64,000 nucleotides of DNA from Pollutibacter soli (GTDB lineage Bacteria; Bacteroidota; Bacteroidia; Chitinophagales; Chitinophagaceae). Shown piece by piece: positions 1 through 64,000 of the stretch. The notes below the pieces were generated by a model. It made no database searches. It had not been told where the DNA came from and saw only the letters and a program-made list of their open reading frames with translations. The position numbers were made by a program, and so were the translations under genes. Where the stretch lies: assembly GCA_029269725.1 (NCBI GenBank), contig JARJHS010000002.1, positions 62,001 to 126,000 of the forward strand. The letters run 5' to 3'. Positions within the stretch are counted from its first letter, which is position 1. The number at the start of each line of letters is the position of its first letter.

Positions 1-2392
1 CCGGCGTTTCGTTCCCGGCATAAATCTGCTTCACTTCGCTTTTTGTAGTAGCGCCTTTATCATCTTTCACTTCCACATACACATCATTACTTCCCGCTTT
101 TGTGAAAGTGAATTCAGATTCAGGAGTCGTAGTTTCTTTTGTCTCCGATCCGAAATGCCAGACATAAGTCAGCTTATCATTATCGGGATCAACAGAACCT
201 TCCGCATTTGCTTTAACCGTAAACGGTAAAGAGCCGGTTGATTTACTGATCGCAAGTTTTGTTTTCGGAGCCCTGTTCCCGGCATTGTAATCAATTCTTG
301 AAAGTGCAGCATCGGGGTTTTTTGTAAACCAGCCACTACCATATTCCAGCACATATAACCTTCCATCAGGCCCCATTTCAATATCGATGGCTGCATTGTT
401 TTTCGTGTGTTCCATGAAAGGCTCTGTTTTCACGAAATTTCCCTGGGCATCCATTGTAACCCATTTCATCCAACCACGGATCCATTCATAGAAAAGCAAT
501 TTGCCATTATAATAATCCGGAAGTCTTGTGTCTTTCGGATATGCATCGGCATAGTAAACAGGTCCTGCCATTGCATTTCTTCCTCCTGTACCCAGTTCAG
601 GGAATTCAGGTGAAGCAGCATATGGATAATATATAAATGCACTGCTGACTGCCGGCAGATCTTTTATACCTGTATTGTTCCTGGAATCATTAACCGGATG
701 CTGAGGATCAAATGCAGGACCGCTTTGGCCGGTTGCATAGTCGTAGTCGCGATACGGATAATTATTACCCACAAATAAGGGCCAGCCAAAAAATCCGGCC
801 TTGCGTGCCTGGTTAAGTTCATCATAGCCACGGGGACCACGGGTGGCCATACTGTCTTCCCGCGCATCTGGGCCGACTTCACCCCAGTAAAGAAATCCGG
901 TCTTCTGGTCAACTGAAATACGATAGGGATTTCGGGTACCCATCACGTATATCTCAGGTTTTGTTCCTTCAGTTCCCTGGGGGAAAAGATTGCCGTTCGG
1001 AATGCTGTAAGTTCCGTCTGCTCCAAGTTTTATTCTCAGGATCTTTCCTCGCAGATCATTTGCATTTGCAGAACTTCTTCTTGCATCATATTGTTCATTG
1101 CCCGGGCGTTCGTCCATCGGCCCGAAGCCGTTAGTAACATTTTTTGTGTTGGGCTGATTGAACGGAGTAGAGTTATCACCGGTAGATAAATACAACAACC
1201 GGTCGGGACCAAATGCAATAGAACCTCCGGTATGGCAGCAGATATCCCGCTGGGAATAGAACTGAAGAATTCTTTTTTCGGAAGCAACATCCAGTTTGCC
1301 ATCTTTAAACACAAAACGTGAAAGTCTGTTCACCGACGTGTCCGTGGGTGAATAAAACAGGTAGATATAATTATTGGTTTTATAATCCGGATCTGCAGCG
1401 ATACCCAGCAACCCTTCTTCTGCATTTACCCCTTTTACCGTTGTCTTGAAATACACATCAAGTTTTCCGGCAGGTGATAGTTGTTTTGATTTGTTGTCAT
1501 AATAAAGAATTTCTCCTTTGCGCTGTACGACAACAATGCTGAGGTCAGGGAGAATTGCCATTTCTGTTGGTTCATCAAACCCTGAAGCCAGCACATTTTT
1601 TGTGAACCTGTCTTCTTCCGGTGGACGTTGGGAACTGGCTTTGGAGTAATCGAGCGCTTTGTTACCACCTATGGCATATTGTACAGCTCCAAGCAAATGT
1701 TTCAGGTACATCGGATCAGCATAAGATTCGTCGGTATGTCCAAATTCAGTATAGAATGCCCTTCCGCCATCATATTCATGACACCATACCATGGGATGCT
1801 TATCACCGTTCTCTCCACCTTCATAGCTTTTTTCATCGATGCTTGCAAGGATTTTTACATTGCTATCGGATGGGGCTACCCGAAAATTGTACCATTCGTC
1901 TGTGCGTTCCCACACGTCCGGGAGGTGTTCCGTCGCCGGATTTGATTTATCCGTAACAAGGATTTTTGCTGGCTGAATTTTTGGGTGACTTTTAAAGTAG
2001 GCGCCCACCAGTTTACCATACCATGGCCAGCTGTACTCACAATCTGTTGCCGCATGAACGCCAACAAATCCGCCACCAGCCTGTATATATCTTTCAAAAT
2101 CTGCCTGCTGGTATTGATTCAATACATCGCCGGTGGTATTGAGAAAAATCACAGCGCTGTAATTTTTGAGCGAGTCTTCCGTGAAATAATCTGCATTCTC
2201 TGTGGTGTCTACTACAAAATTATTTTCACTGCCGAGTTGAAGAAGAGCAGCTTTTCCTGCTCCGATTGAGCCGTGCCGGAAGCCGGCCGTCTTTGAAAAT
2301 ACCAGGACTCTTGCTTTACCTGAACGTCCGCCACAGGAGGCCAGGAGAGTCAGCATTGCTACTACTGCGAGGGATAACCGAAAACATTTCAT
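1..2392 (-). CDS. ThuA domain / PQQ-dependent sugar dehydrogenase-like / PKD lipoprotein, C-terminus cut by window edge
   Basis: The frame is open from the ATG at 2392 to base 1 (797 codons) without a stop, so the gene is truncated at its 3' end by the window. The first 20 residues form a lipoprotein signal ending LLASC with the lipidated Cys at residue 20. A ThuA-like (trehalose-utilization, glutamine-amidotransferase-like fold) domain follows at about 27-250, with GGFVGVHAATDCEY near residue 104. A six-bladed glucose/sorbosone dehydrogenase-type propeller spans about 260-690 (ICCHTGGSIAFGPD, DLRGKILRI, MGTRNPYRI). A PKD domain starts near 700. Family members often end in a cytochrome c domain, which would lie beyond base 1. 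Likely an outer-membrane or periplasmic sugar oxidase passing electrons to c-type cytochromes; the substrate is unknown. A strong terminator lies between this gene and the DUF1080 gene upstream of it, so it may be transcribed separately. Confidence 0.88.
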   Translation of the reverse strand, partial: MKCFRLSLAVVAMLTLLASCGGRSGKARVLVFSKTAGFRHGSIGAGKAALLQLGSENNFVVDTTENADYFTEDSLKNYSAVIFLNTTGDVLNQYQQADFERYIQAGGGFVGVHAATDCEYSWPWYGKLVGAYFKSHPKIQPAKILVTDKSNPATEHLPDVWERTDEWYNFRVAPSDSNVKILASIDEKSYEGGENGDKHPMVWCHEYDGGRAFYTEFGHTDESYADPMYLKHLLGAVQYAIGGNKALDYSKASSQRPPEEDRFTKNVLASGFDEPTEMAILPDLSIVVVQRKGEILYYDNKSKQLSPAGKLDVYFKTTVKGVNAEEGLLGIAADPDYKTNNYIYLFYSPTDTSVNRLSRFVFKDGKLDVASEKRILQFYSQRDICCHTGGSIAFGPDRLLYLSTGDNSTPFNQPNTKNVTNGFGPMDERPGNEQYDARRSSANANDLRGKILRIKLGADGTYSIPNGNLFPQGTEGTKPEIYVMGTRNPYRISVDQKTGFLYWGEVGPDAREDSMATRGPRGYDELNQARKAGFFGWPLFVGNNYPYRDYDYATGQSGPAFDPQHPVNDSRNNTGIKDLPAVSSAFIYYPYAASPEFPELGTGGRNAMAGPVYYADAYPKDTRLPDYYNGKLLFYEWIRGWMKWVTMDAQGNFVKTEPFMEHTKNNAAIDIEMGPDGRLYVLEYGSGWFTKNPDAALSRIDYNAGNRAPKTKLAISKSTGSLPFTVKANAEGSVDPDNDKLTYVWHFGSETKETTTPESEFTFTKAGSNDVYVEVKDDKGATTKSEVKQIYAGNETP

Positions 2393-2419
2393 ACGACGCG
2401 TGGTTGATATTTAAAGTTG

Positions 2420-2452
2420 AAAATCCATTCCGATCAGATCGGAATGGATTTT
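2420..2452 (-). terminator. Strong intrinsic terminator, 15-bp perfect stem
   Basis: AAAATCCATTCCGAT (2420-2434), a three-base loop CAG, and its exact complement at 2438-2452. It lies between the DUF1080 gene and the ThuA/PQQ gene on the minus strand. The stem is symmetric, so it could act in both directions. It suggests that the upstream five-gene run ends here or is attenuated before the dehydrogenase gene. Confidence 0.8.
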
Positions 2453-2501
2453 AGTGATCATATAAAATACAGGGACAAGGCATACCATGTCCCTACTACC
2501 A

Positions 2502-3245
2502 TTACAACTGTTTGATTTTGATATTCCGGTACCAAACCAGATCTCCATGATCCTGTAACCCGATTTTTCCTTTGGTGAACCTGCCGAAATCCGGCATATT
2601 CTTAAACTTACTGTTCGCCACCATCTTCTTCCAGTTATCATCATTGGTTGTAGTGGAAACAACAGTAATTCCATTCAGTTTCAATTCCAGTTTATTTTTC
2701 ACCCAGATAACTTCGGCCGTGTTCCATTCACCAACAGGTTTTACAGGCTCAGTGTCTATTGCAACCAGGTCATATAAATTACCTGCGCGATGTTTATGGA
2801 TCTTACCGTCTGAATGCCCATCGTTGTCAAGGATCTGCATCTCTAACCCGGTAACAAAGCTCCAGGGATATTTGGCATCTTCTTTAATTCCGAAAATGAT
2901 CCCGCTGTTCCCGTTTTTGGAGATTTTCCATTCGAGGCTCAGGTGATAATTTTCGTAATCCTGGTCAGTAAGCAAATCGCCACCAGCCATTTTTCCCGCA
3001 GCCCTGCCGGTAGTGTCCAGGTACAAAAGACCATCAGCCACTTTCCAGGATGAACCATCGGTTTTATTTAACCAAACATGCCAGCCGTTTTTTGACTTGC
3101 CATCAAATAATGGTTTCCAATCCTGTCTGGCATTCTTGTCCGTAGTATTCTGAACTTCCCCAGGGGTGGATTTGCTGGCAGAATCAGAATGAAATTGCTG
3201 TAATGAAATAATCAGAATAAGGCAGCTTGCGGCCCAGAACTTCAT
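2502..3245 (-). CDS. DUF1080 (3-keto-disaccharide hydrolase-like) secreted protein
   Basis: 247 residues with an N-terminal signal peptide (about 1-21) and one DUF1080 concanavalin-like beta-sandwich from about 43 to the end. Typical blocks are LFDGKSKNGW (46-55), NSGIIFG (113-119), GLEMQILDN, VGEWNTAEV and the closing KGKIGLQDHGDLVWYRNIKI. Characterised DUF1080 members cleave 3-keto-glycosides, and related proteins are found beside Gfo/Idh/MocA oxidoreductases and TIM-barrel isomerases, as here. The start ATG lies four bases after the stop of the cytochrome c gene, which implies co-transcription. Probable periplasmic location. The exact substrate cannot be read from the sequence. Confidence 0.88.
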   Translation of the reverse strand: MKFWAASCLILIISLQQFHSDSASKSTPGEVQNTTDKNARQDWKPLFDGKSKNGWHVWLNKTDGSSWKVADGLLYLDTTGRAAGKMAGGDLLTDQDYENYHLSLEWKISKNGNSGIIFGIKEDAKYPWSFVTGLEMQILDNDGHSDGKIHKHRAGNLYDLVAIDTEPVKPVGEWNTAEVIWVKNKLELKLNGITVVSTTTNDDNWKKMVANSKFKNMPDFGRFTKGKIGLQDHGDLVWYRNIKIKQL

Positions 3246-3249
3246 GCGC

Positions 3250-3702
3250 TTATTTTTTCAATGAAAGAATGTATTTCACCATTGCTTCAGCATCAGTCTG
3301 GCTGAGATTTGGATGCGGTGACATTGGAATCTGTCCCCAAACACCCTGTCCGCCTTTCATTACTTTCTCAGAAAGCAATTTCACATTCTCTGCATTGTTC
3401 TCATATTTTTTGGCAACATCCTGGTAAGAAGGTCCGATTACTTTGGCATCTTCTTTATGACAGGTGAGACAGTCAGAAGCAGCAATCAAAGCTTTACCAT
3501 CAGGGCCGGAACCAGAAGGCGTAGACGTTACAGCCGGTGCCGCCGGAGTAGCTGATGTAGAAGCCGAACCGGTATCTGATCCACCGATCTGAGAATTTGC
3601 GTTGGAGTCATTTGTACTGACAGGAGTGGTTTCCTTAGTATCACCACCACCGCAAGCATAACAGGCACTTGCAATTGCCAACGCGAAGAATACTTTTTTC
3701 AT
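3250..3702 (-). CDS. Monoheme cytochrome c lipoprotein
   Basis: 150 residues. Lipoprotein signal with lipobox CYAC (Cys17), a Ser/Thr/Ala/Pro-rich linker at about 22-66, then one class I cytochrome c domain. The heme motif is CLTCH (78-82) and the likely axial Met is Met127 in QIPMSPH. The domain resembles the c551/c552 type used as a small electron carrier. Placed between the isomerase gene and the DUF1080 gene, it is the plausible electron acceptor for the PQQ-type or GMC sugar dehydrogenases nearby (inference from context). Confidence 0.9.
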   Translation of the reverse strand: MKKVFFALAIASACYACGGGDTKETTPVSTNDSNANSQIGGSDTGSASTSATPAAPAVTSTPSGSGPDGKALIAASDCLTCHKEDAKVIGPSYQDVAKKYENNAENVKLLSEKVMKGGQGVWGQIPMSPHPNLSQTDAEAMVKYILSLKK

Positions 3703-3765
3703 ATTTTGTTTGGTTAAGATTTGAGCGGACTAAATTACGCATTAAGGTGTGCAACAGGGATTTTT

Positions 3766-4821
3766 TTAGCTCAGTCCCAGTATTTTTTTATTAAAGGCTT
3801 CATCGCTTCCCGTACCCGCAAAGTCATCAAAAGCTTTTTCAGTTACCCTGATAATATTGTTGCGGATGAAAACGGCACCCTCTCTTGCACCATCTTCCGG
3901 ATGTTTCAACGCACATTCCCATTCCATTACGGCCCATCCTTTATAGTCATAGCCGGTCAGTTTGCTGAAAACGCTTTTAAAATCAACCTGGCCATCACCG
4001 AGGGAACGAAACCTTCCGGCGCGTTGTACCCAGTTCTGATAACCACCATAAACGCCTTGTTTTCCACTCGGATTAAATTCAGCATCCTTTACATGGAACA
4101 TGCGAATCCTTTCATGATAGTGGTCAATATAGCTCAGGTAGTCCAGGCATTGCAGTACGAAATGGCTTGGATCGTATAACAAACATGCCCTTGCATGATT
4201 GTTTACTTTTTCGAGGAACATTTCATAAGTGATTCCATCATGCAGGTCCTCTCCGGGATGAATTTCATAACAAAGGTCAACTCCGTTTTCGTCAAACACA
4301 TTGAGGATAGGAAGCCAGCGATCAGCCAGTTCTTTAAATCCGGTTTCAACCAACCCTGCGGGGCGTTGCGGCCATGGATACACCGTATGCCATAACAAGG
4401 AACCACTGAAAGTAGCATGTGCATTAAGACCAAGATTTGCAGATGCTTTTGCCGCCCATTTCAGTTGCTGAACCGCCCATTCTGTGCGGGCTTTGCTGTT
4501 GCCATGAACAGATGCAGGAGCAAAACCATCGAACAATTCATCATAGGCTGGGTGCACAGCCACCAACTGACCCTGGAGGTGAGTTGATAGTTCTGTGATC
4601 TTCAAGCCGCAATCTTCTACCGTACCCCTGATCTCATCCGCATAAGTTTTGCTTTCAGCAGCTTTCTGAAGATCAATACATCGGCTATCCCAGGTAGGAA
4701 TCTGTACGCCTACAAATCCAAGGGATTCTGCCCATAAACAAATCGATTTTAAACTGTTGAAAGGAGCTGTATCGCCCATGAACTGGGCGAGAAAAATACC
4801 GGGACCTTTTATAGTTGTCAT
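3766..4821 (-). CDS. Sugar phosphate isomerase/epimerase family TIM-barrel protein
   Basis: 351 residues, no signal peptide, AP-endonuclease-2-like TIM barrel. Candidate metal ligands are Glu186 (CYEIHPG), Asp217 (LLYDPSH), His243 (MFHVKD) and Glu300 (VMEWE), the usual pattern of xylose-isomerase-like barrels. It starts 31 bp after the oxidoreductase gene stop and is followed by the cytochrome c gene. In Bacteroidota, pairs of this family with Gfo/Idh/MocA enzymes often act on oxidised (keto) sugars. The reaction here is inferred from context only. Confidence 0.87.
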   Translation of the reverse strand: MTTIKGPGIFLAQFMGDTAPFNSLKSICLWAESLGFVGVQIPTWDSRCIDLQKAAESKTYADEIRGTVEDCGLKITELSTHLQGQLVAVHPAYDELFDGFAPASVHGNSKARTEWAVQQLKWAAKASANLGLNAHATFSGSLLWHTVYPWPQRPAGLVETGFKELADRWLPILNVFDENGVDLCYEIHPGEDLHDGITYEMFLEKVNNHARACLLYDPSHFVLQCLDYLSYIDHYHERIRMFHVKDAEFNPSGKQGVYGGYQNWVQRAGRFRSLGDGQVDFKSVFSKLTGYDYKGWAVMEWECALKHPEDGAREGAVFIRNNIIRVTEKAFDDFAGTGSDEAFNKKILGLS

Positions 4822-4852
4822 CAGTTTTTGAGTTTTTTCATTTGCAATACAA

Positions 4853-6019
4853 TCAGCCGACTACATGATCGGTCCACTTTTCTTTTGAACTTCCACTGGC
4901 AACTACATTATCGATGAATGCCATTCCACGGATACCGTCTTCAACACCGGGGAAGTCGAGCATTTCAGGTGTAGGAGTAGTACCATCGATTCTTGCAGAA
5001 AGCGTAAGCGCAAAGTTTTTATAGATGTTTCCAAAAGCTTCCAGATATCCCTCAGGATGTCCGCCCGGAGTGCGGCAATTTGAAGTTGCAAAAGAAGAAA
5101 GATGTTTATACCCCGCACCTGCACGCAGAATCTGGGCAGGCTGATCCAGCCATTTTACGAGGAGGGTATTGGGTTCGTGCTGCGCCCATTCTACACCACC
5201 TTTTTCACCATATACCCGGATCTTCAATGCATTTTCTTCACCTGCGGCCACCTGCGAAGCCATCAATACACCTGAAGCGCCGTTTTCAAAACCAAGCAAT
5301 ACATTACCATCATCATCCAGCGCACGACCGTCTACGAATATGTTCAGGTCTGCACAAAGCTTAGTGATTTTCAAACCGGTAATATATTCTGCAAGATGAG
5401 CAGCGTGGGTACCGATATCACCGATACACCCTGCTTTTCCTGATTTTTTCGGATCAGTTCTCCAGGCCGCCTGTGCGTTGCCTTCTCTTTCGGAAAGTTT
5501 ACTCAACCAACCCTGCGGGTATTCTACCCACACTTTACGGATCTTTCCAAGTTCACCCGCTTTAACCATGGCTTTAGCCTGTTTCACCATCGGGTAGCCG
5601 GAATAGGTATGTGTTAGACAAAGAATAAGACCGGTTTCTTCGGCTTTCTTTTTCAGCTGCCTGGCTTCGTCAAGAGTGAAAGTGATGGGCTTCTCTACCA
5701 CCACGTGAAAACCATTTTCCAGCGCCATCATTGCCGGAGCAAAATGGGCGAAATTGGGCGTCACGATTGTTACAAAATCCATTCGTTGATCAGCAGGGAG
5801 CTTACTTTCTTTTGTAATCATCTCATCATAAGTGAGATAAGTTCTGCTCTCCGGGAGAAATAATGATTTCGCTGAATCTTTTGCGATTTCGGGATTGATA
5901 CTAAGCGCTCCGCAGCTCAGTTCAATTAATCCGTCCATATTAGCAGCAAGTCTGTGGATCGCGCCGATGAAAGCATCTTTGCCTCCACCAACCATTCCCA
6001 TTCTGAGTTTTCTATTCAT
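4853..6019 (-). CDS. Gfo/Idh/MocA family NAD(P)-dependent oxidoreductase
   Basis: 388 residues, cytoplasmic. N-terminal Rossmann fold with MVGGGKDAFIGAIH (9-22), the family EKP signature (Glu109-Pro111) and a C-terminal alpha/beta domain with GDIGTHAAHL, including Asp201 and His205, the usual catalytic pair. First gene of the minus-strand run. The region just upstream holds a tandem AAACCGGTTT-like operator. Probably oxidises or reduces a sugar or cyclitol hydroxyl; the substrate is unknown. Confidence 0.92.
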   Translation of the reverse strand: MNRKLRMGMVGGGKDAFIGAIHRLAANMDGLIELSCGALSINPEIAKDSAKSLFLPESRTYLTYDEMITKESKLPADQRMDFVTIVTPNFAHFAPAMMALENGFHVVVEKPITFTLDEARQLKKKAEETGLILCLTHTYSGYPMVKQAKAMVKAGELGKIRKVWVEYPQGWLSKLSEREGNAQAAWRTDPKKSGKAGCIGDIGTHAAHLAEYITGLKITKLCADLNIFVDGRALDDDGNVLLGFENGASGVLMASQVAAGEENALKIRVYGEKGGVEWAQHEPNTLLVKWLDQPAQILRAGAGYKHLSSFATSNCRTPGGHPEGYLEAFGNIYKNFALTLSARIDGTTPTPEMLDFPGVEDGIRGMAFIDNVVASGSSKEKWTDHVVG

Positions 6020-6048
6020 TGACTTTTATTTTGTAGGGTTGTAAAACT

Positions 6049-6078
6049 AAACCGATTTAAAAATAAATGAACCGGTTT
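6049..6078. promoter_or_regulatory. Tandem palindromic operator, LacI-family-like
   Basis: AAACCGATTT (6049-6058) and GAACCGGTTT (6069-6078) each differ by one base from the palindrome AAACCGGTTT. Their centres are 20 bp (two helical turns) apart. They sit 30-60 bp upstream of the oxidoreductase start at 6019. LacI-family operators have this length, a central CG and this symmetry, but no LacI gene is in the window, so the regulator is a guess. Confidence 0.5.
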
Positions 6079-6377
6079 GAAAAATTATTTTTGAATGGAT
6101 TTGTCTAACCCCGGATCGGTTCCGCGTACAGGGATAACCGTCAGCTTGTATTTACAAGAGATTACTTTGTGATTATAAACAGGAAGGCAACGTAAGCAGT
6201 CCGGGGACTTCATTTTATTAATTTATCGATGGCACCAGTACCGGAATGCTAATAGCAGTTAAAGTCAGAAGCTTTCAGACCGGGTATCGCGTTAAGACTC
6301 CACATTTGTTTAAAAATCTTAAAATCGAACTGCTTGGCAGGAATATCGTCAACAATCATTTTTTGTTGGGAAGTTTT
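6079..6377. other. Non-coding divergent intergenic region
   Basis: Part of the roughly 390-bp gap between the divergent starts at 6019 (minus) and 6413 (plus). Apart from the operator pair on its left and a promoter-like element on its right I see no gene, hairpin or RNA in it. Confidence 0.5.
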
Positions 6378-6409
6378 TTTGGATTGTGTAATTTACACGT
6401 CAACATTTG
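6378..6409 (+). promoter_or_regulatory. Bacteroidota-type promoter for the hydroxypyruvate isomerase-like gene
   Basis: TTTG at 6378-6381, a 20-base spacer, then AACATTTG at 6402-6409, one mismatch from the -7 consensus TAnnTTTG. The ATG follows only three bases later, so the transcript would be leaderless or nearly so. This argues against a TTG start at 6407. Confidence 0.5.
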
Positions 6410-6412
6410 CTT

Positions 6413-7297
6413 ATGCCAAATCATGCTTCGCGTCGAAAAGCGATAAAAAGTCTTGTTCTCGGATCAATTGCAGTCAATACCCTCAGTTCGTTCAGATCCG
6501 AAAATGAAAGTTCAGCGATGAAACCACTTCAGCTCAAAGGCAATATCAATCATTCTGTTTGTCATTGGTGCTACGGTTCTATTCCGCTGGAAGAATTCTG
6601 TGTTTCCGTCAAACAGCTGGGTATGCCGGCTGTCGATCTTATCGGTCCGAAAGGATGGGATACACTGAAGAAAAATGGTCTTGTTTCCTCCATGTGTAAT
6701 GGTGCTGAACTGGGTATCCCCGATGGATGGAATAATACTCAGTTTCATAGTAAACTTATCCAGAACTATTCTGACATGATTCCGTTGGTGGCCAAGGCCG
6801 GCTGGACTAACCTGATTTGTTTTTCGGGTAACCGTAACGGTATGGATGATGAGACCGGGATGAAAAATTGTGTTGAAGGGCTGAAAAAAATAATGAGCCT
6901 CGCTGAAAAAAATAAGGTGATGATCCAGATGGAACTGCTCAACAGCCGTGTGGATCATAAGGATTATATGTGTGATAAGTCCGCCTGGGGTATTGAACTT
7001 GTGAAGAGAGTAGGCTCACCCAATTTTAAACTGCTGTATGATATTTACCATATGCAGATTGATGAAGGCGACATCATCAGGAATATCAAAACCAACCACC
7101 AGTATTACGGACATTACCATACGGGTGGTAACCCTGGCCGTCACGAAATTAACGATACGCAGGAGTTATATTATCCTGCCATCATGAAGGCGATCCTGGA
7201 AACAGGGTACAAAGGTTTTGTAGCCCAGGAATTTATTCCGACCTGGCCGGATAAAATAGCTGCACTGAAAGAAGGTGTAACCATTTGCGACGTTTAG
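6413..7297 (+). CDS. Hydroxypyruvate isomerase-like TIM-barrel protein with Tat-like signal
   Basis: 294 residues from ATG 6413. The N-terminus (SRRKAIKSLVLGSIAV) resembles a twin-arginine signal, so the protein is probably exported. The rest is a xylose-isomerase-like barrel close to hydroxypyruvate isomerase (Hyi). Likely metal ligands are the Glu of QMELLNS (about 174), the Asp of LLYDIYHMQ (about 210), the His pair in YGHYHTGGNPGRHE (about 234-236) and the Glu of AQEFIP (about 273). It sits 42 bp before the first GMC oxidoreductase. In this setting it more likely isomerises an oxidised sugar than hydroxypyruvate itself (inference). Confidence 0.87.
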   Translation: MPNHASRRKAIKSLVLGSIAVNTLSSFRSENESSAMKPLQLKGNINHSVCHWCYGSIPLEEFCVSVKQLGMPAVDLIGPKGWDTLKKNGLVSSMCNGAELGIPDGWNNTQFHSKLIQNYSDMIPLVAKAGWTNLICFSGNRNGMDDETGMKNCVEGLKKIMSLAEKNKVMIQMELLNSRVDHKDYMCDKSAWGIELVKRVGSPNFKLLYDIYHMQIDEGDIIRNIKTNHQYYGHYHTGGNPGRHEINDTQELYYPAIMKAILETGYKGFVAQEFIPTWPDKIAALKEGVTICDV

Positions 7298-7339
7298 TTT
7301 AATCATTCATTTCAACTCAGAATCTATTAACTGTATACT

Positions 7340-9031
7340 ATGCCAGAAACGAACACATATGACGCAATCGTCATCGGCTCCGGAATCAGCGGAGGATGGG
7401 CTGCAAAAGAGCTTTGCGAGAAAGGATTAAAAACAATTGTTCTTGAGCGCGGCAGGAACATCGAGCATGGAAAGGATTATATCAATGCCAATAAAAATCC
7501 ATGGGAATTTCCGCATCGCGGTGGTCGCACACAGGAAATGATTTCAAAATATCCTGTACTGAAAAGAGATTATCCACTAAGTGAAACCAATCTCGATTAC
7601 TGGGTCAAGGACTGGGAATGTCCCTATACAGAAGTAAAAAGATTTGACTGGTTCAGGGGATATCATGTCGGTGGCCGTTCATTGATGTGGGGGCGCCAGA
7701 GCTATCGTTTCAGTGACCTGGATTTTGAAGCGAATGCCAAAGAAGGCATCGGCACCGACTGGCCGATACGTTATAAGGATATTGCTCCCTGGTATGACTA
7801 TGCAGAAAAATTTGCAGGTATCAGCGGATCCAGGGATGGTCTTGCTGTTTTGCCCGACGGGCAATTTATGCCGCCGATGGATATGACCTGCGTGGAAAAA
7901 GATGTGGCAGCGAGAATTAAAGAGCATTACAAGGGATCAAGAAATATGATTATTGGCCGTACGGCAAATATGACGGCACCTAATCCAAACAGTCCACAAC
8001 GTACGCAATGCCAGTTCCGGAATAAATGTTCGCTGGGATGTCCGTTTGGTGCTTATTTCAGCACGCAATCCTCAACACTCCCGGCTGCACAAAAAACTGG
8101 AAATCTCACTCTTCGTCCGTTTTCTATCGTTACCCGGATTCTGTATGATAAGGACACAAAAAGAGCGACTGGTGTAGAGATACTGGATGCGGAAGACAAA
8201 AAAACTTACGAATACAAAGCAAAAATTATTTTCCTGAATGCTTCTGCACTCAATAGTGCATGGGTTTTATTGAACTCAGCAACTGACGTATGGCCCGATG
8301 GTTTGGGTAGCAGCAGTGGAGAACTCGGACATAACCTGATGGATCATCATCTTGGTGTATATGCAAACGGTACTGTGGAAGGTTACGAAGACAAATACTA
8401 TTATGGTCGTCGTGCTAACGGCTTTTATATTCCACGTTTCAGAAATGTCGGTTCGGATAAAAGAGATTACCTGCGCGGGTTTGGCTACCAGGGTAGCGGA
8501 AGTCGGCAGGGCTGGAGCCGTAACGTGGCTGAACTGAACATCGGTGCCGAATTAAAAGATGCATTAACCGAACCCGGAAACTGGACAGTAGGAATGGGTG
8601 GCTTCGGCGAAATTCTTCCATATCACGATAATAAAGTCACACTGGATAAAACCAAAAAAGATGCCTGGGGACTGAATATCCTTTCTATTGACTGCGAGCT
8701 GAAAGAAAATGAATTGAAAATGCGTAAGGATATGCTTGAAGACGGAAAGGAAATTCTTACTGCTGCAGGCGTAAAAAATGTAACTGGTCGCGACGGAGAT
8801 GGAACTCCGGGACGTGGCATTCATGAAATGGGAACAGCCCGTATGGGAACGAGTCCGAAAAATTCAGTACTCAATAAGTGGAACCAGGTATGGGATGCAC
8901 CAAATGTGTTTGTTACTGATGGCGCATTCATGACGTCAGCATCCTGTGTAAACCCGTCTCTCACTTACATGGCTATGACGGCACGTGCTGCTGACCACGC
9001 TGTAAGTGAATTGAAAAAGAAAAATCTCTGA
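7340..9031 (+). CDS. GMC family oxidoreductase, copy 1 (glucoside 3-dehydrogenase-like)
   Basis: 563 residues. FAD-binding Rossmann motif GSGISGGWAAKEL (13-25) and LERG, a Cys-containing stretch CQFRNKCSLGCPFGA typical of the cytochrome-linked GMC subgroup, and a C-terminal catalytic pair His495 (HEMGTARMG) and Asn538 (CVNPSLTYM). This subgroup includes the catalytic subunits of glucoside 3-dehydrogenase and gluconate 2-dehydrogenase, which pass electrons to cytochrome c. The small gluconate-2-dehydrogenase subunit 3 partner is not seen in the window. Followed by a perfect intrinsic terminator. Paralogous to the enzyme at 11164. Confidence 0.9.
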   Translation: MPETNTYDAIVIGSGISGGWAAKELCEKGLKTIVLERGRNIEHGKDYINANKNPWEFPHRGGRTQEMISKYPVLKRDYPLSETNLDYWVKDWECPYTEVKRFDWFRGYHVGGRSLMWGRQSYRFSDLDFEANAKEGIGTDWPIRYKDIAPWYDYAEKFAGISGSRDGLAVLPDGQFMPPMDMTCVEKDVAARIKEHYKGSRNMIIGRTANMTAPNPNSPQRTQCQFRNKCSLGCPFGAYFSTQSSTLPAAQKTGNLTLRPFSIVTRILYDKDTKRATGVEILDAEDKKTYEYKAKIIFLNASALNSAWVLLNSATDVWPDGLGSSSGELGHNLMDHHLGVYANGTVEGYEDKYYYGRRANGFYIPRFRNVGSDKRDYLRGFGYQGSGSRQGWSRNVAELNIGAELKDALTEPGNWTVGMGGFGEILPYHDNKVTLDKTKKDAWGLNILSIDCELKENELKMRKDMLEDGKEILTAAGVKNVTGRDGDGTPGRGIHEMGTARMGTSPKNSVLNKWNQVWDAPNVFVTDGAFMTSASCVNPSLTYMAMTARAADHAVSELKKKNL

Positions 9032-9052
9032 TCAGCATTGATGTTCAGATAA

Positions 9053-9081
9053 AAAATGCCTGTTCATGCGACAGGCATTTT
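9053..9081 (+). terminator. Intrinsic terminator after GMC copy 1
   Basis: AAAATGCCTGT (9053-9063), loop TCATGCG, ACAGGCATTTT (9071-9081): an 11-bp perfect stem. An ATG in the loop at 9066 is in frame with the next gene but lies inside the hairpin, so it is not the real start of that gene. Confidence 0.88.
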
Positions 9082-9098
9082 CAATTATATTTAAAAAG

Positions 9099-10904
9099 AT
9101 GCTGAGAAAATCAATTTCATTCGCAGCTCTGGCGTTGTTTGCAGCGATGATTTTTTTAAACTCATGCAAACAAAAAGAAACCACAGAAATTTCTGAGGCC
9201 AAAACCGACTCTGTTTTTAACCGGTTCCTGGAAAATTACTATAACGGTAAATCCAGGTTGTTTCCGATGATGGCTTCATTAAACGGCAACAGCGATTTCA
9301 ATGATTTACTTGAGGCAGATTTTACCGACAGTTACAGGGAAAAAAGCTATAAATTTTTCCAGGCGTACCTTGATTCTTTGAAAACTTTTGACAGGAACAA
9401 ACTCAACTTTAACGACAGAATCAGCTATGACCTTTTAAAGGATGAGATCGATCTGGAGATGGAAGACCTGACTTATAATGGCAACTACCTTCCGGTCAAC
9501 CAGTTCTTCTCCCTCCCACAATATTTTGGCCAGGCCGGAAGCGGAACCGGATTTCAACCTTTCAATACAATAAAAGATTATGATAACTGGCTGAAACGGG
9601 CGGATGGTTTTGTTACCTGGACTGACAGTGCAATTATCTATTTACGCAAAGGGATAGCCGAAAAGGTGGTTCTGCCCAAAAGCCTTGTTGTTAAAGTGAT
9701 TCCGCAGCTGGAGGCCATGGTAGTAAGCGATCCGGCAAAAAGTTTGTTTTATGGTCCGGTAACCAATATTCCTGCTTCTTTTTCAAAAGAAGATGCAGCA
9801 AAATACAAGAGACTGTACGAAAAAGCCATCGCAGAAAAAATTACTCCTTCATACCGGAAGTTAGCAGTATTCATGAAAGATGAATACCTACCCGCAGCAA
9901 GAACCACCTCGGGCATAAATGCAATACCTAACGGGGACGCCTACTATAAATTTCTTGTCAAAGTTCAAACTACAACCTCCGGAACACCAGACGAAATCTA
10001 TAATATCGGTCTTGCTGAAGTAAAGAGGATATTGGCGCAGATGGACAGTGTTAAAGATGCTGTTGGTTTTGAAGGCGATCGCAAGGCTTTCTTTGAATAT
10101 CTGCGTACTGCTAAAAAGTTCACTCCTTACAAAACTCCGAAAGAGGTTCTGGACGCATTCGAAGATATACATCAGCGGATGAAACCTGAGTTGAAAACGA
10201 TGTTTACCGTTGTGCCGAAATCGAGATTTGAGATCAGGCAAACCGAAGCATTCAGAGCTGCATCCGCTAGTGCAGAATATAATTCAGGAACCATCGATGG
10301 ATCAAGGCCGGGGATATTTTATGTGCCCATTATTGATGCTACTCAATTCAATACAAGCTCCGGGATGGAAAGCCTTTTTCTTCACGAAGCGATTCCCGGT
10401 CATCATTACCAGCTTTCATTACAGATGGAGGATACGTTGTTACCGAAGTTCAGAAGATATGGCGGCAACAATGCTTATGTGGAAGGCTGGGCTTTGTACT
10501 GTGAATCCTTAGGAAAAGAACTTGGTTTGTATAAAGACCCGTATCAATATATGGGTGCGTTGGGGGATGAAATTCACAGGGCGATCCGGTTGGTGGTTGA
10601 TGTTGGCCTTCATTCTAAAAACATGACAAGGGAAGAGGCGATCGCATATATGATGGATAATGAAGCCATCAGTGAACAGGGAGCGACGGCAGAAATTGAA
10701 AGGTACATGGCAATGCCGGCACAGGCTTTGGGATACAAAATCGGCGCGTTGAAGATTCGTGAGTTGAGAAATAAATATGAGAAGCAATTAGGAGACAAAT
10801 TTTCTGTCGCAGAGTTTCATGGACAGGTATTGAAATATGGAGCTTTGCCGTTAGATCTTCTGGAGAAGGTGATGGACGAAAGGCAAGTAAGTAGTAAAAA
10901 GTAA
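9099..10904 (+). CDS. DUF885 family zinc metallopeptidase-like lipoprotein
   Basis: 601 residues from ATG 9099, chosen because the upstream in-frame ATG at 9066 lies in the terminator loop and because this start gives a clean lipoprotein signal (FLNSC, Cys23). The DUF885 zinc motif HEAIPGHHYQ starts at His429; the downstream NAYVEGWALYCE supplies the usual third-ligand region. Family members are predicted carboxypeptidase-like metallopeptidases of the envelope. The last residues (QVSSKK) are encoded by the first bases of a degenerate AGTAGTAAA-type repeat that continues past the stop. It lies between two GMC genes but has no obvious sugar role. Confidence 0.9.
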   Translation: MLRKSISFAALALFAAMIFLNSCKQKETTEISEAKTDSVFNRFLENYYNGKSRLFPMMASLNGNSDFNDLLEADFTDSYREKSYKFFQAYLDSLKTFDRNKLNFNDRISYDLLKDEIDLEMEDLTYNGNYLPVNQFFSLPQYFGQAGSGTGFQPFNTIKDYDNWLKRADGFVTWTDSAIIYLRKGIAEKVVLPKSLVVKVIPQLEAMVVSDPAKSLFYGPVTNIPASFSKEDAAKYKRLYEKAIAEKITPSYRKLAVFMKDEYLPAARTTSGINAIPNGDAYYKFLVKVQTTTSGTPDEIYNIGLAEVKRILAQMDSVKDAVGFEGDRKAFFEYLRTAKKFTPYKTPKEVLDAFEDIHQRMKPELKTMFTVVPKSRFEIRQTEAFRAASASAEYNSGTIDGSRPGIFYVPIIDATQFNTSSGMESLFLHEAIPGHHYQLSLQMEDTLLPKFRRYGGNNAYVEGWALYCESLGKELGLYKDPYQYMGALGDEIHRAIRLVVDVGLHSKNMTREEAIAYMMDNEAISEQGATAEIERYMAMPAQALGYKIGALKIRELRNKYEKQLGDKFSVAEFHGQVLKYGALPLDLLEKVMDERQVSSKK

Positions 10905-11163
10905 ATAGTAAGCAGGAAACAGCCCGCGGTTGCGGATGTTGATGTGTTGGCTTTTCGGTAAGAACTTGTTTCAGTGGGCAGTCAACAAATAATTTTAGAC
11001 ACCAAATGCTATTTGTCAATGCTAAAACTTACAAACACCATATTGAAATCTGATTACATTTTTTACCGTTGGCCAAATGTATCTGCTGCCCGCTGCCTAT
11101 TGCCTCCTGAACTATTAACTATGAACTATCTTAAACTTTCAATCTTAAACTTTAAACGCTAAC
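10887..11163. repeat. Intergenic region bounded by inverted degenerate repeats (AGTAAGTAG type)
   Basis: The left arm begins inside the DUF885 stop region (AAGTAAGTAGTAAAAAGTAA and GCAGGAAACAGCCCGC). The right arm (11090-11160) carries the approximate complement (CTGCCCGCTGCC, GCCTCCTG, AACTATTAACTATGAACTA, then AAACTTTCAATCTTAAACTT) directly before the ATG of GMC copy 2. I see no gene between the arms. One of five such regions in the window. Confidence 0.5.
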
Positions 11164-12834
11164 ATGCCTGATACAAATCAATTCGATGCAATCGTGGTAG
11201 GATCCGGAATCAGCGGAGGCTGGGCTGCAAAAGAATTATGTGAAAAAGGATTAAAAACTGTATTGATCGAACGTGGCCGTCCCCTTGAACATCGCAAAGA
11301 TTATACTACTGCCAATCTTGATCCATGGGAATTTCCACATAGAGGATCGCTTACTCCTGAGGAAAAGAAAAAGCATCATATACAGGTGAGGCATTATTCC
11401 ATCCATGAAGACAATAAACATTTTTACGTCAACGATCTGGAAAATCCATACACAGAAAAGCAACGCTACGACTGGGTAAGGGCTGATGTTCTCGGTGGTC
11501 GCTCCTTATTATGGGCCCGTATGAGTTTGCGTTGGAGCGATCTTGATTTTGAGGCAAATGCAAAAGACGGTCATGGTGTTGACTGGCCTATACGTTACCG
11601 TGAGATCCAGCCCTGGTATGAGTATGTCGAAAAATTTGTCGGTATCAGTGGTAAAGCAGAAGGGCTTCCTCATTTACCTGATAGCTTGTTCCAGGCGCCA
11701 ATGCCGATGAATTGTGCAGAGGACTGGGTCAAAAAACAAATCGAGTCTAAATATCCCGACATCAAAATGATCGAAGGGCGTGTGGCAAACCTCACGCAGA
11801 AACTCCCTGGTCGCGATGCTTGTCAATACAGAAATCTCTGTCACCGCGGTTGTCCATTCGGTGCATATTTCAGCACGCTTTCTTCTACTTTGCCTGCAGC
11901 GATGAATACAGGAAATCTTACCGTAAAAACAAATTCGCTTGTTAACAAAGTGATTTATGATGAGCAGAAAGGGAAAGCAGTAGGCGTTGAAGTTATTGAC
12001 ACGGAGAGCGGAAACACAACTGAATATTTTGCGAAAGTGATTTTTCTCAATGCTGCCACTGTCGCCACGACTTTCATTTTATTGAATTCAAGAAGTAACA
12101 GGTTCCCCAACGGGCTGGGTAATGATAATGACATTGTTGGCCGTTACATGATGGATCATCACAAGAGCGGGAACGTTTCAGGAAAAATCGAAGGTTTCGA
12201 AGACAAATATTATTATGGCCGAAGACCCACGGGTATATTCATTCCGAAATTCAGAAACGTAAAAACAGTCAGTCCGAACTTTTTACGCGGTTATAACTGC
12301 CAGGGTGGTGCGAATCGCGGCCGCTCTTCGGGAGTTGGTGGAATTGGGGCTGAATTCAAAGAGAGTATAACGGAAGCGGGTAGCTGGAGATTTGGATTGG
12401 GTGCATTTGGCGAATGCCTTCCTTATGCTGACAACAGGATTACACTGAATACTGATGTCAAAGATAAGTATGGTCGCAATACACTCACCATGGATTGCAG
12501 CTTCAAGGAAAACGAGAAGAAGATGCGTGAAGATGCGATTACGACCATGCAGGAAATAATGGACAGCATCGGCTTGAAAGATATCCGTGTGGAAGGGGAG
12601 ATGTCTTTCCCCGGCAATGCCAATCATGAAATGGGAACAGCGCGCATGGGAAAGGATCCGAAAACTTCGGTATTAAATAAATGGAACCAGATGCATGCGG
12701 TGAAAAATGTTTTCATTACAGATGGGTCCTGTATGCCATCGATTGCGAGTGTGAATCCATCACTCACGTTTATGGCACTTACCGCCAGGGCTGTCGATTA
12801 TGCCGTGAGGGAAATGAAGAAAAACAATATATAA
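11164..12834 (+). CDS. GMC family oxidoreductase, copy 2 (glucoside 3-dehydrogenase-like)
   Basis: 556 residues, clearly paralogous to the enzyme at 7340 along its whole length. FAD motif GSGISGGWAAKEL, Cys motif CQYRNLCHRGCPFGA, catalytic pair His488 (HEMGTARMG) and Asn531 (SVNPSLTFM). It lacks a signal peptide, as does copy 1; members of this subgroup are usually exported with a Tat-bearing partner subunit, which I do not see here. Divergence between copies in the substrate-cap region suggests different substrates. The IMPase gene follows 17 bp later. Confidence 0.9.
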   Translation: MPDTNQFDAIVVGSGISGGWAAKELCEKGLKTVLIERGRPLEHRKDYTTANLDPWEFPHRGSLTPEEKKKHHIQVRHYSIHEDNKHFYVNDLENPYTEKQRYDWVRADVLGGRSLLWARMSLRWSDLDFEANAKDGHGVDWPIRYREIQPWYEYVEKFVGISGKAEGLPHLPDSLFQAPMPMNCAEDWVKKQIESKYPDIKMIEGRVANLTQKLPGRDACQYRNLCHRGCPFGAYFSTLSSTLPAAMNTGNLTVKTNSLVNKVIYDEQKGKAVGVEVIDTESGNTTEYFAKVIFLNAATVATTFILLNSRSNRFPNGLGNDNDIVGRYMMDHHKSGNVSGKIEGFEDKYYYGRRPTGIFIPKFRNVKTVSPNFLRGYNCQGGANRGRSSGVGGIGAEFKESITEAGSWRFGLGAFGECLPYADNRITLNTDVKDKYGRNTLTMDCSFKENEKKMREDAITTMQEIMDSIGLKDIRVEGEMSFPGNANHEMGTARMGKDPKTSVLNKWNQMHAVKNVFITDGSCMPSIASVNPSLTFMALTARAVDYAVREMKKNNI

Positions 12835-12851
12835 GCACTTATCTTCGCGGG

Positions 12852-13628
12852 ATGTTGATCAATACATTGAAAAGAGCAGCCACAGAAGCCGGTTTGCTGA
12901 TGAAAGCAGGTATCAATTCGGAATTTAAAGTTCATAATAAAGAAGGAATTAATAACCTCGTTACCGAAGTAGATCATGCTTCGGAAAAGCTCATCATGAG
13001 TATTATCAGGGAATCTTTCCCTGATCATTTTATCCTTAGTGAAGAAGTAGGTGAAATCGTGATGGATTCGGAATACAAATGGATCATCGACCCTATCGAC
13101 GGCACCGTAAATTTTGCCAACGGAATTCCTATCTGCTGCGTTAGTATTGGTGTTGAATATCGTGGCAGTATGCTTCTTGGTTCTATTTATAATCCTTTTA
13201 TAGATGAATTTTATTTCGCAGAAAAAGGAAAAGGTTCAACCCTGAATGATAAAACCATTCGCGTAAGTAACAAATCCGAAGTAATAAAATCCTGTCTGGT
13301 AACCGGGTTTCCTTATACCTACCTCGACGAGCCCAACGGACCATTGGAAGTTTTTGGAAGATTGATTCGCAAAGGAATACCCGTGCGTCGCCTGGGTTCT
13401 GCAGCCATGGATCTCGCCTGGGTTGCAGCAGGTCGCTTCGATGGTTTCTACGAACATAAATTAAATGCCTGGGATAGTGCAGCAGGTTTTCTACTCGTGG
13501 AAGAAGCCGGTGGTCGGGTTACTGATTTCAAAGGCGACTACTATTCTCCATATCAGCCGCATATAGTTGCGTCTAATTCGCTGATACATGATGAATTGCT
13601 CACCTGGGTGAACGGCACCAACGAATAG
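12852..13628 (+). CDS. Inositol monophosphatase family protein
   Basis: 258 residues from ATG 12852; a longer in-frame opening upstream overlaps the GMC gene and encodes no family sequence. Metal-binding motifs are all present: SEEVGE, DPIDGTVNF (Asp80-Phe88) and WDSAAGFLLVEEAGG near the C-terminus. These define Mg-dependent Li-sensitive phosphatases acting on myo-inositol-1-phosphate, related sugar phosphates or 3'-phosphoadenosine 5'-phosphate (PAP). The element TATCTTCG upstream is one base off the -7 consensus, so the gene may have its own promoter. Confidence 0.9.
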   Translation: MLINTLKRAATEAGLLMKAGINSEFKVHNKEGINNLVTEVDHASEKLIMSIIRESFPDHFILSEEVGEIVMDSEYKWIIDPIDGTVNFANGIPICCVSIGVEYRGSMLLGSIYNPFIDEFYFAEKGKGSTLNDKTIRVSNKSEVIKSCLVTGFPYTYLDEPNGPLEVFGRLIRKGIPVRRLGSAAMDLAWVAAGRFDGFYEHKLNAWDSAAGFLLVEEAGGRVTDFKGDYYSPYQPHIVASNSLIHDELLTWVNGTNE

Positions 13629-13656
13629 TATCCGGTTGCTATTTCCTTGCTGATTC

Positions 13657-14937
13657 ATGAAAAAATTTGCATTATCTCAGCTGTTATTTTTTTTCTCCTT
13701 TGCAGGATATTCACAGACATCTCCGTATACCGCAGATGTTGATGCTCTTTATCGTGTACTCAAACAAACACCCTCTTTTCAGGATCAGATTACAGGAGAA
13801 AAAAGGATAGCTTACGATAGTCTTTATACCGCCGTTAGAAATGACTCAACAAATTTCAAAGACGGTTATGATTACTATTTCAGGCTCGCAAGGCTATTGT
13901 ATCCTATTCGCGATAACCACCTGGGCTTTTATCAATTTCCATCTGCGGTACTTGAAGAAAAATATTATTCCAACGACTCGATAATAAAAGTCTACAAACA
14001 ACTCTGGCCTGTAAAAACCTATCCGAAACTTTCCATCAATACGGATTCCCTACGACAGGTTTTGAACAATAAATCAAAGGATTCTGTCGAAGGAATTTAC
14101 TTTTTTGACTGCATGTTAGAAATCGGAGTGATGCGAACAGGCAATCCGAATGAGTTGCTGGGAATCATTCTTTCTTCGTCCATTCCCCAATGGGATAAAG
14201 GTGATATTGCGGCGCGACTAACCGAAAAGGCCCCGGGTCGTTTCAGGGCAATTTATGGACATCCTCTTTTTAAAAATCAATTGCTTTACAACAACGAAAA
14301 GTTTATCAACCACTCACTGATCAATTCACATTTCTATTCGGTAATCGGTGATCTGTATTATAAAAAAGATACAGCAGCAGTTGATTATTCCAGGATACCG
14401 AACACAGCACCACTTTTTGAATTAGAAAGAGTGAGGTCCGATGTACAGCGACTGAGGCTCGGAAGTTTTGATGCAATGGAAGAGTCGGAAAAAATTTCAA
14501 CGGCCTTCTTTCAGAAAATAAAAGATTCATTAATTGCAAAAACCCTGATTGTAGATCTGCGGGACAATGAAGGCGGTGCCAACAGGATTTCTTATAAATT
14601 TTTTACGCTTATCCGTCAATTCGCTAACGACAAAAAAGTGTATGTGCTGGTGAATAATGGAACGATGAGCCAGGGAGAAATTTTTATGCTTCAGTTGAAA
14701 GAACTGAAAAATGTAAAGACCCTGGGTCAGACAACACGAGGTACTATTGCATACGGCAGCAACTTTGGAAAAACGGAACGCCTCGGCAATGGCAGTATTG
14801 CTGTATATCTCACGGACATGCGTGACACTGGTGGTTTATTTAAGTACGAAGATGTTGGTGTTGAACCGGAGATCAGGCTGAGCTCCGATCGGGATTGGAT
14901 TGAGCAGGTCTTAGAGATAGTTGGGAGGCAGGAGTGA
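13657..14937 (+). CDS. S41 family peptidase, secreted
   Basis: 426 residues with a signal peptide ending near FAGYSQ (about residue 20). The C-terminal half is an S41 (C-terminal processing/tricorn-like) catalytic core: LIVDLRDNEGGANRISYKFF and VYVLVNNGTMSQGEIFMLQL with the presumed catalytic Ser338, followed by LGQTTRGTIAYGS. No PDZ domain is obvious. The final codons (GRQE) lie in a GGGAGGCAGGAG repeat that has an inverted partner 220 bp downstream. Substrate unknown. Confidence 0.85.
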   Translation: MKKFALSQLLFFFSFAGYSQTSPYTADVDALYRVLKQTPSFQDQITGEKRIAYDSLYTAVRNDSTNFKDGYDYYFRLARLLYPIRDNHLGFYQFPSAVLEEKYYSNDSIIKVYKQLWPVKTYPKLSINTDSLRQVLNNKSKDSVEGIYFFDCMLEIGVMRTGNPNELLGIILSSSIPQWDKGDIAARLTEKAPGRFRAIYGHPLFKNQLLYNNEKFINHSLINSHFYSVIGDLYYKKDTAAVDYSRIPNTAPLFELERVRSDVQRLRLGSFDAMEESEKISTAFFQKIKDSLIAKTLIVDLRDNEGGANRISYKFFTLIRQFANDKKVYVLVNNGTMSQGEIFMLQLKELKNVKTLGQTTRGTIAYGSNFGKTERLGNGSIAVYLTDMRDTGGLFKYEDVGVEPEIRLSSDRDWIEQVLEIVGRQE

Positions 14938-15178
14938 GGAGGCAGGAGATGTAGTAGCTGGTGTTTAGTAACAAGCATCAGGTGATGATTCTCTCAAAAA
15001 ATGAATTCTGAGAAAGGCTAAGTTTGCATTTTGGATTCTTCAAATGAATACGAAGCGAAATTGTTTTTAAATTTAATTTTTCCTAAAATTTAACAGTGGA
15101 ATTTTACAAACATAGGCGTGGCGCTAGTGACTAAACCCTGGTGCTCCTGCCTCCCTACTCCTTACTCCTGCCTGTATT
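14923..15178. repeat. Intergenic region bounded by inverted GGGAGGCAGGAG repeats
   Basis: GGGAGGCAGGAG at 14923-14934 (overlapping the S41 stop) and its exact complement at 15144-15155. Similarity extends on both sides (GGTGTTTAGT on the left against ACTAAACCCTGG on the right, and GGAGTGAGGAGG against CCTACTCCTTACTCC). Between the arms is AT-rich DNA without a gene. The right arm ends directly before the thiL promoter. Confidence 0.6.
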
Positions 15179-15184
15179 TTTACT

Positions 15185-15192
15185 TACATTTG
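15185..15192 (+). promoter_or_regulatory. thiL -7 promoter element
   Basis: TACATTTG matches TAnnTTTG exactly and lies four bases before the thiL ATG at 15197, implying a leaderless or very short-leader transcript. No clear -33 TTTG is visible. Confidence 0.5.
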
Positions 15193-15196
15193 CCCC

Positions 15197-16231
15197 ATGA
15201 GTCGCACTGAAATTTCAGAATTCGGAGAATTTGGCCTGATCGAACATCTTACAAAAAATGTGGAATTGCAGAATGTGTCATCAGTGATTGGCATAGGTGA
15301 TGACGCGGCTGTGATCGATCATTTTGGAAAACAAACAGTAGTGACCACTGATTTGCTTGTGGAAGGAGTTCACTTCGACCTGATGTATACGCCGTTAAAA
15401 CATCTCGGTTATAAAAGTGTTGTTGTCAACCTGAGTGATGTGTATGCAATGAATGCAACGCCCACACAGATAACCATGAGTATTGCAGCCAGCAATCGTT
15501 TCAGTGTGGAAGCACTCGATGAATTTTACGAAGGAGTGTATTCAGCCTGTGAAAAATATGGCGTGGACCTGGTCGGAGGAGATACTGCGGCATCTCAGAA
15601 GGGTTTTATTATTTCTGTGACTGCGTTGGGAGAAGTTAATCCGGAAAAAATTGTTCGCCGTAGCACTGCCAAAAAGGGCGATCTGATTTGTTGTTCCGGT
15701 GATCTTGGCGGGGCGTATATTGGATTACTTTTTCTTGAAAGAGAAAAGAAGATTTATTTAGAAAGTCCTGGCGTTCAGCCGGATCTTGAAGGAGAATCTT
15801 ATGTGATTGGGAAACTATTAAAGCCTGAAGCACGAAAAGACATCATAGAGTTTTTTGAAGAACAGAACATTATTCCCACTTCGATGATGGATATCAGCGA
15901 CGGCTTAAGTTCGGAATTATTGCATATTGCAAAAGCGAGTGAATGTGGATGTGTGATATATGAAGAAAAAATTCCTGTTGCAGAAGAAGCGAGAAAAGCA
16001 GCATTTAAATTTGAAATCGATCCTACTGCCTGCGCTTTAAGCGGTGGTGAAGATTATGAATTGCTGTTTACTTTACGCCAGGAAGATTATGACAAAGTAA
16101 CACTAAATGAAAAAATAAGTGTTATCGGTTATATCACCGAACCAGAGAAAGGAAAAACAATTATTACTAAGGGCGGAAACTCGCATAATATAACCGCACA
16201 GGGTTGGAATGCATTCAAAAATAAAATTTAA
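15197..16231 (+). CDS. thiL: Thiamine-monophosphate kinase
   Basis: 344 residues with the PurM/ThiL fold order: GIGDDAAVID near 32-41, TTDLLVEGVHFD, VVVNLSDVYAMNATP, DLVGGDTAAS and the C-terminal SGGEDYELLFT. It phosphorylates thiamine monophosphate to thiamine diphosphate in the cytosol with ATP. Length is normal for the family. No other thiamine gene is nearby. Confidence 0.95.
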   Translation: MSRTEISEFGEFGLIEHLTKNVELQNVSSVIGIGDDAAVIDHFGKQTVVTTDLLVEGVHFDLMYTPLKHLGYKSVVVNLSDVYAMNATPTQITMSIAASNRFSVEALDEFYEGVYSACEKYGVDLVGGDTAASQKGFIISVTALGEVNPEKIVRRSTAKKGDLICCSGDLGGAYIGLLFLEREKKIYLESPGVQPDLEGESYVIGKLLKPEARKDIIEFFEEQNIIPTSMMDISDGLSSELLHIAKASECGCVIYEEKIPVAEEARKAAFKFEIDPTACALSGGEDYELLFTLRQEDYDKVTLNEKISVIGYITEPEKGKTIITKGGNSHNITAQGWNAFKNKI

Positions 16232-16270
16232 GCCCGGCCGTTTACAACTGTGCGACAGCCCGTTTTTAAT

Positions 16271-17785
16271 ATGTTACCCCAAAGAAACACAAAAGGATTT
16301 TTACTCATATTTCTCGTTGGCTGCTCATTTGTTTTGTTTTCCTGTTCTTCAGCAAAACACAGTCGTTCAGTTTTGAAAAAATATCCCGTTGAAGATCTGA
16401 AAGCGGATTATGATATTCTTCGTAATGTCCTGGAGAAATATCATCCTTCGCTTTACTGGTACACACCAAAAGACAGCATGGATCTGTTTTTTGCTCTCTA
16501 TCGCTCTGCAATAAAAGATTCGATGACGCAGCAACAATTCGGGTTTGGAATTCTCGCTCCGTTAACAACAAAGATCCGCTGCGGTCATACGAGTTTTAAT
16601 TTCTCAAAATCCTGGTCATCCTTCTTCCGCGGTGTTCCGGCGCCTTCTTTTCCATTGCATCTGAAGATCTGGGGAGATACGATGATCGTACTGAATAATC
16701 TCAACCGTAAAGATTCGCTCATTAAGCGTGGCATGCAGGTGAAATCCGTTAATGGATTGCAGGCAAGGCAGCTCACCAACATCATGTTCGAATACATGGC
16801 CACTGATGGCTATGCGCAAAATGTGAATTATATACGTCTCAGCAATTCATTCCCATATTATCACAGAAATATTTTCGGACTTAGTCGGAATTACCAGGTC
16901 ACTTACCTCGATAGTCTGCAACAGGAGAGAACATTATTGATCCCGGTTTTCAATCCAAGAGGAGACACCACTAAGAAAAACGAACAGCCAAATACCGTCA
17001 AAAAAGAAAAAGAAAAACGACCACCCAGAAAGGAACGTCTTAAGTTTTATCGATCACTTGACATTGATACCGCAAATCAACTCGCAATTATTTCCATCAG
17101 CAGTTTTGATGATGGTTATGGCTTGAAAAAATTTCTCCGCCGTTCTTTTAAAGAAATCCGGAGTAAAAAATATCCCCACCTGGCTATTGATCTTCGGAAC
17201 AATGGTGGCGGAAGAGTAAACAATTTCATACGCCTTGCGCGGTACATAAAAGACGAGCCATTCAAAGTTGCTGATACAGCAATTTGTGCTGCGCGTGGAT
17301 TTGGCAAATACGGAAAGTATATTCAGCGAAATCTTATCTACAGTACGACGATGAAAGCCTTCACTAAAAAAGATAATGAGGGTAAGTTACACTATCGCTA
17401 TTGGGAAAAACACATATTCAAACCTTACAAAAAGAAACATTATAACGGGAACGTGTACGTCGTAATCAGCGGACCCACATTTTCAGCATCCACGCTGTTT
17501 TGTCATACGGTACAACACCAGCAAAATGTAACGCTTGTTGGTGAAGAAACCGGCGGTGGAGACTATGGTAACAACGGGATGATGATTCCTTATGTAACAT
17601 TGCCCAATACAAAAATGCGCGTGAGTTTACCGCTATTCAGGATAGTGCAACACAATCCGGGGGAAAAAGATGGAAGGGGCGTTAAACCTGATGTACTGGT
17701 TGAACCAACCGCTTCGGCTATACGTGCAGGTGTTGACAGAAAAATGGAGGCTGTAAAAGAGCTGATCCAGCAAAAAAATCAGTAG
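16271..17785 (+). CDS. S41 family peptidase lipoprotein
   Basis: 504 residues from ATG 16271; a GTG 21 bases earlier is in frame but would lengthen the signal unusually. Lipoprotein signal VLFSC with Cys25. The S41 core includes HLAIDLRNNGGGRVNNFIRLARYI and VYVVISGPTFSASTLFCH with the predicted catalytic Ser405, then GEETGGGDYGNNG. A charged Lys/Arg-rich linker (KKNEQPNTVKKEKEKRPPRK) splits the protein. It is only distantly similar to the S41 protein at 13657. Confidence 0.87.
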   Translation: MLPQRNTKGFLLIFLVGCSFVLFSCSSAKHSRSVLKKYPVEDLKADYDILRNVLEKYHPSLYWYTPKDSMDLFFALYRSAIKDSMTQQQFGFGILAPLTTKIRCGHTSFNFSKSWSSFFRGVPAPSFPLHLKIWGDTMIVLNNLNRKDSLIKRGMQVKSVNGLQARQLTNIMFEYMATDGYAQNVNYIRLSNSFPYYHRNIFGLSRNYQVTYLDSLQQERTLLIPVFNPRGDTTKKNEQPNTVKKEKEKRPPRKERLKFYRSLDIDTANQLAIISISSFDDGYGLKKFLRRSFKEIRSKKYPHLAIDLRNNGGGRVNNFIRLARYIKDEPFKVADTAICAARGFGKYGKYIQRNLIYSTTMKAFTKKDNEGKLHYRYWEKHIFKPYKKKHYNGNVYVVISGPTFSASTLFCHTVQHQQNVTLVGEETGGGDYGNNGMMIPYVTLPNTKMRVSLPLFRIVQHNPGEKDGRGVKPDVLVEPTASAIRAGVDRKMEAVKELIQQKNQ

Positions 17786-17786
17786 C

Positions 17787-19376
17787 TCAGTGTGCTCCCA
17801 CCTCAACCAATTGGCGATAGATCTTCCTTGTAAGATCAGTATCCTGGATAAAAGCATTAATGTAAGGTTCAAGATATCGCTCTAACTCCGGAAACCTGTT
17901 GAACAATTTTTCTTTGGTATATGAAGCTTCGGCCGGCAAATTCATTTCTGCAAGAGCCGTAGTTTTGATGATCAACTCCCACGGCACATTCGGCATGTTC
18001 ATTTTCTCCGCCCAATAGATCGCATCATCATATTGCTCTTTTTTGAAAAAATAAAAAGCTGCGCCGCCATTGATCCACCATTGATAGTAGGGATTGAGAT
18101 GAACAGAATCGTCAATCAATTTCATTCCTTCGTCATATTCGCCACAGCAGATCAGGCAGAAACCAATGCCGCCCATGATACCAGCTGATTGGTGAGGGAT
18201 TTTTTTCCAATCATTGATCGTTTTTAAAGTCTCTGCACGATTTTTCTTAAACAGGCTTGCCAACGCAAGCGTTTGATAAGCATGTTGACAAAAGGGATCA
18301 ATTTTGATTGACCTTTTTCCGCAGCGATATGCTTCTTCAATCATGTCAGGAGTTCCTTCAATGCGATAGCCCATGAAGTAGCCGCCGATGTGTATTTCAC
18401 CCAGCACGGCCCATCCCAATGCATATTCCGGAGCGATGCGAACCGAATGTTGCATTGCAGCCAACGACTTTCGAAATATCTCTTCGCTCACATCATTTAC
18501 AAAATGGTAATACCAGAATATGGCGTCATAAATCTTGAGGTCTTCAATATTCTTCGCCGGCGGTATCTTGCTGGTATTTCTGACTATCGCGCCGAAGTGG
18601 CCTGCAATACGACTCACCACATGCCTTACGATATCATCCTGTATTTCAAAAAGATCGGTGATGGTACTTTTCTTTTCAAATGACTCGGCCCACAACTGTT
18701 CCCTGGTTTCGCTGAGTATCAATTGAACGCGTACGCGGATGGTTTCAGCATTTCCCTGGACCGTACCTGTCAGCATATATTTAGCGTCGAGTAACCGGCC
18801 GGCTTCTTTGATATCTGTTGTTCGCTCCGAAATACTTCTGCTGGAGTAGTAGGATACCACTGAAAGCTCAGAGTAACCTGCAAGTTCTGAACTCAGCTGA
18901 TCTGCCAGGCCATCCTGGAAAAAAGCAGCAGCCGGATCGGTACTGATATTTCTGAATGGAAAAACAGCGACAGTAGTCCGGTTGCTGAACAGAGATTCAG
19001 GCTGGGAAGATGCCGGAATATTTTTTTCAGATGGAGCTTTTTCCGAAAACTCCGGAACATAGGTTCCTTTTGGAATCGTAATGACTATTTGGTCATTTTT
19101 TCCCTGGTTGCTGTAGTACTCATTCAGGGCCCTGCGAAGCCTTCCCGCATGTATGCGTACGACAGGGTCCGTCTGTGGATTGAAGTCTGCCTTCTTAAAA
19201 AGTACTTTCAATCCGATAATATACTCCTTTAATTCCCGGCCCCTCCCAGCGAGCGTTTCCTCCACCACAAATTTCAGAAACTGCGAAAGCGCCTTTGAGT
19301 TTTGGAATATTTCGCTGCCCAGTATTTGATTCAAAGCCTCTGTAACCCTTGAAGTTACAAGTTCGTTTTTGGTCAA
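17787..19376 (-). CDS. Winged-helix/TolB-like/TPR regulatory protein
   Basis: 529 residues. The first roughly 95 residues are the N-terminal domain often found on CadC/adenylate-cyclase-like regulators (SQFLKFVVEETLAGR, DFNPQTDPVVRIHAGRLRRAL). About 130-240 is TolB/FlgO-like (VAVFPFRNISTDPAAAFFQDGLADQLSSEL, YMLTGTVQGN). From about 290 onwards are degenerate TPR repeats. No membrane segment. Proteins of this type are thought to act as transcriptional or signalling scaffolds. It ends one base after the S41 gene stop (convergent) and is divergent from the small protein and sulfatase genes, which it may control. Confidence 0.75.
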   Translation of the reverse strand: MTKNELVTSRVTEALNQILGSEIFQNSKALSQFLKFVVEETLAGRGRELKEYIIGLKVLFKKADFNPQTDPVVRIHAGRLRRALNEYYSNQGKNDQIVITIPKGTYVPEFSEKAPSEKNIPASSQPESLFSNRTTVAVFPFRNISTDPAAAFFQDGLADQLSSELAGYSELSVVSYYSSRSISERTTDIKEAGRLLDAKYMLTGTVQGNAETIRVRVQLILSETREQLWAESFEKKSTITDLFEIQDDIVRHVVSRIAGHFGAIVRNTSKIPPAKNIEDLKIYDAIFWYYHFVNDVSEEIFRKSLAAMQHSVRIAPEYALGWAVLGEIHIGGYFMGYRIEGTPDMIEEAYRCGKRSIKIDPFCQHAYQTLALASLFKKNRAETLKTINDWKKIPHQSAGIMGGIGFCLICCGEYDEGMKLIDDSVHLNPYYQWWINGGAAFYFFKKEQYDDAIYWAEKMNMPNVPWELIIKTTALAEMNLPAEASYTKEKLFNRFPELERYLEPYINAFIQDTDLTRKIYRQLVEVGAH

Positions 19377-19506
19377 TGGTGTTCTTGTTTTACCGTAATG
19401 TTACTGTAATGGGCTTTACCGGATCAATAGCAGTATATAAAATTGCAAATGTATTCAAAAACACAAACGCCGTTTTTAAAAAATGTTTCGATGGCGGCTA
19501 ACCACC

Positions 19507-19746
19507 ATGCAAAAAGAATTACAAAACCTGCTTGATCATTTTCCTGAATTCAGGGGCCGGATCCTTGAGCTTTTCAGCAGAAATGAAGATTTCAAATCGC
19601 TTTGTTTTGATTACTGGCAGTGCAGATCGGCGATGCTTAAAATCAGGGAGCATGTGGAGTACGATTTACAGCAGGAAACGGAGTACATCAACCTATGCAA
19701 AGAACTTGAAAATGAAGCCTTGAAATTTTTGATCAGGGCTGATTAA
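19507..19746 (+). CDS. Small helical protein of unknown function
   Basis: 79 residues from ATG 19507 (an alternative in-frame ATG at 19483 adds eight residues). Predicted all-helical and amphipathic, with charged heptad-like spacing, no signal and no membrane segment. Located between the TPR regulator and the sulfatase; 84 bp separate it from the sulfatase. I do not recognise the family. Confidence 0.6.
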   Translation: MQKELQNLLDHFPEFRGRILELFSRNEDFKSLCFDYWQCRSAMLKIREHVEYDLQQETEYINLCKELENEALKFLIRAD

Positions 19747-19830
19747 AGAGAATCCCAAAATCCATTCTCCGATATTATTCAACCGCAATACAGATCAAAG
19801 TAAAAGCTCAACATATTCAAATACAACTCG

Positions 19831-21555
19831 ATGAAAAAAGGACTATTCCTGTTGCTAGTCACTAGTCAATATCTTTTGTCATGCGGTACAGACGCAGCCA
19901 AAAACAATGAAGTGACAACGTCAACCGATACAGCTACAGTAAAACCCAATATACTTTTCATACTCGCCGACGACATGGGTTTTACTGATATATCACCTTT
20001 CGGTGGAAATATTTCTACTCCCGTTATAGAGTCGGTTTCAAAAGAAAGTATGCTTTTTTCCAACTATCATGTTCAGCCTACCTGTTCGCCTACCCGTTCC
20101 AGTTTGCTTACCGGAAATGATAACCATGTCGCCGGGCTTGGGATAATGAGTGAAATGGATTATCCGGCATTAAACAATCTTCATCTTCCCGGCTATTCAG
20201 GCCACCTGAGTAACCAGGTTGTCACCTTGCCGGAACTGTTGAGAGGAACTGGTTATCATACCTACATGACCGGTAAGTGGCATCTTGGCGAAGGTGCAGG
20301 CCTTGATCCGCATGACAGGGGTTTTGAAGAAAGTTTTATTCTCGGGACCGGTGGCGGAAGTCATTTTAACGACAGAAAAGCCTTGTCTCCTTTGCAGCAC
20401 ATGAGTTATACGCACAATGGAAAGGAAATCGAACCGCCGGCAGATTTTTATTCTTCGCGGAATTACACGGATTCGATGATCAGTTTCATTGATAAAAACA
20501 AGGATGATAAAAAACCTTTCTTTGGATACCTCTCTTATACCGCTGTACATGATCCTTTGCAGGCGCCTGAAGAATACATAAAAAAATACAAGGGAAAATT
20601 TGACATGGGATGGGATTCTCTTCGTGTACTGAGAACAAATAATCTCAAAGCTCTCGGCATCGTACCGGAAAATATGAAAATGCTTTCGATATCAGCCATT
20701 CCAAAGTGGAACACACTTCCCAAAGAGAAGCAAAAAGAATTCGCGAGAGATATGGAAGTGTACGCTGCAATGCTGGATTACATGGATATGAGTATCGGCC
20801 GCGTGATTGAGTACCTGAAAAAACAGGGGATGTATGACAATACACTGATCCTTTTTATGTCTGATAACGGCGCCAATGGTGCAGTGGCAAGTACTTACCC
20901 CGGAAATGAAAATGGAAAATACCTCGGTTCTTTTGATAATGCATTTGAAAATCGCGGATTAAAAAATTCATATGTCGAAATGGGGCCCGGCTGGGCGCAG
21001 GCGGTTACCGGTCCTTTTAATCTATTCAAAACTTTCGCTTCCGAAGGTGGAATAAGAGCGCCGCTGATAATAAAAATGCCGAAAGAAAGTACTGTTAATG
21101 GCAAATGGAACAGGTCTTTTGTACATGTTACCGACATAATGCCAACCATCCTCGAAATTACCGGGACAGCGTATCCCACAGAATTCAGGGGTAATCAGAT
21201 CCATCCCATGATCGGAAAATCAATTCTCCCTGTCTTAACGGGCAAAGCGGATGCTGCTTACAAAGACGAAGGAAGAGGATACGAACTCTTTGAAATGAAA
21301 GCATATATAAAAGGCAAATGGAAAATTCTACGCCAGCCAATTCCGTTCAGCACAGGCAAATGGCAGTTATTCGACCTTGAGAACGATCCTGGCGAGACTA
21401 CCGATCTATCCGCGAACGAACCGGCAATATGCCGCGAGCTAATTAAAGGCTGGGAAAATTATGTAATCCAGAATAATGTATACGACCATCACGGCCACTA
21501 TGATTCTGTGTACAAAGCGAGTTATACACCGCCGTCAAAAAAAACAAAGAAATAG
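19831..21555 (+). CDS. Arylsulfatase-type sulfatase, lipoprotein
   Basis: 574 residues. Lipoprotein signal YLLSC (Cys18). Type I sulfatase (alkaline phosphatase superfamily): metal site ILADDMGFTD, formylglycine motif CSPTRSSLLTG with Cys85 as the modified residue, TGKWHLGEG and FMSDNGANG for the remaining ligands. It needs the formylglycine-generating enzyme, which is not in the window. It likely removes sulfate esters in the periplasm or at the cell surface. The neighbouring GH127 enzyme points to processing of decorated plant or algal glycans (inference). Confidence 0.93.
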   Translation: MKKGLFLLLVTSQYLLSCGTDAAKNNEVTTSTDTATVKPNILFILADDMGFTDISPFGGNISTPVIESVSKESMLFSNYHVQPTCSPTRSSLLTGNDNHVAGLGIMSEMDYPALNNLHLPGYSGHLSNQVVTLPELLRGTGYHTYMTGKWHLGEGAGLDPHDRGFEESFILGTGGGSHFNDRKALSPLQHMSYTHNGKEIEPPADFYSSRNYTDSMISFIDKNKDDKKPFFGYLSYTAVHDPLQAPEEYIKKYKGKFDMGWDSLRVLRTNNLKALGIVPENMKMLSISAIPKWNTLPKEKQKEFARDMEVYAAMLDYMDMSIGRVIEYLKKQGMYDNTLILFMSDNGANGAVASTYPGNENGKYLGSFDNAFENRGLKNSYVEMGPGWAQAVTGPFNLFKTFASEGGIRAPLIIKMPKESTVNGKWNRSFVHVTDIMPTILEITGTAYPTEFRGNQIHPMIGKSILPVLTGKADAAYKDEGRGYELFEMKAYIKGKWKILRQPIPFSTGKWQLFDLENDPGETTDLSANEPAICRELIKGWENYVIQNNVYDHHGHYDSVYKASYTPPSKKTKK

Positions 21556-21586
21556 AAATCCGGAGTGATATAAATTCACAAAAGGA

Positions 21587-22345
21587 ATGAAAAAGATAGC
21601 GTTTCTGTTCACTGCTCAAACCTGGATCGTGCTTGCGGTATCATTGCTCAGCGCCTATATTTCACTGACGCTGCAGCTGAATTTGTATGTGGATTTTCTG
21701 ATCCTTGGTTTAATTATCGCTTTTCCTCTGAACCTTACGATTAAGTTGGCATTCAAAAGAAGGGAGCAGGCCATTAAGGAACTCACTGAGCTGAAGGCGA
21801 CCTTGAAAGCATGTTTCTTTTTTGTTGAAAATCTTCAGCTGCCTTCATCGGCAACTATTCAGTTTACAGAAACACTACGAAATTCCGTAGCAAAAACTGA
21901 AGATTACCTCACCTCGAAAAACAGCTCGTCCCTGGAAGTTGAAAAATTACCCGAAACATTTCTCCGGGTTTTTAGTGGAAATAAAGACCTGATGAAAGAA
22001 AAGATCTATTCCCGGCTGCTATCGTACGTTCAGAAAATTGATGAATCCATTCTGTTCCTCGTCTCTGTTAAAAAACACCATACGCCTTATGGTGTGCGGT
22101 TGATTGTTCTTTTAGCGATTTATATTTTTACGGTTTTCTATCCCGCATCGCTGCTGCATAAAACCGGATTCGATAATCCACTCTGGTATGTTTTTGTGAT
22201 GACTGCCTTTAAGGGTTTCATATTGATTTCGCTCTTCAATATTCAGGTCGGGCTGGAAGATTCCTTTACTTCTTCCGGTCCGGATAAAATTAAACTCAAA
22301 GAACTTTTGAATGTTGATTTTCTACAAAAATCAGAACAGACCTGA
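21587..22345 (+). CDS. Four-helix membrane protein, bestrophin/DUF4239-like
   Basis: 252 residues. Hydrophobic segments at about 8-27, 32-52, 165-185 and 195-215, with a charged helical region between the second and third. The late motif TPYGVRLIVLLAIY and FNIQVGLEDSF weakly resemble bestrophin-type anion channels and DUF4239 proteins. It starts 31 bp after the sulfatase stop, so a shared transcript is likely; export of released sulfate would fit but is speculation. Confidence 0.55.
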   Translation: MKKIAFLFTAQTWIVLAVSLLSAYISLTLQLNLYVDFLILGLIIAFPLNLTIKLAFKRREQAIKELTELKATLKACFFFVENLQLPSSATIQFTETLRNSVAKTEDYLTSKNSSSLEVEKLPETFLRVFSGNKDLMKEKIYSRLLSYVQKIDESILFLVSVKKHHTPYGVRLIVLLAIYIFTVFYPASLLHKTGFDNPLWYVFVMTAFKGFILISLFNIQVGLEDSFTSSGPDKIKLKELLNVDFLQKSEQT

Positions 22346-22449
22346 TCCCCCGAAACCTGACTTATGAGCACCGTTTTCAACAGCCGACAGCAATCTTCGG
22401 AATTAAATTTTACCTTGACAGCATATTCCGGAATAATAAACAATTGCTT

Positions 22450-24480
22450 ATGTCGGCCATACTTCCACAGGGAATTTTACTGTATTTGATTTTTGCCTGG
22501 TCTACCCTTTCCGCTCAGTCCCCCGCTTCAAAATTAACTGCCCTGCCCCTGGAAGCAGTTACCATACAGGATGCGTTCTGGTCACCGAAACTGAAAGTCT
22601 GGGATACAAAAACTGTTTATGATGTACTGGACAAACTGGAAGGCAAATATGTTCCTGATCGAAAAGATATCGCCGACGAATTAAAAAAAATTGGCAGAAC
22701 CAGGAATGCTTTTTACAATTTTGACCTTGTTGCACAAGGCAAGAAAGATCTGAATATGCATGATGGTCCGCCATGGTATGATGGACTGGTGTATGAAACA
22801 TTCCGTGGCGCCGCTGATCTGATGATTGAATATCCGGATCCAAATCTGGAGAAGAAGATTGATGCTTATATCGTTCGCATAGCTGCAGCGCAAAACGCAG
22901 ATCCCGATGGATTTATCAACACATATACTACTCTGATGAGATCGCATCAGCGTTTTGGCACGAATGGTGGAAACGAAAACTGGCAGCACGACATTTACAA
23001 TGCCGGAATGCTTGCAGAAGCTGCTGTTCACTATTATAATGCCACCGGCAAAACACAACTGCTGGATGTGGCTACCAAAATGGCAAACTACATGTACCGG
23101 GTTATGGGGCCCGAACCAAAACAAAATATCGTTCCTGGCCATGGCGGTCCGGAAGAAACCATGTTCAGGCTGTACAAGTTTTTCCAGGCATATCCGGAAG
23201 TAAAGTCAAAAATGAAAACGCCGGTTAATGAAAAACAATATTACGACCTGGCAAAATTCTGGATCGATACACGTGGCAATCATGGAAGACCTGATGGTAC
23301 CTATAGTCGTACCAACTGGGGACCTTATAACCAGGACAGTATTCCGGTAACGGAGCAAAAGACAATTGAAGGCCATGCTGTAAGAGCTACCTTGCTGGCA
23401 ACCGGAGTTACCGCGATGGCAATGGAAGATAATGATGCCGGTTATATCCAGACTGCCAATAATTACTGGAACAATATGATTGGTCAACGATTGTTTATCA
23501 CCGGGGGGCAAGGTGCTATTCCTGATGGCGAAAAATTCGGACCGGATTATTTTCTGCCAGAAAATGCCTACCTGGAGACCTGTGCTTCTATTGGTGCAGG
23601 GTTTTTCAGTCAGCAGATGAATGAATTAGAGGCAGATGGAAAGTATGTTGATGAATTGGAAAGAGTGCTTTATAATAATCTTCTTTCGAGCATTTCATTA
23701 AACGGCGATCAATATCATTATGAAAATCCGCTGAGCACCAATTCACATCCGCGTTGGGTATGGCATGATTGTCCGTGTTGCCCTCCAATGTTTTTGAAAA
23801 TGGTAGGTGCATTACCACGATATATTTATGGGACAAATAACGATGCTGTATTTGTGAATCTGTTTATCAGCAGCAATGCAAAATTTCAATTGAAAGATAA
23901 AGATGTTTCCATTCAGCAGAAAACGGAATACCCATGGAAAGGAAAAGTTGTGTTGACCGTAAATAATCCTTCAGCATCGGAATTTCCATTGCATATCCGC
24001 ATTCCAGGTTGGGCAGCTGGTAAAGAGAACCCATTTGATCTTTACAGCTCAACGGTTAAATCTAAACCGGAATTGAAGGTAAACGGAAAAGCCGTGAATA
24101 TGCAGATGGAAGATGGTTATGCAGTAGTTAATCGCAAATGGAATAATGGGGATAAGGTTGAACTTGTACTTCCTGTTGAGCCTCGTGTTGTTTATCCATC
24201 TGCAGACATCAAAAATATTTCTGGCAAAGCTGTTATCAGCGCAGGCCCGATCGTGTATGCTTTTGAATCTGTTGATAATCCTGGTCTCACCAACTACAGT
24301 TTTTCAAAGTCTGCTGATCTGAAGATGCAATACAAACCTGGTCTACTGAATGGCGTAAATATTATTTCAGGTGAAGCAAAAGACGCTAATGCGAAAACGG
24401 TGACATTTACTGCGATTCCATTTTATGCCATCGGTAACCGCGGGACGCAGGCCTACCAGGTATGGATACCCGTAAAGTAG
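22450..24480 (+). CDS. GH127 beta-L-arabinofuranosidase family protein
   Basis: 676 residues from ATG 22450 (an in-frame TTG six bases earlier is less likely). Signal peptide ending near TLSAQ. The GH127/DUF1680 (alpha/alpha)6 barrel carries the zinc-thiolate catalytic set: Glu376 and Cys378 in YLETCASIG, and Cys443/Cys444 in DCPCCPP. In characterised members the second Cys of the CC pair is the nucleophile. C-terminal beta-sandwich from about 480. Probably secreted and acting on arabinose-containing glycans. Its stop is followed at once by an AACGT-type repeat arm. Confidence 0.9.
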   Translation: MSAILPQGILLYLIFAWSTLSAQSPASKLTALPLEAVTIQDAFWSPKLKVWDTKTVYDVLDKLEGKYVPDRKDIADELKKIGRTRNAFYNFDLVAQGKKDLNMHDGPPWYDGLVYETFRGAADLMIEYPDPNLEKKIDAYIVRIAAAQNADPDGFINTYTTLMRSHQRFGTNGGNENWQHDIYNAGMLAEAAVHYYNATGKTQLLDVATKMANYMYRVMGPEPKQNIVPGHGGPEETMFRLYKFFQAYPEVKSKMKTPVNEKQYYDLAKFWIDTRGNHGRPDGTYSRTNWGPYNQDSIPVTEQKTIEGHAVRATLLATGVTAMAMEDNDAGYIQTANNYWNNMIGQRLFITGGQGAIPDGEKFGPDYFLPENAYLETCASIGAGFFSQQMNELEADGKYVDELERVLYNNLLSSISLNGDQYHYENPLSTNSHPRWVWHDCPCCPPMFLKMVGALPRYIYGTNNDAVFVNLFISSNAKFQLKDKDVSIQQKTEYPWKGKVVLTVNNPSASEFPLHIRIPGWAAGKENPFDLYSSTVKSKPELKVNGKAVNMQMEDGYAVVNRKWNNGDKVELVLPVEPRVVYPSADIKNISGKAVISAGPIVYAFESVDNPGLTNYSFSKSADLKMQYKPGLLNGVNIISGEAKDANAKTVTFTAIPFYAIGNRGTQAYQVWIPVK

Positions 24481-24859
24481 GTTGAACGTTAAACGTATAA
24501 TGTGGAACGTAAGCTGTTGTGGAAGGCAGATGTTTTCTTAAAAATTGCCTTTCGCTGGTGCTCGCTTTGAGGAGCACTGCCATGAATGAGCTGTGCTAAG
24601 TATTATGCGTTGAACTCAGAGCCAATTCATGTATATATTTTATGTGCTTTCCCGTTCCTTTCCGTTTTTCCCGTCTTACCGTCTACTTTCTATTGTTAGG
24701 AATTTCATAGATTTTAATATGAGGTTGATGGAAAGACGAGAAGGGCGGTAATGAAGAAACGGTAAATAGAATAATCCAAAAAATTCCGTTTTACAAGTTG
24801 AATTGAATTGTTGCACCGGCGTAGGCCGACGTTCCACGTTTTTACGTTCAACCCGAAGC
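24481..24859. repeat. Intergenic region with nested inverted degenerate repeats (AACGT type)
   Basis: The outer left arm GTTGAACGTTAAACGT/TGTGGAACGT (24481-24511) is complementary to ACGTTCCACGT/TTTTACGTTCAAC at 24829-24853. Inside is a second pair: CCCGTCTTACCGTCTACTTTC (near 24670) against GAAAGACGAGAAGGGCGGTA and GAAACGGTAAATAGAA (24731-24772). The arms abut the stops of two convergent genes. No gene is seen inside. Confidence 0.6.
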
Positions 24860-25960
24860 CTAATTGATCTGCGTCTTCGTTCCCCCACTTAGTGCGGATG
24901 CATAAATTGCTTCAAGCACTTTCATATCCTTCCAACCTTCTTCACCGGTAATGTGTGATGGCAATGACTCTTTTGCAAGAATTTTTTTGCAGATTTCATC
25001 GCACTGGACCTGTTGCTGATTTGTTGCCGGAAAATTCAATGGACCATCACTGGTTTTACCGATGAAAGGCCCGTAACTGATGGCAGGACTCAACTCAAAA
25101 CTTCCTTTTTCCGCACCTGCGTAAAATCGATCGATCTGAGAATTGTAGGTTGTGATTGAATTGCACATGGCTCCTCCTGGAAACTGCAGTTGCCACGTAA
25201 TAGATTCCTCCACTTCTGCAAAAAGGTCTGGCCTTGTTACTGGCCCGAACTGCGCAGTGACAGTAAGAGGTTCTTCACCTGTTACATACCGAGCCACCTG
25301 CACACAATAGACACCGAGATTCATCAGCGGTCCGCCGCCGGCCAGCGTTTTATTATGCCGCCATTGTTTCGGATCTTCTGATTTATAGCCAAGTGAAGCC
25401 TCCATCACTTTTACATTTCCGAAAACCTTTTGCTGACCGAGCCGCATCAATTCCATGTGATACGGCTCATAATGCAGGCGATATCCCATGGCAAGTTGCA
25501 CGCCTGCTTTTTTGCAGGCTTCAATCATCTCACGGCAATCAGTAGCCGTAATGGCCATGGGCTTCTCCACAATTACATGTTTGCCCGCTTTGGCCGCGCG
25601 GATAACGTATTCCTTGTGCATGGCGTTGGGAAGAACGACATAAATGAGATCAATATCTTTATTGGAAGCAATGTTGTCAAAATTCTGATAGTTGTAAATA
25701 TTCTTACCCGGGATATTATATTTTTTCTTCCAGGTCTCCGCCTTCGAAGGTGTTCCGGTCACAATACCAGCTACACGACAATATTTTGCTGTGTCAATTC
25801 CTTCCGCCAGGTAAGTGGCATAACGGCCCAAACCAACCAAGGCAATATTTATTTTTTTTGTTTGATCCATAATCGGGCGGCTGTTCTGTACCTGAAGTGC
25901 AGTGGCGGCCGCACCGATTCCACTATAGGAAATAAATTTTCTGCGGGAAATTATTTTCAT
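24860..25960 (-). CDS. Gfo/Idh/MocA family oxidoreductase with Tat signal
   Basis: 366 residues. The N-terminus SRRKFISYSGIGAAATAL is a twin-arginine signal. Then a Rossmann fold (VGLGRYATYLAEG), the signature VEKPMA and the C-terminal domain with GGPLMNLGVYCVQ replacing the usual DxGxH block. Tat-exported members are common in Bacteroidota sugar clusters and may carry tightly bound NAD(P) for self-recycling sugar reactions (as in GH109-like enzymes). Convergent with the GH127 gene. Confidence 0.88.
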   Translation of the reverse strand: MKIISRRKFISYSGIGAAATALQVQNSRPIMDQTKKINIALVGLGRYATYLAEGIDTAKYCRVAGIVTGTPSKAETWKKKYNIPGKNIYNYQNFDNIASNKDIDLIYVVLPNAMHKEYVIRAAKAGKHVIVEKPMAITATDCREMIEACKKAGVQLAMGYRLHYEPYHMELMRLGQQKVFGNVKVMEASLGYKSEDPKQWRHNKTLAGGGPLMNLGVYCVQVARYVTGEEPLTVTAQFGPVTRPDLFAEVEESITWQLQFPGGAMCNSITTYNSQIDRFYAGAEKGSFELSPAISYGPFIGKTSDGPLNFPATNQQQVQCDEICKKILAKESLPSHITGEEGWKDMKVLEAIYASALSGGTKTQIN

Positions 25961-26044
25961 TGTTATCAGATATTATCAATTAGTACCGGTAAAAACGAAT
26001 TTGTTACAATGATGAAATTGCTATTTTACACAAAACATTTTTGA

Positions 26045-26443
26045 ATGTCGGGCATAAATGTATTGCTTCTGGTACTGGCTATATCAGGTTTTCTTCCGCT
26101 GGGAATTATCCTGTACAAAAGGTATATGGTTAAGAGAATACTGAATACCGGAACGGAAACAGTGGCAAGGGTTTATAAAGTCGTTAAGACAAACAAATCG
26201 TCGATTGAAATTGTATACTACACCTATGTTGATTCAAGAACAGGCAAACAATATTCGGGTCATCTTACCGGGAAACACGGACTGTACAAGAATGGCGAAA
26301 CACTCCAGGTATTTTTTCTCCCTGAAAATCCTTCGCGTAGCACGGTGAAAGGTGCATGGGCATCTGTTGTTTTTTTAATATTTGGAATTGTGCTAGCCTT
26401 GTTTGTATTGTTTGCAGTTTATAAAATCGGGAAAGGATTATAA
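26045..26443 (+). CDS. DUF3592-like small membrane protein
   Basis: 132 residues with a membrane segment at each end (about 4-22 and 100-125) and a small soluble beta-rich domain between them (VARVYKVVKTNKSSIEIVYYTYV, NGETLQVFFLPENPSRS). This is the DUF3592 layout; function unknown. It starts 84 bp after the divergent oxidoreductase start. Confidence 0.65.
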   Translation: MSGINVLLLVLAISGFLPLGIILYKRYMVKRILNTGTETVARVYKVVKTNKSSIEIVYYTYVDSRTGKQYSGHLTGKHGLYKNGETLQVFFLPENPSRSTVKGAWASVVFLIFGIVLALFVLFAVYKIGKGL

Positions 26444-27286
26444 GGTACAATTCTTTGAATAGTGGTAACTGCCATATGTTATTGCCGAGAAATACATAAA
26501 AAAGTTTTACCGGCTTGCCGACGCCGCCAAAACCTGAAAGCGGTGCAACAATGTCATCAACGGCAACCGAACCTGCCCCGGATAGAAAAAACACTGATAT
26601 GCGATTATAATAGATTTGCGGTTCAGGGTGTTTTTTAGTATTTGTATAAGTGTATGGTCAGACATAATTGAATTGAAGGACGGACGTGCCTTGAGGCCAA
26701 TCACATATACACCGTTAACATGGGCAAGAAGGCTTTTGATAAATACCATTTTCATGCGATCATCCTTGTCATAGAAATGCATTCTTAGCTCCGGATCATA
26801 TATCGTGAATCTTTCTGTCCTCAATATGGGTCTCTGGAAACTCAATCCGGATTTGGGAAATTATTCTCGGCCAAATTGTTGAATAAGCTGATCTGCTTGC
26901 TGTTGGTTTTGCGACCTTGATAAATCCGCTGTCCGGATCTGCATTATACCCGGATAAAGCTGGATATATTTTTCTTGCCTTGCTGACAAGCGAAACAACT
27001 ATATCATTCATTGACATGGATTTTGAACAGTAGAATATCGGATAATTGAGAAGGACATCCGCTTTAAAAAAAACTCTTTTAACTACTGAAGATGACCAGA
27101 TCAGAAGATGATTTCCTGCAAAAGGTAATAGGATTTTTTAGATGTGGTATTCGTGAAATTCCGTTATAGTATACCAGAAGGAAACTTCTAACAGCCAACA
27201 GGTATCAACTGAATGTGTAAGGCCTGTTCGGTGCCTTGGGATTGGGGTTTACTTCACTGCCGGGATCTCCGTGTCCTGATAACCGC
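26444..27286. other. Long gap without a convincing gene; possible decayed coding remnants
   Basis: 843 bp between the DUF3592 gene and the convergently placed amidase gene. Minus-strand frames are open at 26507-26845 and 26796-27017, and a third frame around 26860-26990 reads KYIQLYPGIMQIRTADLSRS then QADQLIQQFGRE before a stop. These overlapping protein-like pieces in different frames would fit a frameshifted, decaying gene, but no family is recognisable and no piece is long enough to call. Confidence 0.35.
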
Positions 27287-28087
27287 CTAAACAATTACAA
27301 ACCGGTCCGCATCCTCCCAGAATCTGAACTTATCCCTCGCTTGCAATAAATTTTCCTTATCCAGTTGAATAGTATGAATCTCTTCTGCGTGTGCTTTTTC
27401 ATATAATATCTCACCCAATGGATCTATAACCATACTGTCGCCGCTGTGATAAATTCCATTGCCATCTTCACCCACACGATTAACTCCAATCACATAACAT
27501 TGGTTTTCGATTGCCCGCGCTCTTAACAATGTTTTCCATGCAAGACTTCTTCTTTCCGGCCAGTTGGCCACGTACAACAGTATATCATATTCGGCGGCAG
27601 GACTTACCATCTGCGGGGAAAAATTTTGTCGTGACCAGACAGGAAATCGCAGATCATAACAGATACAACAATTGATTCTCCATCCTTTAACAGAAGCAAT
27701 AAATCTTCGTTCTCCCGGAGTGTAATGTTCATCCTCGCCGGCGAAGCTGAAACAATGTCGTTTATCATAATGTCCACTTTCTCCGTTGGGCAACATCCAG
27801 ATCAGCCGATTAAAATAATCTTCTCCTTCGCGTATGATCAGACTTCCGGTAAGGATTACACGCTTTTCAATCGACAGCTTTTTCATCCATTCGACGGAGT
27901 ATCCATCCATTGTTTCCGCAAGGCCTTCTGCATCCATGTTAAAGCCTGTACTGAACATTTCCGGCAACACCACCAGTTCAGTTCGTTCTGCAATACCGCG
28001 TATCTTTTCTTCAAGCATCTGCAGGTTGGCAGCTTTATCGCCCCAGGATAAATTTGTTTGTACCAATGAAACAGTGAGTGATGACAT
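27287..28087 (-). CDS. Nitrilase-superfamily amidohydrolase (omega-amidase, YafV-like)
   Basis: 266 residues. The catalytic triad of the carbon-nitrogen hydrolase fold is clear: Glu43 (LPEMFSTGF), Lys109 (YDKRHCF) and Cys143 (CICYDLRFPVW). MFSTGF and YDLRFPVWSR are typical of the omega-amidase/YafV branch, which hydrolyses 2-oxoglutaramate and related alpha-keto amides. Located nine bases downstream of recX on the same strand, so probably co-transcribed. Confidence 0.9.
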   Translation of the reverse strand: MSSLTVSLVQTNLSWGDKAANLQMLEEKIRGIAERTELVVLPEMFSTGFNMDAEGLAETMDGYSVEWMKKLSIEKRVILTGSLIIREGEDYFNRLIWMLPNGESGHYDKRHCFSFAGEDEHYTPGERRFIASVKGWRINCCICYDLRFPVWSRQNFSPQMVSPAAEYDILLYVANWPERRSLAWKTLLRARAIENQCYVIGVNRVGEDGNGIYHSGDSMVIDPLGEILYEKAHAEEIHTIQLDKENLLQARDKFRFWEDADRFVIV

Positions 28088-28096
28088 GCTTTAAAA

Positions 28097-28591
28097 TTAC
28101 GGCTTCTTTATTTCCTCTTCGTATGCAAGCACAGCGCGACGAACAATCGGTGATTCAAAACCCCGGCTGATCAGCCAGCTGCTGACCTTTGCCCGGATCA
28201 TCATCTGGCTTGCCGTATTCCTGGCGACCAGCTTCCACTTTTTGTCTGCCAGCTTAAAAATGGTTTGCTGGTAGTGCTCTTCGTCAATCTCTTCGAGCGC
28301 TTTTTTAAGGTTATAAGCGCTCACCTGCTTTTGCTTTAGTTCATATGAAATTTTAACACGTCCCCATTGCTTCATCCGGAATTTTCCGCGGACAAAGGCA
28401 GCAGCAAAACGGGATTCATTCAGATAATTCTCCTCAATGAGTTTTGAAATGATTTCTTCGACGTCTTTTTTATAAAGACCGAAACCGTATAATTTTTCTT
28501 TCACTTCAGCATGCGATCGTTCCTGGTATGCGCAGAACTGCATGATCTTCGGAAGGGCCGTCTGTGGCGTATGTGTTTTCTTATACATCAA
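28097..28591 (-). CDS. recX: Regulatory protein RecX
   Basis: 164 residues, mainly helical three-helix repeats. Characteristic blocks: CAYQERSHAEVKEKLYGFG, IISKLIEENYLNESRFAAAFVRGKFRMKQWG and KISYELKQKQVSAYNLKKALEEI. RecX binds RecA and modulates filament formation. recA is not in the window. Confidence 0.92.
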   Translation of the reverse strand: MMYKKTHTPQTALPKIMQFCAYQERSHAEVKEKLYGFGLYKKDVEEIISKLIEENYLNESRFAAAFVRGKFRMKQWGRVKISYELKQKQVSAYNLKKALEEIDEEHYQQTIFKLADKKWKLVARNTASQMMIRAKVSSWLISRGFESPIVRRAVLAYEEEIKKP

Positions 28592-28833
28592 TACTTATGC
28601 AAACTACAATGGAAAGAATGAAAATCCCTGTTGATTTTCTGATTTTCGAGGTTGTTTTCCTCGGAAACTTCCCAAAACAACTTCTATTGCTTCGCGATGA
28701 TCCCAGATTAAAATCCCTTACATATTACCTGCAACTTAACTACCTACAACTTATGGCAGTATCTCCCCATCGCAACTGAGCTTATGCACATTTACTGTTG
28801 AGAAATTGCGCTTTTCCAACGGGTGCATAAACA

Positions 28834-28841
28834 TATATTTG
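28834..28841 (+). promoter_or_regulatory. dnaN -7 promoter element
   Basis: TATATTTG matches TAnnTTTG and lies 23 bases before the dnaN ATG at 28865. It supports that start over an in-frame GTG at 28823, which would lie upstream of the promoter. Confidence 0.5.
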
Positions 28842-28864
28842 CTGAAATCCCAACGGCACAGATC

Positions 28865-29980
28865 ATGAAATTCATTGTTTCCTCTTCGGCTCTATTAAAA
28901 CAGTTACAACAGATCAGCGGTGTTGTGAATGCCAATACCGTTCTTCCCATCCTGGAAGATTATCTTTTTGAAATTGAAAAAAATAAATTGACTGTTGTTG
29001 CCACTGACCTGGAGTCTGTGATGAAGATTCATATGGAAATCGAGGCAAAAGACAGCGGTAAAGTTTGTATCCCCGCGAAAATCCTTATGGATTCTCTCAA
29101 AAACCTGCCTGATCAGCCACTGACTTTCAATATCGATAAGAATTTCGGAATTGAAATCACCAGTGATAATGGTAAGTACAAAGTGATGGGAGAAAATCCT
29201 GACAATTTCCCCAAAGAACCGGTAAATGATGATGCTGTTTCATTTACGATGACCAGCTCCGCATTGTTAACTGCTATCAACAAAACAATTTTTGCTGTAA
29301 GCAACGATGATCTCCGTCCTGCCATGACTGGTGTTTTTTTTGAGCTTGATAAAAACAGCCTGACGGCTGTGGCGACCGATGCACATCGTTTGGTGAAATA
29401 CAAAAGAAAGGACGTGAGCTGCCCGAAAGCCGATCATTTTATCGTGCCTAAAAAACCATTGACGCTTTTGCGCAATGCTTTGCCGGATAACGAGGACGAG
29501 CTGACAATTTCTTACAACAACAATCATCTGTTTGTGGACCATGGTGGAACGCAACTGGTATGTCGTTTGATTGATGCGCGTTTTCCAGACTATAAAGTGG
29601 TGATCCCCGTGGATAATCCTTACAACCTGACAGTTTCCAGGTCTGATTTCCAATCAGCCCTGCGTCGTGTAAGTATCTTCAGTAATAAAAGCACCAACCA
29701 GGTGGCGCTGAATATCAGCGGCAACCAGCTCCAGCTGGCCGCACAAGATGTCGACTTCAGTTTTGAAGGTACCGAGCGCATGAATTGCCAATACACCGGG
29801 GAAGATATGCAGATCGCATTCAATGCAAAGTTTCTTATCGAGATGCTCAACGGTACTGCGAGTGAAGAAGTAAAAATGGAATTGTCTACACCGACCAAGG
29901 CTGGCATTATCAAGCCGTTGGAGCAGGACGAATCAGAAGATCAGCTGATGCTGGTAATGCCGCTAATGCTGAATAATTAA
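28865..29980 (+). CDS. dnaN: DNA polymerase III beta subunit (sliding clamp)
   Basis: 371 residues from ATG 28865 (MKFIVSSSALLKQLQQISGV), the standard clamp start. Three beta-clamp domains of about 120 residues each are visible, with AVATDAHRLVKYK in domain 2 and the C-terminal LVMPLMLNN; the usual MPM ending appears as MPL. It forms the dimeric ring that holds replicative polymerase on DNA. dnaA and recF are not adjacent. An intrinsic terminator follows. Confidence 0.96.
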   Translation: MKFIVSSSALLKQLQQISGVVNANTVLPILEDYLFEIEKNKLTVVATDLESVMKIHMEIEAKDSGKVCIPAKILMDSLKNLPDQPLTFNIDKNFGIEITSDNGKYKVMGENPDNFPKEPVNDDAVSFTMTSSALLTAINKTIFAVSNDDLRPAMTGVFFELDKNSLTAVATDAHRLVKYKRKDVSCPKADHFIVPKKPLTLLRNALPDNEDELTISYNNNHLFVDHGGTQLVCRLIDARFPDYKVVIPVDNPYNLTVSRSDFQSALRRVSIFSNKSTNQVALNISGNQLQLAAQDVDFSFEGTERMNCQYTGEDMQIAFNAKFLIEMLNGTASEEVKMELSTPTKAGIIKPLEQDESEDQLMLVMPLMLNN

Positions 29981-30011
29981 GGAAATAGTTACTAATCCAT
30001 ACAGATAGAGT

Positions 30012-30046
30012 AAACAGGCCCGTTGATTTGATCAGCAGGCCTGTTT
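30012..30046 (+). terminator. Intrinsic terminator after dnaN
   Basis: AAACAGGCC (30012-30020) pairs with GGCCTGTTT (30038-30046), followed by CGGTTTTTT. The loop is 17 bases. The hairpin lies inside the long in-frame upstream extension of the next gene, so that gene starts later, at 30127. Confidence 0.82.
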
Positions 30047-30126
30047 CGGTTTTTTGGATAGCGCAATCCGGGCAAGTCTTCGCTTCATGGATTTTAGTTC
30101 GTAACTTATATATTTCAACAGCTAGT

Positions 30127-31065
30127 ATGTGGCAGTCCATCCTGGATCATTTTAACACGCTGGAACAACGACCAGTCGAACGTCTGGCAATTATTGTCGG
30201 CGGTTTGCTAATTCTGTGGATGATTGAAGGCGCAATCCCGCTCATGCCGCTTCGATATAGGAAAAGCAAAGTCCGGCACGCTTCGGTAAATCTTGCTTTC
30301 ACCGTTATCCATCTTATCATTCATACGGGATTCGGCGTTCTGATTGTACTGCTTTCTGATTGGACAAAAACCGAAAAATGGGGTATAGTGCACTGGCTGC
30401 ACTTATCTCTCGTTGGAACGATCATCGTTTCAGCATTGGTGCTGGATTTTTTCGGCGGCTGGTTTTCCCATATTACTGAACATAAAATTCCGCTGTTCTG
30501 GCGGATGCATATCATCCATCATTCGGATACCAATGTTGATGTCACCACTGGTTTGAGGCATCATCCATTGGAGAGCGTTTGGCGCGGATTGTTTTTCCTG
30601 ATGGGTATTTTGGTTAGTGGCTCTCCGATTTACGCCGTGATGATCTATCAAACTATCCTTACCGTATTTGTTGCTTTTACACATGCCAATATCAGTCTTC
30701 CTCTTTGGCTGGATAAATCCCTGAGTTTCCTGATGGTTTCACCCAACATGCATAAGGTTCATCATCACTGGAAACAACCATTTACAGACAGTAATTATGG
30801 CGCAGTTTTTTCAATCTGGGACCGTATGTTCGGTACTTTCAGAACGATGAAAAAAGAAGATATCCGATATGGACTGGATCGCTATTATCCTGAAGAGAGG
30901 GATGAAGATTTTGGGTACCTGATGAAAAAACCTTTTCTCAGTCTGCTGGAAAAAAATGACCTGGCGCAGCCGGAAGTCCAGGGCGGGAAGACCGGGGTGA
31001 AAACGCAAAAGTCGTTACTCGGTAATTCAGGGCCAGAAGCCAACAGCACAGCCGCAACGGGCTAG
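30127..31065 (+). CDS. Sterol desaturase / fatty acid hydroxylase superfamily protein
   Basis: 312 residues from ATG 30127 (the first ATG beyond the dnaN terminator). Three to four hydrophobic segments and the histidine clusters of the di-iron membrane hydroxylase fold: HITEHKIP, HIIHHSD, HHPLE and HKVHHHW. Members hydroxylate or desaturate lipids at the membrane. The final roughly 25 residues are low-complexity and polar. Confidence 0.9.
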   Translation: MWQSILDHFNTLEQRPVERLAIIVGGLLILWMIEGAIPLMPLRYRKSKVRHASVNLAFTVIHLIIHTGFGVLIVLLSDWTKTEKWGIVHWLHLSLVGTIIVSALVLDFFGGWFSHITEHKIPLFWRMHIIHHSDTNVDVTTGLRHHPLESVWRGLFFLMGILVSGSPIYAVMIYQTILTVFVAFTHANISLPLWLDKSLSFLMVSPNMHKVHHHWKQPFTDSNYGAVFSIWDRMFGTFRTMKKEDIRYGLDRYYPEERDEDFGYLMKKPFLSLLEKNDLAQPEVQGGKTGVKTQKSLLGNSGPEANSTAATG

Positions 31066-31259
31066 TACCGGGAATTCAGAGAAATCAGAAGAGGTGTACC
31101 GGTCGTCGGGCCCTGCTGTTTCGATGTATAAATAATTCACTCCTGAAACTTGCTTTCGCTCGAAAATAGGCCGGATTAACTCAGCCTCATTGTTTCCAGA
31201 ATTACTCTATGGTCTTACGCTTTCTGGTCTTTTGACTTTCGACTTTGAACTACACCGAA

Positions 31260-32576
31260 TTAGGACGGTATACCCAATTCCTCTTGAATTTTCTCCAGAC
31301 TTTTACCTTTTGTTTCCGGCAGGAATTTCCAGACAAAAAGAAATTGCAGCGCCATCATTACGCTGTAGAAAACAAAAGAATAAAAACCTCCCTGAGGTGA
31401 CATATTTACTATAACGGGAAAGGCATAGGATATAATTGCTGCCATAATCCAGTGTGTAAAACTTCCCGCTGATCCGCCCTGTGACCTGACGGAGTTTGGA
31501 AATATTTCAGAGATAAAAACCCAGATAACGGCACCTTGTGAAAATCCAAAGAAGCCGATAAAGCCGATGAGGTACCATACCACATTCGGATTGGCAACGG
31601 ATGTATCTCTGAAAGCAAGCGCAGTGAGAGTTAAAAATATAACCATGCCGGCAGAACCGATCAGCAGCAATTTTTTTCTGCCAAATCTGTCGATTACGGC
31701 CATTGCAATTAATGTAAACACAAGATTGGCGGTTCCGATATAAATGGATTGCAGATATGCACTCGAGTCGTCAAAGCCTGCCATTGCGAAAATCCTTTTA
31801 GCATAATAGATGATTGCGTTGATTCCTGACAGCTGGTTGAACATTGCAAGAATGATGGCATAGAGGAGAGGCTTTCTGTATTTCTTTTGAAACAAAGATT
31901 CTTTATGATCGCTGATAGACGACTGTATTTCTGCGATCTCTTTATTCACATCCATTTCGCCTATTCGTTTCAGTATGGGAATCGCCTCTTCTGTTTTTCC
32001 GTTCAGGATCAGCCAGCGTGGAGACTCTGGTATGAAACGGATAAGGATGGTAAAAAGCACCGCAGGTACCACCATGATGCCTAACATCCATCGCCAGGAT
32101 TCTTCTCCGCCACCTGCCAGCAAATAGTTGGATACATACGCCACAAAAATGCCGAGGACGATATTCAGTTGGAATGACGCTGCGAGCCGGCCACGCAACT
32201 TTGCCGGCGCAATTTCCGAGATATACATTGGGCCGACCACAGAAGATGCTCCTACTGCAACACCTCCGATAAACCTGAAAAAGACAAACATCAAAAGGCC
32301 CTGTGAACTTGCGCATCCGATCGCTGAAAACAGGTACAGGAATGCGATGAAAAAGAGAACGGGCTTACGTCCATATTTCTGTGCCGGTGTACCAGCAAGA
32401 ATAGAACCGAGTACTGTACCGAAGAGACTGGAAGCTACGGTAAGGCCGAGCTGACTCGCGGAAAGCTCCCAGAGTTTTTGAATCGTCTGTTCCGCGCCGG
32501 AGATCACTGCTGTTTCAAAGCCAAATAAAAAGCCGCCCAACGCGGCAATCAATGCAATTCGAACGGCATAGCCCAT
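31260..32576 (-). CDS. Sugar porter family MFS transporter
   Basis: 438 residues from ATG 32576 (an in-frame TTG at 32585 is disfavoured). Twelve predicted membrane helices and the sugar-porter motifs GGFLFGFETAVISGA at the start, GRKP in loop 2-3, PESPRWLI before the central loop, GRKKLLL in loop 8-9 and PETKGKSLEKI at the end. A proton-coupled or facilitative sugar importer, divergent from the ROK kinase, which suggests uptake followed by phosphorylation of one hexose. Confidence 0.93.
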   Translation of the reverse strand: MGYAVRIALIAALGGFLFGFETAVISGAEQTIQKLWELSASQLGLTVASSLFGTVLGSILAGTPAQKYGRKPVLFFIAFLYLFSAIGCASSQGLLMFVFFRFIGGVAVGASSVVGPMYISEIAPAKLRGRLAASFQLNIVLGIFVAYVSNYLLAGGGEESWRWMLGIMVVPAVLFTILIRFIPESPRWLILNGKTEEAIPILKRIGEMDVNKEIAEIQSSISDHKESLFQKKYRKPLLYAIILAMFNQLSGINAIIYYAKRIFAMAGFDDSSAYLQSIYIGTANLVFTLIAMAVIDRFGRKKLLLIGSAGMVIFLTLTALAFRDTSVANPNVVWYLIGFIGFFGFSQGAVIWVFISEIFPNSVRSQGGSAGSFTHWIMAAIISYAFPVIVNMSPQGGFYSFVFYSVMMALQFLFVWKFLPETKGKSLEKIQEELGIPS

Positions 32577-32672
32577 AGCAAGCAATTTAATGGCTTAAAA
32601 AAGGAAGTTACCATAAGCGGAACCAATTATCAAATCAGCTACAAGAAAAAATTTGGAGATCGAAAAAGTTTT

Positions 32673-32695
32673 TTACTTTGCTTAAACGATTTAAA
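32673..32695 (+). promoter_or_regulatory. ROK kinase promoter with adjoining AT-rich partial palindrome
   Basis: TTACTTTG (32673-32680) is one mismatch from TAnnTTTG, with a TTTG at 32652-32655 upstream. Directly behind it is TTAAACGATTTAA, an imperfect palindrome around CG that could be an operator. The ATG follows at 32705. Confidence 0.4.
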
Positions 32696-32704
32696 TCAAC
32701 GATT

Positions 32705-33613
32705 ATGAGCCAGCTCCTTTGGGGTATCGACCTTGGCGGTACCAAAATAGAAGGTATTGTCCTGCCCTCACTCAATGATCCTGCACCGGTGCATCGCTCC
32801 CGTGTGAGCACAGAAAAAGAGCATGGCTATGATCATATCCTGCACCAGATTAAAAAGCTGATTCAGCATATAGAAAAAGAAACAGGAAAACATCCTGATC
32901 AGATGGGCATTGGTACACCAGGTGTTCTGGATCCAATTTTGCTGACAATGAAAAACAGCAATACAACGGCACTCAATGGAATGCCGCTTCAAAAAGATCT
33001 CGAAACGTTGCTTGGCATCCCGGTGATCTTAGCAAACGATGCCAATTGTTTTGCTCTCGCGGAAACACATTGGGGCGTCGTTAAAAAATCTTATCCGGAC
33101 GCAGCAATGGTTTTTGGAATTATCATGGGCACCGGTGTCGGTGGTGGAATAATTCACGATGGAAAAGTGTGGGCGGGAAAACAAGGTATTGCGGGAGAGT
33201 GGGGACACAACTTCCTTGATGATTCAGGAGGTAGTTGCTATTGCGGAAAAACCGGTTGTGTCGAAACCATTCTTTCCGGTCCATCGCTGCAGCGCTATTA
33301 TAAATCTCTGACGAATAAAGAGGTGACATTAAAAGACATCGTCTGCGCTGCAGAAAATAATGATGAAGCTGCAGTAGCTACGCTCGAGCGTATGAATCAG
33401 TTTTTTGGAAAGGCCGTTTCCTCCGTGATCAACCTGCTTGATCCCGATGTAATTATTATCGGTGGTGGGGTGGGAAATATTGATAGTCTCTATAAAGATG
33501 GCTACGAGGCATTAAAGCACTGGGTATTCAACAACAGGGTTGATACCGCTTTGGTGAGGCCGGTTCTTGGCGATAGCGCTGGTGTATTCGGCGCAGCCGC
33601 TCTTGTGGCCTGA
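32705..33613 (+). CDS. ROK family sugar kinase
   Basis: 302 residues from ATG 32705; a TTG at 32678 overlaps the promoter. ATP-binding phosphate motif GIDLGGTKIEG (7-17), sugar-binding HNFLDD, and the ROK zinc site with Cys178, Cys180 and Cys185 (CYCGKTGCVET). No DNA-binding domain, so it is an enzyme (glucokinase/fructokinase-like) rather than a NagC-type repressor. Divergent from the sugar porter. Confidence 0.92.
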   Translation: MSQLLWGIDLGGTKIEGIVLPSLNDPAPVHRSRVSTEKEHGYDHILHQIKKLIQHIEKETGKHPDQMGIGTPGVLDPILLTMKNSNTTALNGMPLQKDLETLLGIPVILANDANCFALAETHWGVVKKSYPDAAMVFGIIMGTGVGGGIIHDGKVWAGKQGIAGEWGHNFLDDSGGSCYCGKTGCVETILSGPSLQRYYKSLTNKEVTLKDIVCAAENNDEAAVATLERMNQFFGKAVSSVINLLDPDVIIIGGGVGNIDSLYKDGYEALKHWVFNNRVDTALVRPVLGDSAGVFGAAALVA

Positions 33614-33723
33614 GTCTGCACAACAGCCCGGTCGTTTTATATATCGCGGCATGGTTATGGATTTGCATTGGCAGCGTTTATTATTTTTATTCCGTAATTT
33701 TTCCGATCGTAAATGACGCTGAC

Positions 33724-34821
33724 ATGAAAAGCGGCAAATATCTGCGCATGCTGGGGCTTCCATTGCTTTTTGGTTCACACAGGACAAAAGAGATCCTGCA
33801 TGTGAATCCAACGATTATTCCTTTCCGTGAGGAAGCAAATGAGGTTTCCGTTTTTATTTACGACTATAATGGCGAGTCTCTCACCGAGCACCATTCAGGT
33901 TCGGTTGAAGATTGCCTTGATTTCAAAACATCGAACCACATCAGCTGGATAAATATTGATGGACTTCGGAAGTCTGATGTTGAAAAAGTAAGTAATCATT
34001 ACGGCATTCACCCGCTGTTGATGGAAGATATCCTGAGTATTAATCAGCGCCCGAAAATGGACGAAGTAGAAGGCGTTCTCTTCTGCCTGCTCAACATGCT
34101 TTATTTTAACGATCTCAAAAAAACAGTTGAAGCCGAACAGGTGAGTATTGTTCTTGGTAACGATTTTGTTATTTCTTTCCAGGAAGATTCGCGTCGGGAT
34201 GTTTTTGATCCTGTACGTACCAAATTAAAACTACCGAAGAGTATTGTCCGCCAGCGCAGCGCAGATTATCTCCTCTACGCCATGCTTGATGTGATCGTCG
34301 ATAATTACTTCGTGGTGATGGAAAAAGTGAGTGAGCAGATTGAAATTCTTGAAGAAGAAGTTATTCGCAGAAGCAATACGCGAAGTCTTGCGCGTATCAA
34401 TCAGCTCAGGAAAGAACTGATCATCCTCAAAAGAAATATTACACCTGTACGTGATCTGGTGAATGCAATCATCAGGAGCGAGAGCGATCTTCTTGAAGAG
34501 AGAACGACAAAATATTTCAAGGATGTGTATGATCACATCGTTCAGGCATATGATCTTTGCGAAAACTATCGCGATGTGATCATGAGCATGCAGGATCTGT
34601 ATATTAACAACGTAAACCTCAAAATGAATGAGGTGATGAAAGTGATGGCGATCGTGACCTGCGTACTTGCCCCGGCAACTGTTATCGGTGGAATTTTTGG
34701 AATGAACTTCGATGTTATTCCTTATGCACACCATAAATGGGGATTTTATTTTGCTGTAGGTGCAATGTTTTTTATCCCACTATGGATGTTATGGATTTTT
34801 AAAAAGCGCGGATGGTTTTAG
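33724..34821 (+). CDS. corA: CorA family magnesium/cobalt transporter
   Basis: 365 residues. Large N-terminal cytosolic domain with the long helical region (about 190-310), then two C-terminal membrane helices with the CorA selectivity signature Gly326-Met327-Asn328 (FGMNFD) at the end of helix 1. The C-terminus is basic (FKKRGWF), as usual. Acts as a homopentameric Mg2+/Co2+ channel in the inner membrane. Confidence 0.93.
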   Translation: MKSGKYLRMLGLPLLFGSHRTKEILHVNPTIIPFREEANEVSVFIYDYNGESLTEHHSGSVEDCLDFKTSNHISWINIDGLRKSDVEKVSNHYGIHPLLMEDILSINQRPKMDEVEGVLFCLLNMLYFNDLKKTVEAEQVSIVLGNDFVISFQEDSRRDVFDPVRTKLKLPKSIVRQRSADYLLYAMLDVIVDNYFVVMEKVSEQIEILEEEVIRRSNTRSLARINQLRKELIILKRNITPVRDLVNAIIRSESDLLEERTTKYFKDVYDHIVQAYDLCENYRDVIMSMQDLYINNVNLKMNEVMKVMAIVTCVLAPATVIGGIFGMNFDVIPYAHHKWGFYFAVGAMFFIPLWMLWIFKKRGWF

Positions 34822-34855
34822 TCAATTGATTTTTATCTTTATTGAAAGTTCGCCA

Positions 34856-35386
34856 ATGAGAAAACTATCCCTCTTCTTATCATTGTTTTTGTTTTCTGTT
34901 TCCGTCTCTGTTTCTCTGTATGGCCAGGATCCGGAGCAGCAATTAAAACAGTTGAACATCACACTTCCACCTGCTACTAATCCCGCCTTTAATTATGTGA
35001 AGTTTGTTCGCACAGGCAACCTGCTTTTTCTTGCGGGTCATGGTCCCCGGAATGAGAAAGGCGAAAACATCACCGGAAAACTGGGAGATAACCTTACCAC
35101 AGAACAGGGATACGCAGCAGCAAATGCTTGTACTATCGATCTTATCGCAACATTGAAATCAGCTGTGGGCGGTGATCTGAAAAAGGTAAAACGAATTGTA
35201 AAAGTATTCGGGCTGGTAAACTGCACGGCTAACTATTATGATCAGCCGAAAGTAATGAATGGCTGTTCGGATCTGCTTGTCGCCGTATTTGGGGAAAAAG
35301 GAAAACACGCCCGTACTTCTGTTGGCGCCAATGCGCTACCGAATAATATTGCAGTGGAGATCGAGCTGGTTGCAGAAGTGGAGTAA
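34856..35386 (+). CDS. Exported RidA/YjgF-like protein
   Basis: 176 residues from ATG 34856 (a longer in-frame opening overlaps corA). N-terminal signal peptide ending about VSLYGQ, then a RidA-like chorismate-mutase-fold domain. The conserved ARTSVGANALPNNIAVEIELVAEV block includes the substrate-binding Arg. Cytosolic RidA hydrolyses enamine/imine intermediates; the role of this exported subgroup is unclear. Its stop leads straight into an AACGT-type repeat arm. Confidence 0.87.
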   Translation: MRKLSLFLSLFLFSVSVSVSLYGQDPEQQLKQLNITLPPATNPAFNYVKFVRTGNLLFLAGHGPRNEKGENITGKLGDNLTTEQGYAAANACTIDLIATLKSAVGGDLKKVKRIVKVFGLVNCTANYYDQPKVMNGCSDLLVAVFGEKGKHARTSVGANALPNNIAVEIELVAEVE

Positions 35387-35655
35387 AGGGTTAAACGTTA
35401 TACGTTTAACGTTCTACGTTAGTCCCTGGGGTTTCTGATCGCTAAATAGGGCCTGGTGATAATTTTGATAATTCATATCTATACTGAATTACAAAAGAAT
35501 TACGGAATATTTACATGCAAGGAACCAAAAAAAATCTGTAAAAATCCTTGCAGACGAGTACCCTGGAATGAAATTCAGCTTGATCTTTTTTCTAAATAGC
35601 CTAGGGCCTGAGCTTATCGAAGGCCAGCTGTTTTACGTTTAACCTTACACGTTCA
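35387..35655. repeat. Intergenic region bounded by inverted AACGT-type repeats
   Basis: The left arm GGGTTAAACGTTATACGTTT plus AACGTTCTACGTTA (35388-35421) is roughly complementary to GTTTTACGTTTAACCTTACA plus CGTTCAGCCC (35632-35659). The right arm includes the stop codon of the convergent DUF2480 gene. Similar in sequence to the arms at 24481-24859. No gene inside. Confidence 0.55.
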
Positions 35656-36168
35656 GCCCTTTTTACTTTTATACACGGGCACCGTACTGCAGGGTTCGCC
35701 GTACATGATCGATTTTGCGACCGGTTTGAGGTGGCCCGTTATCTCCAGGTATGCAAATGCTTCGATTGATTTATCTCCGCAACCTTTAATCACCAGCCTT
35801 TTCCCTTCATATTCTGGAGAAGGAATAGAATGAATATTATGAATGATCGCTGCTTTTTCTGTTTCTTCTTTTGTGCCGGCATATACAAAAGAGGCAACAC
35901 CATCGAGATAACTGGCAACCAGCATATATGCCCAGTTCGGAACGATAGCATCTGCCGAACAAAATACCGCAACAGGCGTATCCTGGTACTGCGACCAGTC
36001 ATGCGTTGTCAATGCCTGGCGGAAATCTTTTTCTTTCAGGATCAGGCCCATGAAAAGAAAATCCTTCAGGTCAAAAGATTTTATCTCTTTCGCCGGCAAG
36101 TAGTCTGCCAGGTCCAACGTGATTAGTCCGCTTTCTGCAACTTTATTTACGATCAGTTCTTCACTCAT
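35653..36168 (-). CDS. DUF2480 family protein
   Basis: 171 residues, no signal or membrane segment. The pattern (MSEELIVNKVAESGLITLDL, FDLKDFLFMGLILKEKDFR, VFCSADAIVPNWAYMLVASYL) and length fit DUF2480, a family largely confined to Bacteroidota. Function unknown. A cluster of conserved Cys/Asp residues (FCSADAI, GCGDKS) may mark an active or metal site, which is only a suggestion. Confidence 0.75.
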   Translation of the reverse strand: MSEELIVNKVAESGLITLDLADYLPAKEIKSFDLKDFLFMGLILKEKDFRQALTTHDWSQYQDTPVAVFCSADAIVPNWAYMLVASYLDGVASFVYAGTKEETEKAAIIHNIHSIPSPEYEGKRLVIKGCGDKSIEAFAYLEITGHLKPVAKSIMYGEPCSTVPVYKSKKG

Positions 36169-36222
36169 GCGCTTCGATTTCAGTTTGTAAAATTACTCAA
36201 TTTATAAGTGCCCTAAAAACAT

Positions 36223-36252
36223 AAGCCTCCTGCCGTTGAAGGCAGAAGGCTT
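36223..36252 (-). terminator. Intrinsic terminator after ppiD
   Basis: AAGCCTCCTGCC (36223-36234), loop GTTGAA, GGCAGAAGGCTT (36241-36252): 12 bp with one mismatch, followed on the minus strand by ATGTTTTTA. It lies 30 bp beyond the ppiD stop. Confidence 0.8.
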
Positions 36253-36282
36253 AGCCAGTTTTCTCATGAGTGTTATTATTTC

Positions 36283-38409
36283 CTAGTAGCCAGCTTGTCT
36301 TCTTTCATCTTTAATCTTAGCCGACTTACGCAATGCTTCGAATGTACTGTATGCTGCAAATTGCTTCAACTGACCTTCCATAGCCATTTTCTGCTGTTTA
36401 ACGTCAAAGCCCAGCCCTGACAAAGCGCCGGTCGAATTAACCCTGATGTAATATACTCCGGTCTGTCCATCAATAGGAGCTGAAACTTTAGACAGATTGG
36501 CCTTGTTAAATGCTGCACCAATTACTTTTGGCTCACTGCCAAGCCCCGGCACAAAGGGATCGCTGAAACGAAGTGTGTCTACCTGGTTAACCTGGCCACC
36601 ACCCGCAGTTGCAATATTCTCCAGTGTATTGGCTGTACCAACTTTCTTAATTATTTCTTTTGCTTTCTTCTGATTTCTCAGGATGGGTTCAACCATGATC
36701 CTTGCCGTTAAAGCATTCTGAGTTCCTTCTTTATTTTCACCGGTAACCATCGCAACCAGATACTGATCTCCCATATCGAACACATCTGAAACTGTACCTG
36801 GTTTGTTCTCATAGATCCATTTTACAAGAGCGCGGTTTGGCATACCTGAAACACTGAAATCCATTTCACGGATATTATCAGCCATCCGACGCATCAGGTT
36901 TTGTTTTTTTATTGCTTCGTCAAATGCTTTCTGATTTCGCGCATTTCCGGAAAACTGAATAGCTGCGGCTTCGGCTGCATTATCAGTTTCTTCGCTTGCC
37001 ACGATGCGTTTTGCGAGATAAGCCATTTTAAATGCCTCTTCAAAGTTTTTCTGGCTGAGGACTTCAATAATATGATAACCAAAACTAGATTTGACCACTT
37101 CCCTGTCACCTGGTTTCTTCAGGAAAATAAAATCCCTGAAAGCAGGATCCAGGTTGGTGGTGGATGAAAAAGTATATTCACCGCCATTCATATTACTTCC
37201 TTTATCAGTACTGAACTGTGCAGCCAATGCGCCGAAATTTCCACCACCTTTAATAGCATTAAATAAGCTGTCAGCCAGTTTTTTCGCTGAGCTATCCGGC
37301 ATAATTTCCTGGCCAGTCTGAGGATCAATTACACCTATAAGTATGTGGCGACATTTTACAGAATCTGGAATACTTCTGATTTCAATTTTCTTTGCAAGTG
37401 CATAAGCACCTGCATCCAGGTATGGACCGATTACCGAATTCAAAGGCATTGCTCCGATAGCATCCTTATTTGCCATCTGGAGTTTTGATTTGATGGTATA
37501 CCAGTCATAAAACTGGATGGTCGAATTATTTCTTGTAACAAATGCTTTGGCATCTGTTGTAGTTTCAAATTCAGATTTCAGACCGTTCAGCTGATTAATC
37601 AACGCATTGGTATCAGCCGCTGTAGGATTCGCATCGAATACAACGTAGGCAACACTTCTTGTTTTTTCCTGTTTGAACTCTTCTTTGTGTTTGTTTACAT
37701 ATTCAGTGATCTCCTGGTCTGACACTTTCAATGATGCGAGGCTGTCGCTGATGGTAGCGTAAGGAATAGCGGCAAAAGAAACAGAAGCAAAACTACTGTT
37801 GTCGCTGTTCATCTTTTCGATGAGCCAATTGGGTACATACACACCATTGGTAAAAATGGCATTGTACTTATCCATCAGGCTGCGGATATGCATCGGGCTG
37901 ATCAGCTGTTGATCAACCATTTTAAGATCTTCTGATTTTTTACTTTTCTTCAGGTTATTAAACCAGGTCTTAGCAGCATCTATATTATATTGACCAGTAG
38001 TCTGATCAGTAAAAAGTTGTTTGAATTCCTGTGGAGCATCTTCACTGAACAGGACGCTTCCCAGTTCTTTCGAAGTAAGTGAAAGGCCAAGCTTTTCAGC
38101 AGCTGATTTTACCACCTCTTCCTGTATATAGCTGTTCCAGATATTATCAATAATATTCTGGGTCATCATTTCGCTGCTCTGCATGCCCTGCTGACGATAT
38201 CCCTGTTCAGCTATATTCACTTTGGCATTAAAATCTTTAATATCAATTTCATTACCGTTTACCGAACCCACAATGCCGGCCTGACTATTGAAAAGTCCGC
38301 TGCTTTTTCCTACAAAAGCATCCTGCACCAGGAACCCAATCAAACTTAAGGCAATCGCACCGGTTAGCAGAATCGCCGCCTTATCACGGATTTGCTGAAT
38401 AATTGACAT
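36283..38409 (-). CDS. ppiD: PpiD/SurA-type periplasmic peptidyl-prolyl isomerase
   Basis: 708 residues. A short cytoplasmic N-terminus and one membrane anchor (about 12-30) are followed by a SurA-N-like chaperone domain. A parvulin PPIase domain in the middle has KCRHILIGVI, FGALAAQFSTDKGSNMNGGEY and SFGYHIIEVLSQ. A further C-terminal region repeats parvulin-like features. It would assist folding of outer-membrane and secreted proteins at the periplasmic face of the inner membrane. Confidence 0.9.
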   Translation of the reverse strand: MSIIQQIRDKAAILLTGAIALSLIGFLVQDAFVGKSSGLFNSQAGIVGSVNGNEIDIKDFNAKVNIAEQGYRQQGMQSSEMMTQNIIDNIWNSYIQEEVVKSAAEKLGLSLTSKELGSVLFSEDAPQEFKQLFTDQTTGQYNIDAAKTWFNNLKKSKKSEDLKMVDQQLISPMHIRSLMDKYNAIFTNGVYVPNWLIEKMNSDNSSFASVSFAAIPYATISDSLASLKVSDQEITEYVNKHKEEFKQEKTRSVAYVVFDANPTAADTNALINQLNGLKSEFETTTDAKAFVTRNNSTIQFYDWYTIKSKLQMANKDAIGAMPLNSVIGPYLDAGAYALAKKIEIRSIPDSVKCRHILIGVIDPQTGQEIMPDSSAKKLADSLFNAIKGGGNFGALAAQFSTDKGSNMNGGEYTFSSTTNLDPAFRDFIFLKKPGDREVVKSSFGYHIIEVLSQKNFEEAFKMAYLAKRIVASEETDNAAEAAAIQFSGNARNQKAFDEAIKKQNLMRRMADNIREMDFSVSGMPNRALVKWIYENKPGTVSDVFDMGDQYLVAMVTGENKEGTQNALTARIMVEPILRNQKKAKEIIKKVGTANTLENIATAGGGQVNQVDTLRFSDPFVPGLGSEPKVIGAAFNKANLSKVSAPIDGQTGVYYIRVNSTGALSGLGFDVKQQKMAMEGQLKQFAAYSTFEALRKSAKIKDERRQAGY

Positions 38410-38973
38410 AGTAAGAATCGTATGTTTTTAAAATGGACGGCAAAAATAGACTAAAAATGCTTATTAACAAACTGTGGAAAACAGTTAAAATCAGCACAGA
38501 TATTGCCTTTCACAGGTATTTTATTTTTAAAAACCTCTACGGCAAAATGGCGTAAACCCATCATAAAAAATCGTCATAAAACAATATCAACATACCGGTG
38601 TTAACGAAGCTGGTTTTGTGTGGAAAACCCCGGAATCCAGGTCTGGTTTTCGTTGATTTTTTGCGGGAAAATATTCTGTTGGAAGAAGCTGATCCGGAAT
38701 GAAAGGAAAATTCAGTCTTTTTCAGAACCTAACTCACAACATTAAATTAATGATATAAGAAATTTTTTTGCATCATGATCTCTTATACACAGTTGTGAAC
38801 AATCAACTTAAATACTGATCAGTCCTGCAAACAGCCATCTTAATAAACTGTTGATTATGGTGTATAAACTGAAGTATCTTTAATTTCAAAATAATTAAAA
38901 TAAAAACTATCCACTAATCCACAGCCCTAATAGTAGTAGTTTATTTTAAAAATAATATAATACTATAAATACT
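38410..38973. other. Candidate chromosomal replication origin (oriC)
   Basis: 564 bp of AT-rich non-coding DNA between the divergent genes ppiD and nadA. Exact matches to the DnaA-box consensus TTWTNCACA occur at 38473-38481 and 38619-38627 (both on the minus strand, TTTTCCACA) and at 38783-38791 (TTATACACA). One-mismatch boxes occur at 38794-38802, 38859-38867 and 38915-38923. Very AT-rich stretches at 38881-38910 and 38941-38973 could serve as unwinding elements. dnaN, mnmG and two parS sites lie within 21 kb. dnaA is not in the window. Confidence 0.55.
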
Positions 38974-39984
38974 ATGCCTGATATACACATTGCAACAGCC
39001 GAGAAAAATTTGAACAAAGCCGGCTTTCTCGATCTCCAGGTGGATCCCGCGCTGGATTTGTTTGAAGAGATCCGACGGTTGAAAAAAGAAAAGAATGTGG
39101 TGTTGCTTGCTCACTATTACCAGGAAGCAGATATACAGGATGTTGCCGACTATATTGGCGATAGCCTCGGTCTTGCACAACAGGCAGAGAAAACCAAAGC
39201 CGATATCATTCTTTTCGCGGGTGTTCACTTTATGGCTGAAACAGCTAAAATTCTGAACCCCGGAAAAAAGGTAATCATTCCGGATCTGAAAGCGGGTTGT
39301 TCTCTCAGCGATAGTTGTCCGCCACCATTGTTTAAAAAATTCCGCGAGGAACATCCCGACCACGTTGTGGTTTCTTACATCAACTGCAGCGCAGGAATAA
39401 AAGCTCTCAGCGATGTGATTTGTACCAGCAGCAACGCTAAAATTATCGTCGAAAGTTTTCCACCCGAACAGCCTATCATTTTTGCACCGGATAAAAACCT
39501 CGGCGCTTACATCAACAAAATCACAGGTCGAAATATGCTGCTATGGAATGGAGCCTGTATGGTCCATGAGATTTTCAGCCTGGAAAAGATTTCCCGCCTC
39601 AAAAAGGAAAATCCGGGCGCTAAATTGATCGCTCACCCCGAATGTGAAGATCCTATCCTGAAAATTGCTGATTTTATAGGTTCTACTACCCAATTGCTGA
39701 AGTATACCCAACAGGATAGCTCCAGAGCTTATATAGTGGCCACGGAGACGGGTATTTTGCACCAGATGATAAAAGACTCACCGGAAAAGACTTTCATCCC
39801 TGCTCCGCCTGATAATGCCTGTGCATGCAATGATTGTCCACACATGAAATTGAACACACTGGAAAAACTTTATATTTGTTTGAAACACGAATTACCAGAA
39901 ATTCATATGGATGAGGATTTAAGGCTGAAAGCAAGGATCCCCATCGACCGGATGCTGGAAATCAGTGCGAAAGCCGGCCTTTGA
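38974..39984 (+). CDS. nadA: Quinolinate synthase
   Basis: 336 residues. The three [4Fe-4S] cysteines are Cys109 ([10 protein letters not shown]), Cys195 (WNGACMVHE) and Cys288 (CACNDCPHM); substrate-binding motifs LAHYYQ, GDSLGLA and HPEC are present. It condenses iminoaspartate with dihydroxyacetone phosphate to quinolinate in de novo NAD synthesis. nadB and nadC are not nearby; nadD lies at 56.9 kb. Confidence 0.96.
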
Positions 39985-40005
39985 TCTCTCAGCAAACCTA
40001 AAAGT

Positions 40006-41160
40006 ATGGTTCACAAGTTCAGCAGGTCAATGGCCTTCTCAGGCATTCTTATGCTCTTTATTATTGGCTGTTCCACAGCGAGTAAGGTAAGTCAGTATTA
40101 CACAGGGGATGATAAGCAGGTATTTGCTCTGATTGAAAGACTTCGCAAAAATCCAAATGACAAAGAGGCTGCTGAAACTCTGCCGGGCATGTACAGGCAA
40201 GCTGCCGATTTACGACGGCAGCTCACCACGCAGGCTAAAACCACTTTGCCTCCCGGCGACAGATATATGGATGTTGCTGATCAGCTGGCTGTAATGGCAA
40301 AACTATACGAGGAAATAAAGAAAACTCCTGCGGCAAGCGAAGTTGTTCCCAATCCCTGGGACCCGACAGCAGCAATTGCAGGAGCAAAAGAAAAAGCAGC
40401 TGATGAATATTACAATGAGGGTGTTCAGTTCCTGGCTTATAATAACCGACCGTATGCTGCAAAAGCTTACGATATGTTCTCAAAAGCAAATGCTGCGGTG
40501 CCAGGTTTTAAAGATGTGACGAGGCAAATGTCAATAGCACAAAACCTGGCAACTATAAAAGTGATTGTCAACCCGGTGAACTATAACAACTATGGTTTTG
40601 GTTATTGGGGATTTCAGAACGATTTTCTGCAGAACCAGATGGTCAATGATTTGAATTCATCCACATTCAACAATGTGAAATTTTATACAGACTGGAATGC
40701 ACGGGCACAGCACATACAGGGAGACAGAATTGTGGATTTGAATTACACAACGATTCGGATCGGTCAGATTTATTCCAATACAAATACGATAAAAAGATCT
40801 GCACAGGTACAAGTTGGAACGGACAAAGCAAATCCACCAAAGCCTATTTACAAAACTGTGTATGCGACGGTGTTTGTAACTACGAGAGTGATGGAAAGCC
40901 GCGCAGTTCTTCAATGCAGGATCTATGATATGCCGGGTGGAAATAATATCATGTTCGATAGTTTTCCGGGTGTGTACAACTGGACAAATAATACGGCAAC
41001 TTATCGTGGAGATCAGCGGGCATTAACACCGGCAGACTGGAATATGATCAACAATTCCTATATGCCGCCGCCATCACGATCAGAAATTGCAGATCGTTTA
41101 ATACGCGAATCTTATAATCTTTTACTTAGCAGAATAAGGACAGGAGTTAGTTTTAATTAA
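40006..41160 (+). CDS. Lipoprotein of unknown function with TPR-like N-terminal half
   Basis: 384 residues. Lipoprotein signal with Cys22 (FIIGCSTAS). Residues about 40-180 are helical and TPR-like (ALIERLRKNPNDKEAAETLPGMYRQA, YYNEGVQFLAYNNRPYAAKAYDMFSKA). The C-terminal half is beta-rich and Asn/Tyr-rich (NPVNYNNYGFGYWGF, IRIGQIYSNTNTIKRSAQVQVG). I do not recognise a named family. It follows nadA by 21 bp and precedes the HAD gene by nine, so the three may share a transcript. Confidence 0.7.
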   Translation: MVHKFSRSMAFSGILMLFIIGCSTASKVSQYYTGDDKQVFALIERLRKNPNDKEAAETLPGMYRQAADLRRQLTTQAKTTLPPGDRYMDVADQLAVMAKLYEEIKKTPAASEVVPNPWDPTAAIAGAKEKAADEYYNEGVQFLAYNNRPYAAKAYDMFSKANAAVPGFKDVTRQMSIAQNLATIKVIVNPVNYNNYGFGYWGFQNDFLQNQMVNDLNSSTFNNVKFYTDWNARAQHIQGDRIVDLNYTTIRIGQIYSNTNTIKRSAQVQVGTDKANPPKPIYKTVYATVFVTTRVMESRAVLQCRIYDMPGGNNIMFDSFPGVYNWTNNTATYRGDQRALTPADWNMINNSYMPPPSRSEIADRLIRESYNLLLSRIRTGVSFN

Positions 41161-41169
41161 TTTGCCGGA

Positions 41170-41778
41170 ATGAATATAAAAACAATTGTTTTTGATCTTG
41201 GTGCTGTTTTGATTGACTGGCATCCGGAGCATTTGTACAAAAATGTTATTGAAGACGAAAAAGAAAGAAAATGGTTTTTAGAAAATATCTGTACATCAGA
41301 CTGGAACGAAGAGCAGGATGCCGGAAGACCTCTGGCTGTAGCAACAGAAGAACTGGTTCAGAAATTTCCTTCTCATGAAAATTCTATACGCGCATATTAT
41401 GGCCGTTGGATTGAAATGCTGAATGGTCCGATTCACGGAACTGTTGATATTTTCAAAGAATTGAAGGCAAAAGGAAAGTACAAATTTTATGCTTTGACCA
41501 ACTGGAGCGCCGAAACATTTCCGATAGCACTGGAGAAGTTTGAATTTTTACAATGGTTTGATGGTGTATTGGTTTCTGGTGAAGAAAAAATGAGAAAACC
41601 GACACATCAATTTTATCAAAAGCTATTTGATAAATTTAGTTTCGATCCGAAGTATGCGGTTTTTATAGATGACAATAAAAGAAATCTGGTACCTGCAAAG
41701 GAACTGGGGATGTACGCAATACATTTCACAAATCCGGAAGATCTCCGTGCCGAATTGGTTAAGATAAATGTATTGTAA
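41170..41778 (+). CDS. HAD superfamily hydrolase (subfamily IA, YihX-like)
   Basis: 202 residues. Motif I VFDLGAVLIDW (nucleophile Asp at about 9; the usual second Asp is replaced by Gly, as in YihX-type proteins), motif II ALTNWS, motif III Lys in KMRKPTHQF and motif IV FIDDNKRN. Probably a small-molecule phosphatase in the cytosol. TTAATTTG at 41157-41164, overlapping the previous stop codon, may be its own -7 element. Confidence 0.88.
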   Translation: MNIKTIVFDLGAVLIDWHPEHLYKNVIEDEKERKWFLENICTSDWNEEQDAGRPLAVATEELVQKFPSHENSIRAYYGRWIEMLNGPIHGTVDIFKELKAKGKYKFYALTNWSAETFPIALEKFEFLQWFDGVLVSGEEKMRKPTHQFYQKLFDKFSFDPKYAVFIDDNKRNLVPAKELGMYAIHFTNPEDLRAELVKINVL

Positions 41779-42047
41779 GATAAACGGACATTAAAGTATT
41801 TATGGCGATGTTTTTTACAATGATTTGACTATAAAATGAGGTAGCCGGTAATCGGTTATAAACGCCTGGCGACAGGTGCAGCAACGACCGGGAAAGAGAC
41901 AGGAATGTAACTACTCAGAAGTACAATAATTTCACCTGGTTTTAAAGAGCTCTTTTATTTTCTGCATCGTTATGTAATCGTTTATAAACAGTGCGCACTT
42001 ACGTACAACTTAATACCTATAACTTATAACCTTTAGCGGAGGCTTCA

Positions 42048-44165
42048 CTATTTTAGTACCTGGTACGCAATAAGACTGCAGACATAAGCAAGCACTGTCA
42101 TGAATGCGAATTGAATCAACGGCCATTTCCAGGAGCCGGTTTCGCGACGAACGATGGCCATGGTACTCATACATTGCATCGCAAGAAGATAAAATATCAT
42201 CAGTGAAACGCCTGTTCCAAGCGTGTAAACTTTCGATCCATCTTCTTTGACGGCAGCATTCATTTTTTTTCTGAGCGTTGGATTTTCTTCATCGGCATCA
42301 CCACCAACACTATAAAGTGTGGCCATCGTGCCCACAAATACTTCACGTGCTGCAAATGAAGTGATGAGGGCAATGCCTATTTTCCAATCGTATCCTAATG
42401 GTTTAATAGCTGGTTCTATCGCGTGGCCAAGAATTCCTGCATAGGAATGTTCCAGAAGTCCGGCATTCATTTCTGATTCGAGTGATTCAGCTTCGGCCGG
42501 ATTTGATTTAATTTTTGCAGCGTATTCTTTTTTGATCTCTTCACGTTTGTCGCCAGGTCCGTATGAACTCAGTAACCAAAGGATAAGTGAAATGATCATG
42601 ATTACTTTTCCAGCTTCCAGAACAAAAATCTTTGCTTTCTCCACCATGGAAATTCCAATATTTTTCCAACGCGGAGGACGATAGAGTGGTAGTTCCAGTA
42701 TGAAGAAACTTTTCTCTTTTATTTTAATGATCCATTTCAGAACAGAAGCAACTGCAAGCGCCATCAGAATCCCGAGTAAGTATAAACCCATCATCACAAC
42801 ACCCTGCATACTTATAATACCCCAGATCAGCTTTTTTGGAATTACCAGCGCAATCAGAATAGTATATACGGGAAGCCGGGCACTGCAACTCATGAAGGGG
42901 GTAACCAGTATCGTAAGCAGACGTTCTTTTCTGTTTTCAATATTTCTTGCACTCATGATGGCGGGAACGGCACATGCAAATGCGCTGATCATCGGCATCA
43001 CGCTTTTTCCATTCAATCCTGCTTTTCGCATGATCTTGTCCGATAGGAAACTGATGCGTGCCATATAGCCCGTATCTTCTAAAAGGGTGATCAGCCCAAA
43101 TAAAATCATGATCTGCGGAACAAAAACGATTATACCACCAAGACCGGCAATCACACCGTTCACCAACAGGTCAGAAAACCAGCTTGCCGGAAGGATATTC
43201 GTTAACCATGTACTCAGTTCCGCAAAAACCCATTCAATACCGGTCATAGGATATTCCGCGAGCAGGAAGACGCTCTGAAATAAAAGAAACAAAACAGCGA
43301 ACATGATGAAATATCCCCAGACCCGGTGAATAAGTATATCATCAATTTTTTCGGTATTCCTCTTTCTTTCCTCATTTGTAACCTCTTTTACTGAGTCATG
43401 CATAATCTCGCGGATCCTGGAGTATCTCGATTGAATTTCCTCCGCCTGGATTCTTGTGTGATTGAATCCATAATTTTTTTCTATGTTTTCGATTTGTTCC
43501 TGCATTGCATCATCAAAACCAAAACTTTCATGGTTCATCAGGTAATGCACAGCGTGATATTCGGACAGGGTTGGGAAAAGTTCGCGGATATTTTTTACTG
43601 CGGCTTCGGCGGAAGAAGGAAGGGATATAAAATGCTTGTGCAACACGGGTTCTGTCTTCTCTAATTCTTCAGCAATGGATATTTTAAGTTTATCAATTCC
43701 CTTATTGGTACGGGGATTAATTGAAATCACCGGAATGCCAAGTGCATTCGATAAGGCTGCATTATCAACTTTAATTCCCCGCTTTTTTGCCATGTCGACC
43801 ATTGTAAGCGCGAGGACAATCGGCTTGCCCAGGTCCATCAGCTGAGAAACATACAGGAGGTTTCTTCGAAGGCTGCTTGCATCAGCAACCACCACCAGCA
43901 GCTCAATATTATCCTGCTCCGGATGTAAGAGGGCACGATAAGCTACCCATTCATCTGCCCGACGTGGGTATAAACTATAGGAACCCGGGAGATCGAAAAC
44001 GGTAATTTTTTTGTTACCGGGCAGTACGGCGGTGCCTGATTTTTTTTCAATGGTAACACCTGGGAAATTGCCAACTTTTTGATTAAGACCTGTTAATGCA
44101 TTAAAAAGCGAACTCTTTCCACTGTTCGGATTACCAAGAAGGGCGATATGTTGGGGCCTTTGCAA
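42048..44165 (-). CDS. feoB: Ferrous iron transport protein B
   Basis: 705 residues. N-terminal G domain: G1 GNPNSGKSS (11-19), G2 within GNFPGVTIE, G3 DLPGSYSL, G4 LTMVDMAKK. A helical spacer follows, then the polytopic membrane domain with two Gate regions (VFVPQIMILFGLITLLEDTGYMAR, CSARLPVYTILIALV). GTP-gated Fe2+ uptake across the inner membrane. feoA is not adjacent but lies about 13 kb away at 57541, an unusual split. Confidence 0.96.
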   Translation of the reverse strand: MQRPQHIALLGNPNSGKSSLFNALTGLNQKVGNFPGVTIEKKSGTAVLPGNKKITVFDLPGSYSLYPRRADEWVAYRALLHPEQDNIELLVVVADASSLRRNLLYVSQLMDLGKPIVLALTMVDMAKKRGIKVDNAALSNALGIPVISINPRTNKGIDKLKISIAEELEKTEPVLHKHFISLPSSAEAAVKNIRELFPTLSEYHAVHYLMNHESFGFDDAMQEQIENIEKNYGFNHTRIQAEEIQSRYSRIREIMHDSVKEVTNEERKRNTEKIDDILIHRVWGYFIMFAVLFLLFQSVFLLAEYPMTGIEWVFAELSTWLTNILPASWFSDLLVNGVIAGLGGIIVFVPQIMILFGLITLLEDTGYMARISFLSDKIMRKAGLNGKSVMPMISAFACAVPAIMSARNIENRKERLLTILVTPFMSCSARLPVYTILIALVIPKKLIWGIISMQGVVMMGLYLLGILMALAVASVLKWIIKIKEKSFFILELPLYRPPRWKNIGISMVEKAKIFVLEAGKVIMIISLILWLLSSYGPGDKREEIKKEYAAKIKSNPAEAESLESEMNAGLLEHSYAGILGHAIEPAIKPLGYDWKIGIALITSFAAREVFVGTMATLYSVGGDADEENPTLRKKMNAAVKEDGSKVYTLGTGVSLMIFYLLAMQCMSTMAIVRRETGSWKWPLIQFAFMTVLAYVCSLIAYQVLK

Positions 44166-44296
44166 GAATAAAAGTGTGCAAAAATAGGTTCATTCCGCCG
44201 GTATAGTTTACGATAATAGAAAAATTGCAATCTGGTGTGATTTCTGCAGAATTTGTAAAAGTTTTATTAACGATAGGGCAATCAATATCTACCGGT

Positions 44297-44304
44297 TAAC
44301 TTTG
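44297..44304 (+). promoter_or_regulatory. M28 peptidase -7 promoter element
   Basis: TAACTTTG matches TAnnTTTG exactly. The ATG at 44311 follows six bases later. The in-frame TTG at 44302 is part of this element and therefore an unlikely start codon. Confidence 0.55.
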
Positions 44305-44310
44305 TCCGCA

Positions 44311-45966
44311 ATGAATGACCTCACTATGAGATTTTTATTTTTTATTTCGTTATTTCTGACCACAAACAGCTTCGCACAGAAACTTAGTAAGGCAGATAAA
44401 TCTATTGTTGCCAACCTCAAAACATCCATATCCTACCTGGCTGATGATAAGTTGGAGGGACGAAGAGCAGGTACCCCTGGTGAAAAGCTGGCAATAACAT
44501 ATATAACCAGTCAATTCCAGCAGGCAGGACTTTCTCCAAAAGGCGCTGAGGGGTTTCAGCAGAGTTTCGAAATAAATGACGGAAAAGAAATAGGGGCATC
44601 AGCCATTTTTTCTGTAAACGGACAGGAGTTGAAAAAAGGTTCTGAATTCTTCCCACTCGCGTTTAGTCCGAATTCTGGTTCTATTGAAGCAGTAGTATCA
44701 TTGTCATTATCTGAAAGCGGTCAGCCGTGGTTTAAAGACCTGGGTGACGTATTAATGAACAACAAGGATAATCCTCACTTTGATATTAATTCCGAGATTC
44801 AGAGCATAATAAAAAATGCAGCTACAAAAGGAGCAAAGGCGCTGATATTCTACAATAGTTCAAACCTTGCCGATAATGTGAAATTTGATCCCCGCGACAA
44901 AATGGAAACAGCGGCGATTCCTGTCTTCTATCTTATGTCAACGGCAAGGGAAAAATATTTAAAAGATCTTTCTGCTGATTATGATATCACATTGAAAAGT
45001 GACCTGGCTGAAAAAAAGAGGACGGCGTCAAACGTCATAGGCTATATCGATAACGGTGCCGCATCAACGATAGTTTTCGGAGCTCATTTTGATCACCTGG
45101 GGTACGGAGAAGATGGAAATTCCATGTTGCGTAATGGTTCGAAAGAAATTCATAATGGAGCTGATGACAATGCCAGCGGAACTGCGGCACTGATGGAGTT
45201 GGCTAAGCTGATGAAGAAATCAAAATCTAAACAGAATAATTACCTGTTTATCGCATTTTCAGGAGAGGAACTCGGACTCTTTGGCTCTAAATATTTTGTT
45301 GAACATCCCACGATCAATCTGACCAATGTAAATTATATGATCAATATGGATATGGTGGGTCGATTGAATGACAGCACAAAAACAGTGACTATCGGAGGTT
45401 ATGGAACATCTCCAGCCTGGAACAACATCTTATCCGGGATTAAGAAATTACCATTCACTGTTAGATATGATTCAAGTGGTACCGGGCCGAGTGACCATAC
45501 TTCGTTCTACAGAAAGGATATTCCGGTGTTATTCTTCTTTACCGGGCTTCATACTGATTATCACAAACCTGGTGATGATGCCGATAAGATCAACTACAAC
45601 GGTGAATTACAGATTATAAAATACATCACCGCGGTAGTTGATAACAGCAAGTCTCTCGGCAAGCTTGCATTCACAAAAACGAGAGAACAGCAAACCGGGA
45701 CAGCGGCCAGGTTTAGTGTTTCCATGGGAATTATGCCGGATTATACTTTTAGCGGCTCTGGTGTACGTGTGGACGGGGTTACTGATGGAAGGGCTGCTCA
45801 AAAAGCAGGGTTAAAAACAGGAGATGTTGTAGTTCAGCTGGGAGAGCACAAGATCAATTCAATGGAAACCTATATGCAGGGACTGAGCAAATTTAAAAAA
45901 GGCGACAGCACAACAGTAAAAGTGAAAAGAGGCGCGGAAGAACTAACATTTGATATTGTATTTTAA
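44311..45966 (+). CDS. M28 family metallopeptidase with PA and PDZ domains
   Basis: 551 residues from ATG 44311 (ATG 44326 is also possible). Signal peptide ending about TNSFAQ. M28 zinc-binding residues: HFDHLGYG, GADDNASGTAAL, SGEELGLFGS (general base Glu), NMDMVGR and SDHTSFYRK. A protease-associated (PA) insert lies before the catalytic core and a PDZ domain closes the protein (SGSGVRVDGVTDGRAAQKAG, GDVVVQLG). An exported aminopeptidase. The next gene starts two bases after its stop. Confidence 0.93.
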   Translation: MNDLTMRFLFFISLFLTTNSFAQKLSKADKSIVANLKTSISYLADDKLEGRRAGTPGEKLAITYITSQFQQAGLSPKGAEGFQQSFEINDGKEIGASAIFSVNGQELKKGSEFFPLAFSPNSGSIEAVVSLSLSESGQPWFKDLGDVLMNNKDNPHFDINSEIQSIIKNAATKGAKALIFYNSSNLADNVKFDPRDKMETAAIPVFYLMSTAREKYLKDLSADYDITLKSDLAEKKRTASNVIGYIDNGAASTIVFGAHFDHLGYGEDGNSMLRNGSKEIHNGADDNASGTAALMELAKLMKKSKSKQNNYLFIAFSGEELGLFGSKYFVEHPTINLTNVNYMINMDMVGRLNDSTKTVTIGGYGTSPAWNNILSGIKKLPFTVRYDSSGTGPSDHTSFYRKDIPVLFFFTGLHTDYHKPGDDADKINYNGELQIIKYITAVVDNSKSLGKLAFTKTREQQTGTAARFSVSMGIMPDYTFSGSGVRVDGVTDGRAAQKAGLKTGDVVVQLGEHKINSMETYMQGLSKFKKGDSTTVKVKRGAEELTFDIVF

Positions 45967-45968
45967 AT

Positions 45969-46403
45969 ATGAAGTTACGGATAGACAATAGCCTGATGTT
46001 TGATGAGTTTTTTGAAGGAACGCGTCTGCTGGGGATTGTCGCTCCCGTGAAAGGATACCAGTTCTGCTGGCAATTGAACCAGATTTTACAGGTCGATTTC
46101 AGGATTAATCATGACCTGGAGATCCAACTCGACAAGAAGAACCGCAAATATTTTTTTTCTATCTACGATTATAATGTTCCGAACAGTGCCCTGACTTATT
46201 TTCTGTACCATAATCAATTTGACGGGGAATATCTTTTACCGGAGTTCAAACACCTGGACTATCTATGGCTGGCAAAGGGGGATTGGGTAGGCGACGAAGA
46301 GTTGAATCTGTTGCAGCAGTCGATCAGGACCATACCATCAGTTCAACTCGTAATGGAGTTGACAAACGATAAAATTCGCAATAAGGGTCATCTGGTTTTC
46401 TAA
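45969..46403 (+). CDS. IPExxxVDY family protein
   Basis: 144 residues, no signal. The family-defining motif appears as LPEFKHLDY (90-98) before a C-terminal helix (LNLLQQSIRTIPSVQLVMEL). This small family is found in Bacteroidota and has no known function. It is coupled tightly to the M28 gene (two-base gap) and followed 18 bp later by the pterin dehydratase gene. Confidence 0.85.
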   Translation: MKLRIDNSLMFDEFFEGTRLLGIVAPVKGYQFCWQLNQILQVDFRINHDLEIQLDKKNRKYFFSIYDYNVPNSALTYFLYHNQFDGEYLLPEFKHLDYLWLAKGDWVGDEELNLLQQSIRTIPSVQLVMELTNDKIRNKGHLVF

Positions 46404-46421
46404 AATTTTAAAACCGAATGT

Positions 46422-46661
46422 ATGTGGACAGAACAAGACAATAAACTGTACAGAAAGTTTGAGTTCAGGAATTTTTCAGAAGCTTTTGGATTTATGACCC
46501 GCGTGGCTCTGATTGCGGAGAAAATGAATCATCATCCCTTGTGGACAAATGTGTACAATACCGTGGAGTTTTGGCTAAGCACGCATGATGCGGGAGATGT
46601 AGTAACGGAGAAGGATCGGAAGCTTGCGGCGGCAATTGACGCTTTAGTAAGTAGTGAGTAG
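46422..46661 (+). CDS. 4a-hydroxytetrahydrobiopterin dehydratase (PCD)
   Basis: 79 residues, short for the family (usually 95-110) but containing the full active-site pattern: Glu33, His37-His38-Pro39, Trp41 and His55 ([15 protein letters not shown]). It recycles oxidised pterin cofactors of aromatic amino acid hydroxylases. The start ATG at 46422 trims the usual N-terminus. The last codons and stop (VSSE-stop) are written by an AGTAAGTAGTGAG repeat arm, so the native C-terminus may have been altered by repeat invasion. Confidence 0.87.
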
Positions 46662-46670
46662 TGAGTAGGA
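46645..46670 (+). repeat. Left arm of a split inverted repeat (AGTAAGTAGTGAG type)
   Basis: AGTAAGTAGTGAGTAG repeated and ending AGTAGGA, overlapping the PCD stop. Its complement, with one mismatch over 26 bases, is at 48271-48299 beyond the insertion sequence and overlaps the rho stop codon. The two arms bracketed one short intergenic region before the IS arrived. Confidence 0.65.
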
Positions 46671-46795
46671 GTTTAAAGTTTTTAGTTTGCAGCATTCCAC
46701 TAGGGGAGCTGTCATCATTTGTTTGGAATCCATTTCCGGGAGTATTTAATTCTTTGTGTAAATAGTTTTACTAGTAACTGTATTGAAGTTAATCC

Positions 46796-46862
46796 ACCCG
46801 TTCAGGTGGAGCGAAGTGAGGCGGAGCGTAGCGGAGCCGAACGCAGCGGAACCTGAACGGGT
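46796..46862 (+). repeat. 12-bp perfect hairpin with GGAGCG-rich loop inside the IS leader
   Basis: ACCCGTTCAGGT (46796-46807) and ACCTGAACGGGT (46851-46862) enclose 43 bases of GGAGCGAAGTGAG/GCGGAGCGTAGCGGAG repeats. It stands 50 bp before the transposase ATG and could shield the transposase from outside transcription. The GC-rich loop is unlike its AT-rich surroundings. Confidence 0.6.
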
Positions 46863-46911
46863 ACGGCGGCAAATTTTGCCCTCCGTTTTTATTAACTTTA
46901 AATACAGTTTT

Positions 46912-48120
46912 ATGGACGAACAACAATCACATCTCCCGAAAGATTTTTTCAAGAAGTTTAAAAGCAAGGAAGACTTTCAATCATTTTTCAGTGAACTCTA
47001 CAAACAGGGTGTCGAAGAGATGCTTAAGGCAGAGCTTGATGAACACCTGGGGTATGAGAAGCACAGTAAAGAAGGGCACAACACAGGCAACAGCCGCAAT
47101 GGATCTTATTCCAAAAAGGTGAAGACAGAATCACTCGGTGATCTGGTATTAAACATCCCCAGGGACCGCAATAGTGATTTTGAACCGCAGCTGATCCCTA
47201 AAGGCTCACGCATGAGCGACAAGCTCGAAGAGGCCATCATCAGCATGTATAGTCGCGGTATGACGACTGCGGATATCTGTGATCACGTGAAAGAAATTTA
47301 TGGGACTGAAGTCAGTGAAGGCACCATATCCAATGTCACCCACCGGATTGTAGAACATATCAAAGAATGGCAAAACCGTCCGCTGGAACCAGTGTACCTG
47401 ACGGTGTGGATGGATGGCATTGTGCTTAAAATAAAGCAGAATGGCAAGTACATCAACAAATGCATTTATCTGGTCATCGGCCTTAAAAATGATGGGTTAA
47501 AAGAAGTGTTGGGCATGTGGGTCGCAGAGTCAGAGTCTGCTTCTTTCTGGATGAGTGTGCTCACAGATCTTAAAGCCAGAGGTGTGGAAGATATCCTGAT
47601 TGCATGTACAGACAATCTCAAAGGATTTACTGATGGCATTAAGGGCATTTTCCCTGATACGATCACACAACTTTGCATTGTTCACCAGATCCGCAACTCC
47701 TGCAAATACGTCGTATGGAAAGATAGAAAAGCTTTCTGCGCAGATCTGAAGATGATGTACGGTGCTGTTAATCGCCATACAGCAGAAGATGCTCTCCAGC
47801 AACTCGAACTGACTTGGGGATCAAAATACAAACATGCTATTCAATCCTGGCGTAACAACTGGGAAAATCTCACCAGTTATTTTGATTTTCCCCTGGAGAT
47901 CAGAAAGATAATTTACACTACCAATACCATCGAAAACCTCAATCGCGGAATCAGAAAATACATCAAAACCAAAGTACAGTTCACCGATGACATCGCAGCT
48001 CAAAAAGCAGTATATCTGGCCATTACCAACATCGAAAAAAAATGGAGCCAGATCCCTCAAAACTGGGGTCTCATTCTCCATCAGTTTGTAACTATCTTTG
48101 AAAACCGCTGCAGACTTTGA
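46912..48120 (+). CDS. IS256 family transposase
   Basis: 402 residues from ATG 46912 (MDEQQSHLPK); the in-frame upstream extension reads through the hairpin and is not protein-like. DDE residues: Asp in TVWMDGIV, Asp in ACTDNLKGF and Glu in NTIENLNRG; the CIVHQIRNS and helical insertion of the Mutator/IS256 family are present. No frameshift or stop, so the element may be active. Its closest relatives cannot be named without a search. Confidence 0.95.
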   Translation: MDEQQSHLPKDFFKKFKSKEDFQSFFSELYKQGVEEMLKAELDEHLGYEKHSKEGHNTGNSRNGSYSKKVKTESLGDLVLNIPRDRNSDFEPQLIPKGSRMSDKLEEAIISMYSRGMTTADICDHVKEIYGTEVSEGTISNVTHRIVEHIKEWQNRPLEPVYLTVWMDGIVLKIKQNGKYINKCIYLVIGLKNDGLKEVLGMWVAESESASFWMSVLTDLKARGVEDILIACTDNLKGFTDGIKGIFPDTITQLCIVHQIRNSCKYVVWKDRKAFCADLKMMYGAVNRHTAEDALQQLELTWGSKYKHAIQSWRNNWENLTSYFDFPLEIRKIIYTTNTIENLNRGIRKYIKTKVQFTDDIAAQKAVYLAITNIEKKWSQIPQNWGLILHQFVTIFENRCRL

Positions 48121-48195
48121 TACAGTTACTCATTCGATTTACACAGAATATTTTATACTCTCCCATTTCCGGATTTAAAACGTTCCAGATATTAA

Positions 48196-48236
48196 AAATC
48201 CCACAGTAGAAGTTTATACCAGCTAATGTGGGATTT
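48196..48236. terminator. Hairpin between the IS and rho
   Basis: AAATCCCACA (48196-48205) pairs with TGTGGGATTT (48227-48236), loop 21 bases, followed by GGTTTTATTT. It could terminate plus-strand transcription. It belongs to the ancestral intergenic region, outside the IS. Confidence 0.5.
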
Positions 48237-48270
48237 GGTTTTATTTACAGGATTTACCTTTTAGGGCTGT

Positions 48271-48299
48271 TCCTACTCACTACTCCCTACTTACTACTA
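48271..48299 (-). repeat. Right arm of the split inverted repeat, overlapping the rho stop
   Basis: TCCTACTCACTACTCCCTAC followed by TTACTACTA, complementary to the left arm at 46645-46670. The rho stop codon (48297-48299) lies in it. Confidence 0.65.
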
Positions 48300-49943
48300 T
48301 CTGTTCATATTCGTCAGGAACTCATAATTGTCTTTTGTTCCTCTCATTTGTTTCAGGATCAGGTTGAGTGCTTCTTCGCTGTTCATATCAGCAAGATGGT
48401 TTCGCAGTACCCAAAGACGCTGCAATACTTCTTTTTCAAGTAAAAGGTCTTCGCGGCGGGTAGACGAGCCCGTAAGGTCGATAGCAGGGAAAATACGTCT
48501 GTTGGCCAGGCGCCTGTCAAGTACAAGCTCCATGTTACCGGTACCTTTAAATTCTTCGAAGATTACTTCATCCATTTTGCTTCCTGTTTCAATAAGGGCC
48601 GTGGCAAGGATGGTCAGTGAACCTCCGTTTTCAATTTTACGGGCAGCACCAAAGAACTGTTTTGGTTTAAGTAGCGCGTTAGCTTCAACACCGCCTGACA
48701 ACACCTTACCGGAAGAAGGGGCAACTGTATTATGCGCGCGTGCAAGACGTGTAATAGAATCAAGCAATATAATTACATCGTGACCACATTCTACGAGGCG
48801 CTTTGCTTTCTGCAATGCAATGGAAGAAACTTTTACGTGTTTCTCTGCAGGCTCATCAAATGTGGATGCGATTACTTCTGCGCGAACGCTTCTTTCCATA
48901 TCGGTAACCTCTTCAGGACGCTCATCGATGAGTACAACCATCAGGTAGCAATCAGGATGGTTTTCCGCAATCGCATTAGCCACTTCTTTCAGCAACATTG
49001 TCTTACCAACTTTAGGCTGCGCTACGATAAGACCACGCTGACCCTTGCCGATAGGCGTAAATAAATCAATAAGCCTTGTGCTGTAGTTGTCCGATCTTGT
49101 AAAAAGATTCAGTTTCTCGAATGGAAATAACGGTGTCAGGTAGTCGAAAGGAACACGATCACGAACTTCTTCCGGAGACCTGTTATTGATGGTCTCCACT
49201 TTAAGTAGCGCAAAATACTTTTCACCTTCTTTGGGAGGCCTCACTGCACCGTATACTGTGTCACCGGTTTTTAAACCAAAAAGTTTTATCTGTGAGGGAG
49301 AAACATAAACATCATCAGGAGAAGAAAGATAGTTATAATCACTGCTGCGTAAAAATCCATACCCGTCAGGCATCATTTCCAGAACGCCTTCGCTAAGGAT
49401 AACGCCATCAAATTCGATATTAAAAAATTGTTCCTTCCTGTTTTGAAATTGCCTGGGGCTTGCCTCTGATTCCATTTCCTGTGGAACGGATACAGCTACT
49501 GCAGGTTCGGAAACAATTGTTTCATCACTGAAATTCTGTTCGGGCTGTTCATTATAATTTTCTTCGATAACCGGAGGAGGGGCAGTGAACTCGTCGGTTC
49601 CACGGCCCTTGCGAATAATTTTACGCTCTGGTTTTTTTTCTGGCTCCGGTTCAGCTACTGCCGCTTTCTTTTTTACTGCCCCCTTCTTTTCTCTTGACGG
49701 TTCGGCTTCAACAATAGCTTCTTCTGTAGAATTGGAAGTAGTAGTTTTTACTATCCTTTTTCTCGGGGTTTTTTCGTCTTTTTTACCTGCTGCTGTTTCG
49801 CTGTTCATCAGGGCTTGCTTATCGAGGATTTTGTAAATGAGCTCCTGTTTGTCAGATTTCTTAGCATGGGGAATTTTGAGCTGTTCAGCAATATCCAGCA
49901 GTTCGGGAACGAGCATGTCGTTCAATTGTAGGATGTCGTACAT
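48297..49943 (-). CDS. rho: Transcription termination factor Rho
   Basis: 548 residues, longer than the roughly 420 of E. coli because of a charged insertion. N-terminal Rho_N (SAP-like) domain ([27 protein letters not shown], 8-34). A Lys/Glu/Pro-rich low-complexity insert (about 60-160) is typical of Bacteroidota Rho. The cold-shock-like RNA-binding domain carries [24 protein letters not shown]. The RecA-like motor has Walker A QPKVGKT (about 307-313), [10 protein letters not shown] and the Q/R loops. Hexameric RNA helicase that ends transcription. Confidence 0.97.
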
Positions 49944-50176
49944 AAAATCACTTAAGTGTTAAGGCAACAATAGTGGAAACGGCCTTGAAAAATGAAATTT
50001 GAATTTGATTAAAGATTGATTGGAATCGGGTGTTACTGATGAGCCTGGGGAAATAGAGTTTAGATCTATCAGTTAAATTCCGTCACAATATTAATACTTG
50101 TTTTTTCAATAAGCAAAATTTTTTGCCTGAAACCCGCAGCCAACCTGTATTTTGAGGCGTTGCGCCCTGATAATCC

Positions 50177-51160
50177 TTACTGCACCAGTGTCGGACCAAG
50201 GCGCCCTGCTTCATAGTCTGCAATATTCTGAAAGGTGACCTGCGCAATTTTCGTCAGGGCTTCGTCTGTAAAAAAGGCCTGGTGTGCTGTGATTAATACA
50301 TTTGGAAAGGACATCAGGCGCATGATCTGATCATCCGAAATGATGTCTGCAGACAGGTCACGGAAAAAAAGTTTATCCTCCTGCTCGTAAACATCGAGTG
50401 CCAGGTTGCCAATATGCCCGCTCTTCAAACCTTCTATAACTGCGGAAGTATCAATTAACGCACCGCGCCCGGTGTTTACAATCATCACACCTGTTTTCAT
50501 TGTTTTGATGCTTTCTTTGTTGACCAGGTGTTTTGTTTTTTCGTTAAGAGGACAATGGAGGGAAATAATATCTGAATTAGAAAACAGCTCATCCAGGGGC
50601 ACAAATTTCAGATCAGCATTTTCCAGTTCAGGGTTTGCTATCAGATCAAATGCAAGAATCCTGCACCCGAAACCCAACATATTTTTTGCAAAACATTGAC
50701 CGATTTTACCCATACCCACAACGCCGACTGTTTTGCCGTGCAGATCGAAGCCGAGAAGATTCACGAGGGAAAAGTTCCCGTCACGGACACGGTTATAAGC
50801 CTTGTGCGTTTTCCTGTTTAAGGTAAGGATCAGCGCGACGGTATGTTCTGCAACTGCATACGGCGAATACTCGGGTACTCTTGCCGTTTTTATACCTGCA
50901 GCATTTGCCGCTGCAATGTCTACGTTATTAAATCCGGCACAACGTAGCAGCAGTAGTTTTATACCGAGCCGCTCCAGCTTGTGCACAACAGTGGCGTTCA
51001 CCTGGTCATTTACAAATACACATATTGCGTCTGAGCCTGAGGCTAGTTCCGCGGTATCGGGCTGAAGTGATACGTCGAAATAGACCAGTTGATGATTCTG
51101 GTTGTATTTATCAAAATATTGCCGATCATAGGGTTGCGTGGAGAAGAATGCAATTTTCAT
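50177..51160 (-). CDS. ldhA: D-lactate dehydrogenase-type 2-hydroxyacid dehydrogenase
   Basis: 327 residues. NAD-binding GVVGMGKIGQCFAKN, catalytic Arg in NTGRGALID, Glu in DVYEQEDKLF and His in ITAHQAFFTDEAL. The AHQAFFTxEAL ending and DVYEQE are typical of fermentative D-lactate dehydrogenase (LdhA). It reduces pyruvate to D-lactate in the cytosol. Divergent from asnS. Confidence 0.9.
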   Translation of the reverse strand: MKIAFFSTQPYDRQYFDKYNQNHQLVYFDVSLQPDTAELASGSDAICVFVNDQVNATVVHKLERLGIKLLLLRCAGFNNVDIAAANAAGIKTARVPEYSPYAVAEHTVALILTLNRKTHKAYNRVRDGNFSLVNLLGFDLHGKTVGVVGMGKIGQCFAKNMLGFGCRILAFDLIANPELENADLKFVPLDELFSNSDIISLHCPLNEKTKHLVNKESIKTMKTGVMIVNTGRGALIDTSAVIEGLKSGHIGNLALDVYEQEDKLFFRDLSADIISDDQIMRLMSFPNVLITAHQAFFTDEALTKIAQVTFQNIADYEAGRLGPTLVQ

Positions 51161-51214
51161 ATGGTCAAATTAGTGTATAAAGCCGTTTAACCAGCTGATT
51201 TCTGCCTGATAGTT

Positions 51215-51222
51215 TATATTTG
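51215..51222 (+). promoter_or_regulatory. asnS -7 promoter element
   Basis: TATATTTG matches TAnnTTTG; the asnS ATG follows 21 bases later. Confidence 0.5.
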
Positions 51223-51243
51223 CGGTCTTTTTAAGATCGGGAT

Positions 51244-52680
51244 ATGTTTAACAAACGCACAAAGATTAAGGATTTACTTAGCTGGACGCCAGATGGCCAG
51301 GAAGTTACCGTCATGGGTTGGGTTCGCTCATTCAGAAATAACCAGTTCATTGCGTTGAATGATGGTTCTACCAATCAGAACCTTCAGGTGTTTGCTGAAT
51401 TAGGAAAATTTGATGACCAGTTATTGAAGCGTTTTACCACCAGTGCATCATTAAAAATACAGGGTCACCTGGTTGCTTCGCTGGGTAAGGGACAAGTGAT
51501 GGAGCTGAAGGCTGATCATATTGAAGTGCTGGGTGATTCTGACGGTGAAGCATATCCGTTGCAACCTAAAAAACATAGCCTGGAATTTTTGCGAGAGATA
51601 GCTCACCTCAGATTCAGGACAAATACATTCAGTTCGGTATTTCGCATTCGTCATTCTCTTGCCTTTGCCGTCCACCAGTTTTTTAATGATAAAGGGTTTG
51701 TGTACCTGCATACGCCCATCATCACAGCAAGTGATGCCGAAGGTGCAGGAGAAATGTTCAGGGTTACTACGCTTCCGTTTGACAACCCCCCGCGCAATGA
51801 AGACGGAACAGTAAATTTTACCGAAGATTTTTTTGGCAAGAGCACCAACCTTACGGTGAGTGGCCAGCTTGAGGGAGAGCTTGGCGCAACGGCGCTGGGA
51901 GAAATTTATACGTTCGGACCAACTTTCCGTGCAGAGAATAGTAACACCTCCCGCCACCTGGCTGAATTCTGGATGATTGAACCCGAGATGGCTTTTTTTG
52001 ATCTGGAAGACAACATGAATCTTGCAGAGGAATTTATTCATTACCTGATCAGCTATGTAATGAAGAATAATCCCCAGGATCTTGAATTTTTATCTCAGCG
52101 TCTTACTGAAGAAGAAAAACAATTGCCGCAGGATAAAAGAAGCGAGATGACCTTGCTTGAGAAACTGGCATTTGTAAATGATAATGTTTTTGAGCGCATC
52201 ACTTATACAGAAGCCGTGGATATTCTCCTCAATTCTCCGGCGTATAAAAAGAAAAAATTCCAGTATGAAGTAAAGTGGGGTATCGACTTGCAGAGTGAAC
52301 ATGAACGTTACCTCGTTGAAAAACATTTTAAGAAGCCAGTAATAGTTACAAATTATCCGAAGGATATCAAGGCATTTTATATGCGCCAGAATGATGACGG
52401 AAAAACCGTCGCTGCGATGGATATACTTGCACCCGGTATCGGAGAGATCGTTGGTGGTTCACAACGTGAGGAGCGTATGGATAAGCTGGTGGAACGTATG
52501 GAACAGATGCACGTTCCTGCCGATGAACTTTGGTGGTATCTCGATACGCGCAGATTTGGTACGGTACCGCACGCTGGTTTTGGTCTGGGCTTCGAACGTA
52601 TGGTGCAATTTGTTACGGGCATGACAAATATCCGCGATGTAATTGCGTTCCCCCGCGCACCGAAACAAGCAGAATTCTGA
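51244..52680 (+). CDS. asnS: Asparagine-tRNA ligase
   Basis: 478 residues. N-terminal OB-fold anticodon-binding domain ([20 protein letters not shown]), then a class II catalytic core: motif 2 with Arg229 ([20 protein letters not shown]), AsnRS-type loop, and motif 3 with Arg452 ([14 protein letters not shown]). A C-terminal [16 protein letters not shown] is characteristic of AsnRS over AspRS. Its stop is one base from the stop of the convergent Usp gene. Confidence 0.96.
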
Positions 52681-52681
52681 T

Positions 52682-53506
52682 TTAACCGTGAATCGAACAG
52701 ATCGGTATATGTGAGTGAAACACCAGGTCTGCCGTATGGCTTTTCTGAAAAAGTGTTTCCAGGAGAGAATGCTTTTTGGGAATATTAATTATCAGGTCCA
52801 GGTTGTTTTTTTCCGCGAAATCATGGATGCCTTTTTCAAAATCGGCATTATCTATAAAATGATATTCAGGATTCAATTGATCAAGTGCCTGGTGGAGATG
52901 AAAATTCTCTGAGAGCGTCTCTGGTTTAAAATTCTTTTCCTCTTTATCAATATTTAATACAAATAGTTTTGCTCCAAAGACGGTACAAATTTCTTTTACA
53001 TAATTTACCGGCAGCGTTTCTTTTACAGATTTGAGGTCAACAGCCAGGCCAATTTTTTCTATCTTCCTGTATTTCGCACCGGGAGGTACAACAATAACAG
53101 GGCATCGCAATGTTTTTATAGCGCTTAGTGTATTACTTCCCAGGAAAACTCTTTCTAATCCTCCGGAGCCGCGGGTTCCCATTACAACAGCGAAAGGATG
53201 TATATCTGATACAGCGGCTTCCAATTCTTCATTTACCATACCCTGTGCGCAAACTGATGTTATCTCCTGTGTTCCGGGATTAACCCGTTCAAGTCCGGCG
53301 GTTAATTCTTTCAGGTGATCTTCACTAATTTTTTTCAACTCCTCATAGGGCATCGTGATCATCGGGATCTCACTCATCGATACGGGTAATTGAAACGCGT
53401 GAAATAATACCAGCTGTGCACCCAGTTGGTTTGAAAGTTCGGCTGCGTAGTGCAAGGCATTTATAGAAACAGGTGAAAAGTCGGTTGGAACCAGAATCTT
53501 TTTCAT
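52682..53506 (-). CDS. Tandem universal stress protein (UspA family)
   Basis: 274 residues made of two Usp folds. The first (1-142) starts KKILVPTDFSPVSINALHYAAEL and keeps the ATP-binding motif GTRGSGGLERVFLGSNT. The second (about 150-274) lacks a clear ATP motif, a common pattern in which one half is degenerate. Cytosolic stress-response protein of unspecified target. Confidence 0.92.
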   Translation of the reverse strand: MKKILVPTDFSPVSINALHYAAELSNQLGAQLVLFHAFQLPVSMSEIPMITMPYEELKKISEDHLKELTAGLERVNPGTQEITSVCAQGMVNEELEAAVSDIHPFAVVMGTRGSGGLERVFLGSNTLSAIKTLRCPVIVVPPGAKYRKIEKIGLAVDLKSVKETLPVNYVKEICTVFGAKLFVLNIDKEEKNFKPETLSENFHLHQALDQLNPEYHFIDNADFEKGIHDFAEKNNLDLIINIPKKHSLLETLFQKSHTADLVFHSHIPICSIHG

Positions 53507-53557
53507 TGCTTGCGAGGTTGGAGGAACAAGTTAATCATAACCCGCAAGATTTCACAT

Positions 53558-54634
53558 TTATTCAATGTTGTGATTTGGTTTTTGCTGGTAGATCCTGATC
53601 CGTCGGGCTACGTCTTCACGCACATTGAGATAAAACAGATTGAAATCTCCGATATGGTAGTTCTTCTGGAAGTAAAAAACACCTCCCTTGAATTTCGGTT
53701 TGGAGATCCAGAGCGCATTTCCTGCAACTACAGTACTGTTGGGATGCTCTGCGATCGAGTTAAATTTATAAAGTATTGCTCCTTTATGTAAATCTCTGGT
53801 GGCGACCTCGGTCCCCGGCGTCCATGTTACCGGATTGGTAGTGATAAGACTGGTGTCTTCATTTGATACACCATTTTTCAGGTAGCCGTTACGGTAAGTT
53901 CTCCAGGAAGTAATACATCCCGTGGAAAGACTATCCTGGCACGGTGGTATCGAGGTATAAAAATTTTTTTCTACAGGCATTCCTACGAGGTAAGCACAAA
54001 CGAGTTGTGATCGCAGTGGTTTGTCTTCAAAAAATTCTTTGATCAATTTTTTTGCATGCGTGGTGCCCTGGCTATGTGATGCTATTATGATGGGTCTACC
54101 ATGATTTAAACTATCGAGGTAATATTGAAATGCAGCACGAACGTCATTATATGCAAAATCAAATGCATTTTGCCTGGTCGTTGAATCTTTTTCGTAATAC
54201 ATCTGCAGGTACGCCTGGCGGTAACGCGGTGCATATACTTTGCAACTTGCATTAAATATACTTGCCTGGTAAAGAATGCTGCTTCGGTCTGTTTTGTTGT
54301 TTATGAATTCATCTTCCAGAGGAGCATTTGTAAGATGAATTTCATTTTTCCCTGTAAATGTTGTGGGATGAATAAAAAACACATCAGCTGAAGTATCCCC
54401 TGGAATGGAGTGAAGCGGAATAGGTACGCTGTCAGATGGATCCACTTTTAAGGGGTGGGCTGCCCAGTATTTGAGGTTGGAGTAATCCGGTCCTGCGTGT
54501 TTTATTGTTTTCAATGGCGTGTATTGCGTAGCTACCTGTTGGGAGCAGGATAAAAAAATAAAGGTTATTACAGTGGGGGTGATGTATTTTAAAAATGGGG
54601 CTACAGGCAACACGCAAGTTTTCTTTATACTCAA
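53558..54634 (-). CDS. DUF3089 alpha/beta-hydrolase-like lipoprotein
   Basis: 358 residues. Lipoprotein signal with Cys30 (FIFLSC). DUF3089 blocks: DVFFIHPTTFTG (84-95), YAPRYRQAYL and the nucleophile elbow ASHSQGT with Ser188. Predicted esterase or lipase-like enzyme of the envelope; no substrate known. Only 39 bp separate its start from that of the divergent 2OG oxygenase gene. Confidence 0.87.
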   Translation of the reverse strand: MSIKKTCVLPVAPFLKYITPTVITFIFLSCSQQVATQYTPLKTIKHAGPDYSNLKYWAAHPLKVDPSDSVPIPLHSIPGDTSADVFFIHPTTFTGKNEIHLTNAPLEDEFINNKTDRSSILYQASIFNASCKVYAPRYRQAYLQMYYEKDSTTRQNAFDFAYNDVRAAFQYYLDSLNHGRPIIIASHSQGTTHAKKLIKEFFEDKPLRSQLVCAYLVGMPVEKNFYTSIPPCQDSLSTGCITSWRTYRNGYLKNGVSNEDTSLITTNPVTWTPGTEVATRDLHKGAILYKFNSIAEHPNSTVVAGNALWISKPKFKGGVFYFQKNYHIGDFNLFYLNVREDVARRIRIYQQKPNHNIE

Positions 54635-54673
54635 AAATATGTTTTGTAATTTTTCCCGATAATTAAAGATACC

Positions 54674-55618
54674 ATGAATATACCAGTGGTTGACCTCTCA
54701 CAATTTCTTTCAGGAACTGTTAACAATCGGAAGGCTTTTTCTGAAGAGCTTGGAAAAGCGTATGAAGAAGTGGGTTTTGTGGCTGTCAAGAATCATGGAA
54801 TTTCAGAAGATCTTATCAGGCGATTGTATGAGAATGTGCAGATTTTTTTCTCCTTACCATTAGAAAAGAAGAAAAAATATGAAATTCCAGGGCTTGCTGG
54901 TCAAAGGGGATATACATCTTTTGGAAGAGAACATGCAAAGGGTAGCCAGGCGCCGGATCTTAAGGAATTTTTCCAGTACGGACAAACGGTTGCGGGCGAT
55001 TCTGAGTTTGCGGAAGAATATCCTGATAATGTAGATGTCAACGAAGTCGAAGATTTTAATGCGTCTTTTTTTGAATCTTATCGGGCGTTTGAAAAATCCG
55101 GGAGTGCATTGTTACAGGCGATTTCTATTTACCTGGGACTGAATGAAGATTATTTTGCAGCACCTATAGAAGAGGGTAATTCGATATTGAGGGCAATACA
55201 TTATCCTCCAATCACAGCTGAGCCCGCTTCAGCGATCCGGGCAGAGCAGCATGAAGACATTAACCTGATTACACTGCTTGTCGGGGCGTCCGCGGAAGGA
55301 TTACAGATTTTGACAAAACAAAATGAATGGGTGCCGGTGACTGCACTTCCCGGACAAATTGTAGTGAACGTAGGAGATATGTTACAGAGATTAACTAATA
55401 ATAAATTAAGAAGTACTACCCACCGGGTGGTTAATCCTCCTCGTGATTTGTGGCATACTTCCAGATTTTCAATTCCTTTTTTTCTTCACCCGAAAAGTGG
55501 AATGTCTTTGGCTTGCCTCGAAAGTTGTATCGATGAAAATCATCCAAAGGCATATCCTGATTGTACAGCAGGAGAATACCTGGACGAGCGACTGAGAGAG
55601 ATCGGGTTAAAAAAATAA
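54674..55618 (+). CDS. Isopenicillin N synthase family 2-oxoglutarate/Fe(II) dioxygenase
   Basis: 314 residues. N-terminal DIOX_N region (IPVVDLSQFLSG, GFVAVKNHGISEDLI) and a double-stranded beta-helix with iron ligands His193, Asp195 (EQHEDIN) and His250 (STTHRVV), plus the 2-oxoglutarate/substrate motif Arg264-x-Ser266 (RFS). Substrate cannot be deduced. Related bacterial enzymes include ethylene-forming and flavonoid-type oxygenases. Confidence 0.92.
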   Translation: MNIPVVDLSQFLSGTVNNRKAFSEELGKAYEEVGFVAVKNHGISEDLIRRLYENVQIFFSLPLEKKKKYEIPGLAGQRGYTSFGREHAKGSQAPDLKEFFQYGQTVAGDSEFAEEYPDNVDVNEVEDFNASFFESYRAFEKSGSALLQAISIYLGLNEDYFAAPIEEGNSILRAIHYPPITAEPASAIRAEQHEDINLITLLVGASAEGLQILTKQNEWVPVTALPGQIVVNVGDMLQRLTNNKLRSTTHRVVNPPRDLWHTSRFSIPFFLHPKSGMSLACLESCIDENHPKAYPDCTAGEYLDERLREIGLKK

Positions 55619-55681
55619 TTTTACTGACGAGAAGTGCGGCAGATTTATGTGTGCTTTATTATATAAATATTTGTTGCAAGG

Positions 55682-56941
55682 TTGGTTCTGCTTCGTCATA
55701 TCCCATTTCTGCAGGCAGTATTTCTGCACAGTATTTCTGCCTTTGGCGGACCGCAGGGTCATCTCGGTATGATGATGAAAACTTTTGTTGAAAAAAGAAA
55801 GGATCTTACCCAACAGGAGCTTCTTGATTTCAATGCTTTTTGCCAGCTACTTCCCGGAGCTTCCTCTACACAGATACTGACATTGATCGGGTATAAAAGA
55901 GGCGGCTTGCCACTGGCTATAATTACATTGGTGATCTGGGTATTGCCGGCTGCAATCATCATGGGCGCTTTATCGTTTTTGATCCGCTATTTTGATAACA
56001 GAAATATTGAAAATAATATTTTCAGATTTATTCAACCCATGGCCGTTGGGTTTCTTGCCTTTGCGGCATTCCGTGCATTTACTATAGTTGTCAGAAACAG
56101 AATTTCACGGGTGATCATGGTGTTCAGCATGATTATCACGTATATGTTTTTTAATAATCCAGTCATTTTTCCTATAGTAATAGTTGTCGGAGGTGTAGCT
56201 TCTAATTTTACTGAAAGAAGGGACAGGCAAAAGGAAATAGTTCCGGTCAGGAAAGTGAAGTGGGCGAATATTGTAATCTTCTTTTTTATATTTCTATTGA
56301 GCGGAACGCTTTCTGAAATTTCCCGCAAGCAGGAGTGGCCGAAACGTGCGCCCTTTAACTTGTTTGAGAATTTATACAGGTTTGGAAGTATAGTTTTCGG
56401 CGGTGGCGATGTTTTGATTCCAATGATGTATGAGCAATATGTGGTTCGTCCAAATACCGAACGTGTTCAACTAAGAAACCCCAATGTAATTCGAATAAAC
56501 AGAGATGATTTTCTCACCGGTGCAGGTATGGTGAGAGCGATACCAGGTCCTGTTTTTTCAATTGGCGCCTACACCGGAGGGTTGGCGATGCGGAACATGG
56601 GAATAGGTTATCAGATGCTGGGTTGTGTTATTGGAATTGTTGCGCTTTTTTTACCCAGCGCACTTTTGGTGTTATTTTTTTATCCTGTCTGGCATAACCT
56701 GCATCGGTACACAGCAGTTTATCGATCTTTAAAGGGGATCAATGCAGCAATCGTGGGAATTATGGCGGCTTCAACTTTTTATCTTACCAAGGACCTTTCG
56801 CTGGCTGGTATTGTGGATGGGCGTGCTCTAAGTTTTCTGAATGTTGGCGTAATTTTCGGAACCTTCCTTTTTTTAATGTTTACTAAACTGCCAGCGCCCT
56901 TTATTGCTGGATTGTGTTTGTTATTGGGTTGGATTTTTTAG
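55682..56941 (+). CDS. chrA: Chromate transporter (CHR family, two-domain)
   Basis: 419 residues with two CHR domains: the first with [15 protein letters not shown] and [10 protein letters not shown], the second with [21 protein letters not shown] and [16 protein letters not shown]. About ten membrane helices. The start must be the TTG at 55682; the frame is closed by a stop at 55664 and has no ATG before residue 30, which is within domain 1. Its 3' end overlaps nadD by 21 bp on the opposite strand. Members export chromate or have unassigned anion roles. Confidence 0.9.
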
Positions 56942-57511
56942 AGTTTTATAATAGCTGTTTCTCTCAATTTCTTCTTTTACAACATCAGGAACCAGGTATC
57001 GAATTGATTGGCCACTTTGTATCATGGTTCTCACTTCGGTTGCCGATATCTGCAACATCGGCGCTTTTAATACTGTTGATTTTACAGGGAGATCAGTTCT
57101 TACAGGGAAGCCCGGTCTGGTGTAAACATAGATGGGATACCTCTCCATAATCAGCTGTGCGTTTTTCCATTTATCAAGGTTTTGAAAACTATCACTTCCC
57201 ATAATAATTACGAAGTGGTGATCCCAGTATTTTTCTTCGAGGTAGGTGAGGGTGTCGATGGTATAGGAAGGCTTCGGTAAGCGAAACTCGATATCCGAAG
57301 TTTTTAATTTTGATTCGCCTTCAATGGCAAGGTTTACAAGAAACAGCCGATGGTATTCATTAAGCAAACCATGGTTTGGTTTGAATGGATTCTGTGGAGA
57401 AATGACGAACCAAACCTGGTCGAGGTCAGAATTTTGTTGTATAAAATTGGCTATGATGAGATGGCCGTGGTGGATGGGATTAAATGAGCCAAAATAGAGT
57501 CCGATTTTCAT
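56921..57511 (-). CDS. nadD: Nicotinate-nucleotide adenylyltransferase
   Basis: 196 residues. Nucleotidyltransferase motif [20 protein letters not shown] (4-23), which holds the GxFxPxHxGH signature, and the adenylyl-binding [13 protein letters not shown] near the end. It adenylates nicotinate mononucleotide in NAD synthesis. It begins 29 bp after feoA, suggesting a two-gene transcript. Its end overlaps chrA. Confidence 0.95.
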
Positions 57512-57540
57512 AAAAAGTTGATAATCAACTATATAATGTT

Positions 57541-57765
57541 TTAAATCTCTACAATTATTTTGTTCGCTTCGTTTATTCTTAAACTAACCTGGTAGCCGGC
57601 TACCGTTATTGAGATAGGGTCTCCCAGCGGAGCAATTTGCTTAATGCTTACATGTTCGCCTGGAATAAAGCCCATCTCCATAAGTTTTAGGAATATCTCA
57701 TCTTCTTCAACATGGTTGATTACTGCTACCTGACCAATCTCCAGCTCTGATAATTTCTTCAGCAT
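57541..57765 (-). CDS. feoA: FeoA family ferrous iron transport protein
   Basis: 74 residues, one SH3-like FeoA domain (LSELEIGQVAVINHVEEDEIFLKLMEMGFIPGEHVSIKQ, ending SLRINEANKIIVEI). FeoA normally stimulates FeoB and is encoded next to it; here feoB is 13 kb to the left and feoA sits before nadD. Confidence 0.93.
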   Translation of the reverse strand: MLKKLSELEIGQVAVINHVEEDEIFLKLMEMGFIPGEHVSIKQIAPLGDPISITVAGYQVSLRINEANKIIVEI

Positions 57766-57821
57766 AGATTTTATATTTCCGGCTTATAGCCGTTCACTTG
57801 AGAGGGTTAAATTTACATCGC

Positions 57822-58247
57822 ATGCCGAATATTCAGTTTAATTATTTGATACCGGTTCCAGAACTTCTTCATCGCAGGGAGTTAAAATCTTTTCTGAAAA
57901 AGATGGCCAGTAGCGAGAAGTATTCGCTGATCAGCCTTCAGGTTATCTTTTGTAATGACGACTACTTATTGAAGATGAATCAGGAGTTTCTTGGGCATGA
58001 TTACTATACTGATATTATCACATTCCCCCTTAGTAAACCTGGCGAACCCATCGAGGCTGAGTTGTACATCAGTGTGGATCGGACCCGAGACAATGCTTCC
58101 GCTCTTGGAGTGTCCAGATCCAGGGAATTGCACCGGGTAATATTCCATGGATTACTTCATCTGCTGGGCTACAAGGATAAGTTAAAAACTGACCAGGATA
58201 CCATGAGGGTAAAAGAAGATTTTTACCTTGCCCGTTATAAAATGTAA
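57822..58247 (+). CDS. ybeY: Endoribonuclease YbeY (rRNA maturation)
   Basis: 141 residues from ATG 57822; a TTG at 57798 is in frame but adds no family sequence. Zinc motif HGLLHLLGYKD: His109 and His113 are kept, but the usual third His is Asp119, a substitution I recall from other Bacteroidota YbeY proteins. FLGHDYYTDIITFPL and the Arg/Glu patch are normal. Acts in 16S rRNA 3'-end maturation and ribosome quality control. Its stop codon directly abuts the next ATG. Confidence 0.93.
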   Translation: MPNIQFNYLIPVPELLHRRELKSFLKKMASSEKYSLISLQVIFCNDDYLLKMNQEFLGHDYYTDIITFPLSKPGEPIEAELYISVDRTRDNASALGVSRSRELHRVIFHGLLHLLGYKDKLKTDQDTMRVKEDFYLARYKM

Positions 58248-58913
58248 ATGTTCCACGTGAAACAATTGACTGGTTTAATAGTATTTATTCTTTTCGTATC
58301 TATAGCAAGTGGACAAGGGACAATGGAGTTAGAGGACCGTCTATTTGTGGTGAATGAAAAACGAGTTGAGAAAATTGACGAATACCTTGATCAATTTGTT
58401 TTTATTAACAACCTTGATAAGGAAGAACAGGAATTGTTCTATTGGGTCAATGTACTTAGAGCAAATCCTGGGCTGTTCCTCGAAAAATATGTTCGTCCAT
58501 TTCTTGAGCAGTTTCCAGAAGCCAGGGGCGGAGCATCACGGTCGCTAATTTCCGACTTAAAGAATCAGCCGTCTCTTCCTCTGATGGAACCGAGAAAAGA
58601 TTTGAGTGATATCAGTCGTAAACACACGAGAGACCTTGCGATCAACACAAACGGCATTTCACATTCCTCCAGCGACGGTAAGTCGTTCGCACAGAGAATG
58701 GCGGCAGAAGGAATTACATGTGCCGGGGAGAATATCCTCATTGGGAAAAGTGACGCCTTGAAAGCAATCATTTTATTGTTGATAGATGAAGGTGTGGCCA
58801 ACCGCGGCCATAGAAAGGCTCTCCTCAATTCCGGTTTTAATTTAATCGGTGTTTCAATTTACCCTCGCAAAGATGGGCAATACATCCTCGATCAGCTTTT
58901 TTCCTGTAAATAA
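58248..58913 (+). CDS. Secreted CAP (SCP/PR-1) domain protein
   Basis: 221 residues. Signal peptide (about 1-22, ending IASGQ) and a CAP-superfamily domain: ELFYWVNVLRANP, DISRKHTRDLAINTNGISHSSSDG, CAGENILIG and NRGHRKALLNSGFNLIGV, which include the cavity His and Glu residues. Function unknown. The first six residues (MFHVKQ) are encoded by a parS site, and a second inverted parS starts three bases after the stop, so the gene is exactly bracketed by the two sites. Confidence 0.9.
   Translation: MFHVKQLTGLIVFILFVSIASGQGTMELEDRLFVVNEKRVEKIDEYLDQFVFINNLDKEEQELFYWVNVLRANPGLFLEKYVRPFLEQFPEARGGASRSLISDLKNQPSLPLMEPRKDLSDISRKHTRDLAINTNGISHSSSDGKSFAQRMAAEGITCAGENILIGKSDALKAIILLLIDEGVANRGHRKALLNSGFNLIGVSIYPRKDGQYILDQLFSCK
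58249..58264 (+). promoter_or_regulatory. parS site 1 (ParB binding), inside the CAP gene start
   Basis: TGTTCCACGTGAAACA is a perfect match to the bacterial parS consensus TGTTNCACGTGAAACA. It overlaps codons 1-6 of the CAP-domain gene. Confidence 0.9.
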
Positions 58914-58915
58914 CA

Positions 58916-58931
58916 TGTTTCACGTGGAACA
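58916..58931 (-). promoter_or_regulatory. parS site 2 (ParB binding), upstream of mnmG
   Basis: TGTTTCACGTGGAACA is the exact reverse complement of parS site 1. It lies three bases after the CAP gene stop and 49 bp before the mnmG ATG. Confidence 0.9.
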
Positions 58932-58968
58932 CTTCAAACTGATTTCCAAACTTCAGTGGAAGGAATTG

Positions 58969-58976
58969 TAATTTTG
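58969..58976 (+). promoter_or_regulatory. mnmG -7 promoter element
   Basis: TAATTTTG matches TAnnTTTG; the ATG at 58981 follows four bases later, implying a leaderless or near-leaderless mRNA. Confidence 0.5.
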
Positions 58977-58980
58977 CGCC

Positions 58981-60849
58981 ATGTTTCCTGAATACGATGT
59001 GATTGTTGTTGGTGCCGGCCATGCCGGATCAGAAGCCGCAGCTGCCGCTGCCAATATGGGATCAAGAGTTCTCCTGATTACCATGAACCTGCAAACTATT
59101 GGCCAGATGAGCTGCAATCCGGCCATGGGGGGTATTGCTAAAGGACAGATTGTGAGGGAAATAGATGCTTTGGGAGGCTATTCCGGCATTGTCACCGATG
59201 AAACCATGATTCAGTTCCGCATGCTTAACCGCTCGAAAGGGCCAGCTATGTGGAGCCCGAGAGCACAAAGCGACCGTATGTTGTTTGCCCAGAAATGGAG
59301 GGAAATGCTGGAGCAAACGTCAAATGTTGACTTCTACCAGGATATGGTTCGGGAACTTATCGTGAAAGATGGACGTTGCCGCGGCGTGAAAACAGGTTTG
59401 GGTCATGAGATTCTTTCGAAAGCTGTGGTATTAACTAACGGAACCTTTCTCAACGGCATTATTCATATTGGCGAAAAGAACTTCGGCGGTGGACGAATGG
59501 CAGAAAAAGCAGCAACCGGCATTACTGAACAACTGGTTTCACTGGGTTTTGAAAGTGATCGTCTTAAAACAGGCACACCTCCTCGTATTGATGGGCGAAG
59601 CCTCGATTATTCAAAGATGGAGGAACAGCCTGGCGATGAAGAAGTTACAGGTTTTTCCTACATAGGCAAACCCGCACTCGCGGGCAAAAAACAGCGCAGT
59701 TGCTGGATAACATATACTGACCGGAGCGTTCATGATACACTGAAAACAGGATTTGAGAAGAGTCCTATGTTTGCCGGAAGGATTGATGGGATAGGTCCCA
59801 GGTATTGTCCAAGTATTGAAGACAAAATTAACCGGTTTGCTGAGCGGGAAAGGCACCAGCTTTTCATAGAACCGGAGGGATGGAATACCATCGAAATCTA
59901 TGTAAACGGCTTTTCCACCTCTTTACCCGAAGATGTTCAATATAAAGCCCTTACCCAGGTCCCGGGATTCGAGAATTGCCGCATGTTCAGGCCGGGTTAT
60001 GCTATCGAGTATGATTATTTCCCGCCAACCCAGCTGAAATATTCGCTGGAAACAAGACAATTGTCGGGTTTGTTTTTCGCTGGCCAGATCAATGGCACGA
60101 CTGGATACGAAGAAGCTGCGTGCCAGGGACTTATGGCAGGAATCAATGCACACCAATACGTGACCGAAAGGGATCCGTTGATTCTTAAGAGAAGCGAAGC
60201 ATATATTGGAGTACTTATCGACGACCTGATCAGTAAAGGGACGCAGGAGCCTTACCGTATGTTCACTTCCAGGGCTGAATTCAGAACCTTGTTAAGGCAG
60301 GATAATGCGGATCTGCGCCTGACTTCGGTCAGTCATTCACTTGGTCTCGCTTCTGATGAAAGGATGGCCAAAGTATCAGCTAAACAAGGGACGGTAGCAA
60401 GACTTAAGTTGCTGTTCAACGAAATAACACTCCAACCTGAAGAAATCAATAACTACCTGGATTCGAAAGGCTCAGCACCGTTACAACAAAAACAAAAGCT
60501 GTCCCAGTTAATTCTTCGTCCGGAAATTTCAATTGAAGATCTCCTCAGGAACGTGGACTCAATTAAAGTCCAACTGGATGGAGTCGATAACGAAGCAATT
60601 CAGCAGACAGAAATTCAGCTCAAATACCAGGTTTATATAGACAAAGAAAAAGAACTCGTCACCCGGATGAGTAGTCTGGAAGATTTGGAAATTCCCGGCA
60701 GTTTTGATTATTCAAAGGTTCAGGCCATCAGCAATGAAGCAAGGGAAAAACTCTTCACAATAAAACCACGCACCCTGGGTCAGGCTTCAAGGATATCAGG
60801 CATCAATCCCAGCGATGTGCAGATCCTGATGGTTTATATGGGTAGATAG
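58981..60849 (+). CDS. mnmG: tRNA uridine-5-carboxymethylaminomethyl modification enzyme MnmG
   Basis: 622 residues, normal length. FAD-binding VVGAGHAGSEAAAAAA (9-24), signature CNPAMGGIAKG, TGTPPRIDGR and the GidA C-terminal helical domain ending INPSDVQILMVYMG. With MnmE it installs the cmnm5 group at wobble U34 of several tRNAs. Classically named gidA because of its place near oriC; here it is next to two parS sites. A terminator follows. Confidence 0.97.
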   Translation: MFPEYDVIVVGAGHAGSEAAAAAANMGSRVLLITMNLQTIGQMSCNPAMGGIAKGQIVREIDALGGYSGIVTDETMIQFRMLNRSKGPAMWSPRAQSDRMLFAQKWREMLEQTSNVDFYQDMVRELIVKDGRCRGVKTGLGHEILSKAVVLTNGTFLNGIIHIGEKNFGGGRMAEKAATGITEQLVSLGFESDRLKTGTPPRIDGRSLDYSKMEEQPGDEEVTGFSYIGKPALAGKKQRSCWITYTDRSVHDTLKTGFEKSPMFAGRIDGIGPRYCPSIEDKINRFAERERHQLFIEPEGWNTIEIYVNGFSTSLPEDVQYKALTQVPGFENCRMFRPGYAIEYDYFPPTQLKYSLETRQLSGLFFAGQINGTTGYEEAACQGLMAGINAHQYVTERDPLILKRSEAYIGVLIDDLISKGTQEPYRMFTSRAEFRTLLRQDNADLRLTSVSHSLGLASDERMAKVSAKQGTVARLKLLFNEITLQPEEINNYLDSKGSAPLQQKQKLSQLILRPEISIEDLLRNVDSIKVQLDGVDNEAIQQTEIQLKYQVYIDKEKELVTRMSSLEDLEIPGSFDYSKVQAISNEAREKLFTIKPRTLGQASRISGINPSDVQILMVYMGR

Positions 60850-60889
60850 CACGCGATATTTTTGATAAAAAACCCCATAATATATTGTT

Positions 60890-60915
60890 TTTCAGCATTA
60901 TATGTGATGCTGAAA
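60890..60915 (+). terminator. Intrinsic terminator after mnmG
   Basis: TTTCAGCAT (60890-60898), loop TATATGTG, ATGCTGAAA (60907-60915), followed by a T-rich run ending at 60929. Confidence 0.82.
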
Positions 60916-61035
60916 TTTCTAATTTTTTTGTACCGGATTTTCGTTTACATTAATGTGACAATTTCGTCGGAAATCAGCCGATCTGTTCCCTTCCCCCAAT
61001 AAATCTTTCATCCCCAAAAAATAAAAATTCATTTC

Positions 61036-61998
61036 ATGAAACAGGCTTGGTATGCTCTTAAAGGTCTAAGTATGATTGGCTGCTTTATTTTCCTGAATAG
61101 CTGCGGCCAGGAAGTAAAAGAGGTAAGTCAAACGGAAACTGAATTAAAAGAAGATTCGGCCGCAGCGCAATTGAATAGAGGTAAATACCTTGCTACCCAT
61201 GTAATGCTTTGTACTGATTGCCATGGCTACCGCGACTTCGAAATCTTTGCAGGACCAGTAACTCCGGGAACAGAAGGTGTTGGTGGTGAACGTTTTGGCC
61301 CGGAAATGGGTTTGCCAGGAATAATTTATTCGAAAAATATTACCCCAACGGGCCTTGCAGGTTGGACAGATCACGATTTGATTACGGCGATCACTTCAGG
61401 TAAAACGAAAAAAGGCGATACGCTATTTCCGGTGATGCCATATTTCGCCTATTCCCAGATGCAGAAGCAGGATCTACTTGATATTATCGCGTACGTGAAA
61501 ACTTTCAAGCCATTACCGGATACCGTCAAAGCCAGGCAATTGTTTATTCCGATCGCAGCAGCTGTGCCTCAACTGCCTCCACCATTCACTGGCGGACTTG
61601 CAGTCGACACCACAGACCCTGTAAAATACGGCCAGTACCTGTTGACGATGGCCTCATGTTCGGATTGCCATACCCCGATGGTGAAAGGTGCATTTGACAT
61701 GACGAAATTTGTATCGGGTGGTCGCGAATTCAAATTGCCCGGATTTACTGTCCATTCTGCGAATATTACACCGGATTCGGCTACGGGCATCGGATCATGG
61801 ACAGAGTCCATGTTTTTAGATAAGTTCCGTGAGAATGCTGCGCTTGCAGTCTCCAAAAACAAACCCGGCAAATCAAACACCATCATGCCTTGGGAAGCCT
61901 ATGCGGGAATGAAAACCTCAGATCTGAAAGCCATTTATGCTTTCCTGAGAACAGTAAAACCAATTTCTCATAAAGTGGATAAATGGCCTGGTTTATAG
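61036..61998 (+). CDS. Diheme cytochrome c lipoprotein
   Basis: 320 residues. Lipoprotein signal FLNSC (Cys23). Two class I cytochrome c domains with heme motifs CTDCH (59-63) and CSDCH (208-212); the candidate axial Met residues are in LFPVMPY and TIMPWEAY. Resembles cytochrome subunits of alcohol or aldose dehydrogenase complexes, but no dehydrogenase is adjacent. An acceptor for one of the exported dehydrogenases at the left of the window is possible. Confidence 0.92.
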   Translation: MKQAWYALKGLSMIGCFIFLNSCGQEVKEVSQTETELKEDSAAAQLNRGKYLATHVMLCTDCHGYRDFEIFAGPVTPGTEGVGGERFGPEMGLPGIIYSKNITPTGLAGWTDHDLITAITSGKTKKGDTLFPVMPYFAYSQMQKQDLLDIIAYVKTFKPLPDTVKARQLFIPIAAAVPQLPPPFTGGLAVDTTDPVKYGQYLLTMASCSDCHTPMVKGAFDMTKFVSGGREFKLPGFTVHSANITPDSATGIGSWTESMFLDKFRENAALAVSKNKPGKSNTIMPWEAYAGMKTSDLKAIYAFLRTVKPISHKVDKWPGL

Positions 61999-62008
61999 TT
62001 GGCTAAAA

Positions 62009-62038
62009 AACGGTGTCATTAAAATAAATGACACCGTT
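62009..62038 (+). terminator. Intrinsic terminator after the diheme cytochrome gene
   Basis: AACGGTGTCATT (62009-62020), loop AAAATA, AATGACACCGTT (62027-62038), followed by GAATTTTTT. The stem is symmetric and could also serve the convergent gene that ends at 62059. Confidence 0.88.
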
Positions 62039-62058
62039 GAATTTTTTGCAGAATGAAA

Positions 62059-62727
62059 TTAAGCTGCTTCGATTTTCATACCCGGGGTTGCATGTTCATG
62101 GCTTGTAATAACATCGGCAAATAACCTGTTCAATCCTTTCTTTATCCAATTGCCCGATAGTTTCCTTTCATCTGATAACCACCCTGAGATTTCTGCCTTG
62201 CTCATTCCTTTATAAATCCATTCTTCGATAATCATCCTGTTTGCGCCATCAATGTGCATCATCTGTGCAGCATCCATTAATTCCGTCATGTCAGCTGCTG
62301 TAATCGCGTGGTAGAATTCGCTAATCAACGTTTCCAGCCTGTTCATATAAATCAATACTGAACCCATGAACTCAGAATAAACCTGCTGGATGCTGAAACC
62401 GGTGGCAGCATGATAAGCTTCTGTTCCCGGCTGCATATAACTGCTGATATATCCAGATAAACGCTCACTGATTCCATTCACTCTCTGAATTTCAGCATCC
62501 ATCAGGCTCACCATGTATGGTGCGTGCAGCACCAGCACAGGTAACACATGCGTTTCGTCTATTGTCGATTTCCTGTCAGTTACATTTAATACTTTCTTCA
62601 ACAGGGTAACAGATTTCATTCCTTCCTGTGTGGAAGAAAAATCGGTTTCCTGAATGATAATCCCCGTTTCGAATAACCAGGTCCTCAAACCTTTGTGAAT
62701 CCGGTTAATTATTCCTGTCTTTTCCAT
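62059..62727 (-). CDS. Helical protein of unknown function
   Basis: 222 residues, predicted nearly all alpha-helical, no signal or membrane segment. Met- and Tyr-rich helices (SGYISSYMQPGTEAYHAATGF, MNRLETLISEFYHAI) and a possible small DNA- or protein-binding C-terminal helix pair (KGMSKAEISGWLSDERKLSGNWIKKG). I do not recognise the family. The coding pattern is convincing over its full length and it ends convergently with the cytochrome gene. Confidence 0.65.
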   Translation of the reverse strand: MEKTGIINRIHKGLRTWLFETGIIIQETDFSSTQEGMKSVTLLKKVLNVTDRKSTIDETHVLPVLVLHAPYMVSLMDAEIQRVNGISERLSGYISSYMQPGTEAYHAATGFSIQQVYSEFMGSVLIYMNRLETLISEFYHAITAADMTELMDAAQMMHIDGANRMIIEEWIYKGMSKAEISGWLSDERKLSGNWIKKGLNRLFADVITSHEHATPGMKIEAA

Positions 62728-63073
62728 TTCCTTTCTTTTAATTCTTTTCCTTTTTCCGTGTACATATATAGACGTAACACAAAAACAGATGTTACACTGA
62801 GGTTGCTTTTTAAACCTTTTTCGGCAACGGTTTCACACCTGTGGTCAGTTCGCCGGATAAGCGGAATCAGTTGTTAACTGATTTTACAAAAACAATGAAT
62901 TGCCAACACAAAATTGCTTCGCGATGAATAAGAAATCTATCACTCAAGTGTTGAAATGCCTCACCAAAATTGTGATTGTTACTGCTGTTTAAACGCTGGT
63001 CTTATGAAAATAATCATAACCGGACATAAGTGTACGATATCGTACACTTCATTATTTCGTGTATTCGTTAGCG
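62728..63073. other. Intergenic region containing a 22-bp perfect palindrome
   Basis: 346 bp between the unknown helical protein and the HTH_40 protein. Near the start at 62727 there is a GTAACA...TGTTAC pair (62773-62796). The palindrome is listed separately. No gene is seen. Confidence 0.5.
63028..63049. promoter_or_regulatory. Perfect 22-bp palindrome, probable operator
   Basis: The half-site AAGTGTACGAT is followed directly by its exact complement ATCGTACACTT, with no loop. A loopless palindrome of this length fits a dimeric regulator site better than a terminator. It lies 24 bp past the stop of the minus-strand HTH_40 gene and about 300 bp upstream of the gene starting at 62727. Confidence 0.45.
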
Positions 63074-64000
63074 TTATGCTCCGGATGATTGATTTTCAAG
63101 TTTGAGGAGAATGCTTACCGCGCGTATCTCGTGATAGGAAAACTCGTCGCCAAGCTTTTCCTTTATTACTTTTAGCCCAGGCTCTGTAGTGTTTTCAAAA
63201 ACCTCTCGAATCAGCTTGTGTTTCTCTTCCGAAACAAAATCGGTGATCTGAGTTTCGCCGGTGGGCAGGTATTCAAGAAGGTGTTTGTAAATCGTCTCTA
63301 TCGTAAAACTTCTTTCCAAAGCTATTTCGTCTATGGATTTTCCTTCACGAAACAATGCAAGACTGATTGCAGGAGAACTTACTTTACCAGCAGTTGAAGT
63401 TTTTGATTTAACGAAGCTTTCATTTGCTGACACCGATTCAGCAACGATCGGTTTTTCGGGTATGCTACACTGTTGTACAATAGCCAGCAGTTCATCGTGA
63501 CTAATTCCTTTTAGAAAACCTTCCGCCAGCTTTTGAACCTGCGTGAGTTGATGAATTTTTAACCGGACACTGAGTTGCAAATTTTTCAAAGCCCTTGATG
63601 CAAGGCCCAGTCTTTTTTTGGAATTTGAGAGATGGATCTGCCCTGAAAGTTCGGTATCTATTTCACTGTAAAAATTATTAAACCATCCGGCACCGGCCAC
63701 GACTCTTCGATGCAACTCCTCATGACCTTCCGACGCAGGCTTTTGAAAAATCCTGGCAAGCTGCCGCTGAAAGGCATTGCCGGTATTTTTTTGCTCGGCA
63801 AACTTTTTTTCTATGACTTCGATATCTGTTAATTCCTCAGATTCCGGAATGAGAAGTTCCTTAAGTTCATCTACAATGCCTGAGGCAAGAGCGTGAAGCT
63901 TTTCAACTTCAAAAACCTTTATCATTGTTCTCCTGATAAAAAGCTTTTGATCTTCAAGCAATATTTCTTTAAGAGCTATTTCGTTTGAATTTCCGGAACT
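63074..64000 (-). CDS. C-terminal part of an HTH_40-type protein, probably a helicase (5' end outside window)
   Basis: The frame stays open through base 64000, so the N-terminus lies beyond the window; a TTG at 63961 is internal. The visible 308 residues hold a long helical region and then, from about residue 220 of the visible part, a helix-turn-helix block (SLALFREGKSIDEIALERSFTIETIYKHLLEYL) of the HTH_40 type found at the C-terminus of RecQ- and Pif1-like helicases in Bacteroidota. The rest of the protein is needed to confirm helicase motifs. Confidence 0.7.
   Translation of the reverse strand, partial: SSGNSNEIALKEILLEDQKLFIRRTMIKVFEVEKLHALASGIVDELKELLIPESEELTDIEVIEKKFAEQKNTGNAFQRQLARIFQKPASEGHEELHRRVVAGAGWFNNFYSEIDTELSGQIHLSNSKKRLGLASRALKNLQLSVRLKIHQLTQVQKLAEGFLKGISHDELLAIVQQCSIPEKPIVAESVSANESFVKSKTSTAGKVSSPAISLALFREGKSIDEIALERSFTIETIYKHLLEYLPTGETQITDFVSEEKHKLIREVFENTTEPGLKVIKEKLGDEFSYHEIRAVSILLKLENQSSGA

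Follow-up and report, generated by a model that had tools for sequence, protein, structure and literature searches.

A probable origin-proximal parS centromere between ybeY and mnmG in Pollutibacter soli and its alternation with a nuclease-like gene in the Chitinophagaceae

Chromosomal ParABS systems, such as those of Bacillus subtilis, Caulobacter crescentus and Pseudomonas aeruginosa, combine a 16-bp palindromic parS site with a CTPase-type ParB protein and have a small number of sites located near the replication origin. For gut bacteria, including Bacteroides, the part of one report that we draw on describes parS clusters that coincide with the origin as defined by GC skew and not always with dnaA (PMC10197239). 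In P. aeruginosa, ParB is described, again in the part of the report used here, as also binding half-parS sites, which are single heptamers scattered in the genome (PMC10419367). The locus analyzed here lies in a 64,000-nucleotide stretch of the Pollutibacter soli genome (contig JARJHS010000002.1, positions 62,001 to 126,000), referred to below as the window. There ybeY is followed by a CAP gene and then by mnmG, and the relevant features are as follows (positions are those of the window).

57822 to 58247, plus strand: ybeY, rRNA maturation RNase (TIGR00043, 87.8 bits versus a cut-off of 45)
58248 to 58913, plus strand: CAP-domain ORF of 221 aa (PF00188, orthologues and start codons)
58249 to 58264, minus strand: parS site 1 (TGTTTCACGTGGAACA on that strand), lying across the CAP ORF start (sequence match)
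58257 to 58259, plus strand: in-frame GTG within the parS core CACGTG (start-codon comparison of orthologues)
58916 to 58931, plus strand: parS site 2, past the CAP stop and ahead of the mnmG promoter motif (sequence match)
58969 to 58976, plus strand: promoter motif TAATTTTG, which fits TAnnTTTG
58981 to 60849, plus strand: mnmG (gidA; TIGR00136, 829 bits), the conserved neighbor of parS

The ybeY reading frame as listed begins with TTG at 57798, and the ATG at 57822 is our choice of start; its stop codon directly adjoins the ATG of the CAP ORF. The CAP product matches PF00188 with 39.3 bits (gathering score 21.1), which places it in the CAP superfamily, scores below the cut-off for YkwD-type CAP proteins (TIGR02909; 32.8 bits versus 171) and has an N-terminus resembling a signal peptide. 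Both this match and the gene order agree with a preliminary description of the locus, made from the sequence, in which a single small CAP-domain gene was placed between two parS sites ahead of mnmG. The GTG inside site 1 is a possible alternative start for the CAP protein. The sequence TAATTTTG fits TAnnTTTG, which we take to be the Bacteroidota -7 promoter motif, and is likely to be the mnmG promoter. A TAnnTTTG motif was found within 60 nt upstream of mnmG at 92 of 119 loci, and at 5 of 119 after shuffling; these loci remained from 179 once duplicates had been dropped and a usable mnmG together with ybeY (or the ORF X described below) had been required, and many had been chosen via parS, CAP or X matches, so that proportions among them are not population frequencies.

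The sequence TGTTCCACGTGAAACA at 58249 and its exact reverse complement at 58916 constitute two perfect 16-bp parS sites in inverted orientation, as had been claimed. Site 1 has its core 2 bp past the ybeY stop and, in agreement with the preliminary description, runs over the ATG at 58248, coding for (M)FHVKQ. Site 2 has its core 50 bp ahead of mnmG; with the CAP ORF ending at 58913, 2 bases separate the two, and the site indeed starts three bases past the stop. The sites lie 667 bp apart and are the only perfect copies of the 16-mer in the 6.12 Mb genome (37 contigs), and the degenerate 16-bp palindrome TGTTYCACGTGRAACA likewise has them as its sole matches genome-wide. Many copies spread around the chromosome had been named as evidence against a centromere, and zero further perfect copies were found. 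Matches with 2 mismatches occur at 3 other places in the genome, versus 4 for a backwards control, while the 14-bp core GTTYCACGTGRAAC has 2 copies in the 64-kb window, both at the parS sites, with 0 expected. A missing ParB homologue had also been named as contrary evidence, and a search for parAB returned a canonical ParA-ParB pair, encoded on a contig other than that of the window. One ParB scored above the family cut-off. It is 307 aa long, its gene overlaps the end of the ParA gene, residues 45-245 align with solved chromosomal ParB proteins, and the AGERR motif and helix-turn-helix are intact. The sites are thus palindromes, few and clustered, in a genome with both ParA and ParB, and on these grounds we class them as parS. 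In six relatives (G113, G018, G022, G116, G169 and G114; G and L numbers are our handles for genomes and loci), parB and parS are separated by 22-38% of the chromosome, some genome lengths being rounded.

The position of the sites was found to be shared widely among relatives. CAP proteins from two genomes of the family are 100% and 99.6% matches to named records, a Chitinophagaceae bacterium (L126) and a Segetibacter (L151), respectively, from which we took the family to be Chitinophagaceae. The exact asymmetric 16-mer, a pattern that misses family members with other site forms, is present in 55 of the 195 Chitinophagaceae genomes searched. Stretches of up to 3 kb were fetched around a single site in each of 30 of these 55 genomes; 29 contained mnmG and one contained ybeY only. 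Cores were located only upstream of mnmG in 12 of the 29, both upstream and inside it in 14, and only inside in 3, and all 17 loci with an internal core include one at mnmG nucleotide 378-381. Three of the loci with intragenic cores (L009, L010, L012, L013, L015-L017, L023, L025-L028, L031-L034 and others) have another near nucleotide 1600. In a phylum sample, the degenerate 16-mer detected a site in 110 of 148 genomes. The phylum places fetched were the first among the matches listed, nearest kin first, and of 28 new ones 25 contained mnmG (site upstream in 18 and downstream in 7), one ybeY only, and two neither (L069, L072). Overall, parS adjoins or lies within mnmG, or else adjoins ybeY, at 30/30 family loci fetched and, among the matches listed, at 26/28 phylum loci. 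Four Chryseobacterium loci (L132, L160, L168, L173) have two perfect parS sites about 1.9 kb apart that flank mnmG, and a similar spacing is seen in many genomes of the phylum sample.

A second count was based on 80 named ybeY loci, 69 of which also have mnmG. With the 11 others left out, a site with at most 1 mismatch, located between the ybeY end and 200 bp past mnmG, was present in 58 of the 69. Of the sites at the named loci, 115 are located in the gap, 4 within mnmG or shortly past its end, and 3 elsewhere. Nine relatives were available in 1-4 contigs. The 14-bp core is present in six of them, all single-contig, where 20 of 21 cores are upstream of mnmG at a distance of no more than 2 kb and 1 is inside the gene; the other three (near-)complete genomes have no core parS. 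In the two other sampled members of the window's own genus, neither an exact parS nor a CAP match was found. At L178 (G004), L115, L157, L161 and L064 (G146), the site deviates in the parS core (e.g. CACGGG) and ORF X is absent, possibly reflecting drift of the site.

GC skew changes from minus to plus at parS in the three single-contig relatives analyzed, in each of which 20 stretches were sampled. The position of the turn extends from -30 to +110 kb in G113, from -112 to +38 kb in G018 and from -61 to +19 kb in G022, and a few stretches in G018 have the opposite skew sign elsewhere. It is from these relatives that we infer the origin position in this genome. The preliminary description had called the pair an origin-proximal centromere: its identification as parS stands by the sequence tests, as does conservation of the locus in the family, while the GC skew of the window's own contig is mixed. 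A cluster of DnaA boxes in the window was not clearly above chance (25 near matches with 18 expected; 6 of 100 shuffles had as many). Taken from sequence comparisons, the ybeY-mnmG parS locus is likely to be the origin-proximal centromere.

The reading that we favor, at a probability of roughly 0.8, makes the two sites the parS centromere of the chromosome itself, loaded with ParB near the origin, and the CAP gene a tenant there. ParB encoded on another contig would load at both sites near the replication origin. The usual family layout would pair a site shortly after the end of ybeY with another immediately ahead of the mnmG promoter, with some members adding one inside mnmG, and the CAP gene, often gained and lost, would occupy the space between the outer sites. 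Its 5' end overlaps site 1, so that the first codons would be constrained by the centromere and not by the protein. The sequence, position, conservation and codon constraint of the sites and the skew turn of the relatives were obtained directly; ParB binding, a role of this locus in segregation, and the incidental nature of any effects on CAP expression are what we infer from them. Weighing against this reading are the mixed skew of the window's contig and the DnaA-box count in the window, the distance of parB from parS in the six relatives, the relatives without a site (three of the nine, and the two congeners), and the stricter bracketing of long intervals with CAP described below.

The preliminary description had also suggested that the arrangement could silence or regulate the CAP gene and mnmG. 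In a form compatible with a centromere role, ParB spreading from the two sites would cover the CAP gene together with the mnmG promoter, silencing or timing their expression. Such an effect would fit the placement of site 1 over the start codon and of site 2 50 bp before mnmG, as well as the median distance of 59 bp between the final parS core and mnmG at 83 loci. There is also a precedent in P. aeruginosa, where ParB represses the neighbors of the intergenic parS3 and parS4 and not those of the intragenic parS1 and parS2, according to the portion of the study used here (PMC5521831). On the other hand, the introduction of the same paper states that a spo0J mutant of B. subtilis showed no significant expression change. 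The outer sites also keep the same median spacing to ybeY and mnmG whether or not a CAP gene is present. At parS loci with CAP (n=23), the first core is a median of 10 bp past the ybeY stop (22/23 within 60 bp) and the last core a median of 59 bp before mnmG (21/23 within 120 bp). At parS loci without CAP (n=60), the corresponding medians are 8 bp (43/60 within 60 bp) and 60.5 bp (50/60 within 120 bp). Because the spacing is the same with and without CAP, the outer sites appear to track ybeY and mnmG, with CAP filling the space. In addition, parS is equally frequent at loci with CAP (23/33) and without it (60/86), in the selected set of 119, and CAP orthologues persist at loci that lack parS (L107, L108, L116). 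Based on the mnmG tree (119 distinct sequences), CAP state changes at least 19 times; a tree-paired test of CAP against parS yielded 4 supported pairs only and has no power. Among intervals longer than 300 bp with at least two cores, both ends are occupied in 20/22 with CAP versus 10/22 without, a difference that favors ParB silencing and leaves room for some link between CAP and parS. A special device is not supported, and the bracketing would seem, from the sequences compared, to be largely a matter of anatomy that needs no regulatory device. We consider silencing or timing by ParB unlikely.

The overlap of site 1 with the CAP start could alternatively be maintained for the sake of the CAP protein, with CACGTG supplying a GTG start and FHVK the head of a signal peptide. 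The CAP search matched 83 of the 195 family genomes, in many cases through distant CAP domains alone, and ybeY or mnmG adjoins at 27 of the best 30 of these 83 loci, the window's included. The preliminary description had asked whether relatives keep the MFHVKQ-encoding site at the CAP gene, and 23 of 40 distinct orthologues examined have the FHV-encoding site, with FHV near the N-terminus; 14 are at the locus without FHV and 3 are elsewhere. Five of the 23 (L038, L043, L044, L046, L098) have no ATG, GTG or TTG before a stop other than the GTG within the parS core, which would suit a need of CAP for the site. However, histidine is always written CAC and valine always GTG, beyond what the protein requires: the count is 23/23 for each, compared with backgrounds of 0.32 and 0.22 in the rest of the genes, although the sequences are related and the count is therefore no true probability. 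The 14 orthologues at the same locus without FHV, and the first core near the ybeY stop in the 43 of 60 CAP-less loci, also argue against such a need, and because parS sites are found inside mnmG as well, coding overlap is not peculiar to CAP. The comparison of coding sequences is a clear indication that the CAP start is constrained at the DNA rather than the protein level, and retention of the site for the benefit of CAP appears improbable. Two of the 23 (L051, L052) have AAG for AAA, which breaks the parS core, and L058 has a second parS site inside the CAP reading frame. Finally, chance 16-mers or a mobile repeat can be dismissed as a practically negligible explanation of the two sites, since arithmetic gives about 0.003 copies of a given perfect 16-mer per 6.1 Mb on both strands versus the 2 found, and since their place is conserved across relatives; nothing was found in favor of this explanation.

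Where parS is missing, another gene, which we call ORF X (204 aa), is often present between ybeY (or CAP) and mnmG.

4835 to 5449 of locus L099: ORF X; also at L104, L107, L108, L113, L116, L131, L171 and L253-L271

ORF X was identified in 19 of the 195 family genomes, representing 17 genera, with one match (G046) weak and partial. At these 19 loci, it lies between ybeY (or CAP) and mnmG in 17, ends before mnmG in one and is a fragment in one; in three it is reversed. The 14-bp core was absent throughout all 19 genomes, which are 79-100% complete. Sampled members of the same genera without X have it in 12 of 16 cases, upstream of mnmG in all 12, and ten genera of the sample hold both states. 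The selected set of 119 loci divides into 83 with parS and no X, 24 with X and no parS, 12 with neither and 0 with both. X changes at least 17 times on the mnmG tree, and in nine supported independent pairs parS changes opposite to X in 8.0 on average and never in the same direction (sign test, median p 0.008, range 0.004-0.06). In a phylum sample of 395 genomes, 2 matched X, both Chitinophagaceae. ParB was present in 30/30 genomes checked. A change of ParB specificity in X genomes found no support: when 16 X genomes were compared with 12 sister genomes that have parS and with the ParB of the P. soli genome, no alignment column separated the two groups, a 60% majority being required in each. 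Within 100 kb of mnmG, G160 has 6 parS-like sites with 3 mismatches (1-5 in shuffles) and G066 has 4 (0-3), and GC skew turns at X/mnmG in G066 and is locally mixed in G160.

Searches with ORF X returned no Pfam family, nor any HNH profile up to an E-value of 1 (five members). Its structural model (mean pLDDT 87) has 24 matches among the predicted viral proteins of BFVD at E ≤0.001, including phage HNH proteins and intron-encoded endonucleases, with TM-scores to the query of up to 0.49; the best is an intron-encoded endonuclease (E 7.8e-8, TM 0.44). Nothing convincing was found among solved structures in the PDB. Residues H78 and N101 are invariant in 22 sequences, and a later motif is variable by eye. 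Phage sequences gave 19 records with partial matches covering 22-44%, a few of them annotated as HNH or 'endonuclease VII', and plasmids gave 5 partial ones, while none of 37 pattern matches in viral contigs was confirmed. In a test for transfer, distances correlate weakly (X-mnmG r 0.36, ybeY-mnmG r 0.50) and few branches are supported.

Upstream of X there is usually a split element that begins with a parS-like GTTYCACG and continues with CAC-A/T-GTTTC, some 5 bases that vary, and GAAAC. Several genomes have it as a near-perfect palindrome, roughly 47 bp long, with CGTGAAAC at its end. Examples start at position 1430 of L258, 1433 of L260, 5073 and 5169 of L107, and 2135 of L257. The pattern, composed after inspection of the X loci, matches X loci only in 355 sequences totaling 3.3 Mb, to which G066 contributes 480 kb and G160 200 kb. 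Of 25 distinct X loci, 19 contain the element according to the pattern and five others have a variant recognized by eye, while L268 lacks it. As judged by eye, a TAnnTTTG-like motif and the start of X often follow the element closely. Judging from its sequence, it may be an operator of X, a ParB-type site, or both.

These observations raise the possibility, which we advance tentatively, that the centromere has been swapped in part of the Chitinophagaceae, with X being either a selfish anti-parS nuclease or, together with the split element, a new centromere. In such a swap, X would replace parS at ybeY-mnmG, with one or two split elements directly upstream (TGTTYCACG, an insert with GTTTC-N5-GAAAC, and a GAAACA arm), and the DNA-binding domain of ParB would be retained. 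A selfish nuclease would aim at parS, so that intact sites would be lost and resistant ones left.

The ybeY-mnmG interval can serve as a gene-level landmark of the centromere, and probably of the origin, for a large family, and is usable in draft genomes; it also provides a case in which a centromere site extends over a start codon. Of greater importance are the exceptions. In ten genera, parS and a nuclease-like gene occupy one spot in different members, and this alternation opens to experiment the question of how the centromere sequence of a chromosome can be lost or changed with ParB kept. A literature search found neither parS at mnmG nor an HNH gene replacing parS in titles or abstract openings, the main parS survey (Livny et al. 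2007) being outside that search. As far as sequence comparison goes, the elements that appear new are the ybeY-mnmG home of parS (a prior description is possible), the start-codon overlap and, above all, the mutual exclusivity of X and its split element with parS.

Compared with known systems, ORF X resembles the HNH endonucleases of phages and giant viruses in its predicted fold and in H78 and N101, but differs from them in having no Pfam HNH match, in its location at the centromere locus and in having been found, in the samples searched, within the family only. The split element retains parS-like arms reminiscent of the half-parS sites of P. aeruginosa, as these are presented in the part of the report used, but here the arms are paired and enclose an inserted repeat that is fixed, next to ORF X (PMC10419367). 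With parS1-4 of P. aeruginosa, the locus shares the occurrence of some parS inside genes; there, the portion of the study cited indicates, ParB can repress adjoining genes (PMC5521831), while here the comparison of loci does not support regulation and the CAP gene comes and goes. The coincidence of parS with a turn of the GC skew, seen here in three relatives, is shared with the parS clusters of gut bacteria, again as far as the cited part of that report describes them, and the neighbors here are ybeY and mnmG (PMC10197239). Like other chromosomal ParABS systems, the locus has the 16-bp palindrome, the ParB type and a small number of sites, but unlike them its sites are held at ybeY-mnmG, with parAB 22-38% of the chromosome away in the six relatives, and one of them is positioned over a start codon.
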